In this document: positions 1 to 64,000 of the stretch, one piece after another | Position numbering within the stretch: the stretch's first letter is position 1 | How the letters are laid out: the number at the start of each line of letters is the position of its first letter | Assembly (NCBI GenBank): GCA_903871775.1 | Contig: CAIQIA010000007.1 | Span: 124,001 to 188,000 of the forward strand | Direction: 5' to 3' | Origin: an uncultured cyanobacterium | Lineage (GTDB): Bacteria; Cyanobacteriota; Cyanobacteriia; PCC-6307; Cyanobiaceae | DNA: 64,000 bases | Program-made: the position numbers and the translations under genes | Notes under the pieces: generated by a model | The model's database searches: none | What the model saw: only the letters and a program-made list of their open reading frames with translations | What the model was told of the DNA's origin: nothing

Positions 1-405
1 GCGCACCGACCCCCGGGCCCAGAGGATGCGGGTGCGGCTGTCGTACTCGACGGCATCGGCCTGGAGCCGCCCCCCGGCCACGGTCACCCTGACGTTGCCT
101 CGGGCCGTGAAGCGGCCGGTGGCCTGGTCAAATCCCTGTTCATCGCCCCGGAGGTCGATGTCCAGGGGTGGCAGGGGCGCGGTGTCAGCCGGGGCGGCAG
201 GGGTCTGGTCCGGTGCCGTGGCCGGGGCGGGTGGCATCCCAGGCTCGGCGGTCCCAGCAGAACCCTCGGGGAGGGCAGAACCGTCGGGGAGGAGGCCTGC
301 AGGGTTGGGGTCGGCAACAGGGATGCCGAGGTCATCGGATCGGCCCGGCAGAGCCCAGCCGACGAGGAGAACCGCCGGGATCAGGAGGCGTGAGCGGATC
401 CGCAA
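1..405 (-). CDS. LptD/OstA-like LPS transport protein, N-terminal part (runs off the left edge)
   Basis: Only the first 135 codons are in the window. The product begins with a basic, hydrophobic signal-like stretch (LRIRSRLLIPAVLLVGWALP), followed by a long Pro/Ala-rich linker to about residue 85. A beta-strand repeat follows (FTARGNVRVTVAGG, then LQADAVEYDSRTRILWARG), the pattern of the OstA/LptA jelly-roll found in LptA, LptC and the N-terminal domain of LptD. In cyanobacteria this domain with a Pro-rich linker commonly precedes the LptD outer-membrane barrel, so the missing part may be that barrel. This is inference. The start is taken as TTG because an in-frame TGA lies five codons upstream and no ATG or GTG occurs before the hydrophobic segment. 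It lies 46 bases downstream of psbI on the same strand. Confidence 0.6.
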   Translation of the reverse strand, partial: MRIRSRLLIPAVLLVGWALPGRSDDLGIPVADPNPAGLLPDGSALPEGSAGTAEPGMPPAPATAPDQTPAAPADTAPLPPLDIDLRGDEQGFDQATGRFTARGNVRVTVAGGRLQADAVEYDSRTRILWARGSVR

Positions 406-451
406 GCCCGGCGGGAATCAGGGGCGCAGATCCTCCCACGCCCGGGAACGG

Positions 452-571
452 TCAATCCTCAAGGTCCTTCCGGCTGGGCGTCCGGCTGGGATCGCTGGCC
501 AGGAAGCCGAACATGAAGATGCCGATGAAGAAGAAGACGACGGAGTAGACGGAAATCTTGAGGGCGAGCAT
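452..571 (-). CDS. psbI: Photosystem II reaction centre protein PsbI
   Basis: A 39-residue protein, easily missed because of its size. It begins [19 protein letters not shown] and ends [14 protein letters not shown], which is the classic PsbI pattern: one transmembrane helix, then the conserved FGFL.SDP.R.P.RKDLE tail. PsbI is a thylakoid subunit next to D1/CP43 that takes part in early assembly of the photosystem II reaction centre. The ATG start matches the family exactly. A possible -10 hexamer (TAGGAT on the minus strand, 624-629) lies about 50 bases upstream. The next gene on this strand is the LptD/OstA-like gene, with no functional link apparent. Confidence 0.95.
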
Positions 572-651
572 GGTCCAGCCGGAGGGGGTCGGGTAGGGCG
601 CCGCACCCGTAGCGGCGCGATCATCCTATGGGTCACGTGCGGGGATGACGG

Positions 652-3564
652 ATGACCCAGGCGCTTCCCGGGTCGGTTGAGGGGTGGATTGAAACGTTTT
701 CCCCCCGGCTGGAGCTCGATCTACTGCCCCTGCTGCGCCGTCCCGACGGGCAGCCGGCCCTGGGGGATCCCTGGGGACGCCGGCACCGCCCCGACTGGCA
801 TGCCCGCGGCCTGGTGATCTGGCCCCGGGGCGGCGGCTGGCTGACCCTCACCCAGGCGCTGCTGCGTCCTGCGGCCTGGGGTGATGGCCGGGGCAGCCGG
901 GCGCGGCTGGTGCTGCGCTGGTGGGCCGAGGCCGCCGAGGTGCTGATCGACGGCCAGCCGGTGGTGATGGGCGACCTGTTCGATGCCGCCTGCCGCTGGG
1001 AGCTGCCGCCGGCCTTCTGGCAAGGCACGCCCCTGGCGCTGACCCTGCGGCTGCGCAGCCCCCGCCACGACGACGGCGCCCTGCTGCTGGCCCGGGTGGA
1101 ACGGGAACCGCTGGACCGGGCCGATCCCGAGGGGCTGCTGCGGCTGGGCCAGCTGCGGCTGCTGCGGCAGCGGCTGGAGGCCGACCCCACCGCCCCTGCC
1201 CCGGCACTGCCCACCGACGAAGCGACCCTCGCCAGGGTGCTGGCCCAGGAGCCGTCTGAGGGGCAGCTGCTGCTGGTGAGCCACGCCCACCTCGACCTGG
1301 CCTGGCTCTGGCCGGTGGCCGACACCTGGCAGGCGGCCGAACGCACCTTCCGGTCGGTGCTGGGCCTGATGGACCGCTGGCCGGCCCTGCGCTTCGGCCA
1401 CTCGACCCCGGCCCTCTACGACTGGCTGGCCCGCCACCGCCCCGCCCTGTTCGCCGCGATCGTGCAGCGGGCCGCCGAAGGCCGCTGGGAACCGCTCAAC
1501 GGCCCCTGGGTGGAGACCGACTGCGTGCTGGTGGGCGGCCCGTCGCTGCTGCGGCAGTTCGAAGAAGGCCAGGCCTGGAGCCGCCAGCACTTTCCGGGCT
1601 GGCGCCACGACCTGGCCTGGCTGCCCGACAGCTTCGGCTTCGGCGCCGGCCTGCCGGCCGTCTGTGCCGCCACCGGTGTGCGCTGGTTTCTCACCCACAA
1701 GCTCTTCTGGAACGCCGACAACCCGTTCCCCCATCGGCTGTTCCGCTGGCGCGCCCGCGGCGGCGCCGAGGTGCTGGCGCTGATGACCGCCCCGATCGGC
1801 ACCGATGGTGATCCCCTGGCCATGGCCCGTGAAGCCCGCGCCTGGACCGCCGCCACAGGTCTGGAGGAGGGCCTCTGGCTGCCCGGGGTGGGGGACCACG
1901 GCGGTGGCCCCAGCGAGGAGATGCTGGCGCAGCTGGCCCTCTGGAACGGCCAGCCCCTGGCGCCGCAGCACCGCTTCGGCAGCGTGCGCGAGCACCTCGA
2001 GGGCCTGGCGCCGCTGGCGGCCGGCCTGCCCGTGTGGCGCGATGAGCTCTACCTCGAACTGCACCGGGGCTGCGCCACCAGCCGCCCCGACCAGAAACGC
2101 CACAACCGCAGCCTCGAGCGGCTGCTGCGGGAGGCCGATGCCCTGGCGGCCCTGGCCGGCGAGGACGGCGACGGGGGCCGCGAGGCCTGGCGGGGGCTGC
2201 TGTTTCAGCAGTTCCACGACATCCTGCCGGGCACCTCGGTGCCTGAGGTGTTCGAGCAGGCCGAACCGGTGTGGCGCCGCTGCCGCCGCCAGAGCCGCCA
2301 GCGCCGGGATGCACTGCTGCGCCGGCACTGGGCGCCGGCGCCGGCAACCGAAGAGAAGCGTGGTGCCTCCCCGGGGCACTGGTGGCTGGGCCAGCTGCTG
2401 CCGGCGGCGGCGGGGCCACGGGTGGTGCGATTGCCCCTCCCGCCCCAGGACGGCCACTGGCGGGGGCCGGCGGGCCCCCTGCCGGGGCAGCCGGCGCGGG
2501 ACGGGGGGCAGTGGGTGCAACTGGCCTTCGGGGCCGGCATCGAGCTGCAACGCCTGGCGGCCGGCCCCGGACCGGGCGACGGCCCCGTGCAGGGGGCGGT
2601 GACCCTGCAGAGGCCGGCCGACGGCCGCTGGTGGCTGGGCAACGACCGGCTGGTGGCCGGGCTGGGGCCCGAGGGGGTGCACAGCCTGAGGGCCTGCGAC
2701 GGCGACGAGCTGCTGGCCGGGCCGTTGCAGTGGCGCCGCTGGGCCGACCGCGGTGCCTTCTGGGATGCCTGGGACCTGGCGGCCGACCACCGCGCGCACC
2801 CCCTGCCCTTCGCCTGGAGCGAGGGTCCGACCGTGCTGGAGGAGGGCCCCCTGGCGACCCGCCTGCGCTGGCGGGGGCTCTGCGGCGGCAGCCACCTGTC
2901 GCTGGTGGTGACCCTGCGGGCGGCCAGCCCTGTGCTGGAGCTGGATCTCGAGGCCGACTGGCACCAGACCCACGAACTGCTGCGGGCCGAACTGCCCCTC
3001 GCGCAGCGGGGGGGCTTCTGGGCAGCCGACACGGCGGCGGGGGTGGTGGAGCGGCCGCGGCAGCCCCTCACCCCCCGCGAACGCAGCCGCTGGGAGGCGG
3101 CGGCGGTGGCGTGGCTGTGGGGCGGCGGCCTGGCGGTGCTGCTCGACGGGCCCCAGGGGGTCGATGGCCGTCCGGAGGGCCTGGGGGTGTCGCTGCTGCG
3201 GGGGCCCACCTGGCCCGATCCCGGCGCCGACGCCGGCCGCCACCGGCAGCGGCTGGGGCTGATGCCCGCAGAAGCCGGCTGGTGGCGGGCTCGGGTGGCG
3301 GCCCAGGCCGACCGCTTCCGCCAGCCCCTCTGGAGCCGGCCGGCGGCCTCTGGTCCCCCGGACCGGCAGGTGCTGCTCGACTGGCCGAACCCCGACCTGC
3401 AGCTGCTGAGGCTCTCGGCCCTGCCGGAGCCCGGACGGCTGGAGCTGGTGGGTCAGCAGCTGGCTCCCTGCCGGGGCCGCTGGCCCCAGGCCGTGGGCCC
3501 GTGGGAGGTGGGTCGCTGGACCCTGCCGGCAATCAGTCCTCGTGATCGTCGAACGGATCGCTGA
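652..3564 (+). CDS. Alpha-mannosidase, glycoside hydrolase family 38
   Basis: A 970-residue protein of the GH38 retaining alpha-mannosidase family, which removes alpha-linked mannose from glycans. The zinc-binding motif HAHLDLAWLWP (His211, His213, Asp215) and the nucleophile motif LPDSFGFGAG (Asp326) are both present. A middle helical region follows (FHDILPGTSVPEVFEQ) and then a beta-rich C-terminal half, as expected for the family. There is no signal peptide, so it is probably cytosolic, like the bacterial enzymes that recycle storage or surface glycans. It is a single gene between psbI and psbN, and its last 32 bases overlap the end of the opposite-strand psbN. Composition matches the GC-rich neighbours. 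Substrate specificity cannot be read from the sequence. Confidence 0.92.
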   Translation: MTQALPGSVEGWIETFSPRLELDLLPLLRRPDGQPALGDPWGRRHRPDWHARGLVIWPRGGGWLTLTQALLRPAAWGDGRGSRARLVLRWWAEAAEVLIDGQPVVMGDLFDAACRWELPPAFWQGTPLALTLRLRSPRHDDGALLLARVEREPLDRADPEGLLRLGQLRLLRQRLEADPTAPAPALPTDEATLARVLAQEPSEGQLLLVSHAHLDLAWLWPVADTWQAAERTFRSVLGLMDRWPALRFGHSTPALYDWLARHRPALFAAIVQRAAEGRWEPLNGPWVETDCVLVGGPSLLRQFEEGQAWSRQHFPGWRHDLAWLPDSFGFGAGLPAVCAATGVRWFLTHKLFWNADNPFPHRLFRWRARGGAEVLALMTAPIGTDGDPLAMAREARAWTAATGLEEGLWLPGVGDHGGGPSEEMLAQLALWNGQPLAPQHRFGSVREHLEGLAPLAAGLPVWRDELYLELHRGCATSRPDQKRHNRSLERLLREADALAALAGEDGDGGREAWRGLLFQQFHDILPGTSVPEVFEQAEPVWRRCRRQSRQRRDALLRRHWAPAPATEEKRGASPGHWWLGQLLPAAAGPRVVRLPLPPQDGHWRGPAGPLPGQPARDGGQWVQLAFGAGIELQRLAAGPGPGDGPVQGAVTLQRPADGRWWLGNDRLVAGLGPEGVHSLRACDGDELLAGPLQWRRWADRGAFWDAWDLAADHRAHPLPFAWSEGPTVLEEGPLATRLRWRGLCGGSHLSLVVTLRAASPVLELDLEADWHQTHELLRAELPLAQRGGFWAADTAAGVVERPRQPLTPRERSRWEAAAVAWLWGGGLAVLLDGPQGVDGRPEGLGVSLLRGPTWPDPGADAGRHRQRLGLMPAEAGWWRARVAAQADRFRQPLWSRPAASGPPDRQVLLDWPNPDLQLLRLSALPEPGRLELVGQQLAPCRGRWPQAVGPWEVGRWTLPAISPRDRRTDR

Positions 3565-3673
3565 GGCGGCGGGAGGGGGGGCCGAAGGCCGTGTAGATGC
3601 CGAAGCCGGTGAGCCCCAGCAGGGCGACAAGCATGGTGATGGCCACGGTCAGGGCCGGAGAGCTGGTTTCCAT
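3533..3673 (-). CDS. psbN: PsbN, photosystem II assembly protein
   Basis: A 46-residue protein beginning [10 protein letters not shown], with one transmembrane helix and the diagnostic ending [20 protein letters not shown] followed by DDHED. PsbN is not a structural photosystem subunit but is needed for assembly and repair of the photosystem II reaction centre. It diverges from psbH across an 89-base spacer, the usual cyanobacterial and chloroplast arrangement. Its 3' end runs 32 bases into the convergent mannosidase gene, so the two messages are complementary at their ends. Confidence 0.95.
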
Positions 3674-3762
3674 CAAGAGTCCCTACAGGGGCCGGCGGCC
3701 GGACGGGCCAGGGCCGTTACAGTATCGACCCATCCGCTCTGCCAGCGAGGCCCCCACACGCC

Positions 3763-3963
3763 ATGGCGCAACGCACCCGCCTGGGAGATCTCCTCCGCCC
3801 CCTCAACTCCGAGTACGGGAAGGTGGTTCCCGGCTGGGGCACCACCCCCGTGATGGGGGTGTTCATGGCGCTGTTCCTGGTCTTCCTTCTGGTGATCCTG
3901 CAGCTCTACAACCGGTCGCTGCTGCTTGATGGCATCACCGTGGGCTGGAACGGCCTGGGCTGA
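3763..3963 (+). CDS. psbH: Photosystem II phosphoprotein-type subunit PsbH
   Basis: A 66-residue protein with the PsbH hallmarks: a basic N-terminus, [19 protein letters not shown], one transmembrane helix ([20 protein letters not shown]), and the lumenal end [15 protein letters not shown]. It is a thylakoid subunit near CP47 that stabilises the photosystem II dimer and bicarbonate binding. A TACAGT or CAGTAT hexamer at 3718-3725 is a plausible -10 box. It is followed after three bases by tatA, so psbH, tatA, pth and the DUF3146 gene probably form one transcript. Confidence 0.97.
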
Positions 3964-3966
3964 TCG

Positions 3967-4227
3967 ATGAACGTCTTCGGGGTCGGTCTGCCCGAGATGG
4001 CGGTGATCGCCGTCATTGCCCTGGTGGTGTTCGGCCCCCGCAAGCTGCCCGAACTGGGTCGCACGCTGGGGCGCACCCTGCGCAGTTTCCAGTCGGCCTC
4101 CCAGGAGTTCGAGCAGGAGTTCCGCAAGGCCATCGACACCCCCCCCGAGGCCGTGGCCGGCGGCGACACTCCGCCGTCCCTGCCCGCCAGCCATGACACA
4201 CCTGATGCTCCTGGTGGGGCTGGGTAA
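3967..4227 (+). CDS. tatA: Sec-independent translocase subunit TatA/E
   Basis: An 86-residue protein with an N-terminal transmembrane helix (PEMAVIAVIALVVF), the TatA hinge FGPRKLPELGR, an amphipathic helix, and a short acidic/Pro-rich tail. TatA oligomers form the conduit of the twin-arginine pathway that exports folded proteins to the periplasm or thylakoid lumen. It starts three bases after psbH and overlaps the start of pth by 35 bases. TatA versus TatB cannot be separated rigorously, but the short length and FGP hinge favour TatA. Confidence 0.9.
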   Translation: MNVFGVGLPEMAVIAVIALVVFGPRKLPELGRTLGRTLRSFQSASQEFEQEFRKAIDTPPEAVAGGDTPPSLPASHDTPDAPGGAG

Positions 4228-4795
4228 CCCCGGCGATCGCTACGCGGGCACCCGTCATAACGTCGGTTTTCTGGTGCTGGACCGCCTGGCCGCCCGCGCC
4301 GGCACCAACTTTCGACCCCAGCCCCGGCTGCAGGGGGACCTGGCCGATGTGGGCAGCGGCGATAAGCGCCTGCGACTGCTCAAGCCCACCACCTTCATGA
4401 ACAACAGCGGCCAGTCGGTCCGTGCCAGCCTCGACTGGTTCGGCTGGGGACCGGATCAGCTGCTGGTGATCGTCGACGACATGGACCTGCCCCTGGGGAG
4501 GCTGCGGCTGCGGGCCTCGGGCAGTGCCGGCGGCCACAACGGCCTGCGCAGCATCATTCAGCACCTTGGCAGCGATGCCTTCGCCCGTCTGCGGATCGGC
4601 ATCGGCGCCCCGGGGGCGTCGCCCGTCGAACGGCGCGAACGCACGGTGGGCCATGTGCTGGGCCGGTTTGCCGAAGCCGAGCGGCCGCTGCTGGATCAGG
4701 TGCTGCAGGAGGTGGTCGACGGCATCGATCGCATCCAGCGGCTGGGGCTGGAGCGGGCGGGCAACCACATCAATGCCTTCCGGCCGGAGGGCTGA
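4193..4795 (+). CDS. pth: Peptidyl-tRNA hydrolase
   Basis: A 200-residue protein that frees tRNA from peptidyl-tRNA released by stalled ribosomes. The signature motifs are all present: VGLGNPGDRYAGTRHNVGF near the start (including the catalytic His), KPTTFMNNSGQSV, VIVDDMDLPLG with the catalytic Asp, and SAGGHNGLRSI. Length matches the family (about 190-200). The start is taken at ATG 4193, inside the end of tatA; a second in-frame ATG at 4205 would remove only four residues. A HIP1 octamer (4233-4240) lies within the gene. Confidence 0.95.
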   Translation: MTHLMLLVGLGNPGDRYAGTRHNVGFLVLDRLAARAGTNFRPQPRLQGDLADVGSGDKRLRLLKPTTFMNNSGQSVRASLDWFGWGPDQLLVIVDDMDLPLGRLRLRASGSAGGHNGLRSIIQHLGSDAFARLRIGIGAPGASPVERRERTVGHVLGRFAEAERPLLDQVLQEVVDGIDRIQRLGLERAGNHINAFRPEG

Positions 4796-4797
4796 CC

Positions 4798-5058
4798 ATG
4801 GCCAGGGGCCTGCCATCCACCACGGCCCAGCTGCGGGTGCTGCAGCAGAGCTTCGAGCAGAAACTGCTGCAGGGCGAGGTGGCTGCCGGCGGTTTTCGCT
4901 GGACCTTCCGCTGGCATTTCGACCGGGGCGAACTGGTGGTCGAGCCGAGCCTGGGCCGGGCCCTGATCCAGGACGCCCTGCTGCGCTTTCTGGTGCGCAG
5001 CGACCACCAGCTCGAACCCGGCGGCGATTACCTGTTCACGGTGCGGGCCTCCTTCTGA
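4798..5058 (+). CDS. DUF3146 family protein
   Basis: An 86-residue protein of a small cyanobacterial family of unknown function. It shows the family pattern GEVAAGGFRWTFRWHF, then LVVEPSLGRALIQDALLRFL and a C-terminal LEPGGDYLFTVRA. There is no signal peptide or membrane segment, so it is probably soluble and cytosolic. It starts two bases after the pth stop codon and is probably cotranscribed with tatA-pth. Its last 31 bases overlap the end of the convergent YqgF-like gene. Confidence 0.85.
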   Translation: MARGLPSTTAQLRVLQQSFEQKLLQGEVAAGGFRWTFRWHFDRGELVVEPSLGRALIQDALLRFLVRSDHQLEPGGDYLFTVRASF

Positions 5059-5480
5059 AGACCCACGCTGGCCAGGGTCGTGCCCAGGTGGGCTTCGAGC
5101 AGCACCAGGGCCGCCAGGTCATCGAGGGGGCCCGGGGGCTGACGCAGGCCCGCCGGCAGCAGCCGCTGCCAGCCCCGGGGCGGCCACAGCTGCCAGTAGC
5201 GCCCGCGGGCCAGCAGGGTGGTGCCATGTTCAGGACGGGGCCAGACCGCCACCTCCGGCAGGTGCCGCTGCAGCCGTTCAGGCCAACCGGCACTGCCGGT
5301 GCCACAGCCCACCACCACCCCCTGCAGGGGGCTCAGGGCATGCCAGGCCTGCAGTTGCTCCAACACCGCCGCCGGGCTGCCGATCCAGAGGGCCTGGAGC
5401 GTTGTGCCGTCAGGACTGAAGGCCAGGCCGCACTTGGCCCGACCGGGATCCAGGGCCGCCAGCGCCTGCCCCCCGCTCAT
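5028..5480 (-). CDS. YqgF/RuvX-like RNase H-fold nuclease paralogue
   Basis: A 150-residue protein. Its N-terminus LAALDPGRAKCGLAF matches the first strand and catalytic-Asp motif (DPG..KCG) of the YqgF/RuvX resolvase-like family, and VVVGCGTGS follows the fold. A second acidic site, DDLAALVLLEAH, lies near the C-terminus. The family includes YqgF, which matures 16S rRNA; this divergent cyanobacterial paralogue may not have that role. It begins inside the DUF3084 gene (ATGA overlap), so ntcA, DUF3084 and this gene are probably one operon. Its 3' end overlaps the DUF3146 gene. Confidence 0.7.
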   Translation of the reverse strand: MSGGQALAALDPGRAKCGLAFSPDGTTLQALWIGSPAAVLEQLQAWHALSPLQGVVVGCGTGSAGWPERLQRHLPEVAVWPRPEHGTTLLARGRYWQLWPPRGWQRLLPAGLRQPPGPLDDLAALVLLEAHLGTTLASVGLQKEARTVNR

Positions 5481-6757
5481 GGGTCAAGGGCGCCGGCCGC
5501 CGCGACCACGCGCACCTCGACCCGCACCGGATCGGAGGTGTCGCTGTCACGCACCGCCACGGTCTGGATCTGCACCGGCCGCCGGCGAGGTTGGTCGCTG
5601 AGCTGGCGGCCGATGTCGTTGAACGGTTCGACGGCGAACTGGATGGTGGGGGCCAGCACCCCCTCCCGCAGGGCGGCGGTGCGGGTGGCCGCCAGCAGCA
5701 GGTTGAGCCGGGCCCGCACCTGGTCGGGGGACCGTTCGCTGGGATCAAGAATGACGCTGGCCAGCACCTGACCGCTCTCGATCACCCGCTGGCTGGGGCG
5801 CACATCGGCGAAGGCCAGCACCTGTTTCTCGCCCCGCAGCACATTGCCGGCCGAGAGGATGCTCACGACCCAGGTGCCGCCACCGGCGATGGCCCGTTCG
5901 ATCTTGCGCACCTCACTGCGGGGGATGAGCAGCAGCTGCCGGTCGACCTGCTGGCCGGGCAGCACCTGCTCGAAGGCCCGCCCGTTGGCCTGACGGAGCA
6001 CGTCCTCGACGGCCTGTTTCGCCAGTGACGAGCGGGGGATCGAGATCTTGGCCATGGTGAGCGGCTGGCCGCTGCTGAGCACCACATCGCCACTGCGGAG
6101 GGCCAGCACCTTGCCTTCGAGGTCCCGCAGCTCGGCCTGGCCACGGCGGGTGCGGGCCTGCAGCTGACGCAGGTCGTCATCACGCCGCTGCACCTCGCGG
6201 CCGAGGCGGTCCCGTTCCTGCTCGAGCTGCTGTCGGCGCCGCTGCAGCGGCGTCAGCTCGGCGCGCAGCTGCTGGGCCCGGCTCTGCACCTGCTGCAGCT
6301 GGTCGCGGGCCGCCCGGCGACCGTCTTCGGCGAGGCGACGGTCACGGTCGGCCCGGCTCCGGGCCTCTTCGGCCTTCTGGCGGTCGTGGCGGGCCTGTTG
6401 CAGCGACCGGGCGCTGCGGCTCAACTCGCCGCGGCTGCGGTCGAGATCGACCTGGCTGCGGCTGAGCTGGGCAATGCTGGCCTGCAGGGCCTGGCGGGAA
6501 CTGCGCAACCGCCCCTCGAGCTGATCGAGCTGAAACAGGCCGGTGCGCAGCCGCTCGCTCACACCGACCATCAACCCCAGGGTGAGGGCACTGATGAGGC
6601 TGCCGGTGAGCACCGTGATCAACACGGCGGTCCGGCGCGGACGCAGACCGAAGAGGGTAAGCCGGGCCTTGCCGATGCGGCTGCCGAGGCGGTCACCCAG
6701 GGTCGACAGCACCCCACCGAGAAGCAGCACCGCCAGGATCAGCAGCCAGCCGGTCAC
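5477..6757 (-). CDS. DUF3084 coiled-coil membrane protein
   Basis: A 426-residue protein with two N-terminal transmembrane helices (about residues 3-22 and 44-65), a highly charged coiled coil to about residue 215, and a C-terminal globular domain (about 220-420). The order matches the cyanobacterial DUF3084 family. The coiled coil is rich in Arg, Gln and Glu and contains a dense run of heptads (QALQASIAQLSRSQVDLDRS). Function is unknown; a scaffold attached to the plasma or thylakoid membrane is a reasonable guess. It lies 36 bases downstream of ntcA and overlaps the YqgF-like gene by four bases. Confidence 0.85.
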   Translation of the reverse strand: MTGWLLILAVLLLGGVLSTLGDRLGSRIGKARLTLFGLRPRRTAVLITVLTGSLISALTLGLMVGVSERLRTGLFQLDQLEGRLRSSRQALQASIAQLSRSQVDLDRSRGELSRSARSLQQARHDRQKAEEARSRADRDRRLAEDGRRAARDQLQQVQSRAQQLRAELTPLQRRRQQLEQERDRLGREVQRRDDDLRQLQARTRRGQAELRDLEGKVLALRSGDVVLSSGQPLTMAKISIPRSSLAKQAVEDVLRQANGRAFEQVLPGQQVDRQLLLIPRSEVRKIERAIAGGGTWVVSILSAGNVLRGEKQVLAFADVRPSQRVIESGQVLASVILDPSERSPDQVRARLNLLLAATRTAALREGVLAPTIQFAVEPFNDIGRQLSDQPRRRPVQIQTVAVRDSDTSDPVRVEVRVVAAAGALDP

Positions 6758-6793
6758 AGGGGTGCGCAGGGAAGGCCCACCAGTATGCCGACC

Positions 6794-7462
6794 TCAGCTG
6801 AAACGCTTGGCAAGGGCCAGCGGATCGAAGACGGTGATGCGCTTGCGGTCGATCTCGAGCAGCCCAGCGGTGCGCAGATCCCCCAGCAGGCGGGTGATGG
6901 TGACCCGGGTGGAGCCGATGGCCTCGGCGATGGCCTGGTGGGAGAGCTTGAGGTCGATGGTGATGCCCTGGTCCCCCGGCAGGCCGAAATCCCGGCAGAG
7001 CACCAGCAGAAAGCTCACCAGCCGCGACGACATGTCGCGATGGGTGAGCGTCTCGATCATCGTCTCGGTCTGCAGGATCCGGGACGACAGCCCCTGCAGC
7101 AGCAGCAGGGCGACGCCGGCGTCATCTTCGATGGCCTTGCGCACGGAGGTGGCCGGAGCGCTGAGCAGCTCCACCCGGGTGAAGGCAATGGCGTGATAGA
7201 AGCGATCAGATCGCTGGCCGGTGAGCAGCGAGAGCACACCGAAGATGCTGTTCTCGCGCAACAGCGCAACGGTGATCTCCTCGCCGGATTCGTAGACCCG
7301 TGAGAGCCGCACGGCGCCACGACGCAGCAGAAAAATGCGTTCGGCGGGGTCTCCGGGGAAAAAGATCGTCTTGCCCCGTTCGATGGCCTCGGCAGAGCTG
7401 CCGCTGAGACCGCGGATCACCTCCTGCAGGCGAACCATCGAACCGGAGGTGGTGACCGTCAC
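6794..7462 (-). CDS. ntcA: Global nitrogen regulator NtcA
   Basis: A 222-residue Crp/Fnr-family transcription factor that senses 2-oxoglutarate and activates nitrogen-assimilation genes. The cyclic-nucleotide-like effector domain covers about residues 20-135 ([20 protein letters not shown]). It is followed by a dimerisation helix and a winged helix-turn-helix, [18 protein letters not shown], near residues 172-192. This recognition helix is the NtcA signature. The longest reading begins at GTG 7462; ATG 7438 is an equally possible start that removes eight residues. An NtcA-type promoter lies just upstream, suggesting autoregulation. DUF3084 and the YqgF-like gene follow on the same strand. Confidence 0.96.
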
Positions 7463-7492
7463 AGCGTTGCGTCTCAGGCTGCCTCAGCCGGG

Positions 7493-7534
7493 ACCATAAG
7501 GAGCCACCCTGCGGCCCCATGTAGCGGTTGTGAC
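7493..7534 (-). promoter_or_regulatory. NtcA-activated-type promoter of ntcA
   Basis: On the minus strand the order is GTC-N8-TAC (7534 to 7521), exactly 22 bases, then TATGGT (7498 to 7493). Canonical NtcA-activated promoters have GTA-N8-TAC centred near -41.5 and a TAN3T -10 box about 22 bases downstream. The half-site TAC, the N8 spacing, the 22-base gap and the -10 box all fit; one base of the other half-site differs (GTC for GTA). Predicted transcription would begin near 7486, some 24 bases before the GTG start. Binding is inferred, not shown. Confidence 0.6.
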
Positions 7535-7664
7535 GGTCGCGGCAGGAATGGTGTCATGCGCGACGGCACGGCGGCAGCAGTACGGTTGTTCACACTACGG
7601 GTGGTGGTGGCGGCTTGCCGCAGGCCCCACGGCCGCTACATTCAGCTTCCACCCGGCCGCATCC

Positions 7665-8228
7665 ATGAGCAGCACCCTGGCGGATCCATCGCGGCAGCCG
7701 GCGGCGGCCCCACGGCCCCAGCGGCTGCGGCTCAGCGAACCCGAGGGTCTGCTGCAGGTGCACACCGCCGGCTTCAGGGGCAGCTGCCCGAGCATCTTCG
7801 GTCTCGCCCTGCGCAGTGCCGGCCTGGGCAGCCAGGTGCTGATCAGCCAGTTTCTGCGCGGCGGCGTGCAGCAGGGTCCCGACCGGCCGGTGCGGATGTG
7901 CGGACGGCTCACCTGGCTGCGGCCCGACCTCGACGGTTGCCTGCAGGGGCCCGGCAGCGCCGCCGAGCGCAGCGCCGTGCACGACCTGTGGCGCCACACC
8001 CGCCACTGGTTGCTCGAAGGGGATGCCGATCTGGTGGTGCTCGACGAGCTGGGCCTGGCGGTCAGCTACGGGCTCGTGGATGAAGATGAGGTGGTGCGCA
8101 GCCTGATCGACCGCCCCGGTCGCATGGAGGTGATCCTCACCGGCCCGTTGATCCCCGAGCGGCTGGTGGCCATGGCCGACCAGGTGACCGAACTGCGGCG
8201 CGACACCACCTCCCTGCGACCCGTCTGA
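7665..8228 (+). CDS. BtuR/CobA-like P-loop protein with an altered nucleotide loop
   Basis: A 187-residue protein resembling the corrinoid adenosyltransferase BtuR/CobO family: LLQVHTAGFRGSCPSIFGLA, then AGLGSQVLISQFLRGG, a Walker B-like DLVVLDELGLAVSYGLV, and VILTGPLIPERLV. The canonical family P-loop (GxGKGKTT) is replaced here by AGFRGSCPS, which lacks the Lys. It may therefore not be an active ATP:cobalamin adenosyltransferase. The start is ATG 7665; a TACATT hexamer (7637-7642) is a possible -10 box. It lies four bases before dcd and is divergent from ntcA. Confidence 0.65.
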   Translation: MSSTLADPSRQPAAAPRPQRLRLSEPEGLLQVHTAGFRGSCPSIFGLALRSAGLGSQVLISQFLRGGVQQGPDRPVRMCGRLTWLRPDLDGCLQGPGSAAERSAVHDLWRHTRHWLLEGDADLVVLDELGLAVSYGLVDEDEVVRSLIDRPGRMEVILTGPLIPERLVAMADQVTELRRDTTSLRPV

Positions 8229-8232
8229 GGCG

Positions 8233-8826
8233 ATGCTCAAGAACGACCGCTGGATCAAGGAACAGGCCGCGGCCGGCATGCTCGAGCCGTTCCAGCCCAC
8301 CCTGGTGCGCCATCTCGAACCCGAGAGCGCCGCCCGGCCGGTGCTCAGCTTCGGCTGCTCGTCGTATGGCTACGACCTGCGCCTGTCGGCCAAGGAGTTC
8401 CTGATCTTCCGGCATGTGCCGGGCACCGTGATGAATCCGAAGCGGTTCAACCCGGCCAACCTGGAACCGGCACCACTGCACGAGGACCCCGACGGCGCCT
8501 ATTTCATCCTGCCGGCCCATTCCTACGGCCTCGGGGTGGCCCTGGAGCGGCTGGCCGTGCCCCCCACGATCACGGTGATCTGCCTGGGCAAGAGCACCTA
8601 TGCGCGGCTGGGCATCATCGTCAACACCACACCGGCCGAAGCTGGCTGGCAGGGGCACCTGACCCTCGAGTTCAGCAACAGCTCGGGGGCCGATTGCCGC
8701 ATCTACGCCGACGAAGGCATCTGCCAGCTGCTGTTCTTTGAAGGTGATCCCTGTGACACCACCTACGAAGACCGGGCGGGCAAGTATCAGCACCAGCCCG
8801 AACGGGTGACCCTGGCGCGGATCTAA
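8233..8826 (+). CDS. dcd: dCTP deaminase
   Basis: A 197-residue enzyme converting dCTP to dUTP, the precursor of dUMP for thymidylate synthesis. It carries the family motifs SFGCSSYGYDLRLS, GKSTYARLGIIV and TPAEAGWQGHLTLEFSN, where the Glu is the catalytic base. Length and ends match the trimeric bacterial enzyme. Its neighbour on the other strand is thyX, which uses the dUMP that this pathway supplies, so the two convergent genes act in the same route. The stop codons of dcd and thyX overlap by four bases. Confidence 0.95.
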   Translation: MLKNDRWIKEQAAAGMLEPFQPTLVRHLEPESAARPVLSFGCSSYGYDLRLSAKEFLIFRHVPGTVMNPKRFNPANLEPAPLHEDPDGAYFILPAHSYGLGVALERLAVPPTITVICLGKSTYARLGIIVNTTPAEAGWQGHLTLEFSNSSGADCRIYADEGICQLLFFEGDPCDTTYEDRAGKYQHQPERVTLARI

Positions 8827-9548
8827 GGCGCCAGCCGGGCCCGGTGCAGGCGGGTCTTTTCGTACCAGGCGGCGATCTCGGGGGCCCAGGCCTGCAGGTG
8901 GGGCCACATCAGGTCGCAGAGGGCGCGGATCTCTTCCTGGGCGTCGAGCTTGGCGCGCAGGTCGAGAAAGTGCAGAAACGCCCGCAGGCTGAAGCTGACG
9001 ACAAAGTGCTGGCGGTAGTCAAAGGGCAGCAGCCCACGGGCGTGCTCTTCGGCGAAGCCGGCGGCCAGCAGTTCGGCATAGCGCTCGGCGGCACGGCGGC
9101 AGAGCTCAAGATCGGTGGCCCGCTGCTCGGCGGTGTAGGCGTACTTCTTGCCCTGGCGGTCGCTGTAGGTGCCCACGGGCCGCAGATAGATCACCTCCTC
9201 GAGATCAAGGTCGCCGCGGGCCGCGCGGCAGATGCGTTCGCCCGTGTAACGCATCGACTGCACATCAAAGCTGACACCCACCCGATGGGTGCGGGCCTGC
9301 TGCATCACCGAATGGGGGAACCAGCCCACATTGAGCACGATCTGGGCATGTTCCAGGGGGCCGAAATGGCCCCGTTCACCGGCCAGCAGTCGCTTGACGC
9401 AGATCTCACCGGCGCGGGCCTCATCGGGCCAGTCGCGGCGATCATCGACCACATAACCCTCGCTGTAGTCCTGATGCATCGCCGCGTAGATGCACTGCTG
9501 CGGCTGGGGTGTCGCCGCGATCAGATCGACCCGGAAGCGGGGATCCAT
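8823..9548 (-). CDS. thyX: Flavin-dependent thymidylate synthase ThyX
   Basis: A 241-residue protein that makes dTMP from dUMP using FAD, NADPH and methylenetetrahydrofolate. The ThyX signature is visible as QARTHRVGVSFDVQSMRYTG, and RHFGPLEHAQ-like (RGHFGPLEHAQIVLNV) and LPFDYRQHFVVSFSLRAF blocks follow the family. The start is ATG 9548 (MDPRFRVDLIAATP), because upstream in-frame codons have no family similarity. It lies 26 bases after the aminotransferase gene on the same strand and is probably cotranscribed with it. Confidence 0.93.
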   Translation of the reverse strand: MDPRFRVDLIAATPQPQQCIYAAMHQDYSEGYVVDDRRDWPDEARAGEICVKRLLAGERGHFGPLEHAQIVLNVGWFPHSVMQQARTHRVGVSFDVQSMRYTGERICRAARGDLDLEEVIYLRPVGTYSDRQGKKYAYTAEQRATDLELCRRAAERYAELLAAGFAEEHARGLLPFDYRQHFVVSFSLRAFLHFLDLRAKLDAQEEIRALCDLMWPHLQAWAPEIAAWYEKTRLHRARLAP

Positions 9549-9574
9549 GGCCCTGGACTGCAGTTGGCCCGACC

Positions 9575-10705
9575 TTAGGCGTGCCGGCCGGGATGGCATC
9601 GCAGTTCGCGGTCGAGGGCGGCCAGCAGGCGACGGCGACCGGCGGGGGCCGGCAGGGCCAGGCGCCACCAGCGGTCACCGAGACCCTCGAAGCTGCGGCA
9701 GTCGCGCACCAGGATGCGGTGGTGGCGCAGCAGCCGCTGCTGCAGCTCGGTCAAGGAACGATCGGCCTGCAGCAACAGGTAGTTGGCACTGCTGGCCCGG
9801 GGCTGCAGGCCCGGAAGCCGCTGCAGGGCCTGCTGCAGCCGGGGCCCCTCCCGTGCCACCCAGGCCTGCACCCGCCGGCTCCAGCGCCGGTCGGCCAGCA
9901 GGGCCGGCACCACGGCGGCGGCCAGGCCATTGACAGGCCACGGGTCGCGCCAGGCGGCCCAGCGGGCGAGGCGCTCGGGCTGGCCGACGGCATAGCCGCT
10001 GCGCAGGCCGGCGATGGCCCCCAGCTTGGTGAGGCTGCGGATCACCACCAGCTGCGGATGGGCCGCCACCAGGGGCAGCAGCGACTGGGCCTCCCCATCG
10101 GGCACCAGGGGCAGAAAGGCCTCATCGACGATCAGCAACCGACAGCGCTCGAGCAGCGGCGCGAGGGAGGCGCGGCTCCAGAGCTGACCGGTGGGGTTGT
10201 GGGGATTGGTGAGCCAGAGCACGGGCCCGCGATCCAGGGCCGCCGGGTCGACCAGGGCAGGCAGCAGCGGCGAGGGGGCCGCCGACCACGGGTCCAGCCG
10301 CAGGGGCAGGGGCTGCACCGGCGCCTGCCAGCAGGCCAGGGCACGGGCATAGTCGGCAAAACCAGGCGTGGGCTGAAGACTGGTGCCGAGGGCTGCGGCA
10401 TCGCGCGCCGCCCAGGTGAACAGTTCGGCGGCGCCGTTGCCAGGCAGCACGGCCGCCGGGTCGAGGCCATGGTGGCCGGCGATGGCCTGGCGCAGGGCGG
10501 TCTGGGCGCGATCGGGATAGACGCACAGGGGGGAGGTGGGACCGAACCCCTGGGCCTGCAGCAACGCCCAGCGCACCGATGCCGGGGGGCCAAAGGGCAC
10601 CAGCGAGGCGCTGAGGTCGAGCAGGGCAGAAGGACGGCAGCCCAGCAGGGCCGCTGCCTGCTGCAGATTGCCGCCGTGGCGGGGGACGGGGGGCACCGGC
10701 TCCAT
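9575..10705 (-). CDS. Class I/II aminotransferase, CobC/CobD (threonine-phosphate decarboxylase)-like
   Basis: A 376-residue PLP-dependent fold-type I enzyme. It starts with RHGGNLQQAAALLG, like the HGG.....A...G start of CobC/CobD and HisC. It also has LWLTNPHNPTGQLW, the LLIVDEAFLPL strand with its PLP-binding Asp, and the Schiff-base Lys in IRSLTKLGAIAGLRSGYAVG. The N-terminal HGG motif with FGPP favours L-threonine-phosphate decarboxylase of cobalamin biosynthesis over HisC, but paralogue identity is uncertain. The start is ATG 10705. thyX follows after 26 bases. Confidence 0.78.
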   Translation of the reverse strand: MEPVPPVPRHGGNLQQAAALLGCRPSALLDLSASLVPFGPPASVRWALLQAQGFGPTSPLCVYPDRAQTALRQAIAGHHGLDPAAVLPGNGAAELFTWAARDAAALGTSLQPTPGFADYARALACWQAPVQPLPLRLDPWSAAPSPLLPALVDPAALDRGPVLWLTNPHNPTGQLWSRASLAPLLERCRLLIVDEAFLPLVPDGEAQSLLPLVAAHPQLVVIRSLTKLGAIAGLRSGYAVGQPERLARWAAWRDPWPVNGLAAAVVPALLADRRWSRRVQAWVAREGPRLQQALQRLPGLQPRASSANYLLLQADRSLTELQQRLLRHHRILVRDCRSFEGLGDRWWRLALPAPAGRRRLLAALDRELRCHPGRHA

Positions 10706-10755
10706 GGCGCCATCGTGACGCAGACGCCGGCGGCCGGTACAACGGGCCGGGCCTG

Positions 10756-11568
10756 ATGCAGGGTGCAGCAATGGCGGGCGGGGCACTGCGGTGGGGCGGC
10801 GGCGCGCTGGCGATGGTGCTGCTCGCCGCTGGGGCCGGTGCGGCCGACCTGGGGGCCCTGCAGCGCCTTCTTGAGCAGGGCCGCTGCGAAGGCTGCCGGC
10901 TGCAGGATGCCGACCTGGTGCATGCGCAGCTGCGGGGGGCCCGGCTGCGGGGGGCGCAGCTGCAGCGGGCCAATCTGGGGCGGGCGGTGCTGACGGGGGC
11001 CGACCTGCGCGGGGCTGACCTGCGCGAGGCGGTGCTGCAGGGGGCCGACCTGGCGGGGGCCGATCTGCGGGGCAGCCGGCTCGAGGGCGTCGACCTGCGG
11101 GGCGCCGACCTGCGGGGGGCGCAGCTCGACGACGGGGCCCTAGACCGCAGCCACTGGGAGGGCGCCCAGGGGGTGAGCGGCCGAGCCGGCAGCTGGGCTG
11201 ACCTGCACAACGCCGGGGTGGCCGAAAGCCAGCGGGGGCGATGGCCCGAAGCCGAAGCACGTTTTGACGAAGCGATCAGCCGCCAGCCGCAGGCGGCCAT
11301 CAGCTGGCTGGCGCGGGGGCTGAGCCGGGGCGAACAGGGCCGCACGCGCGAATCAGCCCAGGATCTGGCCGAAGCGGGGCGCCTGTACCGGGCCGCCGGC
11401 GAGGTCGACCTGGCTGGGCAGCTCGAGCAGGCGTCGCGGCGGTTGCTCGAGACGCGCCGACCGGCCGGCGGCAACGGCTGGGGCAGTGCCCTGCTCGGTG
11501 GCGCCGCCGGGCTGGTGCAGCAGCTGGCGCCCTATGCCCTCAAGCTGGTGGGGCGGGGGTTGTTCTGA
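10756..11568 (+). CDS. Secreted pentapeptide-repeat protein with TPR-like C-terminus
   Basis: A 270-residue protein. Residues 1-30 form a signal peptide with the cut likely after AGAGAA. Residues about 50-130 are tandem pentapeptide repeats of the form A(D/N)L(R/Q)G (GADLRGADLREAVLQGADLA), which fold as a right-handed quadrilateral helix. Residues about 150-215 look like one or two tetratricopeptide helices pairs (AGVAESQRGRWPEAEARFDE, then ISWLARGLSRGEQG). The end is hydrophobic (LLGGAAGLVQQLAPYALKLV). Likely located in the periplasm or thylakoid lumen, where cyanobacterial pentapeptide proteins are common. Its stop shares bases with the start of the amidotransferase gene (TGATG). Confidence 0.8.
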   Translation: MQGAAMAGGALRWGGGALAMVLLAAGAGAADLGALQRLLEQGRCEGCRLQDADLVHAQLRGARLRGAQLQRANLGRAVLTGADLRGADLREAVLQGADLAGADLRGSRLEGVDLRGADLRGAQLDDGALDRSHWEGAQGVSGRAGSWADLHNAGVAESQRGRWPEAEARFDEAISRQPQAAISWLARGLSRGEQGRTRESAQDLAEAGRLYRAAGEVDLAGQLEQASRRLLETRRPAGGNGWGSALLGGAAGLVQQLAPYALKLVGRGLF

Positions 11569-12326
11569 TGGAGGCGCTGATGCAGCGACCGCTGAACGTG
11601 CTGGCGCTGCAGCATGTGCCGTTCGAAGGGCTGGGGCAGATCGAACCGTGGCTGCTGGCGCGCGGGCACCGGCTCACGGTCGCCCATGTGTACGACAGCC
11701 CTGAGCTGCCACCGGCCGGTGATGTCGATCTGCTGGTGATCATGGGCGGCCCGATGGGGGTGCATGACGAGGCCAGCTATCCGTGGCTCGAGGCTGAAAA
11801 GCACTTCGTGGGCAGCGTGATCGCCGCGGGGGCGGCGGTGCTGGGCATCTGCCTGGGGGCCCAGCTGATCGCGGCGGTGCTGGGGGCCCGGGTGGGCCCC
11901 AATCCGCAGAAAGAGATCGGCTGGTTCCCGATCACGGCCGTAGAGCACGAAGGGGAGGGCCACACCAGGCTGTTCCGCTTTCCGGCGACCGCCACCGTGC
12001 TGCACTGGCATGGCGACACCTTTGCCTTGCCGGCGGGCGCCCGCCATCTGGCCCGCAGTGCCGCCTGTGAACACCAGGCGTTTCAGGTGGGGTCGCGCAT
12101 CATCGGGCTGCAGTGCCACCTCGAAACCACCCCTGAGGCCCTGCGGCAAATGCTGGCCGCGTGCGGCGATGACCTGCAGCCCGAGACGTGTGTGCAATCA
12201 GCCGATCAGCTGCTCGCCGCCGACGCCGCCACCTACGCAGACCTGCATGCGCTGCTGGGGCAGGTGCTGGAGCACCTGGTGGGTGAGGTGCAGGGGCAAA
12301 GGCAGCCTCAGGATCAGCTGCAGTAG
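11568..12326 (+). CDS. Type 1 glutamine amidotransferase
   Basis: A 252-residue stand-alone class I amidotransferase related to the GuaA glutaminase domain. It has DLLVIMGGPMGVHDE, the nucleophile elbow GICLGAQLIAAVLG with its Cys, and the His/Glu pair in GLQCHLETTPE, so the Cys-His-Glu triad is intact. The C-terminal 55 residues are helical. No synthetase partner is fused or adjacent, so the substrate accepting the ammonia is unknown. It overlaps the preceding pentapeptide gene by one base and the convergent HExxH gene by 13 bases. Confidence 0.85.
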   Translation: MEALMQRPLNVLALQHVPFEGLGQIEPWLLARGHRLTVAHVYDSPELPPAGDVDLLVIMGGPMGVHDEASYPWLEAEKHFVGSVIAAGAAVLGICLGAQLIAAVLGARVGPNPQKEIGWFPITAVEHEGEGHTRLFRFPATATVLHWHGDTFALPAGARHLARSAACEHQAFQVGSRIIGLQCHLETTPEALRQMLAACGDDLQPETCVQSADQLLAADAATYADLHALLGQVLEHLVGEVQGQRQPQDQLQ

Positions 12327-13012
12327 TGATCGAGCAGTTCGGCCGCCCAGGCGGGCCGGGCACCGACGCTGTAAGCCTCGAGCTCAACGGCTTTGCTGGA
12401 GGCATGACCTGGGTAAAGGCCCGAATTCAAGGAGGCGTCAAAGGTGGCAGCAGCATCAACAGGAATCCCGAGGGGTACAGCCGATCGATGCAACCCACCC
12501 CCCTGGCACGACTGGGCAACGTGGGCGGATTCGTGGGCAAGCACCTCTGCCAGCATGGGCATCCCACGATGAAGCACCGTGGGCCGCAGATTGATCTCTG
12601 CACGGGCTGGATTCCAGACAGCCGCGGCCCCATCGGGCACAGCATCGGTGACGACGATCGCAACCCGATGCGCGATGAGGCGCGCCAGCAGGTGACGCAC
12701 AAGGCTGGTCTGATCCTCGTGGCCTGCACGCACAACACCACCCTTGGTGGCGGGCTGCAGCTGCCTGGGCAGCCGCAGCCATCCCTTCTCATGGGCCAGC
12801 GTCAGGGCGAGGGGCACGCCGATGAGCACGAGGGCGAACACGACGCGCCAGAACGATCCCCCCCGTGCTCGCCGGCGAACTCCCCTGGTGGACTTGCGGC
12901 GCCTGAAACGCTGACCCAGCGGCAGCCCACAGGCACCACAGACCGCACGCCCCCCCAGGCTGCGATCGTGCCGCACCGACCGACTACCGCAGTTCTGGCA
13001 GGGGCTGCCCAC
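12314..13012 (-). CDS. Zinc-ribbon HExxH putative membrane metallopeptidase
   Basis: About 232 residues from GTG 13012. The N-terminus holds a zinc ribbon (CQNCGSR, then CGACGLPLG), a basic segment, one transmembrane helix (about residues 54-72) and a soluble C-terminal domain containing LAEVLAHESAHVAQSC, which matches the zincin HExxH motif. Downstream residues are GIP and a conserved-looking Tyr/Glu stretch (VELEAYSVGARPAWAAELL) that could supply the third ligand. A protease activity is inferred. TTG 13069 would add 19 hydrophobic residues and is the alternative start. Composition rises back to GC-rich across this gene. Confidence 0.6.
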   Translation of the reverse strand: MGSPCQNCGSRSVRHDRSLGGRAVCGACGLPLGQRFRRRKSTRGVRRRARGGSFWRVVFALVLIGVPLALTLAHEKGWLRLPRQLQPATKGGVVRAGHEDQTSLVRHLLARLIAHRVAIVVTDAVPDGAAAVWNPARAEINLRPTVLHRGMPMLAEVLAHESAHVAQSCQGGGLHRSAVPLGIPVDAAATFDASLNSGLYPGHASSKAVELEAYSVGARPAWAAELLDHYCS

Positions 13013-14990
13013 GCTAAAAAGCCGAATAGAGACAATCTCCAATATGGAGAAGATCCATAACCATGGCAAGCCTTGATTCCACCCTCCCCAAAAACAATTG
13101 CGAGCACACCAAGGAGCAGAGCCTTATTGTGATTACCATGAGGTGCAAACCACGCACCGCATAGACAACACCAAGCTACCGATCAAAAACGAATTTCCTA
13201 GTTTCCTGGCTTGCAGGCACAAAGCCATACCCATAAATGCCACCTTGCTCGTCATCAACAATTCTAGGGGTGACAACAATTACAAGCTCGCGCTTTTCCC
13301 TTTGAGTTGTTGAAGAACGAAAGAACTGACCCAGCAAAGGCAGATCTCCCAGCACAGGCCATTTGGTTGCTGATTGCCTAATCGCATCCTCAATCACGCC
13401 AGTGAGAATAAGTGTCTGACCATCCCTTACCCGAAACTCACCTGTCTGAAGGCGCCGAACAACAAGATCATAGACGATGTAGTCAATGCTGTTACAAGTG
13501 ACTCTCTGCGGCCTCACTGGAGCAGTTAATGAAGGGGCAAGCTTCATTGATACAAAACCATTGTCATCAATTCTTGAGACTCCTACATTCACAACCAAGC
13601 CGGCTTTTTCTTTCTGCTGATCGCAGCTAACCGTGCCAGAGGTTGCAGCCGTAGTCGAGTTCACTTTTGTTGTATAGGTAGCCGCTACATCAACACTTGA
13701 TCCCTCACCTTCTTGAACAAGTAGAACCGGATCTGCCAAGACTTTAGTGTTGGCAGACTGTATCTGGGCTGATACAAAGTCATAGAATCTATTGGCGGGA
13801 TATTGAAAGTTTTGAGGGACTTTCCAGGTGTATTTTGGTGGCTCATATGAGTCACTCCCTGGCACACCAGATGGCGGCGTCACCTCAATAATTCCTGGCT
13901 GGGCCGGGTTGGCGAAGGGACCAAAATTAGGGCGGGCAAGGCCAGGCCCATACTGGGCATCGACACTCTGTCCTGGGTAAGGCGTCGCTTGTCGCGGAGT
14001 ATCGAAGAACGGTTCCGCTCCACCCGGAAGTGCGAACCTTCCTGCTCCCACCAAAGGAGAAGAGCCATCTTGACCAGAATACTGACCTGGGAGCCCTGCA
14101 GAAGGCTGCGAAGGTGGCTTCAACCCACCAAAATTGACCAGCATTTGGCCATTGCGACTCACGACAAAAGTGTTGCCCACTTGAGTGGCGAAGCTATTAT
14201 CAATAGACTTATCTTCACTCAGGTCTACATCCAACACTTGCACCCGGACTGCAACCTGGCGCTTTCTGATATCCAGCTGCCGAAGATAAGCTTCGGCAAT
14301 ACCAACAATATTTGGCTCTCCAGTCAACGCAATCAACTCGAGCCTATCGTCAGGCGAAATAGTCAGCCCCTTCAGGGGCAGAGCCCCACCTGCCTGCTCC
14401 GCTTCGACCGCTTTAATCGTTACTTCTTTACCAATTTTTTCAGACTTAGGGCCAATACTTTTAACATTTTCAGAGGCAGGGTCAACACGTGTCTCCACCT
14501 GCTCTAAAACCTGTGTGCGATAGAAAGTAGCACCTTGACTGGTCAGAAATTCAGCAGCTCGTGCGGCGGAGACTTGATTGAGTCGAACTGTTTTCGTAAC
14601 AAGATTCTTGGCGAAGGATGGCAGGTCTGATCCAATCAGAATTGTTCGCCCCAAGACACGCGCTTTCAGCCCTGTGACGGCCAGTACATAGTTGACAGAA
14701 GCTTCAATTGACTGGGACCTGAAGTCAGCACTGATCAAAGCCTTAACAGGATCAGCCCCACCTCCCGAAGCAGCATCCGAGCCAACATCAGTACCCATCG
14801 AAGCCCCTGAGGATTTCCCCGGAGATGCTGCGCTCCCGCCACCTGAGGAGAATATTGCGTTGTAACCCCCAGCTCTGGCCAGAACCATCAACACATCCCT
14901 TGCTGGAGTGTTCCTGAGCTCCAGTCGTTGCACCTTGCCTGCACCTGGGAGCGAAAGCTGTGAGCCACGGATGGCAATCGACCCAATCGC
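13012..14990. other. Low-GC block covering most of pilQ
   Basis: From about 13,012 to 14,990 the composition falls sharply: bases 13,201-13,260 are 30/60 G+C, whereas the coding sequence on either side is strongly GC-rich (from 15,000 onward nearly every third position is G or C). The block covers the 163-base spacer between pilQ and the peptidase gene and all but the first 166 or so codons of pilQ. The edges are sharp rather than gradual. No repeat, attachment site or mobile gene was seen at either edge, so homologous replacement of an allele fits better than insertion. Confidence 0.65.
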
Positions 14991-15488
14991 TTGATCGCCC
15001 AGCGGCGGCGCCACCGCCCGGCGGCGCAGGGGGGGCACGAACGAGTCCTGGGGGACGCGGCCGGGGGTGGTGAGGTCGTAGCTGCCCGAGGTGAGGCGGG
15101 GCACGGGCTGGGCGGCAAAGCGCAGGCGCACACTGGTGCCATCGGCGGTCACCAGCGGAGACCCCAGGCCGCGGCCATTCACCTGCAACCGCCAGCTGCG
15201 GTCGCCGCCATCGAGGCCGACGGTGTCGATGCCGGCCTCCTGCAGGGTCAGGAACCGCGCCCCGCCATTCAGCTGCCCCGGCCGGTCGGTCAGCACCTCG
15301 ATCATCCAGCCGTCAGGGGTCGCCCGTTTCTGGATCTCCGGTTGAGGCCCCATCCCGTCGAGCACCAGCTCCAGCGCCCCGGGGGCCCGCAGCACCCTGA
15401 GGTCGACCCTTTCCAGGGCCCGCACCTCGGCTGCTGGCAGCACCAGTGCCGCCAGCAGCAGCGACGGCAGCACCCGTCGACTGACCAT
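13176..15488 (-). CDS. pilQ: Type IV pilus secretin PilQ
   Basis: A 770-residue outer-membrane secretin through which type IV pili (motility, DNA uptake) pass. It has a signal peptide (residues 1-25, VLPSLLLAALVLPAAEVRA), an AMIN-type domain (about 27-125) that binds the cell wall, an STN/N0-like domain around residue 180, N1 domains with SAARAAEFLTSQGA, a Gly/Pro-rich insert (about 455-540), and the C-terminal secretin barrel with FRVRDGQTLILTGVIED and KWPVLGDLPLLGQFFRS. Codons 1-166 are GC-rich; the rest is much lower in GC. It is the last gene of pilM-N-O-Q. A separate PilP is absent, as is usual in cyanobacteria. Confidence 0.93.
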   Translation of the reverse strand: MVSRRVLPSLLLAALVLPAAEVRALERVDLRVLRAPGALELVLDGMGPQPEIQKRATPDGWMIEVLTDRPGQLNGGARFLTLQEAGIDTVGLDGGDRSWRLQVNGRGLGSPLVTADGTSVRLRFAAQPVPRLTSGSYDLTTPGRVPQDSFVPPLRRRAVAPPLGDQAIGSIAIRGSQLSLPGAGKVQRLELRNTPARDVLMVLARAGGYNAIFSSGGGSAASPGKSSGASMGTDVGSDAASGGGADPVKALISADFRSQSIEASVNYVLAVTGLKARVLGRTILIGSDLPSFAKNLVTKTVRLNQVSAARAAEFLTSQGATFYRTQVLEQVETRVDPASENVKSIGPKSEKIGKEVTIKAVEAEQAGGALPLKGLTISPDDRLELIALTGEPNIVGIAEAYLRQLDIRKRQVAVRVQVLDVDLSEDKSIDNSFATQVGNTFVVSRNGQMLVNFGGLKPPSQPSAGLPGQYSGQDGSSPLVGAGRFALPGGAEPFFDTPRQATPYPGQSVDAQYGPGLARPNFGPFANPAQPGIIEVTPPSGVPGSDSYEPPKYTWKVPQNFQYPANRFYDFVSAQIQSANTKVLADPVLLVQEGEGSSVDVAATYTTKVNSTTAATSGTVSCDQQKEKAGLVVNVGVSRIDDNGFVSMKLAPSLTAPVRPQRVTCNSIDYIVYDLVVRRLQTGEFRVRDGQTLILTGVIEDAIRQSATKWPVLGDLPLLGQFFRSSTTQREKRELVIVVTPRIVDDEQGGIYGYGFVPASQETRKFVFDR

Positions 15489-15518
15489 GCAACCCCACCA
15501 ACGGTCGGATCGTAACGA

Positions 15519-16307
15519 TCACTTCCGCGGCGCACCAGCGGCAGCACGGCTGTAGGCCGTGAGCGTGAACCGCAGCGTGGTGCGTTCCGGAGCCGGGGGC
15601 TGGGTCGGTGGCGGGGCTGCCGTCTGGCCCGGGGCCGGCTCCGGCGGCGGCTTGGGCACCGGCTCGTGCTTGAGGTTGAGGTCTGACACCACCGCCAGCG
15701 GCGCCAGCTGCTCCAGCCGTCGAAGGAAGGTCAGCAGCTGCGGAAAGCGTCCGGATGCCACCAGCAGCTGGCTGCGCTTCTGCAGCCCGGGCACCAGCAG
15801 CGGATCGGCCGGCACCGGTGGGGTGGTGGCCTTGCCGCCGGGCGGTGGTGGTGGGGGCGGAGCGCCTGCAGGGGGTGCAGCATTGCCGACGGGTGCTGCC
15901 GGAGCCCCAGGGGTTGTCGACCCGGAGACCGGGGCTGTCGCCTGCGGTTCGTAGCTGTCGAGATCGACGCCGGCCCGGGTGGCCTCGGCCCCCAGCTGGG
16001 TCAGCAGCGTGTCGAGCTGCCCCGTGCCGGCCACCAGCTGCAGCAGCCGCTGCTGCTGCCGTTCGGCGGTGTCGAGATCAAGCCGCGCCCGGGCGCTCAA
16101 CCGCAGGTTCTGGGGCAGCGCGTCGGCCTGCTGCTGCAGCTGTTCCAGCTGGTCCTGCCGCTGCAGCATCCCCCGCAGCAGGGGCACCACCATCGCCGCC
16201 AGCAGCACCACACTCAGCAGGCCCCCGGCCAGGGCCGGGGTCAGCACCAGCAGCCGCTCACTGGTGAGCCCCAGGGGCAGGGTCGGCCGCGGCTGAAAGT
16301 TGGTCAT
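15519..16307 (-). CDS. pilO: Type IV pilus inner-membrane assembly protein PilO
   Basis: A 262-residue protein with one N-terminal transmembrane helix (about residues 25-47), a coiled coil (RQDQLEQLQQQADALPQNLR), and a periplasmic ferredoxin-like domain (QLLVASGRFPQLLTFLRRLE with LAVVSDLNLKHEP). This is the PilO pattern: it pairs with PilN to link the inner-membrane platform to the secretin. A Pro/Gly-rich insert with a run of seven prolines separates the coiled coil from the domain, and a second Pro-rich stretch precedes the last strand. It starts within the end of pilN (ATGA) and is 30 bases before pilQ. Confidence 0.85.
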   Translation of the reverse strand: MTNFQPRPTLPLGLTSERLLVLTPALAGGLLSVVLLAAMVVPLLRGMLQRQDQLEQLQQQADALPQNLRLSARARLDLDTAERQQQRLLQLVAGTGQLDTLLTQLGAEATRAGVDLDSYEPQATAPVSGSTTPGAPAAPVGNAAPPAGAPPPPPPPGGKATTPPVPADPLLVPGLQKRSQLLVASGRFPQLLTFLRRLEQLAPLAVVSDLNLKHEPVPKPPPEPAPGQTAAPPPTQPPAPERTTLRFTLTAYSRAAAGAPRK

Positions 16308-16963
16308 CTGATCAACCCCTCCTGCCGCAGCAGTTCCACCCGGCGCGCCATGCCTTCGGCCCCCAGGGCCCGCAAAGCCTCGGGGGTGGGGGTCGGCGGG
16401 TCAGGCCGCAGGTCGGTCGCCAGCCTGAAGCCGATCAGGTCGCTGCGCTGCTGCCGCAGGGCCTGCCGCAGCGTCACCCCGCCGGGCTGGGCGAACGACG
16501 CCTGCTGCAGGGCCAGCTGCAGGGCATTGAGGCGGATGAATGCATTGGGGTCGTAGGCCACACCCTCGAGCTCGAGCGATGCGGGGGCGACCGTGGTGCC
16601 GGTCAGTTGCACCCCCACCGGGGTCAGGGCCGCCAGCTCGGTGAGCAGGGCCGAACTCGACCGCACCGCCAGCAACGCATCGGTCAGCTTGCGGTTGGCC
16701 GCCTGCAGGCTGCGGGCCCGGCGACGCAGCCCCTCGGCCTCCGCACGGATCGCCGCACTGCGGTCGGCCAGCGGTTGCACCTCGCTGATGCGCGCCTCGA
16801 GCCAGCGCTGACGCCACAGCAGCAGCAACACCAGCACCAGCGGCACCGCCAGCAGGGCCAGACCCAGCAGGCCCCCCCGCCGCAGCAGCGGTGCCACCGG
16901 CAGCAGCCGGTCGTCGGCAACGCCGAGCTGACGCCGGCGGAGTTCGAGCAGGTCGAGCCTCAT
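16304..16963 (-). CDS. pilN: Type IV pilus assembly protein PilN
   Basis: A 219-residue bitopic membrane protein: a short cytoplasmic N-terminus (MRLDLLELRRRQLG, which would contact PilM), one transmembrane helix (about residues 31-50), a coiled coil and a small periplasmic domain (LTPVGVQLTGTTVAPASLEL). The order and position between pilM and pilO support PilN. Both junctions are four-base ATGA overlaps, implying coupled translation. The cytoplasmic motif is divergent from the textbook INLLP form. Confidence 0.85.
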   Translation of the reverse strand: MRLDLLELRRRQLGVADDRLLPVAPLLRRGGLLGLALLAVPLVLVLLLLWRQRWLEARISEVQPLADRSAAIRAEAEGLRRRARSLQAANRKLTDALLAVRSSSALLTELAALTPVGVQLTGTTVAPASLELEGVAYDPNAFIRLNALQLALQQASFAQPGGVTLRQALRQQRSDLIGFRLATDLRPDPPTPTPEALRALGAEGMARRVELLRQEGLIR

Positions 16964-17922
16964 GGCACCAGCTCCCGCAGGGCCAGGCCCAGGGGACGCA
17001 GCAGCCGCTCGGGCGCCGGCGCCTCAAAGGCGTCATCAACCACCACGGCCGGATGGGCCAGGGGATCGGCGGGCCGCAGCTCCCAGCCCCGGGGCGCCCG
17101 CGGCAGCACCGTCACCCCATCGGCGTCGTGCACCAGCCACCCCAGCACCGCCGTGGCCCAGCCCGGATCGCGGCGCTGCAGCGCCACCGCCAGCTGCTCC
17201 AGCCAGGGCGTCAGGGCCTCGGCATCGACACCATCCACCACCGCATCGACCAGCGGGGCTTCGTCGTTCCACAGCAGCAGACGGCTGCTACCCAGCTGCG
17301 GCCGCAGCTCGAGCAACCCACCCCGGGGCGGATCGAGCGGCGTCACCAGCGCCCGTCGGGCCGCACACAGCTCGGGTTCGAGGCCATGCAGCTCGAGCCC
17401 CGCCCCGGCGAACATCAGCAGCCAGCGCTCGAGGGTCGGCCGGGGCAGGCAGGCCAGGGCCCAGCCGTCGGGCAGCGGCAGCGGCGCCAGGGCGAGCTCG
17501 TGGTCGGCCAGGGGGGGCAGCCCATCGGGCTGCAGCCGCAACCAGTCGCCCAGGGCCTCGGGATCGGCGGCGGCCTGCAGATCGGGCGGCAGCAGCAGCG
17601 TTCGCACGGGGGCCGCCGCCGCCGACAGCACCGCCGATCCGCCAGGCACCGCCGGCAACCCGCCCTGCAGCAGCAGATCACCGAGCAGATCGCCGAGGGC
17701 ATCGCCCAGTTCAGGGGATCCATCGCGGCTGATGCCCGGCGGCAACGGCGCCTCGAGCCAGGCCAGCAGCCGCAGCCGCGGGTCTTCGCGGCGCACCACC
17801 AGCACCTCGAGGCGGTCATCGGCCAACGCAAGGCTGAGCCGTTCGCGCTGGAACGGCCGCACCAGTTCGTTGCGCAGGGGCGCGATCCGGTCGGCCAGGT
17901 TCTGCACGAAACCGGCGACCAA
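16960..17922 (-). CDS. pilM: Divergent PilM-like type IV pilus protein
   Basis: A 320-residue soluble protein in the position of pilM, the actin-like cytoplasmic partner of PilN. Similarity to the PilM/FtsA fold is weak but visible in ERLSLALADDRLEVLVVRRE near the N-terminus and in the long alternating strand/helix pattern. Assignment rests mainly on operon order. The reading frame opens with TTG 17922; GTG 17908 is a possible alternative. It is 36 bases downstream of pyrD and overlaps pilN by four bases, so the pilus operon may be transcribed from the rnhA-pyrD side. Confidence 0.65.
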   Translation of the reverse strand: MVAGFVQNLADRIAPLRNELVRPFQRERLSLALADDRLEVLVVRREDPRLRLLAWLEAPLPPGISRDGSPELGDALGDLLGDLLLQGGLPAVPGGSAVLSAAAAPVRTLLLPPDLQAAADPEALGDWLRLQPDGLPPLADHELALAPLPLPDGWALACLPRPTLERWLLMFAGAGLELHGLEPELCAARRALVTPLDPPRGGLLELRPQLGSSRLLLWNDEAPLVDAVVDGVDAEALTPWLEQLAVALQRRDPGWATAVLGWLVHDADGVTVLPRAPRGWELRPADPLAHPAVVVDDAFEAPAPERLLRPLGLALRELVP

Positions 17923-17958
17923 GGCGCTGGCAGGGGCTGTGCCGAGGCTAGGTGGGCC

Positions 17959-19134
17959 TCAGGCCTCCCGCCAGGGCAGCTCGCAACCCACCGCCGCCGC
18001 CAGCGACGGCAGGCCATGGCGGTCGAGCTGCTGCTGCAGACCCTCGAGCACCCGAGGCACCAGCTCTGGGCCGCGGTAAATCCAGCCCGTGTAGAGCTGC
18101 ACCAGGCTGGCCCCGGCGGCGATGCGCTCCCAGGCCGCCTGGGCGCTGTCGATGCCGCCGACCCCGATCAGCGGCAGCCCGGGGCCGGCCGAGGCGCGCA
18201 ACCGCCGCAGCACCGCCAGGGCCCGCGGCCGCAGGGGGGCCCCGCTGAGGCCGCCGGGCTCGTCGGCGAGGCAGCGACCCGTCTGGAGCAGCCGCCGCTG
18301 CTCCAGCCCCAGGCGATCCAGGCTGGTGTTGGTGGCAATCACCCCCGCAAGCCCCTCCTCGAAGGCCAGGCTCACCACCGCGTCGAGGGCGTCATCCGCC
18401 AGATCGGGGGCGATCTTGACCAGCATCGGCGGACAGGCGGGCTGCTGCCGCAGCCGTTCCACCAGCCGCCGCAGCGGGGCGTCGTCCTGCAGCTCCCGCA
18501 GGCCAGGGGTGTTCGGTGATGACACGTTGATCACCACGTAATCGGCCAGCGGCGCCAGGGCCGCCAGCGAGCGGGCGTAGTCGTCGGGGGCCTGCTCGAG
18601 GGGGGTGCTGCGCGACTTGCCGAGGTTCAGCCCCAGCACCGCCGGCCGCTGGCCCGGTGGCGGCAGCGCCTGGGCCAGCAACCCCTGCCGGACCGCCTCG
18701 GCCCCGAGGTTGTTGAAGCCCATGCGGTTGAGGGCCGCCTGCTCGCGGGCCAGGCGGAACAGCCGCGGCCGCGGGTTGCCCTCCTGGGGCAGGGCCGTGA
18801 CGGTGCCCAGTTCGGCGAAGCCGAACCCGAACAGATGCCACACCCCCGCCGCCACACCGTTCTTGTCGAACCCTGCGGCCAGGCCCACGGGATTGCTGAA
18901 GTGGCAGCCGAAGAGGGTCTGGGCCAGGCGGGCATCCGAACGCTGCAGGCGGCTGGCGAGGGCCGCGATCGGCAGCCGCAGCAGGGGGTTGTGGCGGCGA
19001 CGGCTGAGGCTGGCCAGGGCCTGCAGGCTCATCTGGCTCAACCATTCGGCGTCTGCGCCGTCGTCACGGGCCAGCCAGGGGCCCAGCAGACGCTGCCAGC
19101 CGTCGGCCGGTGGTGGCAGGGGGGTGAGGGTCAT
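17959..19134 (-). CDS. pyrD: Quinone-dependent (class 2) dihydroorotate dehydrogenase
   Basis: A 391-residue membrane-associated flavoprotein that oxidises dihydroorotate to orotate in pyrimidine synthesis, passing electrons to quinone. Features are [45 protein letters not shown] with the class 2 catalytic Ser, [19 protein letters not shown], and the FMN phosphate-binding LIGVGGIDS. An amphipathic N-terminal extension of about 60 residues, absent from class 1, supports class 2. The start is ATG 19134, which overlaps the stop of rnhA. Confidence 0.95.
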
Positions 19135-19859
19135 GGCGGAGAAGACCGCAGACGCCAGCGGCCCTCCCCGAGGGGTTCGACCTGCCAGTCGCGCCAGCGC
19201 CACGGCTCCTGGCGCTGCTCCAGCCGGCTCAGGGGCTGCTCGACCAGCTGGGCCAGTTCCACCAGGCTGAGGCCATAGCCACCGCTGGCCAGGCGATCGG
19301 CCAGCTCCAGCCGGCTGAGCAGCCGCTGCAGCGATGGCGGTGCCCCATCGGCCGGCGGATCGGTGGGCGGATCGGTGGGCGGCGGCGCCGGAGGGGGCTG
19401 CTGGCCGCGGCTCCAGGCCACGGCGAGGGCATCGCAGCGTTCGTTGTCGGGATCACCGTTGTGGCCCCGCACATGCTCGAGGGTCACCCCCGGCAGGCGG
19501 GCGGCATCGAGGGCCTCCCAGAGGTCCCGGTTGAGCACCGGCGACCCGGAGGCCGTGCGCCAGCCCTTGCGTTTCCAGCCGTTGATCCAACGGCTGAAGC
19601 CATCGATCAGGTAACGGCTGTCGGTGCGGATGCGCAGATCGGGCGACCGCGGCAGGTCCTGCAGGCGCTGCAGCAGCGCCAGGCAGGCCGTCAGCTCCAT
19701 GCGGTTGTTGGTGGTGCTGGGGTCGGCACCGCCCAGCTCTTCGACGCTGCCGTCGTCGAAGCGCAGCAGACACCCCCAGCCGCCCGGGCCCGGGTTGCCG
19801 CTGCAGGCGCCATCACAGGCGGCGGCCACCACCACGGGTTGACGAGGGTCATCGGCCAT
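19131..19859 (-). CDS. rnhA: Ribonuclease HI with C-terminal extension
   Basis: A 242-residue protein. Residues 1-155 form a complete RNase HI domain that cleaves RNA in RNA/DNA hybrids: Asp in [16 protein letters not shown], Glu in [13 protein letters not shown], Asp in [13 protein letters not shown], and the final Asp in [13 protein letters not shown] Pro-rich linker (about 158-172) leads to an extra C-terminal domain of about 70 residues ([18 protein letters not shown] and [18 protein letters not shown]). Typical bacterial RNase HI ends near residue 155, so the extension is an addition of unknown role. The stop overlaps pyrD (ATGA). Confidence 0.93.
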
Positions 19860-19952
19860 GGGCCGACCCTACCCACCCGGCCAGCCCTCGGCCGCCCGGG
19901 CAACCGTCCACCAGGGGGCTGGCAATTTTTCGCCGAAGGAATAGTTTGATCT

Positions 19953-20047
19953 TGTGTGAGGAGAGCTGAAGACGTCAGGGTCGAAACAAGGCAAGACTCC
20001 TGAGCTGTCATCAGCCCATTCCGCCCCGCTTCGCGGGGCTTTTTTTT
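19953..20047 (+). ncRNA. Candidate small RNA between rnhA and rplL
   Basis: On the forward strand, where no gene lies nearby, a strong intrinsic terminator (20023-20047) ends a stretch with several possible stems: AGGAG near 19960 can pair with CTCCT near 20000, and CTGA/TCAG flanks AGACG. A CGAAACAAGG element falls in the predicted open region. A TAGTTT hexamer at 19942-19947 could be a -10 box. The layout resembles the cyanobacterial Yfr2 family of small RNAs, which carries a GGAAACA loop before a terminator, but the core differs in its second base, so family membership is not claimed. The 5' end is approximate. Confidence 0.45.
20023..20047 (+). terminator. Strong intrinsic terminator, forward strand
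   Basis: GCCCCGC (20023-20029), a three-base TTC loop and GCGGGGC (20033-20039) form a perfect seven-base-pair GC stem, followed directly by eight Ts (20040-20047). No forward-strand protein gene precedes it within the window's nearest 7 kb, so it most likely ends the candidate small RNA. Confidence 0.85.
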
Positions 20048-20093
20048 GCCCGCCCACGGCCGGTCCCGGGCCAGGCCGCAGCAGGTGTGCCAC

Positions 20094-20117
20094 AAAAAAC
20101 CCCCGCCGCAGCGGGGG
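20094..20117 (-). terminator. Intrinsic terminator of the rplJ-rplL transcript
   Basis: Read on the minus strand, CCCCCGC (20117-20111) pairs with GCGGGGG (20106-20100) around a four-base loop and is followed by six Ts (20099-20094). It lies 26 bases beyond the rplL stop codon, the expected place to end the ribosomal-protein operon. Confidence 0.85.
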
Positions 20118-20142
20118 TGAATGGCGCAGGCGCGTCAGAGGG

Positions 20143-20526
20143 TCACTTGATGGTGACCTTGCCGCCGGCCTCTTCGATGGACTTCTTGAGCTCCTCGGCG
20201 GCCTCCTTGGCGATGCCCTCCTTGACGGGCGTGGGGGCCGACTCGACGAGGGTCTTGGCCTCGGCCAGACCCAGGCCGGTGGCTTCGCGCACCGCCTTGA
20301 GCACCTTGATCTTGGCGGCGGCATCGAAGCCGTCGAGGATGACGTCGAATTCGGTCTTCTCTTCGACGGCCTCAGCGGCGGCGGCAGGGGCGGCCATCAT
20401 CACGGCGCCGGCGGAGGCGGCAGCGGACACGCCGAAGGCCTCTTCGATCTGCTTGACGAGCTCGGAAGCTTCGAGAAGCGTGAGGGTCTTGAGGGATTCG
20501 AGAATCTGGTCGGTCTTGGCAGACAT
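20143..20526 (-). CDS. rplL: 50S ribosomal protein L7/L12
   Basis: A 127-residue protein forming the flexible stalk that recruits translation factors. The N-terminal dimerisation domain ([18 protein letters not shown]) joins an Ala-rich hinge (about residues 37-54) and the conserved C-terminal domain ([20 protein letters not shown], then [20 protein letters not shown]). It is 36 bases after rplJ and followed by an intrinsic terminator. Confidence 0.98.
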
Positions 20527-20562
20527 GGCAGGAAAAGCAACAGAACGGTGAAACGGGAGTCG

Positions 20563-21090
20563 TCAGCTGGCGCCGCCTTCGGCGTGCTGCTTGAGGGCCC
20601 GGGCGAGGCCGGAGGGAACCTCGTTGATGCCGACGGCCACCTTGGTGGCGACGGCGTTGATCGCTCCGGCGATCTGGGCGATGAGCACCTCCCGGGTGGG
20701 GAGATCACCGATGGCCTTGATGTCGTCCTGGCTGAGAAGACGCCCCTCGAAGAGGCCCCCCTTCAGTTCCGACTTCTTGCTGTCCTTCTGGAAGGACTGC
20801 ACCGCCTTGACGGCACCGCCGACATCGCCCCTGACGAGCACGAAGGCATTGGTGCCGCTGAGCAGCGGATCAAGGTTGGCCCAGTCGCTGTCGCCCTCGA
20901 TGGCGCGGCGCATCAAGGTGTTTTTGGTCACCTTGCAGACGCCGTTGGCCGCAGCCAGACGACCACGCAGGTCGCCCATCTCCTTGATGGAGAGGCCTTG
21001 GTAATCGAGAACGAGAGCCATCGCGGCTCCATCGAGCAGCTCCTTGAGCTCCTCGACGATCTGTTGCTTGTCCTTCAGTGAGCGGCCCAT
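20563..21090 (-). CDS. rplJ: 50S ribosomal protein L10
   Basis: A 175-residue protein that anchors L7/L12 dimers to the ribosome. It begins [20 protein letters not shown] and carries [16 protein letters not shown] and [13 protein letters not shown]. In most bacteria it also represses its own operon by binding an mRNA leader. The start is ATG 21090; upstream in-frame codons are not family-like. It follows a 283-base leader region after rplA. Confidence 0.97.
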
Positions 21091-21099
21091 GGTTCGGTA

Positions 21100-21300
21100 C
21101 GGATCGGAAGAACAAGCGGGCATTGCGAACCGTCAACAGGCCGCAACACCGATCCGCACCCGCTGGGCGGGTGAATCGTTGCGCAGGCCTCGGCAGGGTT
21201 TATGGGCCAGTCGGCGGTGAAACACCAGCGGCTGAACACACCTGCTGTCTTCGGCGGGGGCAACCGCGATCCCCTCAGGCCAGGCCGGGGGAGATCGCGG
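21100..21300 (-). promoter_or_regulatory. Ribosomal L10 leader upstream of rplJ
   Basis: The 283 bases between rplA and rplJ are too long for a simple spacer and contain on the minus strand CCGAAGACAGCAGGTG (about 21256-21239), the conserved sequence of the L10 leader, where L10 or L10-L7/L12 binds to repress translation. A long stem (CCGCGATC at 21264-21271 with GATCGCGG at 21293-21300) lies immediately 5' of it. Extent is approximate; assignment rests on the motif, the position and the known autoregulation of the operon. Confidence 0.6.
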
Positions 21301-21373
21301 TCGTCCTGGGCGCAAGGCCCAATCCAGGACACCCTGGAATCCATCACCCTATCAGGTGATGGTCACGGCAGGA

Positions 21374-22081
21374 TCAACCCTCGAACTTGAGGTCCTGCAG
21401 CGCCGTCACATCCACCTCCACCGAGGGGCCCATGGTCGAGGTGATGTAGAGGCTGCGCCAGTAGCGGCCTTTGGCACCGCTGGGCTTGTTGCGGTCCACG
21501 GTCTCCTGGACGGCCTTGAGGTTCTCGAGCAGATCATCGGCGCTGAAGCTGGCCTTGCCGAACTGCACGTGCACGATGCCGCTGCGGTCGGCACGGAACT
21601 CGAGTTTGCCGGCCTTGAATTCGGTGATGGCGCCGACGATGTCGGTGGTGACCGTGCCCGTCTTGGGGTTGGGCATCAGACCGCGGGGACCGAGCACCCG
21701 ACCGAGCTTCGCCACCTTGGGCATCATGTCGGGGGTGGCGATCAGCAGGTCGAAGTCCATGGCGCCACCGGCGATGGTCTCGACGAGGTCTTCATCGCCC
21801 ACCAGATCGGCGCCGCCGGCCTTGGCCTCGGCCACCTTCTCACCGCGGGTGATGACGGCGATGCGGATGGTGCGACCGGTGCCCTTGGGCAGCACCACGG
21901 TGGTGCGCAGCTGCTGGTCGGTGTATTTGGGGTCGATGCCCAGGCGGGCATGGGCCTCGAGGGTTTCATCGAACTTCGCCGTGGCGTTGCTCTTCACCAG
22001 CGCCACCGCCTCGAGGGGCGAATAGGCGCGGGGTTCGATGACGGCCTGGGCGGCCTTGAAGCGTTTGGAGATGGTCTTCAT
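21374..22081 (-). CDS. rplA: 50S ribosomal protein L1
   Basis: A 235-residue ribosomal protein of the L1 stalk. It has [20 protein letters not shown], the linker [32 protein letters not shown] and [16 protein letters not shown], all typical of L1. In many bacteria L1 also represses the rplK-rplA message. It lies 73 bases after rplK. Confidence 0.98.
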
Positions 22082-22154
22082 GGGATCAAGGGGTGCAGAC
22101 GAAGGCGGAGCCTTCTCCCCCGGCAGAGGAACAGGATGGATGGAGCGGACGGGA

Positions 22155-22580
22155 TCAGTCGTTCACGGCCACGCCCATGTTGCGGGCGGTGCCTTCGATG
22201 ATCCGCATGGCGGACTCGACGCTGGTGCAGTTCAGGTCGGGGAGCTTCGTCTTGGCGATCTCCTCGAGCTGGGCGCGGCTGATGGAGCCGACACTGTCCT
22301 TCGACGACTTGGCGGAGCCTTTCTCGATGCCAGCCGCCTTGCTGATCAGCACGGAAGCGGGCGGAGTCTTGGTGATGAAGGTGAAACTGCGGTCTTCGAA
22401 GACCGAAATCTCCACCGGAATCACATAGCCCGCCTTCTCCTGGGTGCGGGCGTTGTACTCCTTGCAGAACGCCATGATATTGACCCCGTGCTGACCGAGG
22501 GCAGGGCCCACGGGTGGCGCCGGGTTTGCCTTGCCGGCCTGGAGGGCCAGCTTGATGACGGCAACGACTTTCTTGGCCAT
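22155..22580 (-). CDS. rplK: 50S ribosomal protein L11
   Basis: A 141-residue protein at the base of the L7/L12 stalk, near the GTPase-associated centre. It begins [20 protein letters not shown] and has [19 protein letters not shown] and the RNA-binding domain ending [17 protein letters not shown]. The ATG at 22580 gives the expected length. It follows nusG after 103 bases that contain a GC-rich hairpin without a U-run. Confidence 0.98.
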
Positions 22581-22683
22581 CGGACGGTGACACGGAACGG
22601 TGCTGCGGAAGCCCCTGGGGGCGCCGGGACGGCACAAGGCCGTCGATGGCCGCCCCCCGCAGCGGGGCGGCCCCGGTGGCAAG

Positions 22684-23364
22684 TCAGTTGTCCTTGCTGA
22701 TCTGGGTGAACTCGAGCTCGACGGGGGTCTCCCGGCCGAAGATCGACAGCAGAGCCTTGAGCTTGCTGCGATCGCCCGAGATTTCGATGACCTCGCCCTG
22801 GAAGTCCTTGAACGGTCCGGCGGTGACGGTGATGCTGTCGCCCTCGGACAGGTCGACCTTGACCACGGGCTTCTTCTCCTGGGCCCGCTTGAAGATGCGG
22901 TTGACCTCGCTGGTGCTCAGGGGTCGGGGGCGGATGCGGCCCCGGACGCGACCGGTGGTGCGACGCTCCTCATGGCCGACGAAGTTGATGACGTTGGGCG
23001 TGCTGCGCACCGCCTGCTCGGTGTCCTCATCCATGACCATGCGGATCAGCACATAACCGGGGAAGACCTTTTCTTCACTGCTCTGGCGGGAGCCGTCCTT
23101 CTTGATCTTGACCGCCGGCGTCTGGGGGATCTCGATCTCGAGGATCCGGTTCGACACCCCCAGGGTCACCGCCCGCTGCTCGAGGGTGGCCTTGACCTTC
23201 TTCTCGCAGCTCGACGCCACCTGCACGGCATACCAGCGGGCCACGGCCGGGCGCGCCGCCCCCTCCTCGTCGATCGCCGGAGCCTGGGCATCGGCGGGCG
23301 CCTCGGGGGGGAGGTCGATCAGCTCGTCGGGATCGGACACGGTGGGGAAGACGGAATCAGTCAA
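22684..23364 (-). CDS. nusG: Transcription termination/antitermination protein NusG
   Basis: A 226-residue protein. After a cyanobacterial-type acidic N-terminal extension (about residues 1-42) comes the NGN domain ([20 protein letters not shown], and [12 protein letters not shown]) and then the KOW domain ([18 protein letters not shown]) at about 170-190. NusG couples RNA polymerase to ribosomes and Rho. It overlaps secE by four bases, the usual secE-nusG-rplK order. Confidence 0.96.
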
Positions 23365-23660
23365 CGGAAGATGGCCCTGGACAGCCAGTGGAAGAAGCGA
23401 TCAAGGGAGGCGATGGCCGCCGCCGACAGGGTCACCATCAGCAGGACCGCCAGCGATTCGCTGATCAGCTGCTGGCGGCTGGGCCACACGACGCGCTGCA
23501 GTTCGGCGAGGGTGGCCTCGACCGGGTTGGCCGGAGGAGGGGCCTGGGGCGACGGTGGCGGTCCGCCGGCCGCCGGGGCCTCGGCCACCGCTCCCGGATC
23601 GAGGAGAGTCCCCTCGGGGGCGCTGGGCTCACCAGGTTTGTTGGGCTGGCTGAAGACCAC
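23361..23660 (-). CDS. secE: Preprotein translocase subunit SecE
   Basis: A 99-residue protein with a Pro-rich N-terminal region (about residues 8-45), the conserved amphipathic helix ELQRVVWPSRQQLISES, and one transmembrane helix (about 68-88). SecE stabilises SecY in the protein-conducting channel. It starts with GTG at 23660; no better start is in frame. The long disordered N-terminus is longer than in many bacteria. Confidence 0.92.
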   Translation of the reverse strand: MVFSQPNKPGEPSAPEGTLLDPGAVAEAPAAGGPPPSPQAPPPANPVEATLAELQRVVWPSRQQLISESLAVLLMVTLSAAAIASLDRFFHWLSRAIFR

Positions 23661-23695
23661 AGGACCCCGCGCAGGTACAGCGACAAACGAACACC

Positions 23696-26353
23696 CTACA
23701 GAATGGGCTGGAAGCGGGGCTGTTCGTCGACGAGGCGCACCGCCACACCACGGGCGCCGCTGAAGCGGTCTTCGAGCAGTTCGGTGGCCAGCGGATTCTC
23801 GAGGGCGCGGCGCAGCAGGCGCCGCAGGGGCCGGGCGCCGTACTCAGGGTCATAGGCCTCGCGCGCCAACCAGGCCACCACCGGCTCTTCAACTGCGAGG
23901 GTCAGCCCCTGCTCGCGCAGCAATTCCGCCAGGCCCTCCAGCTGCAGCCGCACGATCGGCTCGAGATCGGCCGGGGCCAGCGGCCGGAAGCAGATGCGTT
24001 CGTCGATGCGGTTGAGAAACTCGGGGCGGAACTGCTCCAGCAGGCTGCGCTCGACGGCCGCCTCCAGGGCCGCCCGGTCCCCGTCGCGGCCGTGCCCCAG
24101 GATCGCCCGGCTGGCCAGGTTGCTGGTCATCACCACCACCGTCTGGCGGAAATCGACGCTGCGGCCCTGGGAATCGGTGAGGCGCCCATCGTCGAGCACC
24201 TGCAGCAGCAGGTTGAACACATCCGGGTGGGCCTTCTCGACCTCATCGAGCAGCACCACGGCGTAGGGGCGCCGCCGCACCGCCTCGGTGAGCTGGCCGC
24301 CCTCCTCGTACCCCACATAGCCCGGAGGGGCACCGATCAGACGGGCCACGGCGTTGCGCTCCATGAACTCCGACATGTCGAGGCGCACCAACGCCTCCTC
24401 CTCGTCGAACAGGGCCGCCGCCAGGGTGCGGGCCAGTTCTGTCTTGCCGACACCGGTGGGGCCCAGGAACAGAAACGACCCCACCGGTCGGCGCGGATCC
24501 TTCATGCCGGCCCGGGCCCGGCGGATCGCCGCCGCCACGGCCGCCACGGCCTCGGGCTGGCCCAGCACCTTCTCGGCCAGGCGCTGCTCCAGCTCGAGCA
24601 GCTTCTGCCGTTCCCCCGCCAGCAGGCGCTGGATGGGAATGCCGGTGGTGCGGGCCACCACATCGGCGATGTCACTGGCGCGCACCTGATCGCACAACAG
24701 CCGGTCCCCGTCGAGCAGCCGCTGCTCCAGATCCAACCGCCGGCGCTGCACGTCGTGTTCAAGCTCCACCTGCAGCCGGGCGCGCTCCTCCCAGTCGGTG
24801 AGGCGCTCGGCTTCGGCGATTGCATGGCGCAGCTCATCCTCCTGCTGCTGCAGATCCCGCAGGTCCTGCAGCTCCTGCCGCTCCCGCTGCCAGCGGTCCT
24901 GCAGCTGCTCGAGCCGGTCGAGGGCCGCGTGGCGCCGCTGCTGGCAGGCCACCCGTTCCTCCAGCGGGGCCGCCTCGGCCGCCAGCAGGGCCTGCTCGAC
25001 CCGCCGCAGCTCGAGCTCGGCGGCCTCCACCGCCGCCGGCTTCGAGGTGGCCTGCATCTTCAGCTCGGCCGCGGCCTCATCGATCAGATCGATGGCCTTG
25101 TCGGGCAGGCAGCGGTCACTGAGGTAGCGGTCGGCCAGCCTGACGGCGGCGATCAGGGCGTCGTCGCCGATGGTGACGCCATGGTGCAGCTCGTAGCGCT
25201 CCCGCACCCCCCGCAGGATCTCGAGGGATTCATCGGCCGACGGCTCGCGGATCAGCAGCTGCTGGAAACGGCGGTTGAGCACCGGATCGCGTTCGAGGCT
25301 CCGCCGGTATTCATCGATGGTGGTGGCGCCGATGCAGCGCAGCTCCCCCCGGGCGAGGGCAGGCTTGAGCACACTGCCGGCATCGGCCCCGGTGCGGTCG
25401 GCACCGCCCACCAGGGTGTGGATCTCGTCGATGAACAGCACCACCCCATCGCCGTCGCCCAGCTCCTCGAGCACCTGACGCAGGCGTTCCTCAAACTGTC
25501 CGCGGAACTTGGCCCCGGCGATCAGGGCGCCGAGGTCCAGCGACATGAGACGCCGACCCCGCAGAAAGTCGGGCACCTCCCCGGCGACGATGCGCTGGGC
25601 CAGCAGCTCAGCCAGGGCGGTCTTGCCGACCCCCGGTTCGCCGATCAGCACCGGATTGTTCTTGCTGCGGCGGCTCAGCACCTGGATCAGCCGCCGGATC
25701 TCGGCATCCCGGCCGATCACCGGGTCAAGGCGGCCCTGGCGGGCCAGGTCGGTGAGGTCGCGGGCGTACTGGTCGAGGGCGCCGGGGGGTGCCCCGGTGT
25801 CGGAAGAAACCGCGGCGGCGGTGGCGGGACCCGGGACGGCGACCGGGGCAGCGGTCGGGGTGGGGGTGGGGGCAGGGATGGGGGGAAAAGCCGCCGCAGG
25901 GGCCGCAGCGTTTAGGGCCTGCAGGATCCGCTCACGAACGCAGCCCTGGGCCCGCAGCAGGCCCCCGGCCACCCGCGGTTCGTCGGCCAGGGCCAGCAGC
26001 AGATGGCTCAGCTCGATGCGCGGCGCCCCCTGGCGCTGGCGTTCGTCATCGGCGGCGTCTAGCAGATCTTCGAGGGCATCGCCCACGTACAGCTCCCGGC
26101 CCGGCCGCGGCGGATTGGCGCTGCAGACGTCGTCGAGGGCATCGAGCAGCCGGTCGCCGTCGAGGTCGAGACGCTGCACCAGGTCCCGGCAGCGGCTGTC
26201 CTGCAGCAGCGCCTGAAACAGGTGCTCCACGTCCATCTCGGCGTGGCGCCAGCGCCGGGCCCGCTCCTCGGCATCGAGCAGCAGGTCCCAGGCCAGGTCG
26301 CCGAACCGCTCGGGTTCGCGGGTGAGGCTGAAGGCGGTGTCAGGCGGCCGCAT
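23696..26353 (-). CDS. clpB: ClpB-type AAA+ disaggregase, second-paralogue-like
   Basis: An 885-residue Hsp100 chaperone. It has an N-terminal Clp repeat domain (about residues 10-145), a Pro/Ala linker (about 148-190), AAA-1 with [10 protein letters not shown] (about 238), a coiled-coil middle domain (about 410-560), and AAA-2 with [10 protein letters not shown] (about 631) and FLNRIDERI. The middle coiled coil identifies ClpB rather than ClpC or ClpA. The N-domain is divergent from standard ClpB. The gene sits between gloA and secE, all on one strand; it begins 14 bases before the gloA stop. In cyanobacteria with two clpB genes, a divergent form like this is commonly the non-heat-inducible one, which is inference here. 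Confidence 0.85.
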
Positions 26354-26771
26354 CGGCAGGGGGTCGGAGCTGGATCAGTTCCACCTTGTAGCCATCCGGA
26401 TCTTCGACGAAGGCGATCACGGTGCTGCCGTGCTTCATCGGGCCGGGGGGGCGGGTGACGCGGCCGCCACGGTCGGCGATGGCGGCGCAGGTGCCGTGGA
26501 TGTCGTCGACCCCGAGGGCGATATGCCCGTAGCCGCTGCCGAGCTCATAGCTGGCGGTGTCCCAGTTGTGGGTGAGCTCGATCACGGCCTGCTCGCTCTC
26601 GGGGCCATAGCCCACAAAGGCCAGGGTGAAACGGCCTTCGGGATAGTCGCGCCGGCGCAGCAGCTGCATGCCCAGCACTTCGGTGTAGAAGCGCAGGGAC
26701 CGCTCCAGGTCTCCCACCCGCAGCATGGTGTGCAACAGGCGCATCGCCGCTGTCTCGTTCGCTGCGGCCAT
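26340..26771 (-). CDS. gloA: Lactoylglutathione lyase (glyoxalase I)
   Basis: A 143-residue metalloenzyme that detoxifies methylglyoxal to S-lactoylglutathione. Metal ligands are visible: His in [13 protein letters not shown], Glu in [11 protein letters not shown], His in GYGHIALGV and Glu in [11 protein letters not shown]. The start is ATG 26771; ATG 26744 (MRLLHTML) gives the family's usual start and is an alternative. Its stop overlaps the clpB start by 14 bases, and it diverges from eno across 47 bases, so the glycolytic-related detoxifying enzyme sits beside enolase. Confidence 0.94.
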
Positions 26772-26776
26772 TGTGA

Positions 26777-28114
<1,338 letters not shown>

Positions 28115-28216
28115 GGGGCGCAGGGCCCAACCGTCCAATGCTGAACGTCGGAGCGTCGTCAGCAGCGGCAGCACCGGATGGTTGCCAGGCAACCACAGTG
28201 CGTAGCTCTCCCTTTG

Positions 28217-30016
28217 ATGGATTTCAACGAAGCCCAGGGATCAAGCGTTATCAACACATCGCGAAAGAGGACATTCAGACAGTTGATGGTTGTGAAGCAC
28301 AACCATCAACTCGGCCCCAACACCTTTCACCTGCTGGTGCGCAGCACAGCACCAGACAACGCCGAGGAGCCTGCTCTGTCTTCAGGCACGCTGCCGAAGT
28401 CTCTCCTCGATCAGTCCAACAGCGCCATTGAAGAGCTGCGCGATCATCTGCGTGCCTTTCTTCAACACCACGAACAGCATCAGGCCACTCCAGACAGGCT
28501 CGGCACGAACGCACCCAAACCGCTGATCAAGCTCGCCCTTAATATCCATGGCTACAGCACTCCACTGCTGACCTTTGCAAGCAACGCCTACGAGATCAGC
28601 GACGCCAAGTTCAATGCTGACCTGAACAGAATTCCCTCAGGCGGTGAACGTGAGGAGCCTGTCCCCTTGGACGATTACGTCATTTTCATTGATTACAGCT
28701 GGCCCTCCGAGCATGCCTTGTCGCTGCCTGTGATCGGGTCCCTGCGAGCCATGCCGATGGCCCTTTGGCTGGTGCTGCTGCTGGCAGTGATCGCTGGCAT
28801 CTGCGGGTGGCCTTTTGTTTGTGGAGGCCTGATTGGACTTGTTGGCACCCTCTTGCTGCTGCGACAGGTCACCTATTTCCGCGATCGCGAGCGAGCAGCG
28901 GGCTACGGGGTGTACGACGGGGTTGAGCTTGTGCGCTGGATGCACAGACTGATCAAGTCAACCCACGAAGAGACCATCAAGGATTCAGACCAAGAGGCTG
29001 ACGTGGAGCTGAACATCATGGCCCATAGCATGGGCTGTTTTGTGTCCACCCAGCTCGTACGCACATTGTGCAATGTCTTTGACCCGGCAGCGATGCGACA
29101 TCTCGATCAAAGCTTTGGCCCATTCGCCGAGGTTGATCCTTGCGGAGCCCCTACATCTACACCAACGAAACAGGAACAGAACGACCTGCGAAGGATTGGC
29201 ACCTTGTTCACCCTGGGGCAACTCGTGCTGGCGGCACCAGACATTCCGATCTGGGAACTGAGCAGTGGACGATCCAATGCCTTGCTGGCCTCCTTGCGGC
29301 GATTCAAAGAAGTGTTCATCTTCAGCAACGATGCCGACATGGTCTTGAGGCTGGCCTCCACCCTGGCCAACTTCTTCGTCTTCCCATCAGAAACCCGACA
29401 GGGCGGCTACCGACTGGGCAACATCGTTGACACTGGAAGCGCGAGCGATGGTCCGAGCGAATCGATTCAACGGCACGGAAGACATCGCGTCAGCTTCCGA
29501 GAGCTTGGATTCCATGGGCTGCGCAGCGGGCTCGGCCTAACAAGGTTCAACCGCATTGCCGACCAGCCCTTCTACGCTCGACTGGCTGACGGCGCAGAAC
29601 TGAGAATCATCAATTGCACAGACTATCGCGATCTCCAGGATGTCTTTGAACTCATGAAGAGCAAAAAAGATCCTAGCCAGAAACACGAAGAGCTGATCCG
29701 GATCTTTCAGAACAAGCAAGCCGACAACGCGTCAACCGACATGGCCAGACTGTACAGCCCCAGGCTGGCGGCATCGGGTTGCGGAAGAGGGACAATCCAG
29801 CGCTACCTGCAGACGCTCATTCAGCATTTCATCACCAAAAAGCTTGACTCCCACGGCGGCTACTTCCAGGGACCATTCTGCCTCGATCTGCTGTATCAAC
29901 TTCTTCTGTGGGGTAGCGAGCCTACTGAGCCAGGCAGTCCACAATTCCCCAGCGACGGGCAGCTTCAGAACTACGGCCTGACCTGGAACTCCGTGTTCCG
30001 TCCAGAGGAGTGCTGA
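28217..30016 (+). CDS. Membrane-anchored alpha/beta hydrolase, lower-GC accessory gene
   Basis: About 599 residues. It has the alpha/beta-hydrolase features KLALNIHGYSTPLL (oxyanion-loop HG), a nucleophile elbow IMAHSMGCF with Ser271, and LVLAAPDIPIWE placing an Asp after strand 7, like the DUF900 group of bacterial hydrolases. The catalytic His cannot be fixed. Between the oxyanion strand and the elbow is a two-helix transmembrane hairpin (MALWLVLLLAVIAGICGWPF, then GLIGLVGTLLLL), an unusual place. Composition is lower than the neighbours (31/60 at 29,281-29,340), suggesting acquisition. Substrate is unknown. ATG 28178 and ATG 28286 are alternative starts. Confidence 0.6.
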   Translation: MDFNEAQGSSVINTSRKRTFRQLMVVKHNHQLGPNTFHLLVRSTAPDNAEEPALSSGTLPKSLLDQSNSAIEELRDHLRAFLQHHEQHQATPDRLGTNAPKPLIKLALNIHGYSTPLLTFASNAYEISDAKFNADLNRIPSGGEREEPVPLDDYVIFIDYSWPSEHALSLPVIGSLRAMPMALWLVLLLAVIAGICGWPFVCGGLIGLVGTLLLLRQVTYFRDRERAAGYGVYDGVELVRWMHRLIKSTHEETIKDSDQEADVELNIMAHSMGCFVSTQLVRTLCNVFDPAAMRHLDQSFGPFAEVDPCGAPTSTPTKQEQNDLRRIGTLFTLGQLVLAAPDIPIWELSSGRSNALLASLRRFKEVFIFSNDADMVLRLASTLANFFVFPSETRQGGYRLGNIVDTGSASDGPSESIQRHGRHRVSFRELGFHGLRSGLGLTRFNRIADQPFYARLADGAELRIINCTDYRDLQDVFELMKSKKDPSQKHEELIRIFQNKQADNASTDMARLYSPRLAASGCGRGTIQRYLQTLIQHFITKKLDSHGGYFQGPFCLDLLYQLLLWGSEPTEPGSPQFPSDGQLQNYGLTWNSVFRPEEC

Positions 30017-30091
30017 GATCGGCCCTTCAGCTTCCATCCCTGTTCAACCTCAGCGGTCGCTGCATACGCTGCCGGTGATGCACATCCCCCC

Positions 30092-30427
30092 ATGGCACTT
30101 CTTGACTCTCTGATCAGCGGTGTGGTCACGGCTGTGGCCGGTGACAAGGCGCCCATGCTGAATGACTTCCTCAACGCCAACGGCGGTGTCACCGGTCTGG
30201 CCGACAAGTTCCAGAAAGGCGGCGCCAGCGACGTGTTCAGCAGCTGGGTGAGCACCGGCGCCAACCAGACCATCACCCCCCAGCAGATCGAGGCGGTGCT
30301 GGGCAACGACAAGGTGAAGGAGCTGGCCGCCCGCATGGGCATTGACCCCGCCCACGCCTCTGATTTTCTGGCGAAGACCCTGCCGGGCCTGGTCGATCAG
30401 CTCACGCCCCAGGGCCAGCTGAACTGA
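30092..30427 (+). CDS. YidB/DUF937-like protein
   Basis: A 111-residue protein resembling the YidB/DUF937 family: GVTGLADKFQKGGASDVFSS, WVSTGANQTITPQQIEAVLG and VKELAARMGIDPAHASDFLA. The family is small, helical and of unclear function, and is often found near membrane-stress genes. No signal peptide. GC content is normal for the window, in contrast to the gene upstream. Its last 26 bases overlap the end of the convergent ABC1 kinase gene. Confidence 0.8.
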   Translation: MALLDSLISGVVTAVAGDKAPMLNDFLNANGGVTGLADKFQKGGASDVFSSWVSTGANQTITPQQIEAVLGNDKVKELAARMGIDPAHASDFLAKTLPGLVDQLTPQGQLN

Positions 30428-32069
30428 GGCCGTCGAGACGGCCGTCTCGGGCCAGGCGGCCCTGCAGCCGCAGCCACCCCAGCCCCACCGGCAGCCCCAG
30501 CACCAGGGGCACCGCCGTGAGGGCCGGGCGGCTGCTGGCCGCCAGCAGGGCCGCCGCCAGGGCCAGGGCCCCCAGCAGAAACGACTGACCGCTGCTCTGC
30601 TGGGCCAGAGACAACCGCCGCAGCAGCCGATCGGTTTCACCGGCCCGCACCTGCAGCTGCAGATCCCCCTGCTCAAGGCGGGCCAGCCCCTCATCGAGGC
30701 GACGGGGCAGGCCGAGGGCGCGGCTGCTCACCTGCACCGCCTGACGCGACAGGTCGTTGAACAGGTCTGACGGCCCGGTTCCACTGGAGGTCATCAGCGG
30801 CAGCAGGTAGGGCTTGGCGATGGCCATGAGGCTAAAGCCCGGGTCGAGGCTGCGGCCGACCCCTTCGAAGGTCGACAGGGCCCGCATCACGAAGATCAGC
30901 TCGGGGGGCAGGCGGAACGGCTGGCCGTACACCAGGTCGTAGAGGTCCCCCGACAGCCGCTCGATCACATTGCCGCTGAAGGGGGGCGTCAGCGCTTCGT
31001 CGAGCATCACCCGCACCAGCCGCCTTACCGGCCCGGGGTCGATGCCGGCGGCAATCACCCCGGCCGCCTGCAGCTCCTGCACCAGCCCCGCGGCATCCCT
31101 CGCCGCCGCCGCCCGCACCATCGAACCGATGCGGTTGCGCAGGCGGGGGCTCACCTGGCCCATCATCCCGAAGTCGTAGTAGATGAGGGCGCCGTCATCG
31201 GCGACCGCCAGGTTGCCGGGGTGGGGATCGGCATGAAAGAAGCCGAAGCGCACCAGTTGCTTGAGATAGCTGGCGGCGCCCTTCTCGGCCACCTGTGACG
31301 GGTCGATGCCGCGGGCCACCAGACTCTCGCGGTCGGTGATCTTGATGCCGGGCAGGCAATCGAGGCAGAGCACCCGTTCGCTGCTCAGTTCCCACACCAC
31401 CGCGGGAATGCGCACCCCCTCGTCGTCGAGGAACTGCTGCCGGAATCGGGCGGCATGTTCGGCCTCGAGGCGAAAATCGAGCTCGCGCAGCAGCACCCGT
31501 CGGCATTCGCGGGCCATGGCGACCCAGTCACGGCCGCGGCCCCAGCTGGGATGACGCTGCAGCACCGCCGCCACCTGCTGCATCACCTGCAGATCGAGCC
31601 TGAACAGCCGCTCGAGCCCCGGACGCTGCAGCTTGAGCACCACATCGCGGCCGCTGCGCAGCTGGGCCCGGTGCACCTGGGCCAGGCTGGCGGAGCCCAG
31701 GGGCACCGGTTCAATCTCGACGATTTCGCGGCAGCGCAGCCCCAGCTCGGCCTCCAGCAGCGCTTCGGCCTGGGGGAACGGGAAGGCCGGCACCCGGTCC
31801 TGCAGCTGGCTGAGCTGCTCGACCCAGGCCGCCGGCAGCAGGTCGGGCCGGGCCGACAGCAGCTGGCCCAGCTTGATGAAGGCCGAGCCGAGGCCCAGCA
31901 GTTCGCTCACCAGCCAGGCCGCCAGCCGCCGCTGGCGCCGCTCCTGCCGTTCCGGCGTCGGGCCGCCGGGATAGGTCCAGGGGCGGCCGTCCCACCAGAG
32001 GCGAGCCAGCAGCTGCACCACGACGCTCCAGATGCGCAGCGACCGCGCCAGGGCGCGCAGCCGGCGCAT
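30402..32069 (-). CDS. ABC1/UbiB family atypical kinase
   Basis: A 555-residue protein kinase-like ATPase. It has the family-specific IKLGQLLSARPDLLP (KxGQ) near residue 65, the Ala-rich loop PLGSASLAQVHRAQL, the catalytic FFHADPHPGNLA and metal-binding IYYDFGMMGQ. A C-terminal region (about 500-535) holds one or two transmembrane helices. Family members in cyanobacteria influence prenylquinone metabolism and stress tolerance; which of several paralogues this is cannot be told. It starts at the last base of the small coiled-coil gene and overlaps the YidB-like gene at its 3' end. Confidence 0.9.
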   Translation of the reverse strand: MRRLRALARSLRIWSVVVQLLARLWWDGRPWTYPGGPTPERQERRQRRLAAWLVSELLGLGSAFIKLGQLLSARPDLLPAAWVEQLSQLQDRVPAFPFPQAEALLEAELGLRCREIVEIEPVPLGSASLAQVHRAQLRSGRDVVLKLQRPGLERLFRLDLQVMQQVAAVLQRHPSWGRGRDWVAMARECRRVLLRELDFRLEAEHAARFRQQFLDDEGVRIPAVVWELSSERVLCLDCLPGIKITDRESLVARGIDPSQVAEKGAASYLKQLVRFGFFHADPHPGNLAVADDGALIYYDFGMMGQVSPRLRNRIGSMVRAAAARDAAGLVQELQAAGVIAAGIDPGPVRRLVRVMLDEALTPPFSGNVIERLSGDLYDLVYGQPFRLPPELIFVMRALSTFEGVGRSLDPGFSLMAIAKPYLLPLMTSSGTGPSDLFNDLSRQAVQVSSRALGLPRRLDEGLARLEQGDLQLQVRAGETDRLLRRLSLAQQSSGQSFLLGALALAAALLAASSRPALTAVPLVLGLPVGLGWLRLQGRLARDGRLDGLSSAGPGA

Positions 32070-32377
32070 CAGGCCAGCTCCTCAAGACGGCGGGTGAGCT
32101 CGGCCACCTGGCGCCGCAGGCCATCGATCTGCCGCTGGGGATCAGCGTCGCCGTCGGACGCGCCGGCCGGCGGTGCCGCCCCGGGCTGCTGGTCCCGTTC
32201 GAGCCGCTGGGCTTCCTGCTGCACCTCATCCCAGAACAGTTGCAGCTCCTGCTGCACCCGCTGGGGGGCCTCCTGGGCCAGCAGGCTCAACTGGGCGGCC
32301 GCCTCCAGGGCCTGGTCGCCGGCGCGGGCGGCCAACCGGTTGAGGGCGGCCTGCAACAACATTTCGGGGCGGCTCAT
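32069..32377 (-). CDS. Small coiled-coil protein of unknown function
   Basis: A 102-residue soluble protein. It is almost entirely helical: an N-terminal Ala/Leu-rich helix (MLLQAALNRLAARAGDQALE), a Gln/Glu-rich amphipathic helix (EAPQRVQQELQLFWDEV), a Gly/Pro-rich linker and a closing coiled coil (LRRQVAELTRRLEELA). No enzyme motif is seen. It overlaps the next gene on either side by a few bases and is probably cotranslated with the ABC1 kinase gene, whose partner it may be. Confidence 0.65.
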   Translation of the reverse strand: MSRPEMLLQAALNRLAARAGDQALEAAAQLSLLAQEAPQRVQQELQLFWDEVQQEAQRLERDQQPGAAPPAGASDGDADPQRQIDGLRRQVAELTRRLEELA

Positions 32378-32904
32378 CGCCGGTTCGCTGGCGGTGGCAT
32401 GACTGTGGCAGATCCTGCGGACAACGGTGGGGCCTCGGGCAGGGCCGGCCCGCCGGTGAAGGTGGGCACGGGGCCCGGCACAACGGCCCCACGGCCGTCG
32501 TGTTCGGCTGGCGGGGCGAAGCTGTGGCGCAACGGGTCGGCCAGGGGAGGTTCAGAGGGCGGGGGCAGGGACGGGCCGACGGTGGCCTCGGGCGTGGCCT
32601 CGGCCATGGGCTCGGGCGTGGGCTCGGGCGTGGGCTCGGGTGCCGGCGCCGGAACCACCGGCTCCGGCGGGGGCGCCTGCAGATCCACCCGCTGCAGGCC
32701 GTAGCGCATGCGCAGGCTTTCGAGACCCACCCCTGGGGTGGTCTTGACCTCGAAACGCTCCCCCAGCCGCACCAGGGACGCAAAGCGGCCATCCAGCAGC
32801 CGATAGGTGATGGCAAAGGCGAGACCGAAACTCAACCCCAGCAGCAGCGGCGGCAGGGGGTTCCAGGGATGGGGTGGGGGGGGGCGGAGGCGGGCCTGGG
32901 CCAT
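32374..32904 (-). CDS. Single-pass membrane protein with Pro/Glu-rich tail
   Basis: About 176 residues from ATG 32904. A Pro-rich N-terminus leads to one transmembrane helix (about residues 15-35, LPPLLLGLSFGLAFAITYRL), a conserved-looking soluble segment (TTPGVGLESLRMRYGLQRV), then a long low-complexity tail of PAPEPTPEP-type repeats. The layout fits a small periplasm-spanning or anchoring protein, but no family is recognised. TTG 32946 would add 14 residues and overlap the GxGxD-repeat gene's stop. Confidence 0.6.
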   Translation of the reverse strand: MAQARLRPPPPHPWNPLPPLLLGLSFGLAFAITYRLLDGRFASLVRLGERFEVKTTPGVGLESLRMRYGLQRVDLQAPPPEPVVPAPAPEPTPEPTPEPMAEATPEATVGPSLPPPSEPPLADPLRHSFAPPAEHDGRGAVVPGPVPTFTGGPALPEAPPLSAGSATVMPPPANRR

Positions 32905-32942
32905 CCCGTCGGCGCTGGGCCCCCCATCCTGGCGTGTTTTGC

Positions 32943-34610
32943 TCAACCCAGAAGGGCGTTGACCTTGGTCAGGGCAGCGGTGGTGTCGAAGGCCCCAGCA
33001 ACAGCGAGGGGCACCTGGCCGGCGGCGGTGCCCACGGTGAAGGCACCTTCGGGCCGGGCCAGCAGGGATCCGATCCTGACGCCATTGATGGCCTCTAGGT
33101 TCCAGGTGCGCATCACGGCGGTGTCACCCTGGCGGGTGATCTCGACCGACTGACGCACCCCCCGGCGCAGGCGGTAGGCGCCGGCCAGCAATCCGAGGCC
33201 GTCGACACCCGAGCCGAAGTCGAAGCTGCCGGCACCGAAGCCGAGCAGGGCGTCGTCACCATCACCCAGTCGCACGCTGCCTCTGCCTCTGAAGCCGTCG
33301 GGGGCCAGCAGCACATCGCGACCATCCCCGAGGTCGATGAGGCCATCGTTGGCGACCGTCGCAGCCAGCACCAGGTCGCTGCCGGCACCGGTTCTGAGTT
33401 CGGCACCGGCGCCATTGACCAGGGCGACACCGTCATAGGGGCCGAACTGGGCCGAGAACGCGCGGATGGCCGTGGTCTCGGGCGTCACCGCCGCCATGGC
33501 ACCGGCGGCATAGACGATGTCGTCGTGGTCGCCGGTGTCGAGGGCACCGAAGTTGACGATGCCCCCCTCAGGTGCCGTCTCCCTGGCATAGGGGGCCAGC
33601 ACCGCACCGACCTGGGTGAGCACCTCCTCCGGAAGGCCCGCACTGGCTCGACGGCCGGGCTGCAGGGCCTGAACCGCCATCCCCAGACCGGCACCGGCGA
33701 TCAGGTCGCGACCGGCACCGAGGCTGATGCGTGCCCCGACCCCGTTGAGCACCCCGGTGCCGGCCGAGGCGCCGATCAGCCGGTCGGTGCCGGCCGACGC
33801 ATCGATGGCACCGAAATTGGCGATCCCGCTGAACGCCCCGATCCCCAGCAGGTCGTCGTCCTGGGAGCCGCTGGGGTTAGGGGGCAGACTACCGTCGAGC
33901 CGCAGGCGGCCGGTGTTGACCACCCCTGTGAAGAGGGCACTGCCGATGAGTCGGTCAGCGCCGGCGCCAAGGTCAACCTCCCCCTGGTTGGCGACACCGA
34001 TGCCGATGGCGTGGCCGAGCACGGCGTCGGCACCGCCGCCGAGGGCGACGCGGGCCTCGGACGTGGTCACCGCCCCGGCGATCAGGCCCGAACCCAGCAC
34101 GATCTGATTGGCGCCATCACCCGTGAGGCGGGATGAGGTCCAGACACCGGTCACCGGTGCCGTCGGGCCGGCACCGATGAGCAGCTGCGGGCCCGTGAGC
34201 GAGCGGCGGCTGTTGACCGCCAGGCCGATCCCGGTGGAACCGGCCGACAATCCAAGGGTGTAAGCGGTGCCGCCCAGGTTGATGATCCCGGCCCGGGGCG
34301 CGGCCCAGATGTCGCCCAGCTGACGGTCAAGCCGGGCCACCTGGGTCCCCAGCAGGGTCTGCAGGGCCGGTGAGTTGATGGCGGCACCGGATAGGCCCGT
34401 GGACTTCTCGAACTGCTGTCTGAGGCCGGTGAGCAGACTGCCATCCGCCAGGCCAGTGCGCAGGGTCCTGGCCTGGGTGGTACTGGGGCCCGCCGTGCCG
34501 TAGGCCTGGAGCAGGCTGTCGATGGGCAGCAGCAGCGCCCTGGAGGGAGAGTCGTCGATGGAGTCCCTGACGGCGGACTTGGAGGAGGACCCGGAGGACG
34601 AGGACGCCAT
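32943..34610 (-). CDS. GxGxD-repeat (RTX-like) protein, probably exported
   Basis: A 555-residue protein. After a Ser-rich N-terminus and a helical region (about residues 20-100), nine or so repeats of about 45 residues contain a GAGxDxLxG core (GGGADAVLG, GAGADRLIG, GAGRDLIAG, GAGSDLVLA, GDGRDVLLA, GDGDDALLG). Similar GGxGxDxLx nonapeptides bind calcium in type I secreted RTX proteins, but these copies are single and spaced rather than in tandem. No signal peptide is present, which also fits type I secretion; no transporter genes are adjacent. It may be a surface or S-layer-like protein. Function is unknown. Confidence 0.6.
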   Translation of the reverse strand: MASSSSGSSSKSAVRDSIDDSPSRALLLPIDSLLQAYGTAGPSTTQARTLRTGLADGSLLTGLRQQFEKSTGLSGAAINSPALQTLLGTQVARLDRQLGDIWAAPRAGIINLGGTAYTLGLSAGSTGIGLAVNSRRSLTGPQLLIGAGPTAPVTGVWTSSRLTGDGANQIVLGSGLIAGAVTTSEARVALGGGADAVLGHAIGIGVANQGEVDLGAGADRLIGSALFTGVVNTGRLRLDGSLPPNPSGSQDDDLLGIGAFSGIANFGAIDASAGTDRLIGASAGTGVLNGVGARISLGAGRDLIAGAGLGMAVQALQPGRRASAGLPEEVLTQVGAVLAPYARETAPEGGIVNFGALDTGDHDDIVYAAGAMAAVTPETTAIRAFSAQFGPYDGVALVNGAGAELRTGAGSDLVLAATVANDGLIDLGDGRDVLLAPDGFRGRGSVRLGDGDDALLGFGAGSFDFGSGVDGLGLLAGAYRLRRGVRQSVEITRQGDTAVMRTWNLEAINGVRIGSLLARPEGAFTVGTAAGQVPLAVAGAFDTTAALTKVNALLG

Positions 34611-34661
34611 GACGAAGGGCCGAAACTCTCAGTTTTCTCACAGGGTAGAGGAATCTCGCCA

Positions 34662-36629
34662 TCAGGGAACCGCCTGGCCCGCCGGCCGGTTGTCGACCAG
34701 CCCGTTCTGCTTCAGAAACGCCGCAAACGCCGGATGGATGAAGCGACGGTTGGCGTCATCGGTCAGGTGGTCCCTGTCCACATACAGGGGCCTGTTGCCG
34801 GCATCGATCAGCCGGCAGCGCCCGTCGGGGCAGAGCACGGGCAGAGGATCAAAGATCAGGATCCGGGGGTCAAGGGAGCGCATCCGGGCTGTCTCGGCCC
34901 GACGGGCCCTGCGGAAGGTCGCGATCGTGTCTTCACAGGCCGGGTTCTGGGGCCTGAACCAGAGCCGGGTGCACAGGCGCGACTCGATGCTGAATTCGGG
35001 CGAGGGCCCGATCAGCACCATCCGACCGCCGCGGGCGAACACCTGGCGGGCGAAGGCATTGAGCGCCCTGACCGATGCATCGGTCTTCAACCAACCCGTG
35101 GGCTCGTCGGCGATGACGAACCGGTTGGACACGACGACGATGTCGTTGGGTTGCACCCGCGACAGCACCCGTTGCGTCACCTGCCGCTGCAGACCGTTGC
35201 ACTCGGCCTGGGTCGGATCGACCGGCAGCATGCACGACGACATGGTGATGCCTTCGATGGTCAGGCCCAGACCACGGGCCAGCAGGTAGTGGGTTTCGCG
35301 GTAGTGGTCAGCATGGGAGTTACCGACGAAGAATGCCGTGCGCCCCGCCGGGCCGGCGATTCGACAGTCGTCAGGGAGCTGCGTGGCGGTCTTTTCGAGA
35401 TGACAGTTGCGACCGCTGTACTGAGGTTCGTCGACGGGTTGATCGAGGGGGTAATTGCGTGACCGCGTCATCAATTCTTCGTGGGGGTTCTTGACCAGCA
35501 AGAAAAGACGCCGGCTGAACTGACTGCCCAGCACAGACAAGCCAAAGGCCGACACCCCGATGACAGACACTCCGGCGGCGATGATCAGGCGTTGATTGGC
35601 GATGGTCAGCCGCCGGGCAGGCTGCTCGATCAGACGAAAGGAGAGCATCGCCAGCAGGGCCATCGCCCCGATCTGGAAAGGCACCGTCCACCAGTGAATG
35701 CCGATCGTCCAGCGGCTGATGGCGAGCACGCCCCAATGCCAGAGATAAAGCGAGTACGAGATCAGCCCGACCCCCACGACGCGGGGATGGCGGAAGACGG
35801 TGAAGGCCGGGGTGCCGCTGCGCAGGCCGCCGATCAGCACGGCCGTGAGGGCGACGATGGCCAGCGTTGCCATGACGGCAGCCTTCACCGGCAGGAGCAT
35901 GACAGCGAGCATGGTGATGACGACAGGCCCCATCGGCAGGCGCTGCAGCGCGGCTCGAACGCAGGCACTGTTCTGCAGCGCCAGAAACACCAGGCAGCCA
36001 GCGGCCATCTCCCAGAAGCGCGTCGGCATCAGGAAGTAAGCCGCCGGCTGGTTGACGGGATAGAGATGAACGAAGGCAACCAGCGACAGCAGCGACAGCA
36101 GCCCGACCCACAGCAAAAGACGGCGCGCCCCCGCCCTGGCCTGACGACCAAAACCCGAAGCCCAGACCAGACAAGGAAAGAGCAGATAGAACTGCTCCTC
36201 GACGCCGAGGGACCAGGTGTGCAGAAACGGATTCAGCTCGGTCGATTGGGCGAAATAATCGGTCGACCGCTTCAGCAGATAAAGATTAGACAGGCCGAAC
36301 AGGGACATTCGACCTGTGCCCAGCGACACCCCAGGCTCGGGATTGAGCAGACAGATCAGAACACTGATGACCAGCACAAACACCACCATGGCGGGCACCA
36401 GGCGCTTGATTCGTCTCGCATAAAAATGGCTTAAAAACTCAGCCAGGTTTTTGCTCTCGCCCCTCGACAGAGATGCTGTGATGACGTAACCCGAAATCAC
36501 AAAAAAGATGTCGACGCCCAGATAGCCACTGGGCAGCAGCGCCTTGTTGAAGTGGTTGATGATGACCGCCACCACGGCCAGGGCCCTGAGGCCATCAATC
36601 TCTGGCCGGTACCCAGGGAAGGCCGCCAT
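34662..36629 (-). CDS. Acyltransferase 3 (OafA/YrhL type) with C-terminal SGNH domain
   Basis: A 655-residue membrane enzyme that O-acetylates surface polysaccharide or lipid. The N-terminal acyltransferase 3 domain (about residues 5-370) has RPEIDGLRALAVVAVIINHF with the active-site His, SGYLGVDIFFVISGYVIT, ARRIKRLVPAMVV and TWSLGVEEQFYLLFP, with about ten transmembrane helices. A periplasmic SGNH domain (about 420-640) follows, with FFVGNSHADHYRE (Ser) and VDRDHLTDDANRRF (Asp-x-x-His). The fused pair transfers acetyl groups across the membrane. It is 51 bases upstream of the GxGxD-repeat gene on the same strand. Confidence 0.9.
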   Translation of the reverse strand: MAAFPGYRPEIDGLRALAVVAVIINHFNKALLPSGYLGVDIFFVISGYVITASLSRGESKNLAEFLSHFYARRIKRLVPAMVVFVLVISVLICLLNPEPGVSLGTGRMSLFGLSNLYLLKRSTDYFAQSTELNPFLHTWSLGVEEQFYLLFPCLVWASGFGRQARAGARRLLLWVGLLSLLSLVAFVHLYPVNQPAAYFLMPTRFWEMAAGCLVFLALQNSACVRAALQRLPMGPVVITMLAVMLLPVKAAVMATLAIVALTAVLIGGLRSGTPAFTVFRHPRVVGVGLISYSLYLWHWGVLAISRWTIGIHWWTVPFQIGAMALLAMLSFRLIEQPARRLTIANQRLIIAAGVSVIGVSAFGLSVLGSQFSRRLFLLVKNPHEELMTRSRNYPLDQPVDEPQYSGRNCHLEKTATQLPDDCRIAGPAGRTAFFVGNSHADHYRETHYLLARGLGLTIEGITMSSCMLPVDPTQAECNGLQRQVTQRVLSRVQPNDIVVVSNRFVIADEPTGWLKTDASVRALNAFARQVFARGGRMVLIGPSPEFSIESRLCTRLWFRPQNPACEDTIATFRRARRAETARMRSLDPRILIFDPLPVLCPDGRCRLIDAGNRPLYVDRDHLTDDANRRFIHPAFAAFLKQNGLVDNRPAGQAVP

Positions 36630-36718
36630 GGACCCCGTGCTTGTCGGCGACGGAGCTGCGACGGGACGGCCATCCCGAGACCAAGGGGGCGCCTATCTTG
36701 TCACACACAAATGGAGTC

Positions 36719-37945
36719 CTAAGTGGTGTAGTCGGCGTTGATGTGCACATAGGCCTCCGACAGGTCGCAGCCCCAGGCCGTCGCGGTGCCAGGGCCATCG
36801 CCCAGCCGCAGGCGGATCTGCACCGTGTCGTCGTGCAGGTAGGCCCCCGCCGCCCGCTCGCGCAGGTACTGCGATGCCGCCGGCCGATCGAAGGGCAGGG
36901 GCTGACCGGCGGCCATCAGCTGGTGCTCCCCCAGCCAGAGGGCCACCGCCCCGGGATCGAAGGGCACCCCGGCCCGCCCGGCCGCCGCCACGATCCGCCC
37001 CCAGTTGGGATCGCGGCCATGGACGGCGCATTTCACCAATGACGAGCCGCACACCGTGCGGGCAATGGCGCGGGCCCCTGCTTCATCGGCCACACCCTCC
37101 ACCAGCACCGCCAGCAGGCAGGTGGCCCCTTCGCCGTCGCGGGCGATGGCGCGGGCCAGGTGCTGGGCCACCTGGGTCAGCCCCGCCTCGAGGGCCCCGT
37201 GCCGGGCGGGATCGAGGGGCTCACCGGCGGCAAAGGCCAGCACGGTGTCGTTGGTGCTGGTGTCGCCATCGACCGTGATCGCATTGAACGAACGGTCCAC
37301 GGCCCGGCGCACCATGCCCTCCCACACCGGCGCCGGCACCCCGGCATCGCAGCTGATGTAAGCCAGCATGGTGGCCATGGCCGGGTGGATCATTCCCGAC
37401 CCCTTGGCCATGCCCCCGATCCGCACCCGGCGTCCGTCGAAGTCGGCCTCGAAGGCGATCTGCTTGTCGACCAGGTCGGTGGTGAGAATCGCCCCGGCCG
37501 CGGCCGCGCCGCCGTCAGGGGCCAGGGCCTGCAGCAGCGGCTCCAGCCCCGCCAGCAGGAGGTCCATGGCGATCGGCACGCCGATCACCCCGGTGGAGCT
37601 GATCAGCACCTCCTCTTCGTTCAGCCCCAGCCGCTGGGCCACGGCCGCCGTGATCCGCAGGCTGTCGATCAGCCCCCGGTCGCCGGTGCAGGCATTGGCC
37701 TGGCCGCTGTTGACCACCACCGCCCGGGCGTGACCGCCGCTGGCCCGCAGCCGGTCAGCGCAGAGATCCACACTGGCCGCCCGCACCAGGCTGGTGGTGA
37801 AGCTGCCTGCGCAGACGGCTCCTTCGGGGGCCAGCAGCAGGGCCAGGTCAGGACGACCGCTCGCCTTGAGGCCAGCGGTGATGCCTGCCGCCAGAAAGCC
37901 TGCGGGCGCGGTGACACCACCGGGGACGGGCTGCCAGGACGTCAT
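36719..37945 (-). CDS. argJ: Bifunctional glutamate N-acetyltransferase/amino-acid acetyltransferase ArgJ
   Basis: A 408-residue enzyme recycling the acetyl group in cyclic arginine biosynthesis. It matures by self-cleavage at Ala-Thr in IHPAMATMLAYIS (Thr192 by this start), giving alpha and beta chains. Other family motifs are VNSGQANACTG, DVLISSTGVIGVPI-like (EEVLISSTGVIGVPI), DLVDKQIAFEADFDG, VDGDTSTNDT, and GRDPNWGRIVAAAGRAGV. The start is ATG 37945. It diverges across 98 bases from the DUF2236-CoaE fusion gene. Confidence 0.96.
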   Translation of the reverse strand: MTSWQPVPGGVTAPAGFLAAGITAGLKASGRPDLALLLAPEGAVCAGSFTTSLVRAASVDLCADRLRASGGHARAVVVNSGQANACTGDRGLIDSLRITAAVAQRLGLNEEEVLISSTGVIGVPIAMDLLLAGLEPLLQALAPDGGAAAAGAILTTDLVDKQIAFEADFDGRRVRIGGMAKGSGMIHPAMATMLAYISCDAGVPAPVWEGMVRRAVDRSFNAITVDGDTSTNDTVLAFAAGEPLDPARHGALEAGLTQVAQHLARAIARDGEGATCLLAVLVEGVADEAGARAIARTVCGSSLVKCAVHGRDPNWGRIVAAAGRAGVPFDPGAVALWLGEHQLMAAGQPLPFDRPAASQYLRERAAGAYLHDDTVQIRLRLGDGPGTATAWGCDLSEAYVHINADYTT

Positions 37946-38043
37946 GGATGCAGCGGGGGAGTTGGAGGCATCCTGCCCCGGCTGCGGTGCCATCGACCCA
38001 CTGGCAGGCTGGAGCCGCGCCCCACCCCCGTGACCGCCGCCCC

Positions 38044-39475
<1,432 letters not shown>

Positions 39476-39498
<23 letters not shown>

Positions 39499-40960
39499 GG
39501 ATCTGGTTCGAGAGCTTCGGGTCGGCCTTGCCGCCGGTGCGCTTCATCAGCTGCCCGACGAAGAAGCCCTGCAGCTTGGTCTTGCCGCCGCGGAAGGCCG
39601 CCACCTCGTCGGGATGGGCCGCCAGCAGTTCATCGACGATCGCCGTGATGGCGGCCGGATCGCTGATCATGCCCAGACCGCGCGCCTCGACGATCGCCCG
39701 GGGCGAACCGCCCGCCGTCAGCAACTCAGGAAGGATCTCCTTGGCGATCTTGCCGCTGATCACACCGTCATCGATCAGGGCCACCATCTCGGCCAGCTGC
39801 GCCGGCTGCAGCGGCAGTTCGGCGAACGTGAGCCGCTCGGCATTCACATGGGCGGCAATGTCGCCGGTGATCCAGTTGGCCACACCCTTCGGATCTCCAC
39901 CCGCCGCCACGGCCGCCTCGAAATAATCAGCCATCGGGCGTTCGTCGGTCAGCACGCGGGCGTCGTAGACCGACAGGCCCAGCTGCTCGGCATAGCGATG
40001 GCGCCGGGCGGCCGGCAGTTCCGGCAGCTCGGCCCGCCAGGCCTCGCGCTGGCTGTCGCTCACCTCGATCGGCCCGAGGTCTGGTTCGGGGAAGTAGCGG
40101 TAATCGCTCGATCCCTCCTTGCTGCGCATGCTTTTGGTGAGCTGCTTGCCCTCGTCCCACAGCCGCGTCTCCTGCCGCACCGGCTCACCGGTCTCGTAGG
40201 CCTTGATCTGCCGCTGGATCTCGTATTCGCAGGCCTTCTGAATCGCCGAGAACGAGTTCATGTTCTTGATCTCGACCTTCGTGCCGAAGGGGGCGTCGGG
40301 CCCGCGCCGCACCGAGATGTTCACGTCACAGCGCAGGGAGCCCTCCTGCATGTTGCCGTCGCTGACCCCCAGATAACGCATGATCCGGCGGATCTCGGCG
40401 GCGTATTCGGCGGCTTCGCGGCCGGTGCGCAGATCGGGCTTGCTGACGATCTCGGCCAGAGCCACCCCGGCGCGGTTGTAGTCGACCAGCGAGTGGGTGC
40501 TGCCCGCCAGCCGGTCGCTGCCCGCATGCACCAGCTTGCCGGCATCTTCTTCCATGTGCAGGCGCTCGATGCCGATGCGCTTCAGATACGTGTCCTTGCC
40601 CTTTTCAGCGACTTCGACCTCGATCCAGCCATCTTCGGCGATCGGTTCGTCGTACTGCGAGATCTGATAGTTCTTGGGCAGGTCTGGATAGAAATATTGC
40701 TTGCGGTCAAACTTGCTGTGGCCGGCGATGTGCAGATTCAGGGCGAGGGCCGCCTTGACCGCGTACTCGAGCACCCGGCGGTTGAGCACCGGCAGCGTGC
40801 CCGGCAGACCCATCACGATCGGGTCGATGTGGGTGTTGGGGTCATCGCCGAAGGCCGTGGAGGCCGGCGCGAAGATCTTGCTGGCCGTCCCCAGCTGCAC
40901 GTGGGTCTCGAGGCCGATCACGGCCTCCCAGTCGGCTGGTGCTGTGCTGGCCCCCGTCAT
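39476..40960 (-). CDS. gatB: Aspartyl/glutamyl-tRNA amidotransferase subunit B
   Basis: A 494-residue subunit of GatCAB, which converts Glu-tRNA(Gln) to Gln-tRNA(Gln). It has WEAVIGLETHVQLGTASKIF, GLPGTLPVLNRRVLEYAVK, FDRKQYFYPDLPKNYQISQY, HMEEDAGKL, DYNRAGVALAEIVSKPDL and IEIKNMNSF-type (KVEIKNMNSFSAIQKACEYE) blocks. The C-terminal YqeY-like domain is present (about 350-490). The start ATG 40960 matches the family. It is convergent with the fusion gene and divergent from thiO. Confidence 0.97.
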
Positions 40961-41031
40961 CGTGGCGTCGCCCCTCGCCGGCCGATCCTATGGGGCTGGC
41001 TGAGACCATGGGGCCATGACCCCTGGGGGCG

Positions 41032-42174
41032 ATGGGCGGCGACGATCCGGCGGCGATCCTGGTGCTCGGCGGCGGGCTGATGGGCCTGGCGGTGGCCCAT
41101 GCCCTTGCCCGCCGGGGCTGCACGGTGCAGGTGCTGAGCCGGCGCCGCAGTGAAGCGGCCGGCTTCGTGGCCGCCGGCATGCTGGCCCCCCACGCCGAAG
41201 GTCTGCAGGGGCCGCTGCTGACCCTGGGGCAGCGCAGCCTGGCGCTGGTGCCTGAGTGGGTGGCCCGCATCGAGGCCGACAGCGGCCTGCCCTGCGGCCT
41301 GCGGCCCTGCGGCATCGTCGTGCCGTTTGCCACGGCCGCCGACCGCGACGGCTTCGCCACGGCCCCGTTCGGCGAACCCCTCGACCGCCACGGGCTGGAG
41401 CGCGAACTGCCGGGCCTGGCCCCGCGCTGGACCGCCGGCCTGCTGTTCCGCCAGGACGGCCAGATCGACAACCGCCGGCAGCTGATGCGGGCCCTGGAAC
41501 GGGCCTGCAGCCGCCTGGGGGTGAAATTTCTCGAAGGGGCCGAGGTGGAGGGCCTCGACCGGGCCGGTGATGGGGCCCTGCAGGGGGTGCGGCTGCGCAC
41601 CGCCGAGGGCGACCGCCACACCCTGGCCGCCCGGCGGGCGGTGCTGGCCTGCGGCGCCTGGAGCGCCCGGCTGCTGCCCGAGCTGCCGGTGTTTCCGGTC
41701 AAGGGGCAGATGCTGTCGCTGCAGGCGCCGCGCCAGGCCCTGCGGCGGGTGGTGTTCGGCCCCGGCACCTACCTGGTGCCCAGGGAGGACGGCCTGGTGG
41801 TGGTGGGCGCCACCAGCGAACCCGAAGCCGGCTTCAGCGAGGGCCTCACCCCCGCCGGCCAGCGGCAGCTGCAGGCGGGCCTCGCCGACCTGCTGCCCGA
41901 AGCAGCCGGCTGGCCGCCGATGGAACGCTGGTGGGGCTTCCGCCCCTGCACCCCCGACGAGGCGCCGCTGCTGGGGGAGAGCCCCGTGCCGGGCCTCTGG
42001 CTGGCCACGGGCCACCATCGCAACGGCGTGCTGCTGGCCGCCATCACGGCCGAGCGGCTGGGGGCGGCGCTGGCCCCCGGCACCGGTGCTCCGGCGGCGG
42101 CCGCCGCTCTGGCGCCCTTCGCCTGGAACCGGTTCCGGGGGCAGGAGCCTCAGCCCTCGGTGCGCCAGCCCTGA
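41032..42174 (+). CDS. thiO: Glycine oxidase ThiO
   Basis: A 380-residue FAD-dependent oxidase that makes the glycine imine for thiazole synthesis in thiamine production. The dinucleotide fold is [18 protein letters not shown], followed by [65 protein letters not shown] and the C-terminal [19 protein letters not shown]. These are characteristic of ThiO within the DAO family. The start is ATG 41032, next to the gatB promoter region. The 3' end overlaps ndk by 25 bases. Confidence 0.9.
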
Positions 42175-42608
42175 TCGGCCGGGGTCCAGTCGTTGAGCTC
42201 GCCGGGCTGGAACCAGAGGCCGATCTCGAAGTCGGCGGTCTCGGCGGCATCGGACCCGTGGATGACATTGCGGCCGATGTTCACCGCCAGGTCACCACGG
42301 ATGGTGCCCGGGGCCGCCTCGAGGGGCTTGGTGGCGCCGATCATCAGGCGGGCGGCGGCGATGACCCCATCCCCTTCCCAGACCATGGCCACCACGGGGC
42401 CGCTGGTGATGAAATCGACAAGACCGGCGAAGAAGGGCCGCTCGCGGTGGACGCCGTAGTGGTTCTCGGCCAGCTCACGGCTGGGGGTGAGCTGCTTGAG
42501 ACCCACGAGCCTGAAGCCCTTGCGCTCGAAGCGGCCGATGATCTCGCCCACCAGGCCCCGCTGCACCCCGTCGGGCTTGATGGCGAGGAAGGTGCGTTCG
42601 GTGGCCAT
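42150..42608 (-). CDS. ndk: Nucleoside diphosphate kinase
   Basis: A 152-residue enzyme equalising nucleoside triphosphate pools. It begins [20 protein letters not shown] and carries the catalytic His in [18 protein letters not shown]. The usual bacterial length is about 140-150. The start is ATG 42608. It diverges from speA across 156 bases and its 3' end overlaps thiO. Confidence 0.97.
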
Positions 42609-42764
42609 GGGGTCGGGGGAGGCAGGGAGACGCGAGCCATCGTCTGCGGCGGCCCTGCCCCTTGGCAAGTGCAGCCGGTGGCTGCCAGCCGCCGTCCCGG
42701 CACCAGAACCACGCCCCGGGGCCCACAGACTTCAAAATCAGGGCCGATCCCCCCACCGCCTGTG

Positions 42765-44696
42765 GTGACCGCCCCATCCGCCAACGCAGGCCAACAGCCG
42801 CCCTGGACTCCTGCCGACAGCGCCGCGACCTATGGCCTCGACCGCTGGGGGGAGCCCTACTTCAGCGTCAACGCCCGCGGCCATGTGCTGGTGCAGCCCC
42901 GCGGGGACCGCGGCGGCGCCCTTGACCTGGTGGAGCTGGTGCAGGAGCTGCAGGGCCGCGACCTGTCGCTGCCGCTGCTGATCCGCTTCGACGACATCCT
43001 CGAAGATCGGCTCGAACGCCTGCATGCCGCCTTCGACCGCGCCTTCGTTCAGTACGGCTACGCCGGCCGCTATCAGGGGGTCTTTCCGGTCAAGTGCAAC
43101 CAGCAGCGCCATGTGGTGGAACAGCTGGTCGACAGCGGCCGCCGCTGGCACTTCGGCCTCGAGGCCGGCAGCAAGGCCGAACTGCTGATCGCCCTGTCGC
43201 TGCTCGACGATCCCGAGGCGCTGCTGATCTGCAACGGCTACAAGGACCAGCGCTACATCGAGACGGCGATTCTGGCGCGACGGCTCGGGCGGCGGCCGGT
43301 GGTGGTGATCGAACAGGCCGATGAGGTGCAGCGGATCATCGCCGCCAGCCGCGAGCTGGGGGCGGCGCCGTTCATCGGCATCCGCGCCAAGCTGTCGGCC
43401 CGCAGCAGCGGCCGCTGGGGCAGTTCGGTGGGCGAACGGGCCAAGTTCGGCCTGTCGATCCCCGACGTGCTGACCACGGTCGAGGCCCTGCGCGACGCCG
43501 GCCTGCTGGCCGATCTGCGGCTGCTGCACTTTCACATCGGCAGCCAGATCAGCGACATCGCCGTGCTCAAGGACGCCCTGCAGGAGGCCGGGCAGATCTA
43601 TGGCGAGCTGGTGCGGCTGGGGGCGCCGATGGGCTATCTCGACGTCGGCGGCGGCCTCGGCATCGACTACGACGGCAGCCGCACCGCCACCGCCGCCTCC
43701 ACCAATTACTCGCTGCAGAACTACGCCAACGACGTGGTCGCCACGGTGCGTGAATGCTGCGAACCCCATGGGGTGCCGCTGCCGACGCTGGTGAGCGAAA
43801 GCGGCCGGGCCATCGCCAGCCATTTCTCGGTGCTGGTGTTCGATGTGCTGGGGGCCGGCGGCGTCAGCGCCGAGGTGCCCCCCCCGGGGGACGACGAACC
43901 GTTGATCGTGCGCAACCTGCGCGACACCCTCGCCGGCATCGGCGACGACAACCTGCAGGAGGCGTGGAACGACGCTATCAAGTTCAAGGACGATGCCCTC
44001 TCGGCCTTTCGCCTCGGCTACCTGAGCCTGCCCCAGCGGGCCCTGGCCGAGCGGCTGTACTGGGCCTGCTGCGAGGCGATCGCCACCCGGCTGGCGCAGC
44101 TGCCCGCCGGCACCCCGGTGGCCGCCGAACTGGCCGAACTGCCCAGGGCCCTGGCGGCGACGTACTACGCCAACCTGTCGGTGTTCCGCTCGGCCCCCGA
44201 CACCTGGGCCATCGACCAGCTGTTTCCGGTGATGCCGGTGCACCGGCTCAACGAACGGCCCCGGCGCCTCGGCAGCTTCGCCGACCTCACCTGCGATTCG
44301 GACGGCAAGCTGGCCCGCTTCATCGACCGTGGGCAGGTCAAGACCCTGCTCGAACTGCATGAGCTGCGCCCCGGGGAGCCCTACTGGATCGGCCTGTTCC
44401 TGGGCGGCGCCTACCAGGAGGTGATGGGCAACCTGCACAACCTCTTCGGCAGCACCAACGCCGTGCACATCCGCCTCGCCAGCGGCGGCGGCTACCAGGT
44501 GGACCACGTGGTGCGGGGGGACACCAACGCCGAGGTGCTGCAGGCGATGGAACACGACCCGGCGCAGCTGCTGGAGCGCCTGCGGATGGCCAGCGAGGCC
44601 GCCATCGGCCGTGGCGACCTGGCCATCAGCGACGCCCGCCGGCTGATGGCCCACCTGCGCGCCAGCCTCGAGCAGACCACCTATCTGAAGGGGTGA
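42765..44696 (+). CDS. speA: Biosynthetic arginine decarboxylase
   Basis: A 643-residue PLP enzyme converting arginine to agmatine, the first step toward polyamines. The alanine-racemase-like barrel contains GVFPVKCNQQRHVVEQLVD with the PLP-binding Lys, HFGLEAGSKAELLIALSLL, and LLHFHIGSQISDIAVL. The C-terminal domain has SESGRAIASHFSVLVFDVLG, VFRSAPDTWAIDQLFPVMPV, and CDSDGKLARFI with GLFLGGAYQEVMGNLHNLFG. Two GTG codons in a row (42762, 42765) are the plausible starts. A CAAAAT hexamer upstream (about 42733-42739) is a possible -10 box. It ends one base before the SIMPL gene's stop. Confidence 0.95.
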   Translation: MTAPSANAGQQPPWTPADSAATYGLDRWGEPYFSVNARGHVLVQPRGDRGGALDLVELVQELQGRDLSLPLLIRFDDILEDRLERLHAAFDRAFVQYGYAGRYQGVFPVKCNQQRHVVEQLVDSGRRWHFGLEAGSKAELLIALSLLDDPEALLICNGYKDQRYIETAILARRLGRRPVVVIEQADEVQRIIAASRELGAAPFIGIRAKLSARSSGRWGSSVGERAKFGLSIPDVLTTVEALRDAGLLADLRLLHFHIGSQISDIAVLKDALQEAGQIYGELVRLGAPMGYLDVGGGLGIDYDGSRTATAASTNYSLQNYANDVVATVRECCEPHGVPLPTLVSESGRAIASHFSVLVFDVLGAGGVSAEVPPPGDDEPLIVRNLRDTLAGIGDDNLQEAWNDAIKFKDDALSAFRLGYLSLPQRALAERLYWACCEAIATRLAQLPAGTPVAAELAELPRALAATYYANLSVFRSAPDTWAIDQLFPVMPVHRLNERPRRLGSFADLTCDSDGKLARFIDRGQVKTLLELHELRPGEPYWIGLFLGGAYQEVMGNLHNLFGSTNAVHIRLASGGGYQVDHVVRGDTNAEVLQAMEHDPAQLLERLRMASEAAIGRGDLAISDARRLMAHLRASLEQTTYLKG

Positions 44697-45389
44697 TCAG
44701 CGCCCACAGAAGGTCACCTGCAGCGCCAGCCGCTCGAGGGGCGGCGGCAGCTCGGCCGGATCGAAGGCGGGCGGAGCAGCAGCCACCATCGCCTTGACGG
44801 CCATCGGCCGGGGCTGGGGGCCCCCTTCGATCTGCACCTCGATGGGGCGCAGCTGCCGCAGCCCCAGCACCGCCACCAGCTCCCGCGCCTGGGCCTGGGC
44901 GTCCAGCCAGGCGGCCTGCAGCAGCCGCCGGCGGGCGGCGGCGTCACCACTGGCGCTGGCCTCGATCTGCACCGGCTGCAGCTGCACCCCGGCGAGGCCG
45001 CCCACCTCCCGCACCAGGGCGTCGTAGCGCTCGGGGCGCAGCACCCCGCTCAGCTGCAGCGACGCCGTCACCTGTCCCTGGTGACTCCAGGTGCCGGGGG
45101 AGGCCACCTGCAGCTCAGCCACCTCGAGCCGCTGCAGCGCCTCGCGCACAATGGCCAGCCGCTGCTGCAGCTCCTGCAGGGCATCCGCCTGGTTCCGCTG
45201 CTGGGCCTGCAGCCCAAGGCTGAAGCGCAGCCGTTCGCCGCTGCGCTTCAGCTCCGCCTGGCCGCGGGCCTGCAGCAGGGTGCCGTCACAGCTGGCGGTC
45301 ACCTCGGCCCGGGCGGGACCCGTCAGGGTCGGCAGCCCCAGCCCCAGGGCGAGCAGCAGCGCCGCCGACCGTTGTCCTTCAACCCCCAT
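44697..45389 (-). CDS. SIMPL (DUF541) domain periplasmic protein
   Basis: A 230-residue protein with a signal peptide (residues 1-28, LLLALGLGLPTLTGPARA) followed by a SIMPL/DUF541 domain: VTASCDGTLLQARGQAELK, QRLAIVREALQRLEVAELQV, an Ala-rich helix (RRRLLQAAWLDAQAQARELV) and the final strand LERLALQVTFCGR. Family members are periplasmic or outer-membrane and of unclear role. The start is ATG 45389. The stop abuts the speA stop with no gap. Confidence 0.82.
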   Translation of the reverse strand: MGVEGQRSAALLLALGLGLPTLTGPARAEVTASCDGTLLQARGQAELKRSGERLRFSLGLQAQQRNQADALQELQQRLAIVREALQRLEVAELQVASPGTWSHQGQVTASLQLSGVLRPERYDALVREVGGLAGVQLQPVQIEASASGDAAARRRLLQAAWLDAQAQARELVAVLGLRQLRPIEVQIEGGPQPRPMAVKAMVAAAPPAFDPAELPPPLERLALQVTFCGR

Positions 45390-45507
45390 CCCGATGCCTG
45401 CCTGGTCGCAGACCCCAGCGTGGCCCGTGACGGTGACCAGCGGCTGACCGGCCAGGGGAAATCGATGACCGGAGACGACCGGGTTCCTGGTGGGGGGCCT
45501 CAGCATC

Positions 45508-45645
45508 AGCGGCGATCTCGTCCACCGCCATCCGGTGAAAGTCGTCAGGCACCTGGCACTGGCCGGCGAGCAGACCGAGCCGACGCCGCGGTTGACGCCC
45601 GGCTTTGCAGATCAGGAACGGCTCCCCAGCCTCAGCCTCATCGAC
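45508..45645 (-). pseudogene. Remnant of a Phd-family antitoxin gene
   Basis: Forty-six codons on the minus strand read VDEAEAGEPFLICKAGR, then RRRLGLLAGQCQVPDDFHRM and AVDEIAA. This is the middle and C-terminal part of Phd/VapB-type antitoxins, whose usual pattern is (L)VDEAEAGEPFLI.KAG.PVARL....RRLGLLAGQ..VPDDFD.M..DEI. The N-terminal DNA-binding part is gone: a TAA lies two codons upstream and no start is available. About a dozen codons (PVARL region) are missing in-frame. The rest of the 300-base spacer between the SIMPL gene and alaS shows no gene; a toxin fragment may be eroded there but cannot be identified. Confidence 0.65.
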
Positions 45646-45689
45646 CCGTCGTTAGTCGACCCACGGCCCATCCCGGTGGTGCGCCCCCC

Positions 45690-48377
45690 TCAGCCCAGGG
45701 CGCCGCGCAGCTTCTCCTCCGCCGCCTTCAGAGCCCCATCCAGGGCCGAGCCATCGCGGCCGCCGGCCTGGGCCAGGTTGGGGCGGCCGCCGCCGCCGCC
45801 GCCGCAGGCTTTCGCCACATCGCCGATGAACTTGCCCGCCTGCTGGCCGGCGGCCACCACCGCTGAGCCAAAAGCAGCCACAAGGACAACCTTTCCCAGA
45901 TCCGCGGGGTCGGGCAAGCCGCCAATCACAACGGCAGTGCCGATCCCGACCTGCTCCTGCAGCTTCTGCGCCACAACCTGAAGACTGGCTCCCTCGACAC
46001 CATCCAGGCGCTTCACCAGGATCTTGAGAGGCTCGCCTCCGGAAGTCGTGCCGACCTGCACGGCCTGGGCCGCCAACGCCGCGGCTTTGGCCACCGCCAG
46101 CTCGGAACGGGCCGCCGCCAGGGCCTTGCCGGTGGCCTTGAGCTCGTCCTGCAGGGCGCCCACCCGCTCGACGATCTCGCCGGGCTGCACCTTGAAGCGA
46201 TCGGCCAGCTCGCGAACGACCCGGTCGCGCTCGGCCACCCAGGCGAGCACCGCCGGGCCCGCCACCGCCTCGATGCGACGGATGCCGGCGGCCACACCAC
46301 CCTCCGAAATGATCTTGAACAGGCCGATCTCGGCGGTGTTGGCCACATGGGTGCCGCCGCAGAGCTCCATCGACACGCCGGGCACGTCGACCACGCGCAC
46401 CACGTCGGCGTACTTCTCGCCGAACATCGCCACGGCCCCCGCAGCCCTCGCCCGCTCGATCTCCATCTCCTGCACCTCGAGGTCATGGGCCTCGGCGATC
46501 CAGCCGTTGATCAGGGCCTCGATCTGCTCCAGCTCATCGGCGCTCACCGGTCGCGGGCAGTGGAAGTCGAAGCGCAGGCGGTCGAAGTCGACCAGGGAAC
46601 CGGCCTGGCCGATGGCCGGATCCACCACCTGCTTGAGGGCCGCCTGCAGCAGATGGGTGGCGGTGTGGTTCGCCTGGGCGCGGCGGCGGCAGGTGCGGTC
46701 CACCTGGGCCGTCACCAGATCCCCCACCAGCAGCTGGCCCCGCTCGACGCGGCCGGCATGCACGAAGACGCTGCGGTTGCGGCTGACACCCTCGATCAGC
46801 ACGATCACCCCCTCGCCCCCGGCGCCCTCCCCCGACAGCACGCCGCGGTCGCCCACCTGGCCACCGCCCTCGCCATAGAAGGGGGTGCTGTCGAGCACGA
46901 GCTGCACCCGGTCGCCGGCGACCGCCCGTTCGGCGGGGGCACCGTTCACCACCAGCGCCAGCACGCAGCTGGGGTGCTCGAGGGCTTCGTAACCCTTGAA
47001 GGCGGTGGCCTGGCTGGCGGCGGCCACCTGGTCGATCGCCTCCTGCAGGGTGAGGTCGATGCTGACCGCCGCCGCCTTGGCCCGCTGCCGCTGCTGCTCC
47101 ATCGCCGCCTCGAAGCCGGCCAGATCCACGCTGAGGCCGTGCTCCTCGGCAATCTCTTCGGTCAGCTCGAGCGGGAAGCCGTAGGTGTCGTAGAGCTCGA
47201 AGGCCTGGGCGCCGCTGATCTGCGCCGGCCTGGCCGCCAGCACCTCGGCCAGCAGCTTCTCGCCCCGCTCGAGGGTCTCGAGGAACCGGGCCTCCTCCCG
47301 CTCCAGCTCGGCCACGATCGCGCCCCGGCGCTCTTCGAGGGCCGGGTGGACCTCGGCCATCAGGGTGATCGCCGCCTCGCCCATCGCCATCAGAAACGGC
47401 CGGTCGATGCCCAGCAGCCGGCCGTGGCGCACCACCCGCCGCAGCAGCCGCCGCAGGATGTAGCCGCGGCCGAGGTTGCTGGCGGTGACGCCATCGCCGA
47501 TCAGCTGGGTGACGGCGCGGCTGTGGTCGCCGATCACCTTGAGGCTGGTCTTGCCCTTCTCGTCGAGGGCGGGGTAGGCCACCCCGGCCAGGCCGGCCGC
47601 CGTTTCGATCAGCGGGTAGATCAGGTCGGTCTCATAGTTGTTGGGCACCCCCTGCAGGATCTGGGCCATCCGCTCGAGCCCCATGCCGGTGTCGATGCAG
47701 CGGCTGGCGAGGGGCGTGAGCACCCCCGCGGCGTCGCGGTTGTACTGCATGAACACCAGGTTGTAGAACTCGATGAAGCGGCTGTCGTCCTCCAGGTCGA
47801 TGCCGTCGTCGCCGTCTTCGGGGCGGAAGTCGTAATAGATCTCGGAACAGGGCCCGCAGGGGCCGGTGGGGCCCGACGCCCAGAAGTTGTCGGCTTCATC
47901 CATGCGGATGATCCGCTTCGGGTTCACCCCCACCACGTCGCGCCAGATCGCCTCGGCTTCGTCGTCTTCGCGGAACACGCTCACCACCAGGTTGCGGGGC
48001 GCCAGGCCGAAGACCTCGGTGCTCAGCTCCCAGGCCCAGCAGATCGCCTGCTCCTTGAAGTAATCACCGAACGAGAAGTTGCCGAGCATCTCGAAGAACG
48101 TGTGGTGCCGCGCCGTGCGGCCCACGTTCTCGATGTCGTTGGTGCGGATGCACTTCTGGCTGCTGGTGGCCCTGGGGGCCGGCCGTTCGGCCTGGCCCAG
48201 GAACACCGGCTTGAACGGCAGCATGCCGGCGATGGTGAGCAGCACCGTGGGGTCTTCGGGCACCAGCGAAGCGCTGGGCAGGCGCCGGTGGTCGCGGGCC
48301 TCGTAGAACCGCAGGAACGCCTCGCGGATCTCAGCGCCGGAGCGGGGGCGGGGGCCGGCAGGAGAGGCGGCGGTCAT
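45690..48377 (-). CDS. alaS: Alanine-tRNA ligase
   Basis: An 895-residue synthetase. The catalytic domain has [36 protein letters not shown] and [20 protein letters not shown]. The editing domain has [17 protein letters not shown] and the zinc-site [18 protein letters not shown]. The C-Ala domain ends with [20 protein letters not shown]. Length and order are typical. The start is ATG 48377 ([20 protein letters not shown]); an upstream open frame belongs to the SNF2 antisense and is not family-like. It diverges from the SNF2 gene across 97 bases. Confidence 0.97.
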
Positions 48378-48474
48378 GGTGGAGCGGAGCGCAGGGCCAT
48401 GATCCCGCAACGGCCGGCGGGGCGCGGCGGGTGCAGGATGGCGGGATGGTGGTCCCCTTCGCCGTGCGGCCGCG

Positions 48475-51400
48475 ATGACCCTTCTGCATGCGGCCTGGCT
48501 GACGGAAGCGGGCGGCCCCCGGCTGCTGCTGTGGGCCGACACCTGGCGGGTGGCCAAGGGGCGGCGCCTCGACGAGCTCGACGCCACGCCGGAGCACCCG
48601 CTGGCCCTCTCGGCCGCTGACCTGAGCGCCTGGCTGCAGGAGCGGGAGCTGTTGCCCGAGGGCGCCACCCCCAGGCCGGCGCAGCTGACCCTGCCCAGCC
48701 GCAGCAGCGGCCTGCCGCTGATGGCCGGTGAACCGCTGCCGAGGCAGCTGCAGTGGTGGCCCTGGCGCCTCGAGGGCCTTGCCCTCGATCCCGCCGCGGC
48801 CGGCCCCTGGCTGGAGGGGCTTCCCCTGTCGGGGGACCATCCCGAGCTGGGCGACGACCTGCGCTGGTGGGCCCATCTGCAGCGCTGGGTGCTGAGCCTG
48901 GTGGCCCGCGGCCGCTGGCTGCCGCTGGTGACGCCACCGGCCGCCGACGGCCGCCGCCGGGCCCTCTGGCAGCCGCTGCTCAACCACGAAGACGACCGCC
49001 GCCGTCTGGAGGATCTGGCGGCACGGCTGCCCCAGGTGGTGGCCGCCGCCGACGGGAGCGACGGCCTGGCCTGCCGCCGGCCGGGCAGCGCCAGGCTGCG
49101 GGTGGCGGCCATCGTCACCGAACTGCTCGACGGCCAGCTGCGCCAGGCGCCGACCGACGACGACCTGGAGGGGCTCGACCCGCTGCTCACGGCCTGGCGC
49201 CGGGCCCTGGGCCCCGGCAGCGGCCGGCTCGACCTCCCTGAAGAAGATGGCGAACGGCTGGGCACCGCCACCGCCCACTGGCGGGAGACGGTGGCGGGGC
49301 GGGTGGCCCCGGCCCGGGCGGTGCTCGAGCTCGAGACCCCGGCCGCCGGCGAAGACCTCTGGACCCTGCGCTTCGGCCTGCAGGCCGAGGCCGATCCCGA
49401 ACTGCGCGTGCCGGCGGCGACGGTCTGGGAGACCGGCGACGGCACGATGCTGCTGGGGGAAAACACTGTCCCCCAGCCCGGCGAGCTGCTGCTCGAGGGG
49501 CTGGGCCGGGCCCTGGTGGTGTTCGAACCCCTGGCCCGCGGCCTCGAGGAGGCCACGCCGGTGGCGATGGCGCTGGCACCGGCCGAGGCCTTCGTGCTGG
49601 TGCGCACCGCCACCGCCCGCCTGCGGGACGTGGGGGTGGGGGTGGTGCTGCCGCCAAGCCTGAGCGGCGGGCTGGCGAGCCGCCTGGGCCTGGCGATCGA
49701 GGCCGACCTGCCATCCAGCTCCCGCGGCTTCAGCCTCGGCGAATCGCTCGACTGGCGCTGGGAGCTGATGATCGGCGGCGTCACCCTCAGCCTCAGGGAT
49801 CTGGAGCGGCTGTCGGCCAAGCGCAGCCCACTGGTGCAGCACAAGGGGGCCTGGATCGAGCTGCGGCCCAGCGACCTGAAGAACGCCGAACGCTTCTGCG
49901 CCGCCGATCCGGGCCTGAGCCTCGACGATGCCCTGCGCCTCACCGCCACAGAAGGCGAGACGCTGATGCGGCTGCCGGTGCATCGCTTCAGCGCCGGCCC
50001 ACGGCTGCAGGCGGTGCTTGAGCAGTACCACCAGATGAAGGCCCCGGATCCGCTGCCGGCGCCTGAGGGCTTCAGCGGCCAGCTGCGGCCCTACCAGGAA
50101 CGGGGCCTGGGCTGGCTGGCCTTTCTGCACCGGTTCGACCAGGGGGCCTGCCTGGCCGATGACATGGGCCTGGGCAAGACGATCCAGCTGCTGGCCTTTC
50201 TGCAGCACCTCAGGGCCGAGCAGGAGCTCAAGCGGCCCGTACTGCTGGTGGCGCCCACCTCGGTGCTGACCAACTGGCAGCGGGAGGCGTCGCTGTTCAC
50301 CCCCCAGCTGGTGGTGCGGGAGCACTACGGCCCCAGGAGACCCTCCAGCGAGGCGGCCCTGCGCAAGGCCCTTGACGGTGTCGATCTGGTGCTGACCAGC
50401 TACGGGCTGCTGCAGCGCGACGCCGACCTGCTGCAGACGATCGACTGGCAGGGGGTGGTGATCGACGAGGCGCAGGCGATCAAGAACCCGGCGGCGAAGC
50501 AGAGCCAGGCCGCCCGCGGCCTGGCCCGCCCGGGCCGCCAGAGCCGCTTCCGCATCGCCCTCACGGGCACACCGGTCGAGAACCGGGTCAGCGAGCTCTG
50601 GGCCCTGATGGACTTCCTCAACCCCAAGGTGCTGGGGGAGGAGGGCTTCTTCCGCCAGCGCTACCGCCTGCCGATCGAGCGCTACGGCGACATGAGTTCC
50701 CTGCGGGACCTGAAGGCCCGGGTGGGGCCGTTCATCCTGCGGCGCCTCAAGACCGACCGCTCGATCATCACCGACCTGCCCGAGAAGCTCGAACTGCGCG
50801 AATGGGTGGGCCTGTCGAGCGAACAGGTGAGCCTCTACCGCCGCACGGTCGAGGCGAGCCTGGAAGCCATCGCCCGGGCCCCCCAGGGCCAGCGCCATGG
50901 CCAGGTGCTGGCCCTGCTCACCCGCCTCAAGCAGATCTGCAACCATCCGGCCCTGGTGCTGGGGGAGGACACGGTGGCCGCCGGGTTCGCCGGCCGCAGC
51001 GCCAAGCTGCTGCGGCTTGAGGAGATCCTGGAAGAAGTGATCGACGCCGGCGACCGCGCCCTGCTGTTCACCCAGTTCGCCGAATGGGGCCATCTGCTGC
51101 GGTCGTGGCTCGAGCAGCGCTGGCGCCAGGAGGTGCCGTTCCTGCATGGCGGCAGCAGCAAGGGCGAACGCCAGGCGATGGTCGATCGCTTCCAGGAGGA
51201 CCCCCGCGGGCCGCAGCTGTTCCTGCTGTCGCTGAAGGCCGGTGGCGTCGGCCTCAACCTCACCCGGGCCAGCCATGTGTTCCACATCGACCGCTGGTGG
51301 AACCCCGCCGTGGAGAACCAGGCCACCGACCGCGCCTACCGCATCGGCCAGCAGAACCGGGTGCTGGTGCACAAGTTCATCACCAGCGGCTCGATCGAAG

Positions 51401-51540
51401 AGAAGATCGACCGCATGATCCAGGAGAAGGCGCGGCTGGCCGAAGACATCGTCGGCTCGGGCGAAGACTGGCTGGGGGGCCTGGAGGTGGGCCAGCTGCG
51501 GGAGCTGGTGGCCCTCGGCGACGGCGTCGGCGAGGACTGA
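48475..51540 (+). CDS. SNF2-family DEAD/DEAH ATPase
   Basis: A 1021-residue protein. The N-terminal half (about residues 1-520) is a helical, poorly conserved region found in bacterial SNF2 proteins. The C-terminal half is a full Swi2/Snf2 motor: [18 protein letters not shown] (Walker A near residue 562), [26 protein letters not shown] (DEAQ box near 664), [51 protein letters not shown] and [20 protein letters not shown]. Motors of this kind translocate on DNA or remodel protein-DNA complexes. It heads a run with the SWIM and MEKHLA genes. Confidence 0.93.
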
Positions 51541-51543
51541 GCC

Positions 51544-52716
51544 ATGGGCGACGGTCGCCGGTTGCCCCGGGTCACCTGGTATCGCAACGGCCATGAGCAG
51601 TCGGTGCAGCTGCACAAGTTCGGCCTGATGCGGCTGGCGGCGGCGGGCCGCATCACGCTGCGGGAGCTGCCGGTGACGGCGGCCGCCGCCGAACTGCCCC
51701 CCGAGCTGGTGGCCCACCCCTGGCGGCGCCTGGTGGTGATCGCCGTTGAGCACAGCGGTGAGCGGATGCTGGCGGCCATCGACGGGGAAGACTCGCCGTT
51801 TCAGCTGTCCGACGTCCTGCGGCACGTGGACCGCTACTTCACCTGCACCTACGCCCCCTGCGTCTACGAGGAGCGACGCTTCGGCTTCGCCCTGCCCTGG
51901 CAGACCGACGCCGAACGGCGCCCTTATGTGGAGTGGCAGGAACGGGTCACCGATCGGCTCGGGCACCTGTTCCACCGGGTGCGGCCCACGGCCCCGATCG
52001 GTCCGGCCCTGCCCGACATCCGCCAGAGCGACTGGCTGATGACCCGTCTGGGCCACCTGCGCACCAAGGTGCGACGGCGCTTCACCGACACGATCGACTG
52101 GCACCCGCAGCTGGCGGGATTCGAGGCCCGCTGGAGCCAGCTGCAGCAGTGGCGGGCACTGCCGCCCACGGCCGACATCGTGCTCAAGGACAGCCTCTGG
52201 GGCTGGCCCCGCCATCGCATCGCCCTGCACCGCGCCCTGGCGCGCCTGGCGGCCGACGGCTGGACGGTGAAGGCCGAGCTGCACCACCGCCAGGCGGAGC
52301 CCTACGAGCTGGGGGACCAGCCCCCCCCGGATCCGGCCGCCTTCCCGATGCTGGTGGGCGGCGGCGTCGGCCCCGGCTACGAGACCGCTCTGGCCGCCAG
52401 CCGCGTCGGCGTCTTCGCCACCGGGTTCCACTACGGCTGGCGCAACATCGTCACCCTCGCCTGGGCCATCGGCCTGCCGGTGCTGAGCGACCCGATCCCC
52501 TACCGCTTCCCCTTCGACCATCGACCGCTGCTCAGCGAGACCGACGGCGACTGGAACGACCTGGAGGCCCGGCTGCGGCCCCTGGCCACCCCGGACCCGG
52601 CGGCACGGCAGCGGCGGCTGGAGCACTTCGATGCCGTCTGCTCACCGCTGGCGGTGGGGCAGCAGCTGCTGGACGACTGCCTCGGCCGCCGGTCGGAGGG
52701 CCAGACTGGCGACTGA
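51544..52716 (+). CDS. Unknown protein with glycosyltransferase-like C-terminus
   Basis: A 390-residue protein with no recognised family. The C-terminal part resembles the donor-binding half of GT-B glycosyltransferases: PMLVGGGVGPGYETALAASR, then VGVFATGFHYGWRNIVTLAW and AIGLPVLSDPIPYRFPFDHR, where a small-residue turn, a strand and a SDPIP-like end would cradle a nucleotide sugar. Earlier regions are rich in Trp/Arg and include YFTCTYAPCVYEERRFGFAL. It lies three bases after the SNF2 stop and seven bases before the SWIM gene, so it is part of that operon. Similarity is weak; sugar transfer is only a guess. Confidence 0.5.
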   Translation: MGDGRRLPRVTWYRNGHEQSVQLHKFGLMRLAAAGRITLRELPVTAAAAELPPELVAHPWRRLVVIAVEHSGERMLAAIDGEDSPFQLSDVLRHVDRYFTCTYAPCVYEERRFGFALPWQTDAERRPYVEWQERVTDRLGHLFHRVRPTAPIGPALPDIRQSDWLMTRLGHLRTKVRRRFTDTIDWHPQLAGFEARWSQLQQWRALPPTADIVLKDSLWGWPRHRIALHRALARLAADGWTVKAELHHRQAEPYELGDQPPPDPAAFPMLVGGGVGPGYETALAASRVGVFATGFHYGWRNIVTLAWAIGLPVLSDPIPYRFPFDHRPLLSETDGDWNDLEARLRPLATPDPAARQRRLEHFDAVCSPLAVGQQLLDDCLGRRSEGQTGD

Positions 52717-52723
52717 CCCCGGC

Positions 52724-53596
52724 ATGGGCGCGGCCGCCATGACCAGCTCCTCCGCCCCCCAGACCCCGGCCACCACCCTCGGCAAGGACGGCCTCGGGCA
52801 GCAGCCCTGGTGGGTGGCCGAGTGGATGGAACTGATCAATGCCTACCGCTACAAGAAGCGGCTCGAACGCGCCTGGACCTACGCCCGAGAGGGGAACGTG
52901 CGCTCGATCCGCTTCGAGGGGCGGCGGGTGCAGGCGCGGGTGCAGGGCACCGAACCCGAGCCGTACAAGGTCAAGCTCTGGCTCGACGTGCTCAGCGATG
53001 AAGACTGGGACTTCGTGCTCGAGGCCCTGGCCGGCAAGGCGCGCTGGACCTGTCAGCTGCTGGCCGGCGTGATGCCCGACGACATCGAGCGGGCCTTCGC
53101 CGCCAGCGGTCGGCGGCTGTTCCCCTTCAAGCTGCAGGAGGTGCGCAGCGAATGCAGCTGCCCCGACAAGGCCAACCCCTGCAAGCACATCAGCGCGGTC
53201 TACTACCTGATGGGTGACCGCTTCAGTGAAGACCCGTTCGTGCTGTTCCAACTGCGGGGCCGCACCCGGGCCCAGCTGCTGGGCGACCTGGCCGAACGGC
53301 GGCGGCGGCATCAGAGCGAACGTCAGCAGCCGTCCGCCGCCGCCACCCCGGCGGCACCGGCGGCGGCCCAGGCCGACCGCTGGTGGAGCTACAACGCACC
53401 CCTCGACCCCGACCTGGTGGTGATCACGCCGGCCCTCGAGGGGGGCAGCGGCCTCGACGAAGCCGGCGACCTGCCCCTGGCGGCCGAACCGCGCTGGCCC
53501 GAGGCCAACCGGCACTTCCTGGAGGGCCTGCGGCGCCAGGGGGCGGCCCTGGGTCAGCTGGCCATGGCCCGGGCCATGGGAGGCGGCGCCCCATGA
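52724..53596 (+). CDS. SWIM zinc-finger protein
   Basis: A 290-residue protein with a SWIM-type zinc finger, CSCPDKANPCKHISAVYY, at about residues 143-160 (pattern CxC..CxH), which typically binds DNA or protein. The N-terminus is WWVAEWMELINAYRYKKRLE, and the rest is Ala/Pro-rich with PLDPDLVVITPALEGG. Bacterial SWIM proteins are commonly encoded next to SNF2 ATPases and are thought to be partners. The start is ATG 52724; ATG 52739 is an alternative. It overlaps the MEKHLA gene by four bases. Confidence 0.85.
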   Translation: MGAAAMTSSSAPQTPATTLGKDGLGQQPWWVAEWMELINAYRYKKRLERAWTYAREGNVRSIRFEGRRVQARVQGTEPEPYKVKLWLDVLSDEDWDFVLEALAGKARWTCQLLAGVMPDDIERAFAASGRRLFPFKLQEVRSECSCPDKANPCKHISAVYYLMGDRFSEDPFVLFQLRGRTRAQLLGDLAERRRRHQSERQQPSAAATPAAPAAAQADRWWSYNAPLDPDLVVITPALEGGSGLDEAGDLPLAAEPRWPEANRHFLEGLRRQGAALGQLAMARAMGGGAP

Positions 53597-54066
53597 GCGC
53601 CAGCGATCCCCCCTGGCTCAGTCCGCCCTTGCTGGGGCTCACGACCCTGGTGCTCGAGTCCCATGAACGGCTGTTCGGTCGGCCGCTGGTGCAGGCCCGG
53701 GGCAGCCGCCTCGCCGCCCAGGAGCTGTTCGTGCTCGACCGGGTGGTGCTCTGCCACGACGGCAGCAGCGATCCGGTCTTCACCTATGCCAACCGGGCGG
53801 CGCTCAGCCTGTTCGAACGACCCTGGTCGGGGATGGTGGGCCTGCCGTCCCGGTTCAGCGCGCGCCAGCGGGACCGGCTCCAGCGCCAGGAGGCCCTCGA
53901 ACTCGCCCGCCGCCAGCAGGTGCTGACCGGCTACGGCGGCGAACGGGTGGCCAGCAGCGGCCGGCGGTTCCAGATCCGTGGTGCGCGGCTGTGGAACCTG
54001 CTCGACGCCGAACGGCGTTATCACGGCCAGGCCGCCTGCTTCGGCGACTGGTGGTGGGAACCCTGA
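53593..54066 (+). CDS. MEKHLA domain protein
   Basis: A 157-residue protein matching the MEKHLA domain, a PAS-like fold: LESHERLFGRPLV, DPVFTYANRAALSLFERPW, LPSRFSARQRDRLQRQEALE, VLTGYGGERVASSGRRFQIR and RLWNLLDAERRYHGQAACFG. Such domains occur in plant homeobox proteins and as stand-alone bacterial proteins of unknown role; a ligand- or signal-sensing role is plausible. Its start overlaps the SWIM gene stop (ATGA), so they are translationally linked. Confidence 0.85.
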   Translation: MSASDPPWLSPPLLGLTTLVLESHERLFGRPLVQARGSRLAAQELFVLDRVVLCHDGSSDPVFTYANRAALSLFERPWSGMVGLPSRFSARQRDRLQRQEALELARRQQVLTGYGGERVASSGRRFQIRGARLWNLLDAERRYHGQAACFGDWWWEP

Positions 54067-54144
54067 CCGGCGGGAGGTCGCCGGCAGCACAGACAGATCA
54101 ACCTGCGACGCCTGAGGCTCAGCGGGTTGAGCTGCAGCGCTCCC

Positions 54145-54498
54145 ATGGAACTCGTCCGCCTCAGCACCGGGTCCGCCCCGGGTCTGGGGGTCTGGCTCCA
54201 GACCCTCCGCAAGGGGCTCGGCCGCCAGGGCCACCGCGTCGAGATCATCGACAACGGTCCGGTGTATGTGGCCCTGCGGGCCAGCCATCCCGACATCAAC
54301 GGCCTGCTCTGCATCGATGCCACCCTGCAGCCCGACCGCGAGCGCGGTGGCCTCGAACTGCTCACCCGCCTGCGCTGGCACGGCACAGACGGCAGCGACG
54401 ACACCCTGGTGCAGATGCGTGATCTGGTGATGGCCCTGGTGCCCCAGATCGACGGCCTGGCGCTGCGGGGGGAGCCCGCCCTGGCCCTGGCCGCCTGA
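54145..54498 (+). CDS. Small protein of unknown function
   Basis: A 117-residue soluble protein, mixed alpha/beta: MELVRLSTGSAPGLGVWLQT, GRQGHRVEIIDNGPVYVALR, DINGLLCIDATLQPDRE and LVQMRDLVMALVPQIDGLAL. No family is recognised, no signal peptide or membrane segment is seen, and codon use matches the neighbours. The start is ATG 54145; a TTG at 54127 is a weaker alternative. It lies 41 bases before the giant gene. Confidence 0.6.
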   Translation: MELVRLSTGSAPGLGVWLQTLRKGLGRQGHRVEIIDNGPVYVALRASHPDINGLLCIDATLQPDRERGGLELLTRLRWHGTDGSDDTLVQMRDLVMALVPQIDGLALRGEPALALAA

Positions 54499-54539
54499 AG
54501 CAACTGTCGGCATCCTGAGGTCACCGAGAGCGTTCAGGC

Positions 54540-57500
54540 ATGCACAGCAGCCGCCAGTGGTGGCGGACCCTCGGCCTGGGCGCCCGGGACTGGGTGACGG
54601 GCCTGGCCGAGGATCCGGCCGGTGGGGTGCTGTTGCTGGGCTTCTCGATCGCCGCTGCCGCCCGGCCCTTTCTGGTGCGCCTGCTGCCGTCGGGCACGGT
54701 CGACTGGATCCGCCCCTACGCAGACGGCGTCATCCCAGGGTCCGATCAACAGGCCTTCGGCCTGGCCCTGGGCCCCGGCGGTGCGATCTACACCGCCGGC
54801 TTTGAGAAGGGCCCCACACCCCCGGGCCTGCGCCCGGGGCTCAGCGATGGAGCACTGACAAGCCTCAACGCCGCCGGCACGGTTCTCTGGCGCCGCTGGA
54901 TCGGCAGCCCGAGGCTGGAGCAGCTGGCCGGCGTCGGCACCAGCCCCACGGGCACCGTGCTGGTGGCCGGCTGGACCGATGGCACGGTCACGGCCACCAA
55001 TGCCGGCGGCATGGATCTGCTGATCCAGGCCTTGGATACCGGCGGCAACCTGCTGTGGAGCCGCCAGCTGGGGGGAAGCGGCCAGGACCGTCCCTCGGCC
55101 ATGGCCACCACCAGTGATGGAGGGCTGGTGGTGGTCGGGCACAGCACGGGCCCCCTGGCAGGGCTGGCGAACAGCGGCCTCGAGGATGCCTTCGTGCTGC
55201 GGTTCGACGCTGCCGGCTCCCTGCTCTGGGCCCGGTCGATCGCCAGCGCCGGCACCGACCATGGCTACGGCGTTCTGGTGACACCAGACGGCGACATCCT
55301 CGTCACCGGTCGCATGGCCGGCAGCGACTGGAGTCCTGCGGGGGGCGACCCGGCGGATGCGTACCTGGCCCGTTTCAGTCCTGACGGCAGCCCACGCTGG
55401 CTGCGCCGTTTCGGCTCGACCGCCTACGAGTACGGCCGCAGCCTGGCGCTCACCCCGACCGGCGAGATTCTCGTCAGCGGCCGGACGGAAGGGGATCTGC
55501 AGGGCCTCGCCAACCAGGGAGGCTTTGACGGTTACGTGGCGCTGTTCTCGGCGGACGGCCGCCATCTGGGCAGCCGCCTCTACGGAACGACGGGCAACGA
55601 CGCAGCCAATGCCCTGCTGACCCTGGCGAACGGTGATGTGATCGTCGCGGGCATGACCGAGGGGAACCTGGAGGGGCTGCCGAACGAAGCCCCTGGCACC
55701 TACGACCTGTTCGTCGAGCGCACAACCCTCGGGACGACGGGTCCCTGGCGGCCCCGGCTCACGAACCCCCGCCCCGACGGGATCGACCTCACCCCCGGCA
55801 CGCCCCTGGCCGGCAGCCTCAGCCTGTGGGCGGGCGCCGGCGGCGGCCAGCCCCTCACCCTGCCCCTCGCCGGTGGTTCCCCCGTTTCCCTCTCGGGACT
55901 GAATCCCGGCCAGCGCTACAGCTACCGGCTGGAGGGGGCCGGGGGAACCCTGGAGGGGGGGTTCCGCACACTGCCCGCCGTCAATGGCCGCGAACCCTGG
56001 CGGCTGGTGGCCCTGCCCGCCGGCCCAGGGGCCCTCAGCCCATCCCTGCTGGACCTGGCTGAACAGCTGCAGCCGCAGGTGCTGCTGGCCGCGACGGCCT
56101 CGGTGCTGGCAGGGGCGGCTGAGGTGCCGTTGCTGCAACGCACCGCCTGGATCGGCGCCCTGACGGGCGACCAGCAGAACGACGTGGGTCCGTTGACGGT
56201 GGTGAGCGTGGCCGAGAGCGGTGCCGCCGACCTGGCGGCAGGCACCCCCCGCTGGGAGGCGATCAGGGCCAGCCTCAACGTGCTGAGAAACGCCGGACGC
56301 ACCATCGTGCTGCTGCTGCCGGCGACCACCCCCTCTGCCGTCGATCGGCTGGCCCTGTCTGAGGGGGTGGCGGCGGTCGTCAGGGCTCCCCTCGACGGGC
56401 TGCTGGACCTGCAGTTCCGCCAGTACCTCCAGCCCACGGCCCAGGGGGCCGCTGGCTGCCTGAGCCTGACCCCGCTGGCGAGCCAGGGGAGCCGCGGCAC
56501 CACGGTCCATGTGCAGGTCACGGCCCTGGGGGCTCCCCTGCCAGCAGCGGTGGGGCCGATCGACACGAGCCCACCGCCGCCACCCCGTCTGCAGCTGCTG
56601 AAGGACAGCGGCAGCTCGGCCACGGACGGGCTCACCAATGCACCGGAGGTGGCGATCACAGGCCTGGAGCCGGCGGGCATCTGGCAATGGTCCGCCGATG
56701 GCGGTCGCCGCTGGACCGACGGCGTGGGCAACGGTCTGGTGCTGCCTGCCGACGGTGCCTGGTCGCTGCTGGCGCGACAGATCGATCGTTCGGGTCTGGT
56801 GTCGCCGGTGTCCCTGCCCCTGGCGGTCAGCCTCGACCGCCAGAGTCCAGCCATCACGCCGGTGTTGACCAGCGTCAGCGATGACCACGGCAGCGTTCAG
56901 GGTCTGGTGCCTGCCCTGGGCTGGTTCAGCGATCGCACGCCGCTGCTGCAGGGCACCCTGGCGGCCCCCCCCGGCCCGACCGAGCGGCTGATGCTGCTGG
57001 TCAACGGCCGACCCAGCGGTGATGCCCGGATCGGGGCGGGTGGCACCGACTGGTCGATCCAGCCCCTGCTGACGGTGCCGGACGGCCCCGTGACCGTGCA
57101 GCTGCAGCTGATCGACGGTGCCGGCAATGGCGGCCCGGCCTCGCTGGCGTTTCAGGCGACCCTCGACAGCACGGCACCCACCACCGTGCCGCTGCTGACC
57201 GCGTTGATCGATGACCGGGGTCCGCGGCAGGGGCCCCTGGCCCAGGGAGCGGTCACCGATGACGACACGCCGTTGCTCCAGGGGACGCTCTCGGGTCCCC
57301 TGGCCCAGGGCGACACCCTCGAGGTTCTCGCCAACGGGGTGGTGATCGGCACGGTGGTGCGCCTGGGGCCGGGCAACGGCTGGTCGCTGCCGCTGCTGTT
57401 GCCGCAGGGCCCTGGCACCGCCATCAGCCTCACCGCCAGGGTGGTGGATGCCGCCGGCAATGCCGGCCGGGCCGCTGCGGCCCGCCGCCTGGTGGTCGAC

Positions 57501-58835
57501 ACCGTGGCACCGGCGATGGCCACGACGATCACAGCCGTGATCGACGACCACGGGGCCCGCCAGGGGGCCGCCGCCCCCGGCGACTGGATCAGTGACCGCA
57601 CCCCCCGAATTCTCGGCAGCCTCAGCGCGCCGGCCGGGGCCGGCGAGGTGGTGCAGGTGCTGAACGGGGACACCGTGCTCGGCAGCGCCGTGCTGGCAGC
57701 CGACCGCCGCAGCTGGGGGTTCACGGCCACCGTGCCAGCGACCGTGGCGGCGCTGACCCTGCGGGCCCGGGTGGTGGACGCGGCCGGCAACAGCGGTGCC
57801 CTGTCCGCCGATCACCCCCTGCAGGTGGACAGCCTGGCCCCCACCGTCGTGCCGTTGATCACGGCCGTGCTGGATGACAGCGGACCGGTGACCGGTCCGG
57901 TTCCCGCCGGTGGCACCAGTGACGATTTCACGCCCCTGGTGACGGGCACCCTGACGGGTCCCACGGCCCCAGGCGAGGTGGTCGAGGTGCTCGACGGCGC
58001 GCGCTCCCTGGGCACCGTGACGCCAGATGCGCTGACGGGTCTGTGGAGCCTGCCGCTGAACCTCGCCCCCACCCTGAACCGCCATCTGCAGCTGCGGGCC
58101 AGGGTGGTGGATCCGGCGGGCAACACGGGCCCTGTGGCCTACGGACCGGCCTGCACCCTGGCGAGCCCGCCGCCGCCGGGGCCGGTGCTGCGGCTGCTGC
58201 CCCTGGGGGATTCGCTCACCGACGGCGCCACGGTGCCCGGCGGATACCGGGGCGTGCTGCAGCAGAAGGGGCAGCTGCCGGGGCAACCCCTTGATCTGGT
58301 CGGTCGGCAGCTGCAGCTGCTGGCCGCCGACCCCAGCCCCGATCCCGACCACTGGGGCGTACCAGGGCTGACCATGGCGGGGCTGACGGCTCAGTTGCCG
58401 GCGGCCATGGCCAGCCTGAGGGACACGAGCCGTCCTGGAGATCCGGCGGCGGTGCTGCTGCTGATCGGCGCCAACGACCTGCTGAACGCCGTCACGGCGA
58501 CCGCGGCCCCGGCGGCCCTCACGACCCTGCTGCAGACCATGGATCGGCTGATCGCCCCGGGGGCCCCGCCGTTGCCGGTGCTGCTCGGAACCCTGCCGCC
58601 CCTGCAGCCGCCCACCCAGACCAACCGGGTGGCCGCCGACACCCTCGCCCTCAACAGCTGGATCACCGGCACGGCGGCATCGCTCTCGACCCCACGGATG
58701 ACGGTGCAGGCGGTGGACCTCACCACACCCCTCGTCGGGTTGCTCGACGCCGGCGGACTCCATCCCACGGCCCAGGGCTACGGGGTGATGGCCGACCACT
58801 GGCTGCTGGCCCTGCAGAGCTCGGGTCTGCTCTGA
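54540..58835 (+). CDS. Giant protein: seven-blade propeller, Ig-like repeats and C-terminal SGNH hydrolase
   Basis: A 1431-residue protein. Residues about 15-395 contain seven propeller blades, each with a (T/S)P(D/T)G-x-(I/V)LV(A/T/S)G signature (SPTGTVLVAGWTDG, TSDGGLVVVGHSTG, TPDGDILVTGRMAG, TPTGEILVSGRTEG, LANGDVIVAGMTEG). A fibronectin-like module (LNPGQRYSYRLEG) and an unassigned alpha/beta region (about 480-660) follow. From about 772 to 1205, four Ig-like repeats of about 105 residues share ITAVIDDHG and VVDAAGN motifs. Residues about 1215-1431 form an SGNH/GDSL hydrolase: LPLGDSLTDGA (Ser), LLIGANDLLNAV and GGLHPTAQGYGVM (His). No signal peptide is found; export is likely but the route is unknown. 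Confidence 0.8.
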   Translation: MHSSRQWWRTLGLGARDWVTGLAEDPAGGVLLLGFSIAAAARPFLVRLLPSGTVDWIRPYADGVIPGSDQQAFGLALGPGGAIYTAGFEKGPTPPGLRPGLSDGALTSLNAAGTVLWRRWIGSPRLEQLAGVGTSPTGTVLVAGWTDGTVTATNAGGMDLLIQALDTGGNLLWSRQLGGSGQDRPSAMATTSDGGLVVVGHSTGPLAGLANSGLEDAFVLRFDAAGSLLWARSIASAGTDHGYGVLVTPDGDILVTGRMAGSDWSPAGGDPADAYLARFSPDGSPRWLRRFGSTAYEYGRSLALTPTGEILVSGRTEGDLQGLANQGGFDGYVALFSADGRHLGSRLYGTTGNDAANALLTLANGDVIVAGMTEGNLEGLPNEAPGTYDLFVERTTLGTTGPWRPRLTNPRPDGIDLTPGTPLAGSLSLWAGAGGGQPLTLPLAGGSPVSLSGLNPGQRYSYRLEGAGGTLEGGFRTLPAVNGREPWRLVALPAGPGALSPSLLDLAEQLQPQVLLAATASVLAGAAEVPLLQRTAWIGALTGDQQNDVGPLTVVSVAESGAADLAAGTPRWEAIRASLNVLRNAGRTIVLLLPATTPSAVDRLALSEGVAAVVRAPLDGLLDLQFRQYLQPTAQGAAGCLSLTPLASQGSRGTTVHVQVTALGAPLPAAVGPIDTSPPPPPRLQLLKDSGSSATDGLTNAPEVAITGLEPAGIWQWSADGGRRWTDGVGNGLVLPADGAWSLLARQIDRSGLVSPVSLPLAVSLDRQSPAITPVLTSVSDDHGSVQGLVPALGWFSDRTPLLQGTLAAPPGPTERLMLLVNGRPSGDARIGAGGTDWSIQPLLTVPDGPVTVQLQLIDGAGNGGPASLAFQATLDSTAPTTVPLLTALIDDRGPRQGPLAQGAVTDDDTPLLQGTLSGPLAQGDTLEVLANGVVIGTVVRLGPGNGWSLPLLLPQGPGTAISLTARVVDAAGNAGRAAAARRLVVDTVAPAMATTITAVIDDHGARQGAAAPGDWISDRTPRILGSLSAPAGAGEVVQVLNGDTVLGSAVLAADRRSWGFTATVPATVAALTLRARVVDAAGNSGALSADHPLQVDSLAPTVVPLITAVLDDSGPVTGPVPAGGTSDDFTPLVTGTLTGPTAPGEVVEVLDGARSLGTVTPDALTGLWSLPLNLAPTLNRHLQLRARVVDPAGNTGPVAYGPACTLASPPPPGPVLRLLPLGDSLTDGATVPGGYRGVLQQKGQLPGQPLDLVGRQLQLLAADPSPDPDHWGVPGLTMAGLTAQLPAAMASLRDTSRPGDPAAVLLLIGANDLLNAVTATAAPAALTTLLQTMDRLIAPGAPPLPVLLGTLPPLQPPTQTNRVAADTLALNSWITGTAASLSTPRMTVQAVDLTTPLVGLLDAGGLHPTAQGYGVMADHWLLALQSSGLL

Positions 58836-58887
58836 CCCCGCCCACCGGCAGCCCCCCTAGATTTTCCATGTCGCCGCCGGTGTTCCC

Positions 58888-60645
58888 ATGTCCCCCGTCG
58901 CGCCGCCGCCCGCCCCGCCGCGGCTGAGCCTGCAGAGCGCAGCGATCGCGCCCGAGACCACGGCCCTGCGGTCCCTCGACTGGGACCGCAGCCGCTTCGA
59001 CATCGAATTCGGCCTGCGCAACGGCACCACCTACAACGCCTTTCTGATCCGCGGCCAGCGCACGGCCCTGATCGACACCAGCCACGCCAAGTTCCGCGAG
59101 AGCTGGCTGCCGCAGCTGCAGTCCCTGATCGATCCCCGGGCGATCGATCATCTGGTGGTGTCGCACACCGAACCCGACCATTCGGGGCTGGTGGCCGACC
59201 TGCTGGAGCTCAACCCCGACCTGGAGGTGGTGGGCTCGAAGGTGGCGATCAACTACCTCGAGCACCAGGTGCACCGGCCCTTCCGCAGCCGGGCGGTCAA
59301 GAGCGGCGACAGCCTCGACCTGGGCTGCGCCGACGGCGGCACCAGCGACCACCGGCTCGAGTTCGTGAGTGCCCCGAACCTGCACTGGCCCGACACGATC
59401 TTCAGCTACGACCACGGCACCGGCGTGCTCTACAGCTGCGATGCCTTCGGGCTGCACTACTGCAGCGACGAGGTGTTCGACAGCGATCCCGGCGCCATCG
59501 CCCCCGACTTCCGCTTCTACTACGACTGCCTGATGGGGCCCAATGCCCGCAGCGTGCTGCAGGCCCTCAAGCGCCTTGAGGCCCTGCCCCCCGTGACCAC
59601 CATCGCCACGGGCCACGGACCGCTGCTGCGCCACCACCTGGGCCTGTGGCTGGGGGATTACGACGCCTGGAGCCGTGATCGCAGCAAGGGCGACCGCTAC
59701 GCGGCGGTGGCCTACGTGAGCCAGTACGGGTTCTGTGACCGGCTGAGCCAGGCGATCGCCCGCGGCATCGGCAAGACCGACCTGCCGGTGCAGCTGGTTG
59801 ATCTGCGCGGCACCGATCCCCAGGAGCTCACGGCCCTGATCGGCGACGCCGCTGCCGTGGTGCTGCCGACACCGCCGGCCCGGCCGGACGGCGACCTGCG
59901 GGCCGCCTGGGGCACGGTGCTGGCGGCCCTGCGCCCCAGCCAGCCGGTGGGCCTCTACGACGCCTACGGCGGCAACGACGAACCCATCGATGCCATCGGC
60001 CAGCAGCTGCGGGACCTTGGGCACGCCGAAGCCTTCCCGCCCCTGCGGATCCGCACGGTGCCCGACGCCACCGCCTTCCAGCAGTGTGAAGAGGCCGGCA
60101 CCGACCTGGGTCAGCTGCTGCTGCGGGACAAGGCCATCGCCGCCATGAAGGCCCTCGACGCCGACCTCGACAAGGCCCTGGGTCGCCTCAGCGGTGGCCT
60201 CTACATCGTCACGGCCCGCCAGGGCGAGGGGGAGGCCGCCCGCAGCGGCGCCATGGTGGCCAGCTGGGTGAGCCAGGCCAGCTTCGATCCACCGGGGCTC
60301 ACGGTCGCCGTCGCCCGCGACCGGGCCATCGAATCCCTGATGCAGGTGGGTGACCGCTTCGTGCTCAACGTGCTGGCCGAGGGCAACCACCAGCAACTGC
60401 TGCGCCACTTTCTGCGGCGCTTCCCCCCCGGTGCCGACCGCTTCGCCGGTGTCGCCACCCTGACCGACGTGGCCCGGGGCGGTCCGGTGCTGACCGAGGC
60501 GCTGGCCTACCTCGACTGCCGGGTGCTGCAACGGCTCGAAGGCGGCGACCACTGGCTCATCTACGCCGAGGTTGAGAACGGCAACGTGGCCGACGCCGAA
60601 GGGCGCACGGCCACCCACCATCGCAAGGTGGGCAACCACTACTGA
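58888..60645 (+). CDS. flv3: Flavodiiron protein Flv3
   Basis: A 585-residue class C flavodiiron protein. The metallo-beta-lactamase domain has all diiron ligands: VSHTEPDHSGLV (His93, Glu95, Asp97, His98), SAPNLHWPD, VLYSCDAFGLH and IATGHGPLL. A flavodoxin domain (about 270-400) and a C-terminal flavin reductase domain (about 430-585, GAMVASWVSQASFDPPGLTV) follow. With Flv1 it photoreduces oxygen to water at photosystem I under changing light. Full ligands identify Flv3 rather than Flv1. flv1 follows after 22 bases. Confidence 0.9.
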   Translation: MSPVAPPPAPPRLSLQSAAIAPETTALRSLDWDRSRFDIEFGLRNGTTYNAFLIRGQRTALIDTSHAKFRESWLPQLQSLIDPRAIDHLVVSHTEPDHSGLVADLLELNPDLEVVGSKVAINYLEHQVHRPFRSRAVKSGDSLDLGCADGGTSDHRLEFVSAPNLHWPDTIFSYDHGTGVLYSCDAFGLHYCSDEVFDSDPGAIAPDFRFYYDCLMGPNARSVLQALKRLEALPPVTTIATGHGPLLRHHLGLWLGDYDAWSRDRSKGDRYAAVAYVSQYGFCDRLSQAIARGIGKTDLPVQLVDLRGTDPQELTALIGDAAAVVLPTPPARPDGDLRAAWGTVLAALRPSQPVGLYDAYGGNDEPIDAIGQQLRDLGHAEAFPPLRIRTVPDATAFQQCEEAGTDLGQLLLRDKAIAAMKALDADLDKALGRLSGGLYIVTARQGEGEAARSGAMVASWVSQASFDPPGLTVAVARDRAIESLMQVGDRFVLNVLAEGNHQQLLRHFLRRFPPGADRFAGVATLTDVARGGPVLTEALAYLDCRVLQRLEGGDHWLIYAEVENGNVADAEGRTATHHRKVGNHY

Positions 60646-60667
60646 TCCCCCGTCCGAGCGTTTGACC

Positions 60668-62455
60668 ATGGCCAGCAGCACCGGCGCCGCCGGCGACGAC
60701 CGTTCGGTGGTGGTCCTGCCCCTGGACGATGGCAGCCTCTGCCTGCGGGGCCTGAGCCCGCGGCGGCTCCGCTTCGAGGTCGAATACGCCCTCGAGCGCG
60801 GCACCTGCAGCAACAGCGTGCTCTTCCCGGGGGCGCCAAGCCTGCTGGTGCATCCCCCGGGCGACACCTTCGCCGGCCCGTTCCTCGAGGCCCTGGCCGA
60901 ACGGCTGCCCGCCGGAGCGCCGCTGCTGGTGGTGGTGGGCGACGTGAACCCGAACCGGGTGGGGCTGCTGCAGCGGCTGCTGGGGTCATGGCCCCAGCTC
61001 GAGCTGGTGGTCTCCAATGCCGGGGCCAGGCTGCTGCAGGACCTGTGGGAGCGGCGCCGGCCCGGAGACGAGGCCCCCCCACCGCCGCCGCTGCCGCCGC
61101 TGCGGGTCGTCAAGGGAGACGAGAGCCTGCCCTGGAACGGCGGCGACCTGCGGTTGCTGGCCACCCCCACCCCCCGCTGGCCGGCGGCCCTGGCGGCCTT
61201 CGACGGGGCCAGCGGCCTGCTGATGAGCGGCCGGTTCTTCTCGGCCCATGTGTGCACGCCGGTGCTGGCCGAAGCCAACCGCAGCAGCACCGAAGACGAC
61301 CGCCGCTACTACTTCGACTGCCTGATGGCCCCCATGGCCAGCCAGGTGGAGGCGGTGGTCGACCGGCTCGAAAGCCTGCCGATCCGCAGCCTGCTGCCCC
61401 TGCATGGCCCGATGGTGAGCGAGAGCTGGCGCAGCCTTCTGGCCGACTACCGCCGCTGGGGGGAGGGGCAACAGCGGGCCTCCCAGGCGGTGGCGCTGCT
61501 CTATGCCAGTGCCTACGGCAACACCGCCGCCATCGCCGATGCGATCGCCCAGGGCATCGCCCGCGCCGGCGTGCGGGTCACGAGCATCAACTGCGAATTC
61601 GCCGAAGCCGACCAGCTGATCAGTGCCATCCGCTCCTGCGACGCGCTGCTGATCGGCTCCCCCACCCTCGGCGGCCATGCGCCGACACCGATCGTCTCAG
61701 CCCTGGGCACGGTGCTGGCCGAGGGCGACCGCGACAGGCCGGTAGGGGTGTTCGGCAGCTACGGCTGGAGTGGTGAGGCCCTGGATCTGCTGGAGTCAAA
61801 GCTCACCGATGGGGGCTTTTCCATGGCCTTCGCCCCGATCCGGGTCAAGTTCAGCCCCGACCCCGCCACCCTGCGGCAGTGCGAAGAGACCGGCACGGCC
61901 CTGGCTCGTCAGCTGCGGCAACGGCAACGACGCCAGGCCAACCGTGGCGGCGGCCTCAGCGAAAGCCGCAGCGACCCGGCGGTGCGGGCCCTCGGGCGGG
62001 TGATCGGCTCCCTGTGTGTGCTCACGGCCCGCCGGGGCGAGGGCGAAACGGCCCTCGAAGGGGCGATGGTGGCCAGCTGGGTGAGCCAGGCGGGCTTCCA
62101 GCCGCCGGCGGTGTCGGTGGCCGTGGCCCGGGATCGGGCGGTGGAGAGCCTGCTGCATGTGGGCGACCGCTTCGCCCTGAACGTGCTGGCCGCCGGCCGG
62201 GAGCTGGGGCCGATGAAGCAGTTCCTGCAGCCCTTTTCCCCCGGCAGTGATCGCTTCGCCGGGCTCGATCTGCAACGCAGTCCGGCGGGTCAGCCCGTGC
62301 TGCCCGACGCCCTGGCCTGGCTCGAAGCCACGGTGATGCAGCGCATGGAGTGCGGCGATCACTGGGTGCTCTACGCCGAGGTGACCGCCGGGGGGCTGCT
62401 CGATGATCAGGCCCAGACGGCCGTTCACCACCGGCGCACCGGAGCCGGCTACTGA
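60668..62455 (+). CDS. flv1: Flavodiiron protein Flv1
   Basis: A 595-residue class C flavodiiron protein, the partner of Flv3. The diiron site is not canonical: the first ligand block reads VVVGDVNPNRVGLLQ, lacking the HxExDH residues, and the second reads LLMSGRFFSAHV where Flv3 has the bridging Asp. This loss is typical of Flv1. The flavodoxin domain (ALLYASAYGNTAAIADAIAQ) and the flavin reductase domain (GAMVASWVSQAGFQPPAVSV) are intact. The start is ATG 60668. Confidence 0.9.
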   Translation: MASSTGAAGDDRSVVVLPLDDGSLCLRGLSPRRLRFEVEYALERGTCSNSVLFPGAPSLLVHPPGDTFAGPFLEALAERLPAGAPLLVVVGDVNPNRVGLLQRLLGSWPQLELVVSNAGARLLQDLWERRRPGDEAPPPPPLPPLRVVKGDESLPWNGGDLRLLATPTPRWPAALAAFDGASGLLMSGRFFSAHVCTPVLAEANRSSTEDDRRYYFDCLMAPMASQVEAVVDRLESLPIRSLLPLHGPMVSESWRSLLADYRRWGEGQQRASQAVALLYASAYGNTAAIADAIAQGIARAGVRVTSINCEFAEADQLISAIRSCDALLIGSPTLGGHAPTPIVSALGTVLAEGDRDRPVGVFGSYGWSGEALDLLESKLTDGGFSMAFAPIRVKFSPDPATLRQCEETGTALARQLRQRQRRQANRGGGLSESRSDPAVRALGRVIGSLCVLTARRGEGETALEGAMVASWVSQAGFQPPAVSVAVARDRAVESLLHVGDRFALNVLAAGRELGPMKQFLQPFSPGSDRFAGLDLQRSPAGQPVLPDALAWLEATVMQRMECGDHWVLYAEVTAGGLLDDQAQTAVHHRRTGAGY

Positions 62456-62538
62456 GGGGGTTTCGTCACCAATCGCATCAGAGCCGTGCAGGCCGTGGCC
62501 GGAACGGCTCCAATGGCCTCAGCTTTAACTCAGCCCCG

Positions 62539-62739
62539 GTGGCTCTGGATCCAGCAACGGTGCGGTACCGAGGGTTTGTTCTGCTGCGCCAGGGAAACCT
62601 GGGCTGGCTGGTGCGGCCTGAACGCAGTCCGATGACGGTGCTCCCCTTCAGGGCTCCCGCCTGCTCTTTGGCTGATGTCAAGGCGCTGGTCGACTGGCGC
62701 CTGGGGCCTGACGACCGCGACCTGCATCAGGCCGCCTGA
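62539..62739 (+). CDS. Small conserved-looking cyanobacterial protein
   Basis: A 66-residue soluble protein, starting at GTG 62539: TVRYRGFVLLRQGNLGWLVR, PERSPMTVLPFRAP, and CSLADVKALVDWRLGPDD. Two strand pairs followed by a helix are suggested. No family name is known. The pattern of residues and the base composition look like a real gene rather than chance. Its last 13 bases overlap the convergent small gene. Confidence 0.6.
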   Translation: MALDPATVRYRGFVLLRQGNLGWLVRPERSPMTVLPFRAPACSLADVKALVDWRLGPDDRDLHQAA

Positions 62740-62963
62740 GGGGGCGGGGTCGGGTCGGGACGCTGGAGCGGCAGCACCAGGGTCGCCCAGGTGTCGGGGC
62801 GGGCCGGGCGGTCGCGGCGGGAGCGGCGCACACCGAAGGGAACCCGCACCACATTGGTGCCGGCGACGCTGACAGTCTCGCCGCGGGCCAGCAGGTGCTG
62901 AAACGGCAGGTCGGGAGCCGTGGTGGGGACGCTGTGGAGGCCGGGGCGATCGTCGCTGGGCAT
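62727..62963 (-). CDS. Small protein of unknown function
   Basis: A 78-residue protein starting at ATG 62963. The middle holds LPFQHLLARGETVSVAGTNV and VRVPFGVRRSRR, followed by DTWATLVLPLQRPDPTPPPQ. No domain is recognised. It lies downstream of gcvP on the same strand, behind a 152-base spacer that is richer in A and T around 63,040-63,090 and may hold its promoter. Confidence 0.55.
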   Translation of the reverse strand: MPSDDRPGLHSVPTTAPDLPFQHLLARGETVSVAGTNVVRVPFGVRRSRRDRPARPDTWATLVLPLQRPDPTPPPQAA

Positions 62964-63115
62964 GGAGGGGTCAGGCAACGGGTGGGAGGTGCAGCAGGGC
63001 TGCGTGTTCCGCCTGAGTTGCACCAGATGATGCACGTCAAGCTAGTCCCACGGCAAGAAGAAATCCTTGAATTTCAACCGGCCCAGGGAATAAGGGGCAG
63101 CCCTGCCCCCCTTCG

Positions 63116-64000
63116 TCAGGCCGCCAGGGGGGCCGGGGCCGGCGGAGTCGCCGGGATCGCCGCCAGGTCTTCGACGCTGGGGCAGGTGCAGACCAGGTGA
63201 CGGTCGCCGTAGGCGTTGTCAATGCGGGCCACCGCAGGCCAGAGCTTGCGGTCGTCGCCCAGGCCCCCGGGGAAGGCGGCCTGGCGGCGGCTGTAGGAGC
63301 GGTCCCAGGTCTCGGCGGTCAGGGCCGCCAGGGTGTGGGGTGCCCGCTTGAGGGGGTTGTCGTGGGGATCGGCGCTGCCGTCTTCCACCGCCGCCGCCTC
63401 GGCGCGGATGGCGATCATGGCGTCGCAGAAGCGGTCGAGTTCGGCCAGCGACTCGCTCTCGGTGGGTTCGACCATGACAGTGCCGGCCACGGGCCAGCTG
63501 ACCGTGGGGGCATGGAAGCCGTAATCCATGAGGCGCTTGGCGACGTCATCGACCTCGATGGCGGCGCTGCGCTTGAGGGGCCGCAGGTCGAGGATGCACT
63601 CGTGGGCCACCCGGCCGCCGGCGCCCCGGTACAGCACCGGGAAGTGGGGATCGAGCCGCTGGGCCATGTAGTTGGCCGACAGCAGCGCCACCGCCGTGGC
63701 CCGGCGCAGGCCGGCGCCGCCCATCATGCGCACGTACATCCAGCTGATCGGCAGGATCGCGGCACTGCCCCAGGGGGCCGCCGACACCGGACCGATCGCC
63801 TGATCGCCGCCGCAGGCGGCGAAGGGATGGCCGGGCAGGAAGGGCACCAGGTGGGCGGCCACGGCGATGGGGCCCACCCCCGGCCCACCGCCGCCGTGGG
63901 GGATGCAGAAGGTCTTGTGCAGGTTGAGGTGGCAGACGTCGGCGCCGTAGTCACCGGGCCGGCACAGGCCCACCTGGGCGTTGAGGTTGGCGCCGTCGAG
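63116..64000 (-). CDS. gcvP: Glycine dehydrogenase (decarboxylating), P protein, C-terminal part (runs off the right edge)
   Basis: The last 294 or so codons of the P protein of the glycine cleavage system, which is central to photorespiration. It contains the PLP-binding [19 protein letters not shown] (the Lys forms the Schiff base), [40 protein letters not shown] and [20 protein letters not shown], typical of the C-terminal half. The gene continues beyond the window. A short GC hairpin (63094-63109) follows, but without a long T-run. Confidence 0.97.

What the first reader, a model, noticed from the sequence alone, without database searches (positions are those of the whole stretch)
54540..58835. 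1431-residue protein joining a seven-blade propeller, four Ig-like repeats and an SGNH hydrolase
The order of propeller, Ig-like stalk and catalytic SGNH head suggests a surface or secreted enzyme held away from the cell on a rigid stalk. Three of the four Ig-like repeats share ITAV(I/L)DD.G, so they arose by duplication. The middle alpha/beta part follows a fibronectin-like module and resembles a phosphoesterase without metal ligands. The combination was not recognised as a known architecture.
Basis: partly seen in the sequence, partly recalled or inferred. Interest (0 to 1): 0.65.

Follow-up and report, generated by a model that had tools for sequence, protein, structure and literature searches.

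The report
Mosaic propeller–Ig–esterase protein, genus-restricted
A freshwater-type picocyanobacterium carries a real 1431-residue mosaic protein made of a seven-bladed propeller, a short unclassified middle part, five Ig-like units and a CE3-like acetyl-esterase head; each recognisable part is of a known kind, but the combination was found only in the two genomes held of its genus.

Summary
The ORF (54540-58835, +, 1431 aa) is real. A full-length ortholog (82% identity, dN/dS 0.23 overall, all segments below 0.4) sits at the same locus in the only other genome held of the genus. The parts were confirmed: a seven-bladed SBBP/delta-60 propeller (seven repeats of about 57 aa; best solved relative CylK); four duplicated Big_13 Ig-like repeats plus one divergent Ig-like unit; and a C-terminal SGNH/GDSL head with CE3 marks (GxSxT, a DFVG..DxD-like calcium motif). 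Block V is unusual: D-AGGL-H in place of D-x-x-H, so a standard triad is not shown. The middle part is a PAP/PhoD-type Fn3 followed by an alpha/beta segment with no family match. Its strand order suits a metal-less phosphoesterase, but sequence tests do not prove this. There is no signal peptide and no anchor, so 'held away from the cell on a stalk' is unproven. The genome has an HlyB-type exporter. The gene was inserted upstream of flv genes into an order conserved in other genera. The same genome has a sister: an Ig stalk with a NAGPA phosphodiester-glycosidase head. Most likely an exported polysaccharide O-acetyl esterase with a binding propeller: a new arrangement of known modules.

The parts
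54540..58835 (+). Gene for the 1431-aa mosaic protein (stop codon included)
   Evidence: ortholog, dN/dS
54540..55733 (+). Residues 1-398: seven-bladed SBBP/delta-60 beta-propeller, starting at residue 1 with no signal peptide
   Evidence: Pfam SBBP E 6e-7, DUF5122 E 1e-6; CylK E 5e-35; seven repeats; AF2 strands at pLDDT mostly 70-88; Foldseek CylK E 2e-19
55746..55979 (+). Residues 403-480: Fn3-like module of PAP/PhoD type
   Evidence: hhalign z 6.9 against PAP-type Fn3; FN3con weak hit; Foldseek Fn3 matches
55992..56540 (+). Residues 485-667: alpha/beta segment, no family match; strand order of a calcineurin-like phosphoesterase without its metal ligands (unproven)
56586..56849 (+). Residues 683-770: divergent Ig-like unit (WQWSADGG..W type), 47% identical to a unit of the sister NAGPA protein
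56850..57179 (+). Residues 771-880: Ig-like repeat 1 (Big_13)
57180..57515 (+). Residues 881-992: Ig-like repeat 2 (Big_13)
57516..57848 (+). Residues 993-1103: Ig-like repeat 3 (Big_13)
57849..58163 (+). Residues 1104-1208: Ig-like repeat 4 (Big_13)
58164..58184 (+). Residues 1209-1215: short Pro-rich linker
   Evidence: sequence
58185..58832 (+). Residues 1216-1431: CE3-like SGNH/GDSL esterase head (Ser1225, Asn1312, His1408; DLVG 1252-1255 ... D1268-P-D1270; block V D1403-AGGL-H1408)
   Evidence: Pfam E 2.5e-16; 2VPT profile hit E 1.9e-15; alignment A3; motif positions; CE3 motifs from PMC9487903

Best explanation
A real, selectively maintained, genus-specific mosaic protein built from modules that picocyanobacteria shuffle widely. 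The most likely working: the protein leaves the cell by a signal-peptide-independent route (type I secretion is the best candidate; inferred). The N-terminal seven-bladed propeller and the Fn3/alpha-beta part act as binding or docking platform. The five Ig-like units are a semi-rigid spacer. The C-terminal CE3-like SGNH head removes O-acetyl groups (or similar short acyl esters) from polysaccharide, by Ser1225-His1408 with Asp1403 or a main-chain carbonyl orienting the histidine. Shown: architecture, homology of propeller, Ig units and head, purifying selection, genus restriction, insertion into a conserved locus. Inferred: export, substrate, activity, roles of propeller and middle part.
For: Head: Lipase_GDSL_2 E 2.5e-16. 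The closest solved relative is the CE3 esterase 2VPT (profile E 1.9e-15); CE3 block I GxSxT and the DFVGXnDXD calcium loop (as described in PMC9487903) are present as GDSLT and DLVG..DPD. S, G, N, H of the blocks are kept in both orthologs. CE2 relatives and the Streptomyces esterase SsEst work with a Ser-His dyad (PMC9487903). Extracellular context: several of the nearest head homologs in the family are fused to RTX repeats (L057: HemolysinCabind E 1e-18); some propeller relatives start at residue 1 without a signal peptide and some end in RTX-like repeats; an HlyB-type transporter scores over its cut-off. Propeller. Selection: dN/dS 0.15-0.40 in every segment. A sister Ig-stalk protein with a different glycan-related head (NAGPA) lies in the same genome.
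Against: No signal peptide, anchor or recognised C-terminal secretion signal in this protein itself. The catalytic Asp is displaced by two residues; in CrmE10 the D178A mutant of the ordinary position is inactive (PMC7294632). The head lacks insertions of about 26 and 24 residues seen in its family relatives. Substrate and activity are untested. No neighbouring polysaccharide operon: the gene stands between housekeeping genes.
Confidence: 0.5

Rival explanations
1. Catalytically dead or nearly dead SGNH head: the protein is a structural or adhesive surface/exoprotein in which propeller, Ig units and head all serve binding.
For: Block V Asp is not at H-3 in either ortholog; the middle part would also be a degenerate enzyme; D178A abolishes CrmE10 activity.
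Against: Ser, Gly, Asn, His and the CE3 calcium motif are kept in both orthologs, and the head evolves under purifying selection (dN/dS 0.23). Natural Ser-His dyad enzymes exist. An Asp is still within the loop.
Confidence: 0.22
2. The protein stays inside the cell: an intracellular propeller scaffold with esterase, in the manner of the propeller enzyme CylK.
For: No signal peptide; best solved relative of the propeller is CylK.
Against: Big_13 Ig-like repeats and SBBP propellers are typical of exported proteins (own knowledge), and family homologs of both ends carry RTX repeats. CylK's catalytic residues are absent: D440 aligns with His241, Y473 with Ala272, and the domain that carries R105 is missing.
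Confidence: 0.18
3. The middle alpha/beta part is a working phosphoesterase, so the protein is a two-enzyme phosphatase-esterase for organic phosphorus and acyl groups.
For: Preceded by a PAP/PhoD-type Fn3 (z 6.9); strand order fits; phosphatase-like genes lie about 20-35 kb away (by sequence reading).
Against: No Pfam/NCBIfam match. The alpha/beta part alone is no better than shuffles against phosphoesterase profiles. On the collinear reading all metal-ligand motifs (GD, GD, GNHD, GHH, GHDH) are replaced.
Confidence: 0.05

Closest known systems
CE3 carbohydrate esterases of the SGNH superfamily (CtCes3-1, PDB 2VPT; TcAE206, 5B5S)
   Same: SGNH family, GxSxT block I, DFVGXnDXD-like calcium loop, best solved match by profile
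   Different: Block V D-x4-H instead of D-x2-H; appended to propeller and Ig units; activity unknown
CylK-type seven-bladed propeller (PDB 7RON, 7FH6)
   Same: Propeller sequence E 5e-35 and fold
   Different: No N-terminal calcium beta-roll; Asp440 and Tyr473 not conserved; propeller is N-terminal, not C-terminal
RTX-linked SGNH proteins of the same family (L057, L058, L064, L065)
   Same: Among the closest head homologs in other genera; DHWG block
   Different: SGNH at the N-terminus plus RTX calcium repeats; canonical DGLHP; no propeller or Ig repeats
Ig-stalk NAGPA protein, 684 aa (L035:10672-12723 in the same genome; L068 in another genus)
   Same: Homologous Ig-like units, including the WDWTVDGG unit, then one C-terminal catalytic head; no signal peptide
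   Different: Phosphodiester-glycosidase head, no propeller
Fn3-containing purple-acid-phosphatase-like enzymes (L130 type)
   Same: Fn3 module of the same type directly before an alpha/beta domain with the same order of elements
   Different: Metal ligands absent; alpha/beta homology not statistically shown

Membership tests
SGNH/GDSL hydrolase superfamily | Family profile match over its cut-off | tested here: met
   Lipase_GDSL_2 61.1 bits against cut-off 32.9
SGNH/GDSL hydrolase superfamily | Invariant Ser, Gly, Asn, His of blocks I, II, III, V | tested here: met
   S1225, G1273/G1276, N1312, H1408, conserved in the ortholog and relatives
SGNH/GDSL hydrolase superfamily | Block V Asp three residues before His | tested here: not met
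   Gly1405 at H-3, Asp1403 at H-5; alignment A3 reads it as a two-residue insertion. Natural dyad members exist (PMC9487903), so this does not exclude membership
CE3 esterases | Block I GxSxT | tested here: met
   GDSLT at 1223
CE3 esterases | DFVGXnDXD calcium loop | tested here: met
   DLVG 1252 ... D1268-P-D1270, with Phe to Leu
CE3 esterases | Acetyl esterase activity on carbohydrate | not testable with these tools
   Needs an enzyme assay
Seven-bladed SBBP/delta-60 propeller | Seven repeats closing a propeller | tested here: met
   Seven repeats of 53-57 aa; 27 strands in AF2 model; Foldseek CylK
CylK alkylating enzymes | Arg105, Asp440, Tyr473 and the N-terminal calcium domain | tested here: not met
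   His241 and Ala272 at the aligned sites; N-terminal domain absent
Big_13 Ig-like repeats | Profile match and tandem repeats | tested here: met
   Four stretches, 54 bits; repeat z 15-27
Calcineurin-like metallophosphoesterase | Metal-ligand motifs and profile match | tested here: not met
   No Pfam match; alpha/beta part alone at shuffle level; ligand motifs absent
Type I secreted RTX protein | RTX nonapeptide repeats | tested here: not met
   No HemolysinCabind match; protein ends in the SGNH head

The most novel reading that the evidence does not exclude
The protein is one of a family of signal-peptide-less 'one stalk, exchangeable head' exoenzymes of picocyanobacteria (SGNH here, NAGPA in the sister), exported by a route not yet described for non-RTX proteins, and it carries a pseudo-phosphatase (Fn3 plus metal-free phosphoesterase fold) re-used as a glycan or phosphate binding module.
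Probability: 0.15. Interest if true: 0.5.

Novelty: new variant of a known kind. Interest (0 to 1): 0.3.

Why it matters
It gives a clean example of a young, genus-restricted mosaic gene inserted into a conserved locus and kept under selection, in picocyanobacteria. If the head is an active deacetylase, it would link these cells to polysaccharide processing. The shared Ig stalk with a different head (NAGPA) suggests a modular exoenzyme design whose export route can be tested in culture. The biology remains a recombination of known modules.

Tried and rejected
Pfam and NCBIfam on the middle part: no match. AF2 of the middle part with two sequences: pLDDT 47.5, pTM 0.42; its Foldseek search gave no match at E <= 0.001, the most probable ones being Fn3 domains, with Vps29 (phosphoesterase fold) at probability 0.23. 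Search of 399 genomes with the middle-part profile: only weak, chance-like partial hits; the best (L041) lies in an unrelated ORF. Profile comparison with PAP-like and CpdA-like phosphoesterases: only the Fn3 part is significant. CylK-like alkylation chemistry: rejected on catalytic residues. tblastn of the middle part in plasmids: one chance-level hit (E 7), in a PhoD-family protein and covering only the Fn3 segment. Antisense ORFs of similar length (54534-58799 and 48331-52626, -) are taken as high-GC shadow frames of the sense genes.

Full report
What is there. The open reading frame at 54540-58835 (+) encodes 1431 residues. Only seven codons lie between the ATG and the preceding in-frame stop, so no hidden signal peptide exists upstream. 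The host is a picocyanobacterium: the one named relative is a MAG deposited as Synechococcus sp. UW140, and 400 members of the same family were searched.

Reality. The only other genome held of the genus carries a collinear 1432-residue ortholog, 82% identical. dN/dS is 0.23 overall and 0.15-0.40 in every segment, so all parts, including the unclassified middle, are under purifying selection. In 400 genomes of the family no other full-length match exists; a peptide-pattern scan of 84,980 species found only this ortholog (that scan reaches close relatives only).

Locus. In both genomes of the genus the gene lies just upstream of the tandem diflavin flavoprotein genes (my reading of the sequence), here 58888-60645 and about 60572-62455. 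In three other genera the SNF2 and SWIM genes lie directly before flv3, with about 170-210 bp between SWIM and flv3 (L197, L204, L205); in a fourth (L194) SWIM and MEKHLA precede flv3 with about 700 bp between. The gene is therefore most simply read as an insertion into an otherwise conserved arrangement.

Propeller. Residues 1-398 hold seven repeats at 28, 81, 138, 194, 251, 308, 365. Pfam finds SBBP and DUF5122, NCBIfam finds delta-60 and LipL53-like matches. AF2 on residues 1-690 with two sequences gives 27 strands in groups of four between 16 and 396, with pLDDT mostly 70-88 there. Foldseek puts CylK first at E 2e-19, followed at a distance by other propellers, PLL/PHL lectins among them. 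CylK chemistry is not expected: Asp440 aligns with His241, Tyr473 with Ala272, and the domain that carries Arg105 is missing.

Middle part. Residues 403-480 behave as an Fn3 module of the purple-acid-phosphatase/PhoD type (profile comparison z 6.9 over shuffles). Residues 485-667 match no family. The predicted order of elements, beta-alpha-beta, beta-beta, alpha-alpha, beta-alpha-beta then hairpins, follows that of an Fn3-linked phosphoesterase, and by eye AAGTPRWEAIRASLNVLRNAGRTIVLLLP can be laid over its PGTPQVEWLERALSRSTATWKIAFGHHP. However, the alpha/beta part alone scored 13.1 against 13.6 +/- 2.6 for shuffles, so homology is not shown. AF2 confidence there is low.

Ig-like units. Four repeats at 110-111 residue spacing are clearly duplicates (34-48% identity, z 15-27). 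A fifth, divergent unit (683-770) precedes them; it is 47% identical to a unit in the sister protein.

Head. Residues 1216-1431 are an SGNH hydrolase (Pfam 61 bits against a cut-off of 32.9). A profile of the head and its family relatives finds the CE3 esterase 2VPT first (E 1.9e-15) and the CE3 enzyme TcAE206 (5B5S) next among natural proteins. The CE3 features reported in PMC9487903, block I GxSxT and the DFVGXnDXD calcium loop, are present as GDSLT and DLVG...DPD. Block V reads D1403-A-G-G-L-H1408 in the window (GI for GL in the ortholog), whereas family relatives read DGLHP or DGIHP. In ordinary enzymes the Asp matters (CrmE10 D178A inactive, PMC7294632), but CE2 members and SsEst work without it (PMC9487903). 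Activity is thus likely but not certain.

Export. No Sec or Tat signal, lipobox or anchor is visible in the sequence (my reading; no dedicated predictor was run). Several family homologs of the head are fused to RTX repeats, some propeller homologs also start at residue 1 and some end in RTX-like repeats, and the genome has a transporter over the HlyB cut-off. Type I secretion is the best candidate, but the window protein lacks RTX repeats, so this is inference.

Sister protein. About 8.7 kb beyond the right edge of the window (contig C7, 196671-198722, -) a 684-aa protein has Ig-like units homologous to those here and a NAGPA phosphodiester-glycosidase head, again without signal peptide; another genus has the same arrangement. 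The stalk is thus a shared module joined to different heads.

Verdict. It is a new arrangement of known modules confined, as far as could be searched, to one genus.

Noticed in passing
L035:10672-12723 (contig C7 196671-198722, -; outside the window): 684-aa protein with Ig-like units homologous to the finding's stalk and a NAGPA phosphodiester-glycosidase head; the same arrangement in another genus, L068:1265-3397.
   Followed up: partly
L100:6534-12962 (contig C7, right end; outside the window): Protein of more than 2143 aa cut by the contig end that reads as an esterase-like propeller, 5'-nucleotidase and Fn3-PhoD phosphatase in one chain; a PhoX-like 714-aa gene lies at L100:101-2245. Read by eye, apart from the Fn3 hit.
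   Followed up: partly
window 58888-62455: Tandem diflavin flavoprotein genes; in three other genera SNF2 and SWIM lie directly before flv3 without the finding's gene.
   Followed up: partly
window 48331-52626 (-) and 54534-58799 (-): Long antisense open frames (1431 and 1421 aa), taken as an effect of high GC; the equal length of 1431 aa is a coincidence.
   Followed up: no
L101:2142-6299 and L118:262-5823: Other mosaic proteins of the family that join a sugar-dehydrogenase-like propeller, an Fn3 module, an SBBP propeller and a parallel beta-helix-like region (read by eye).
   Followed up: no
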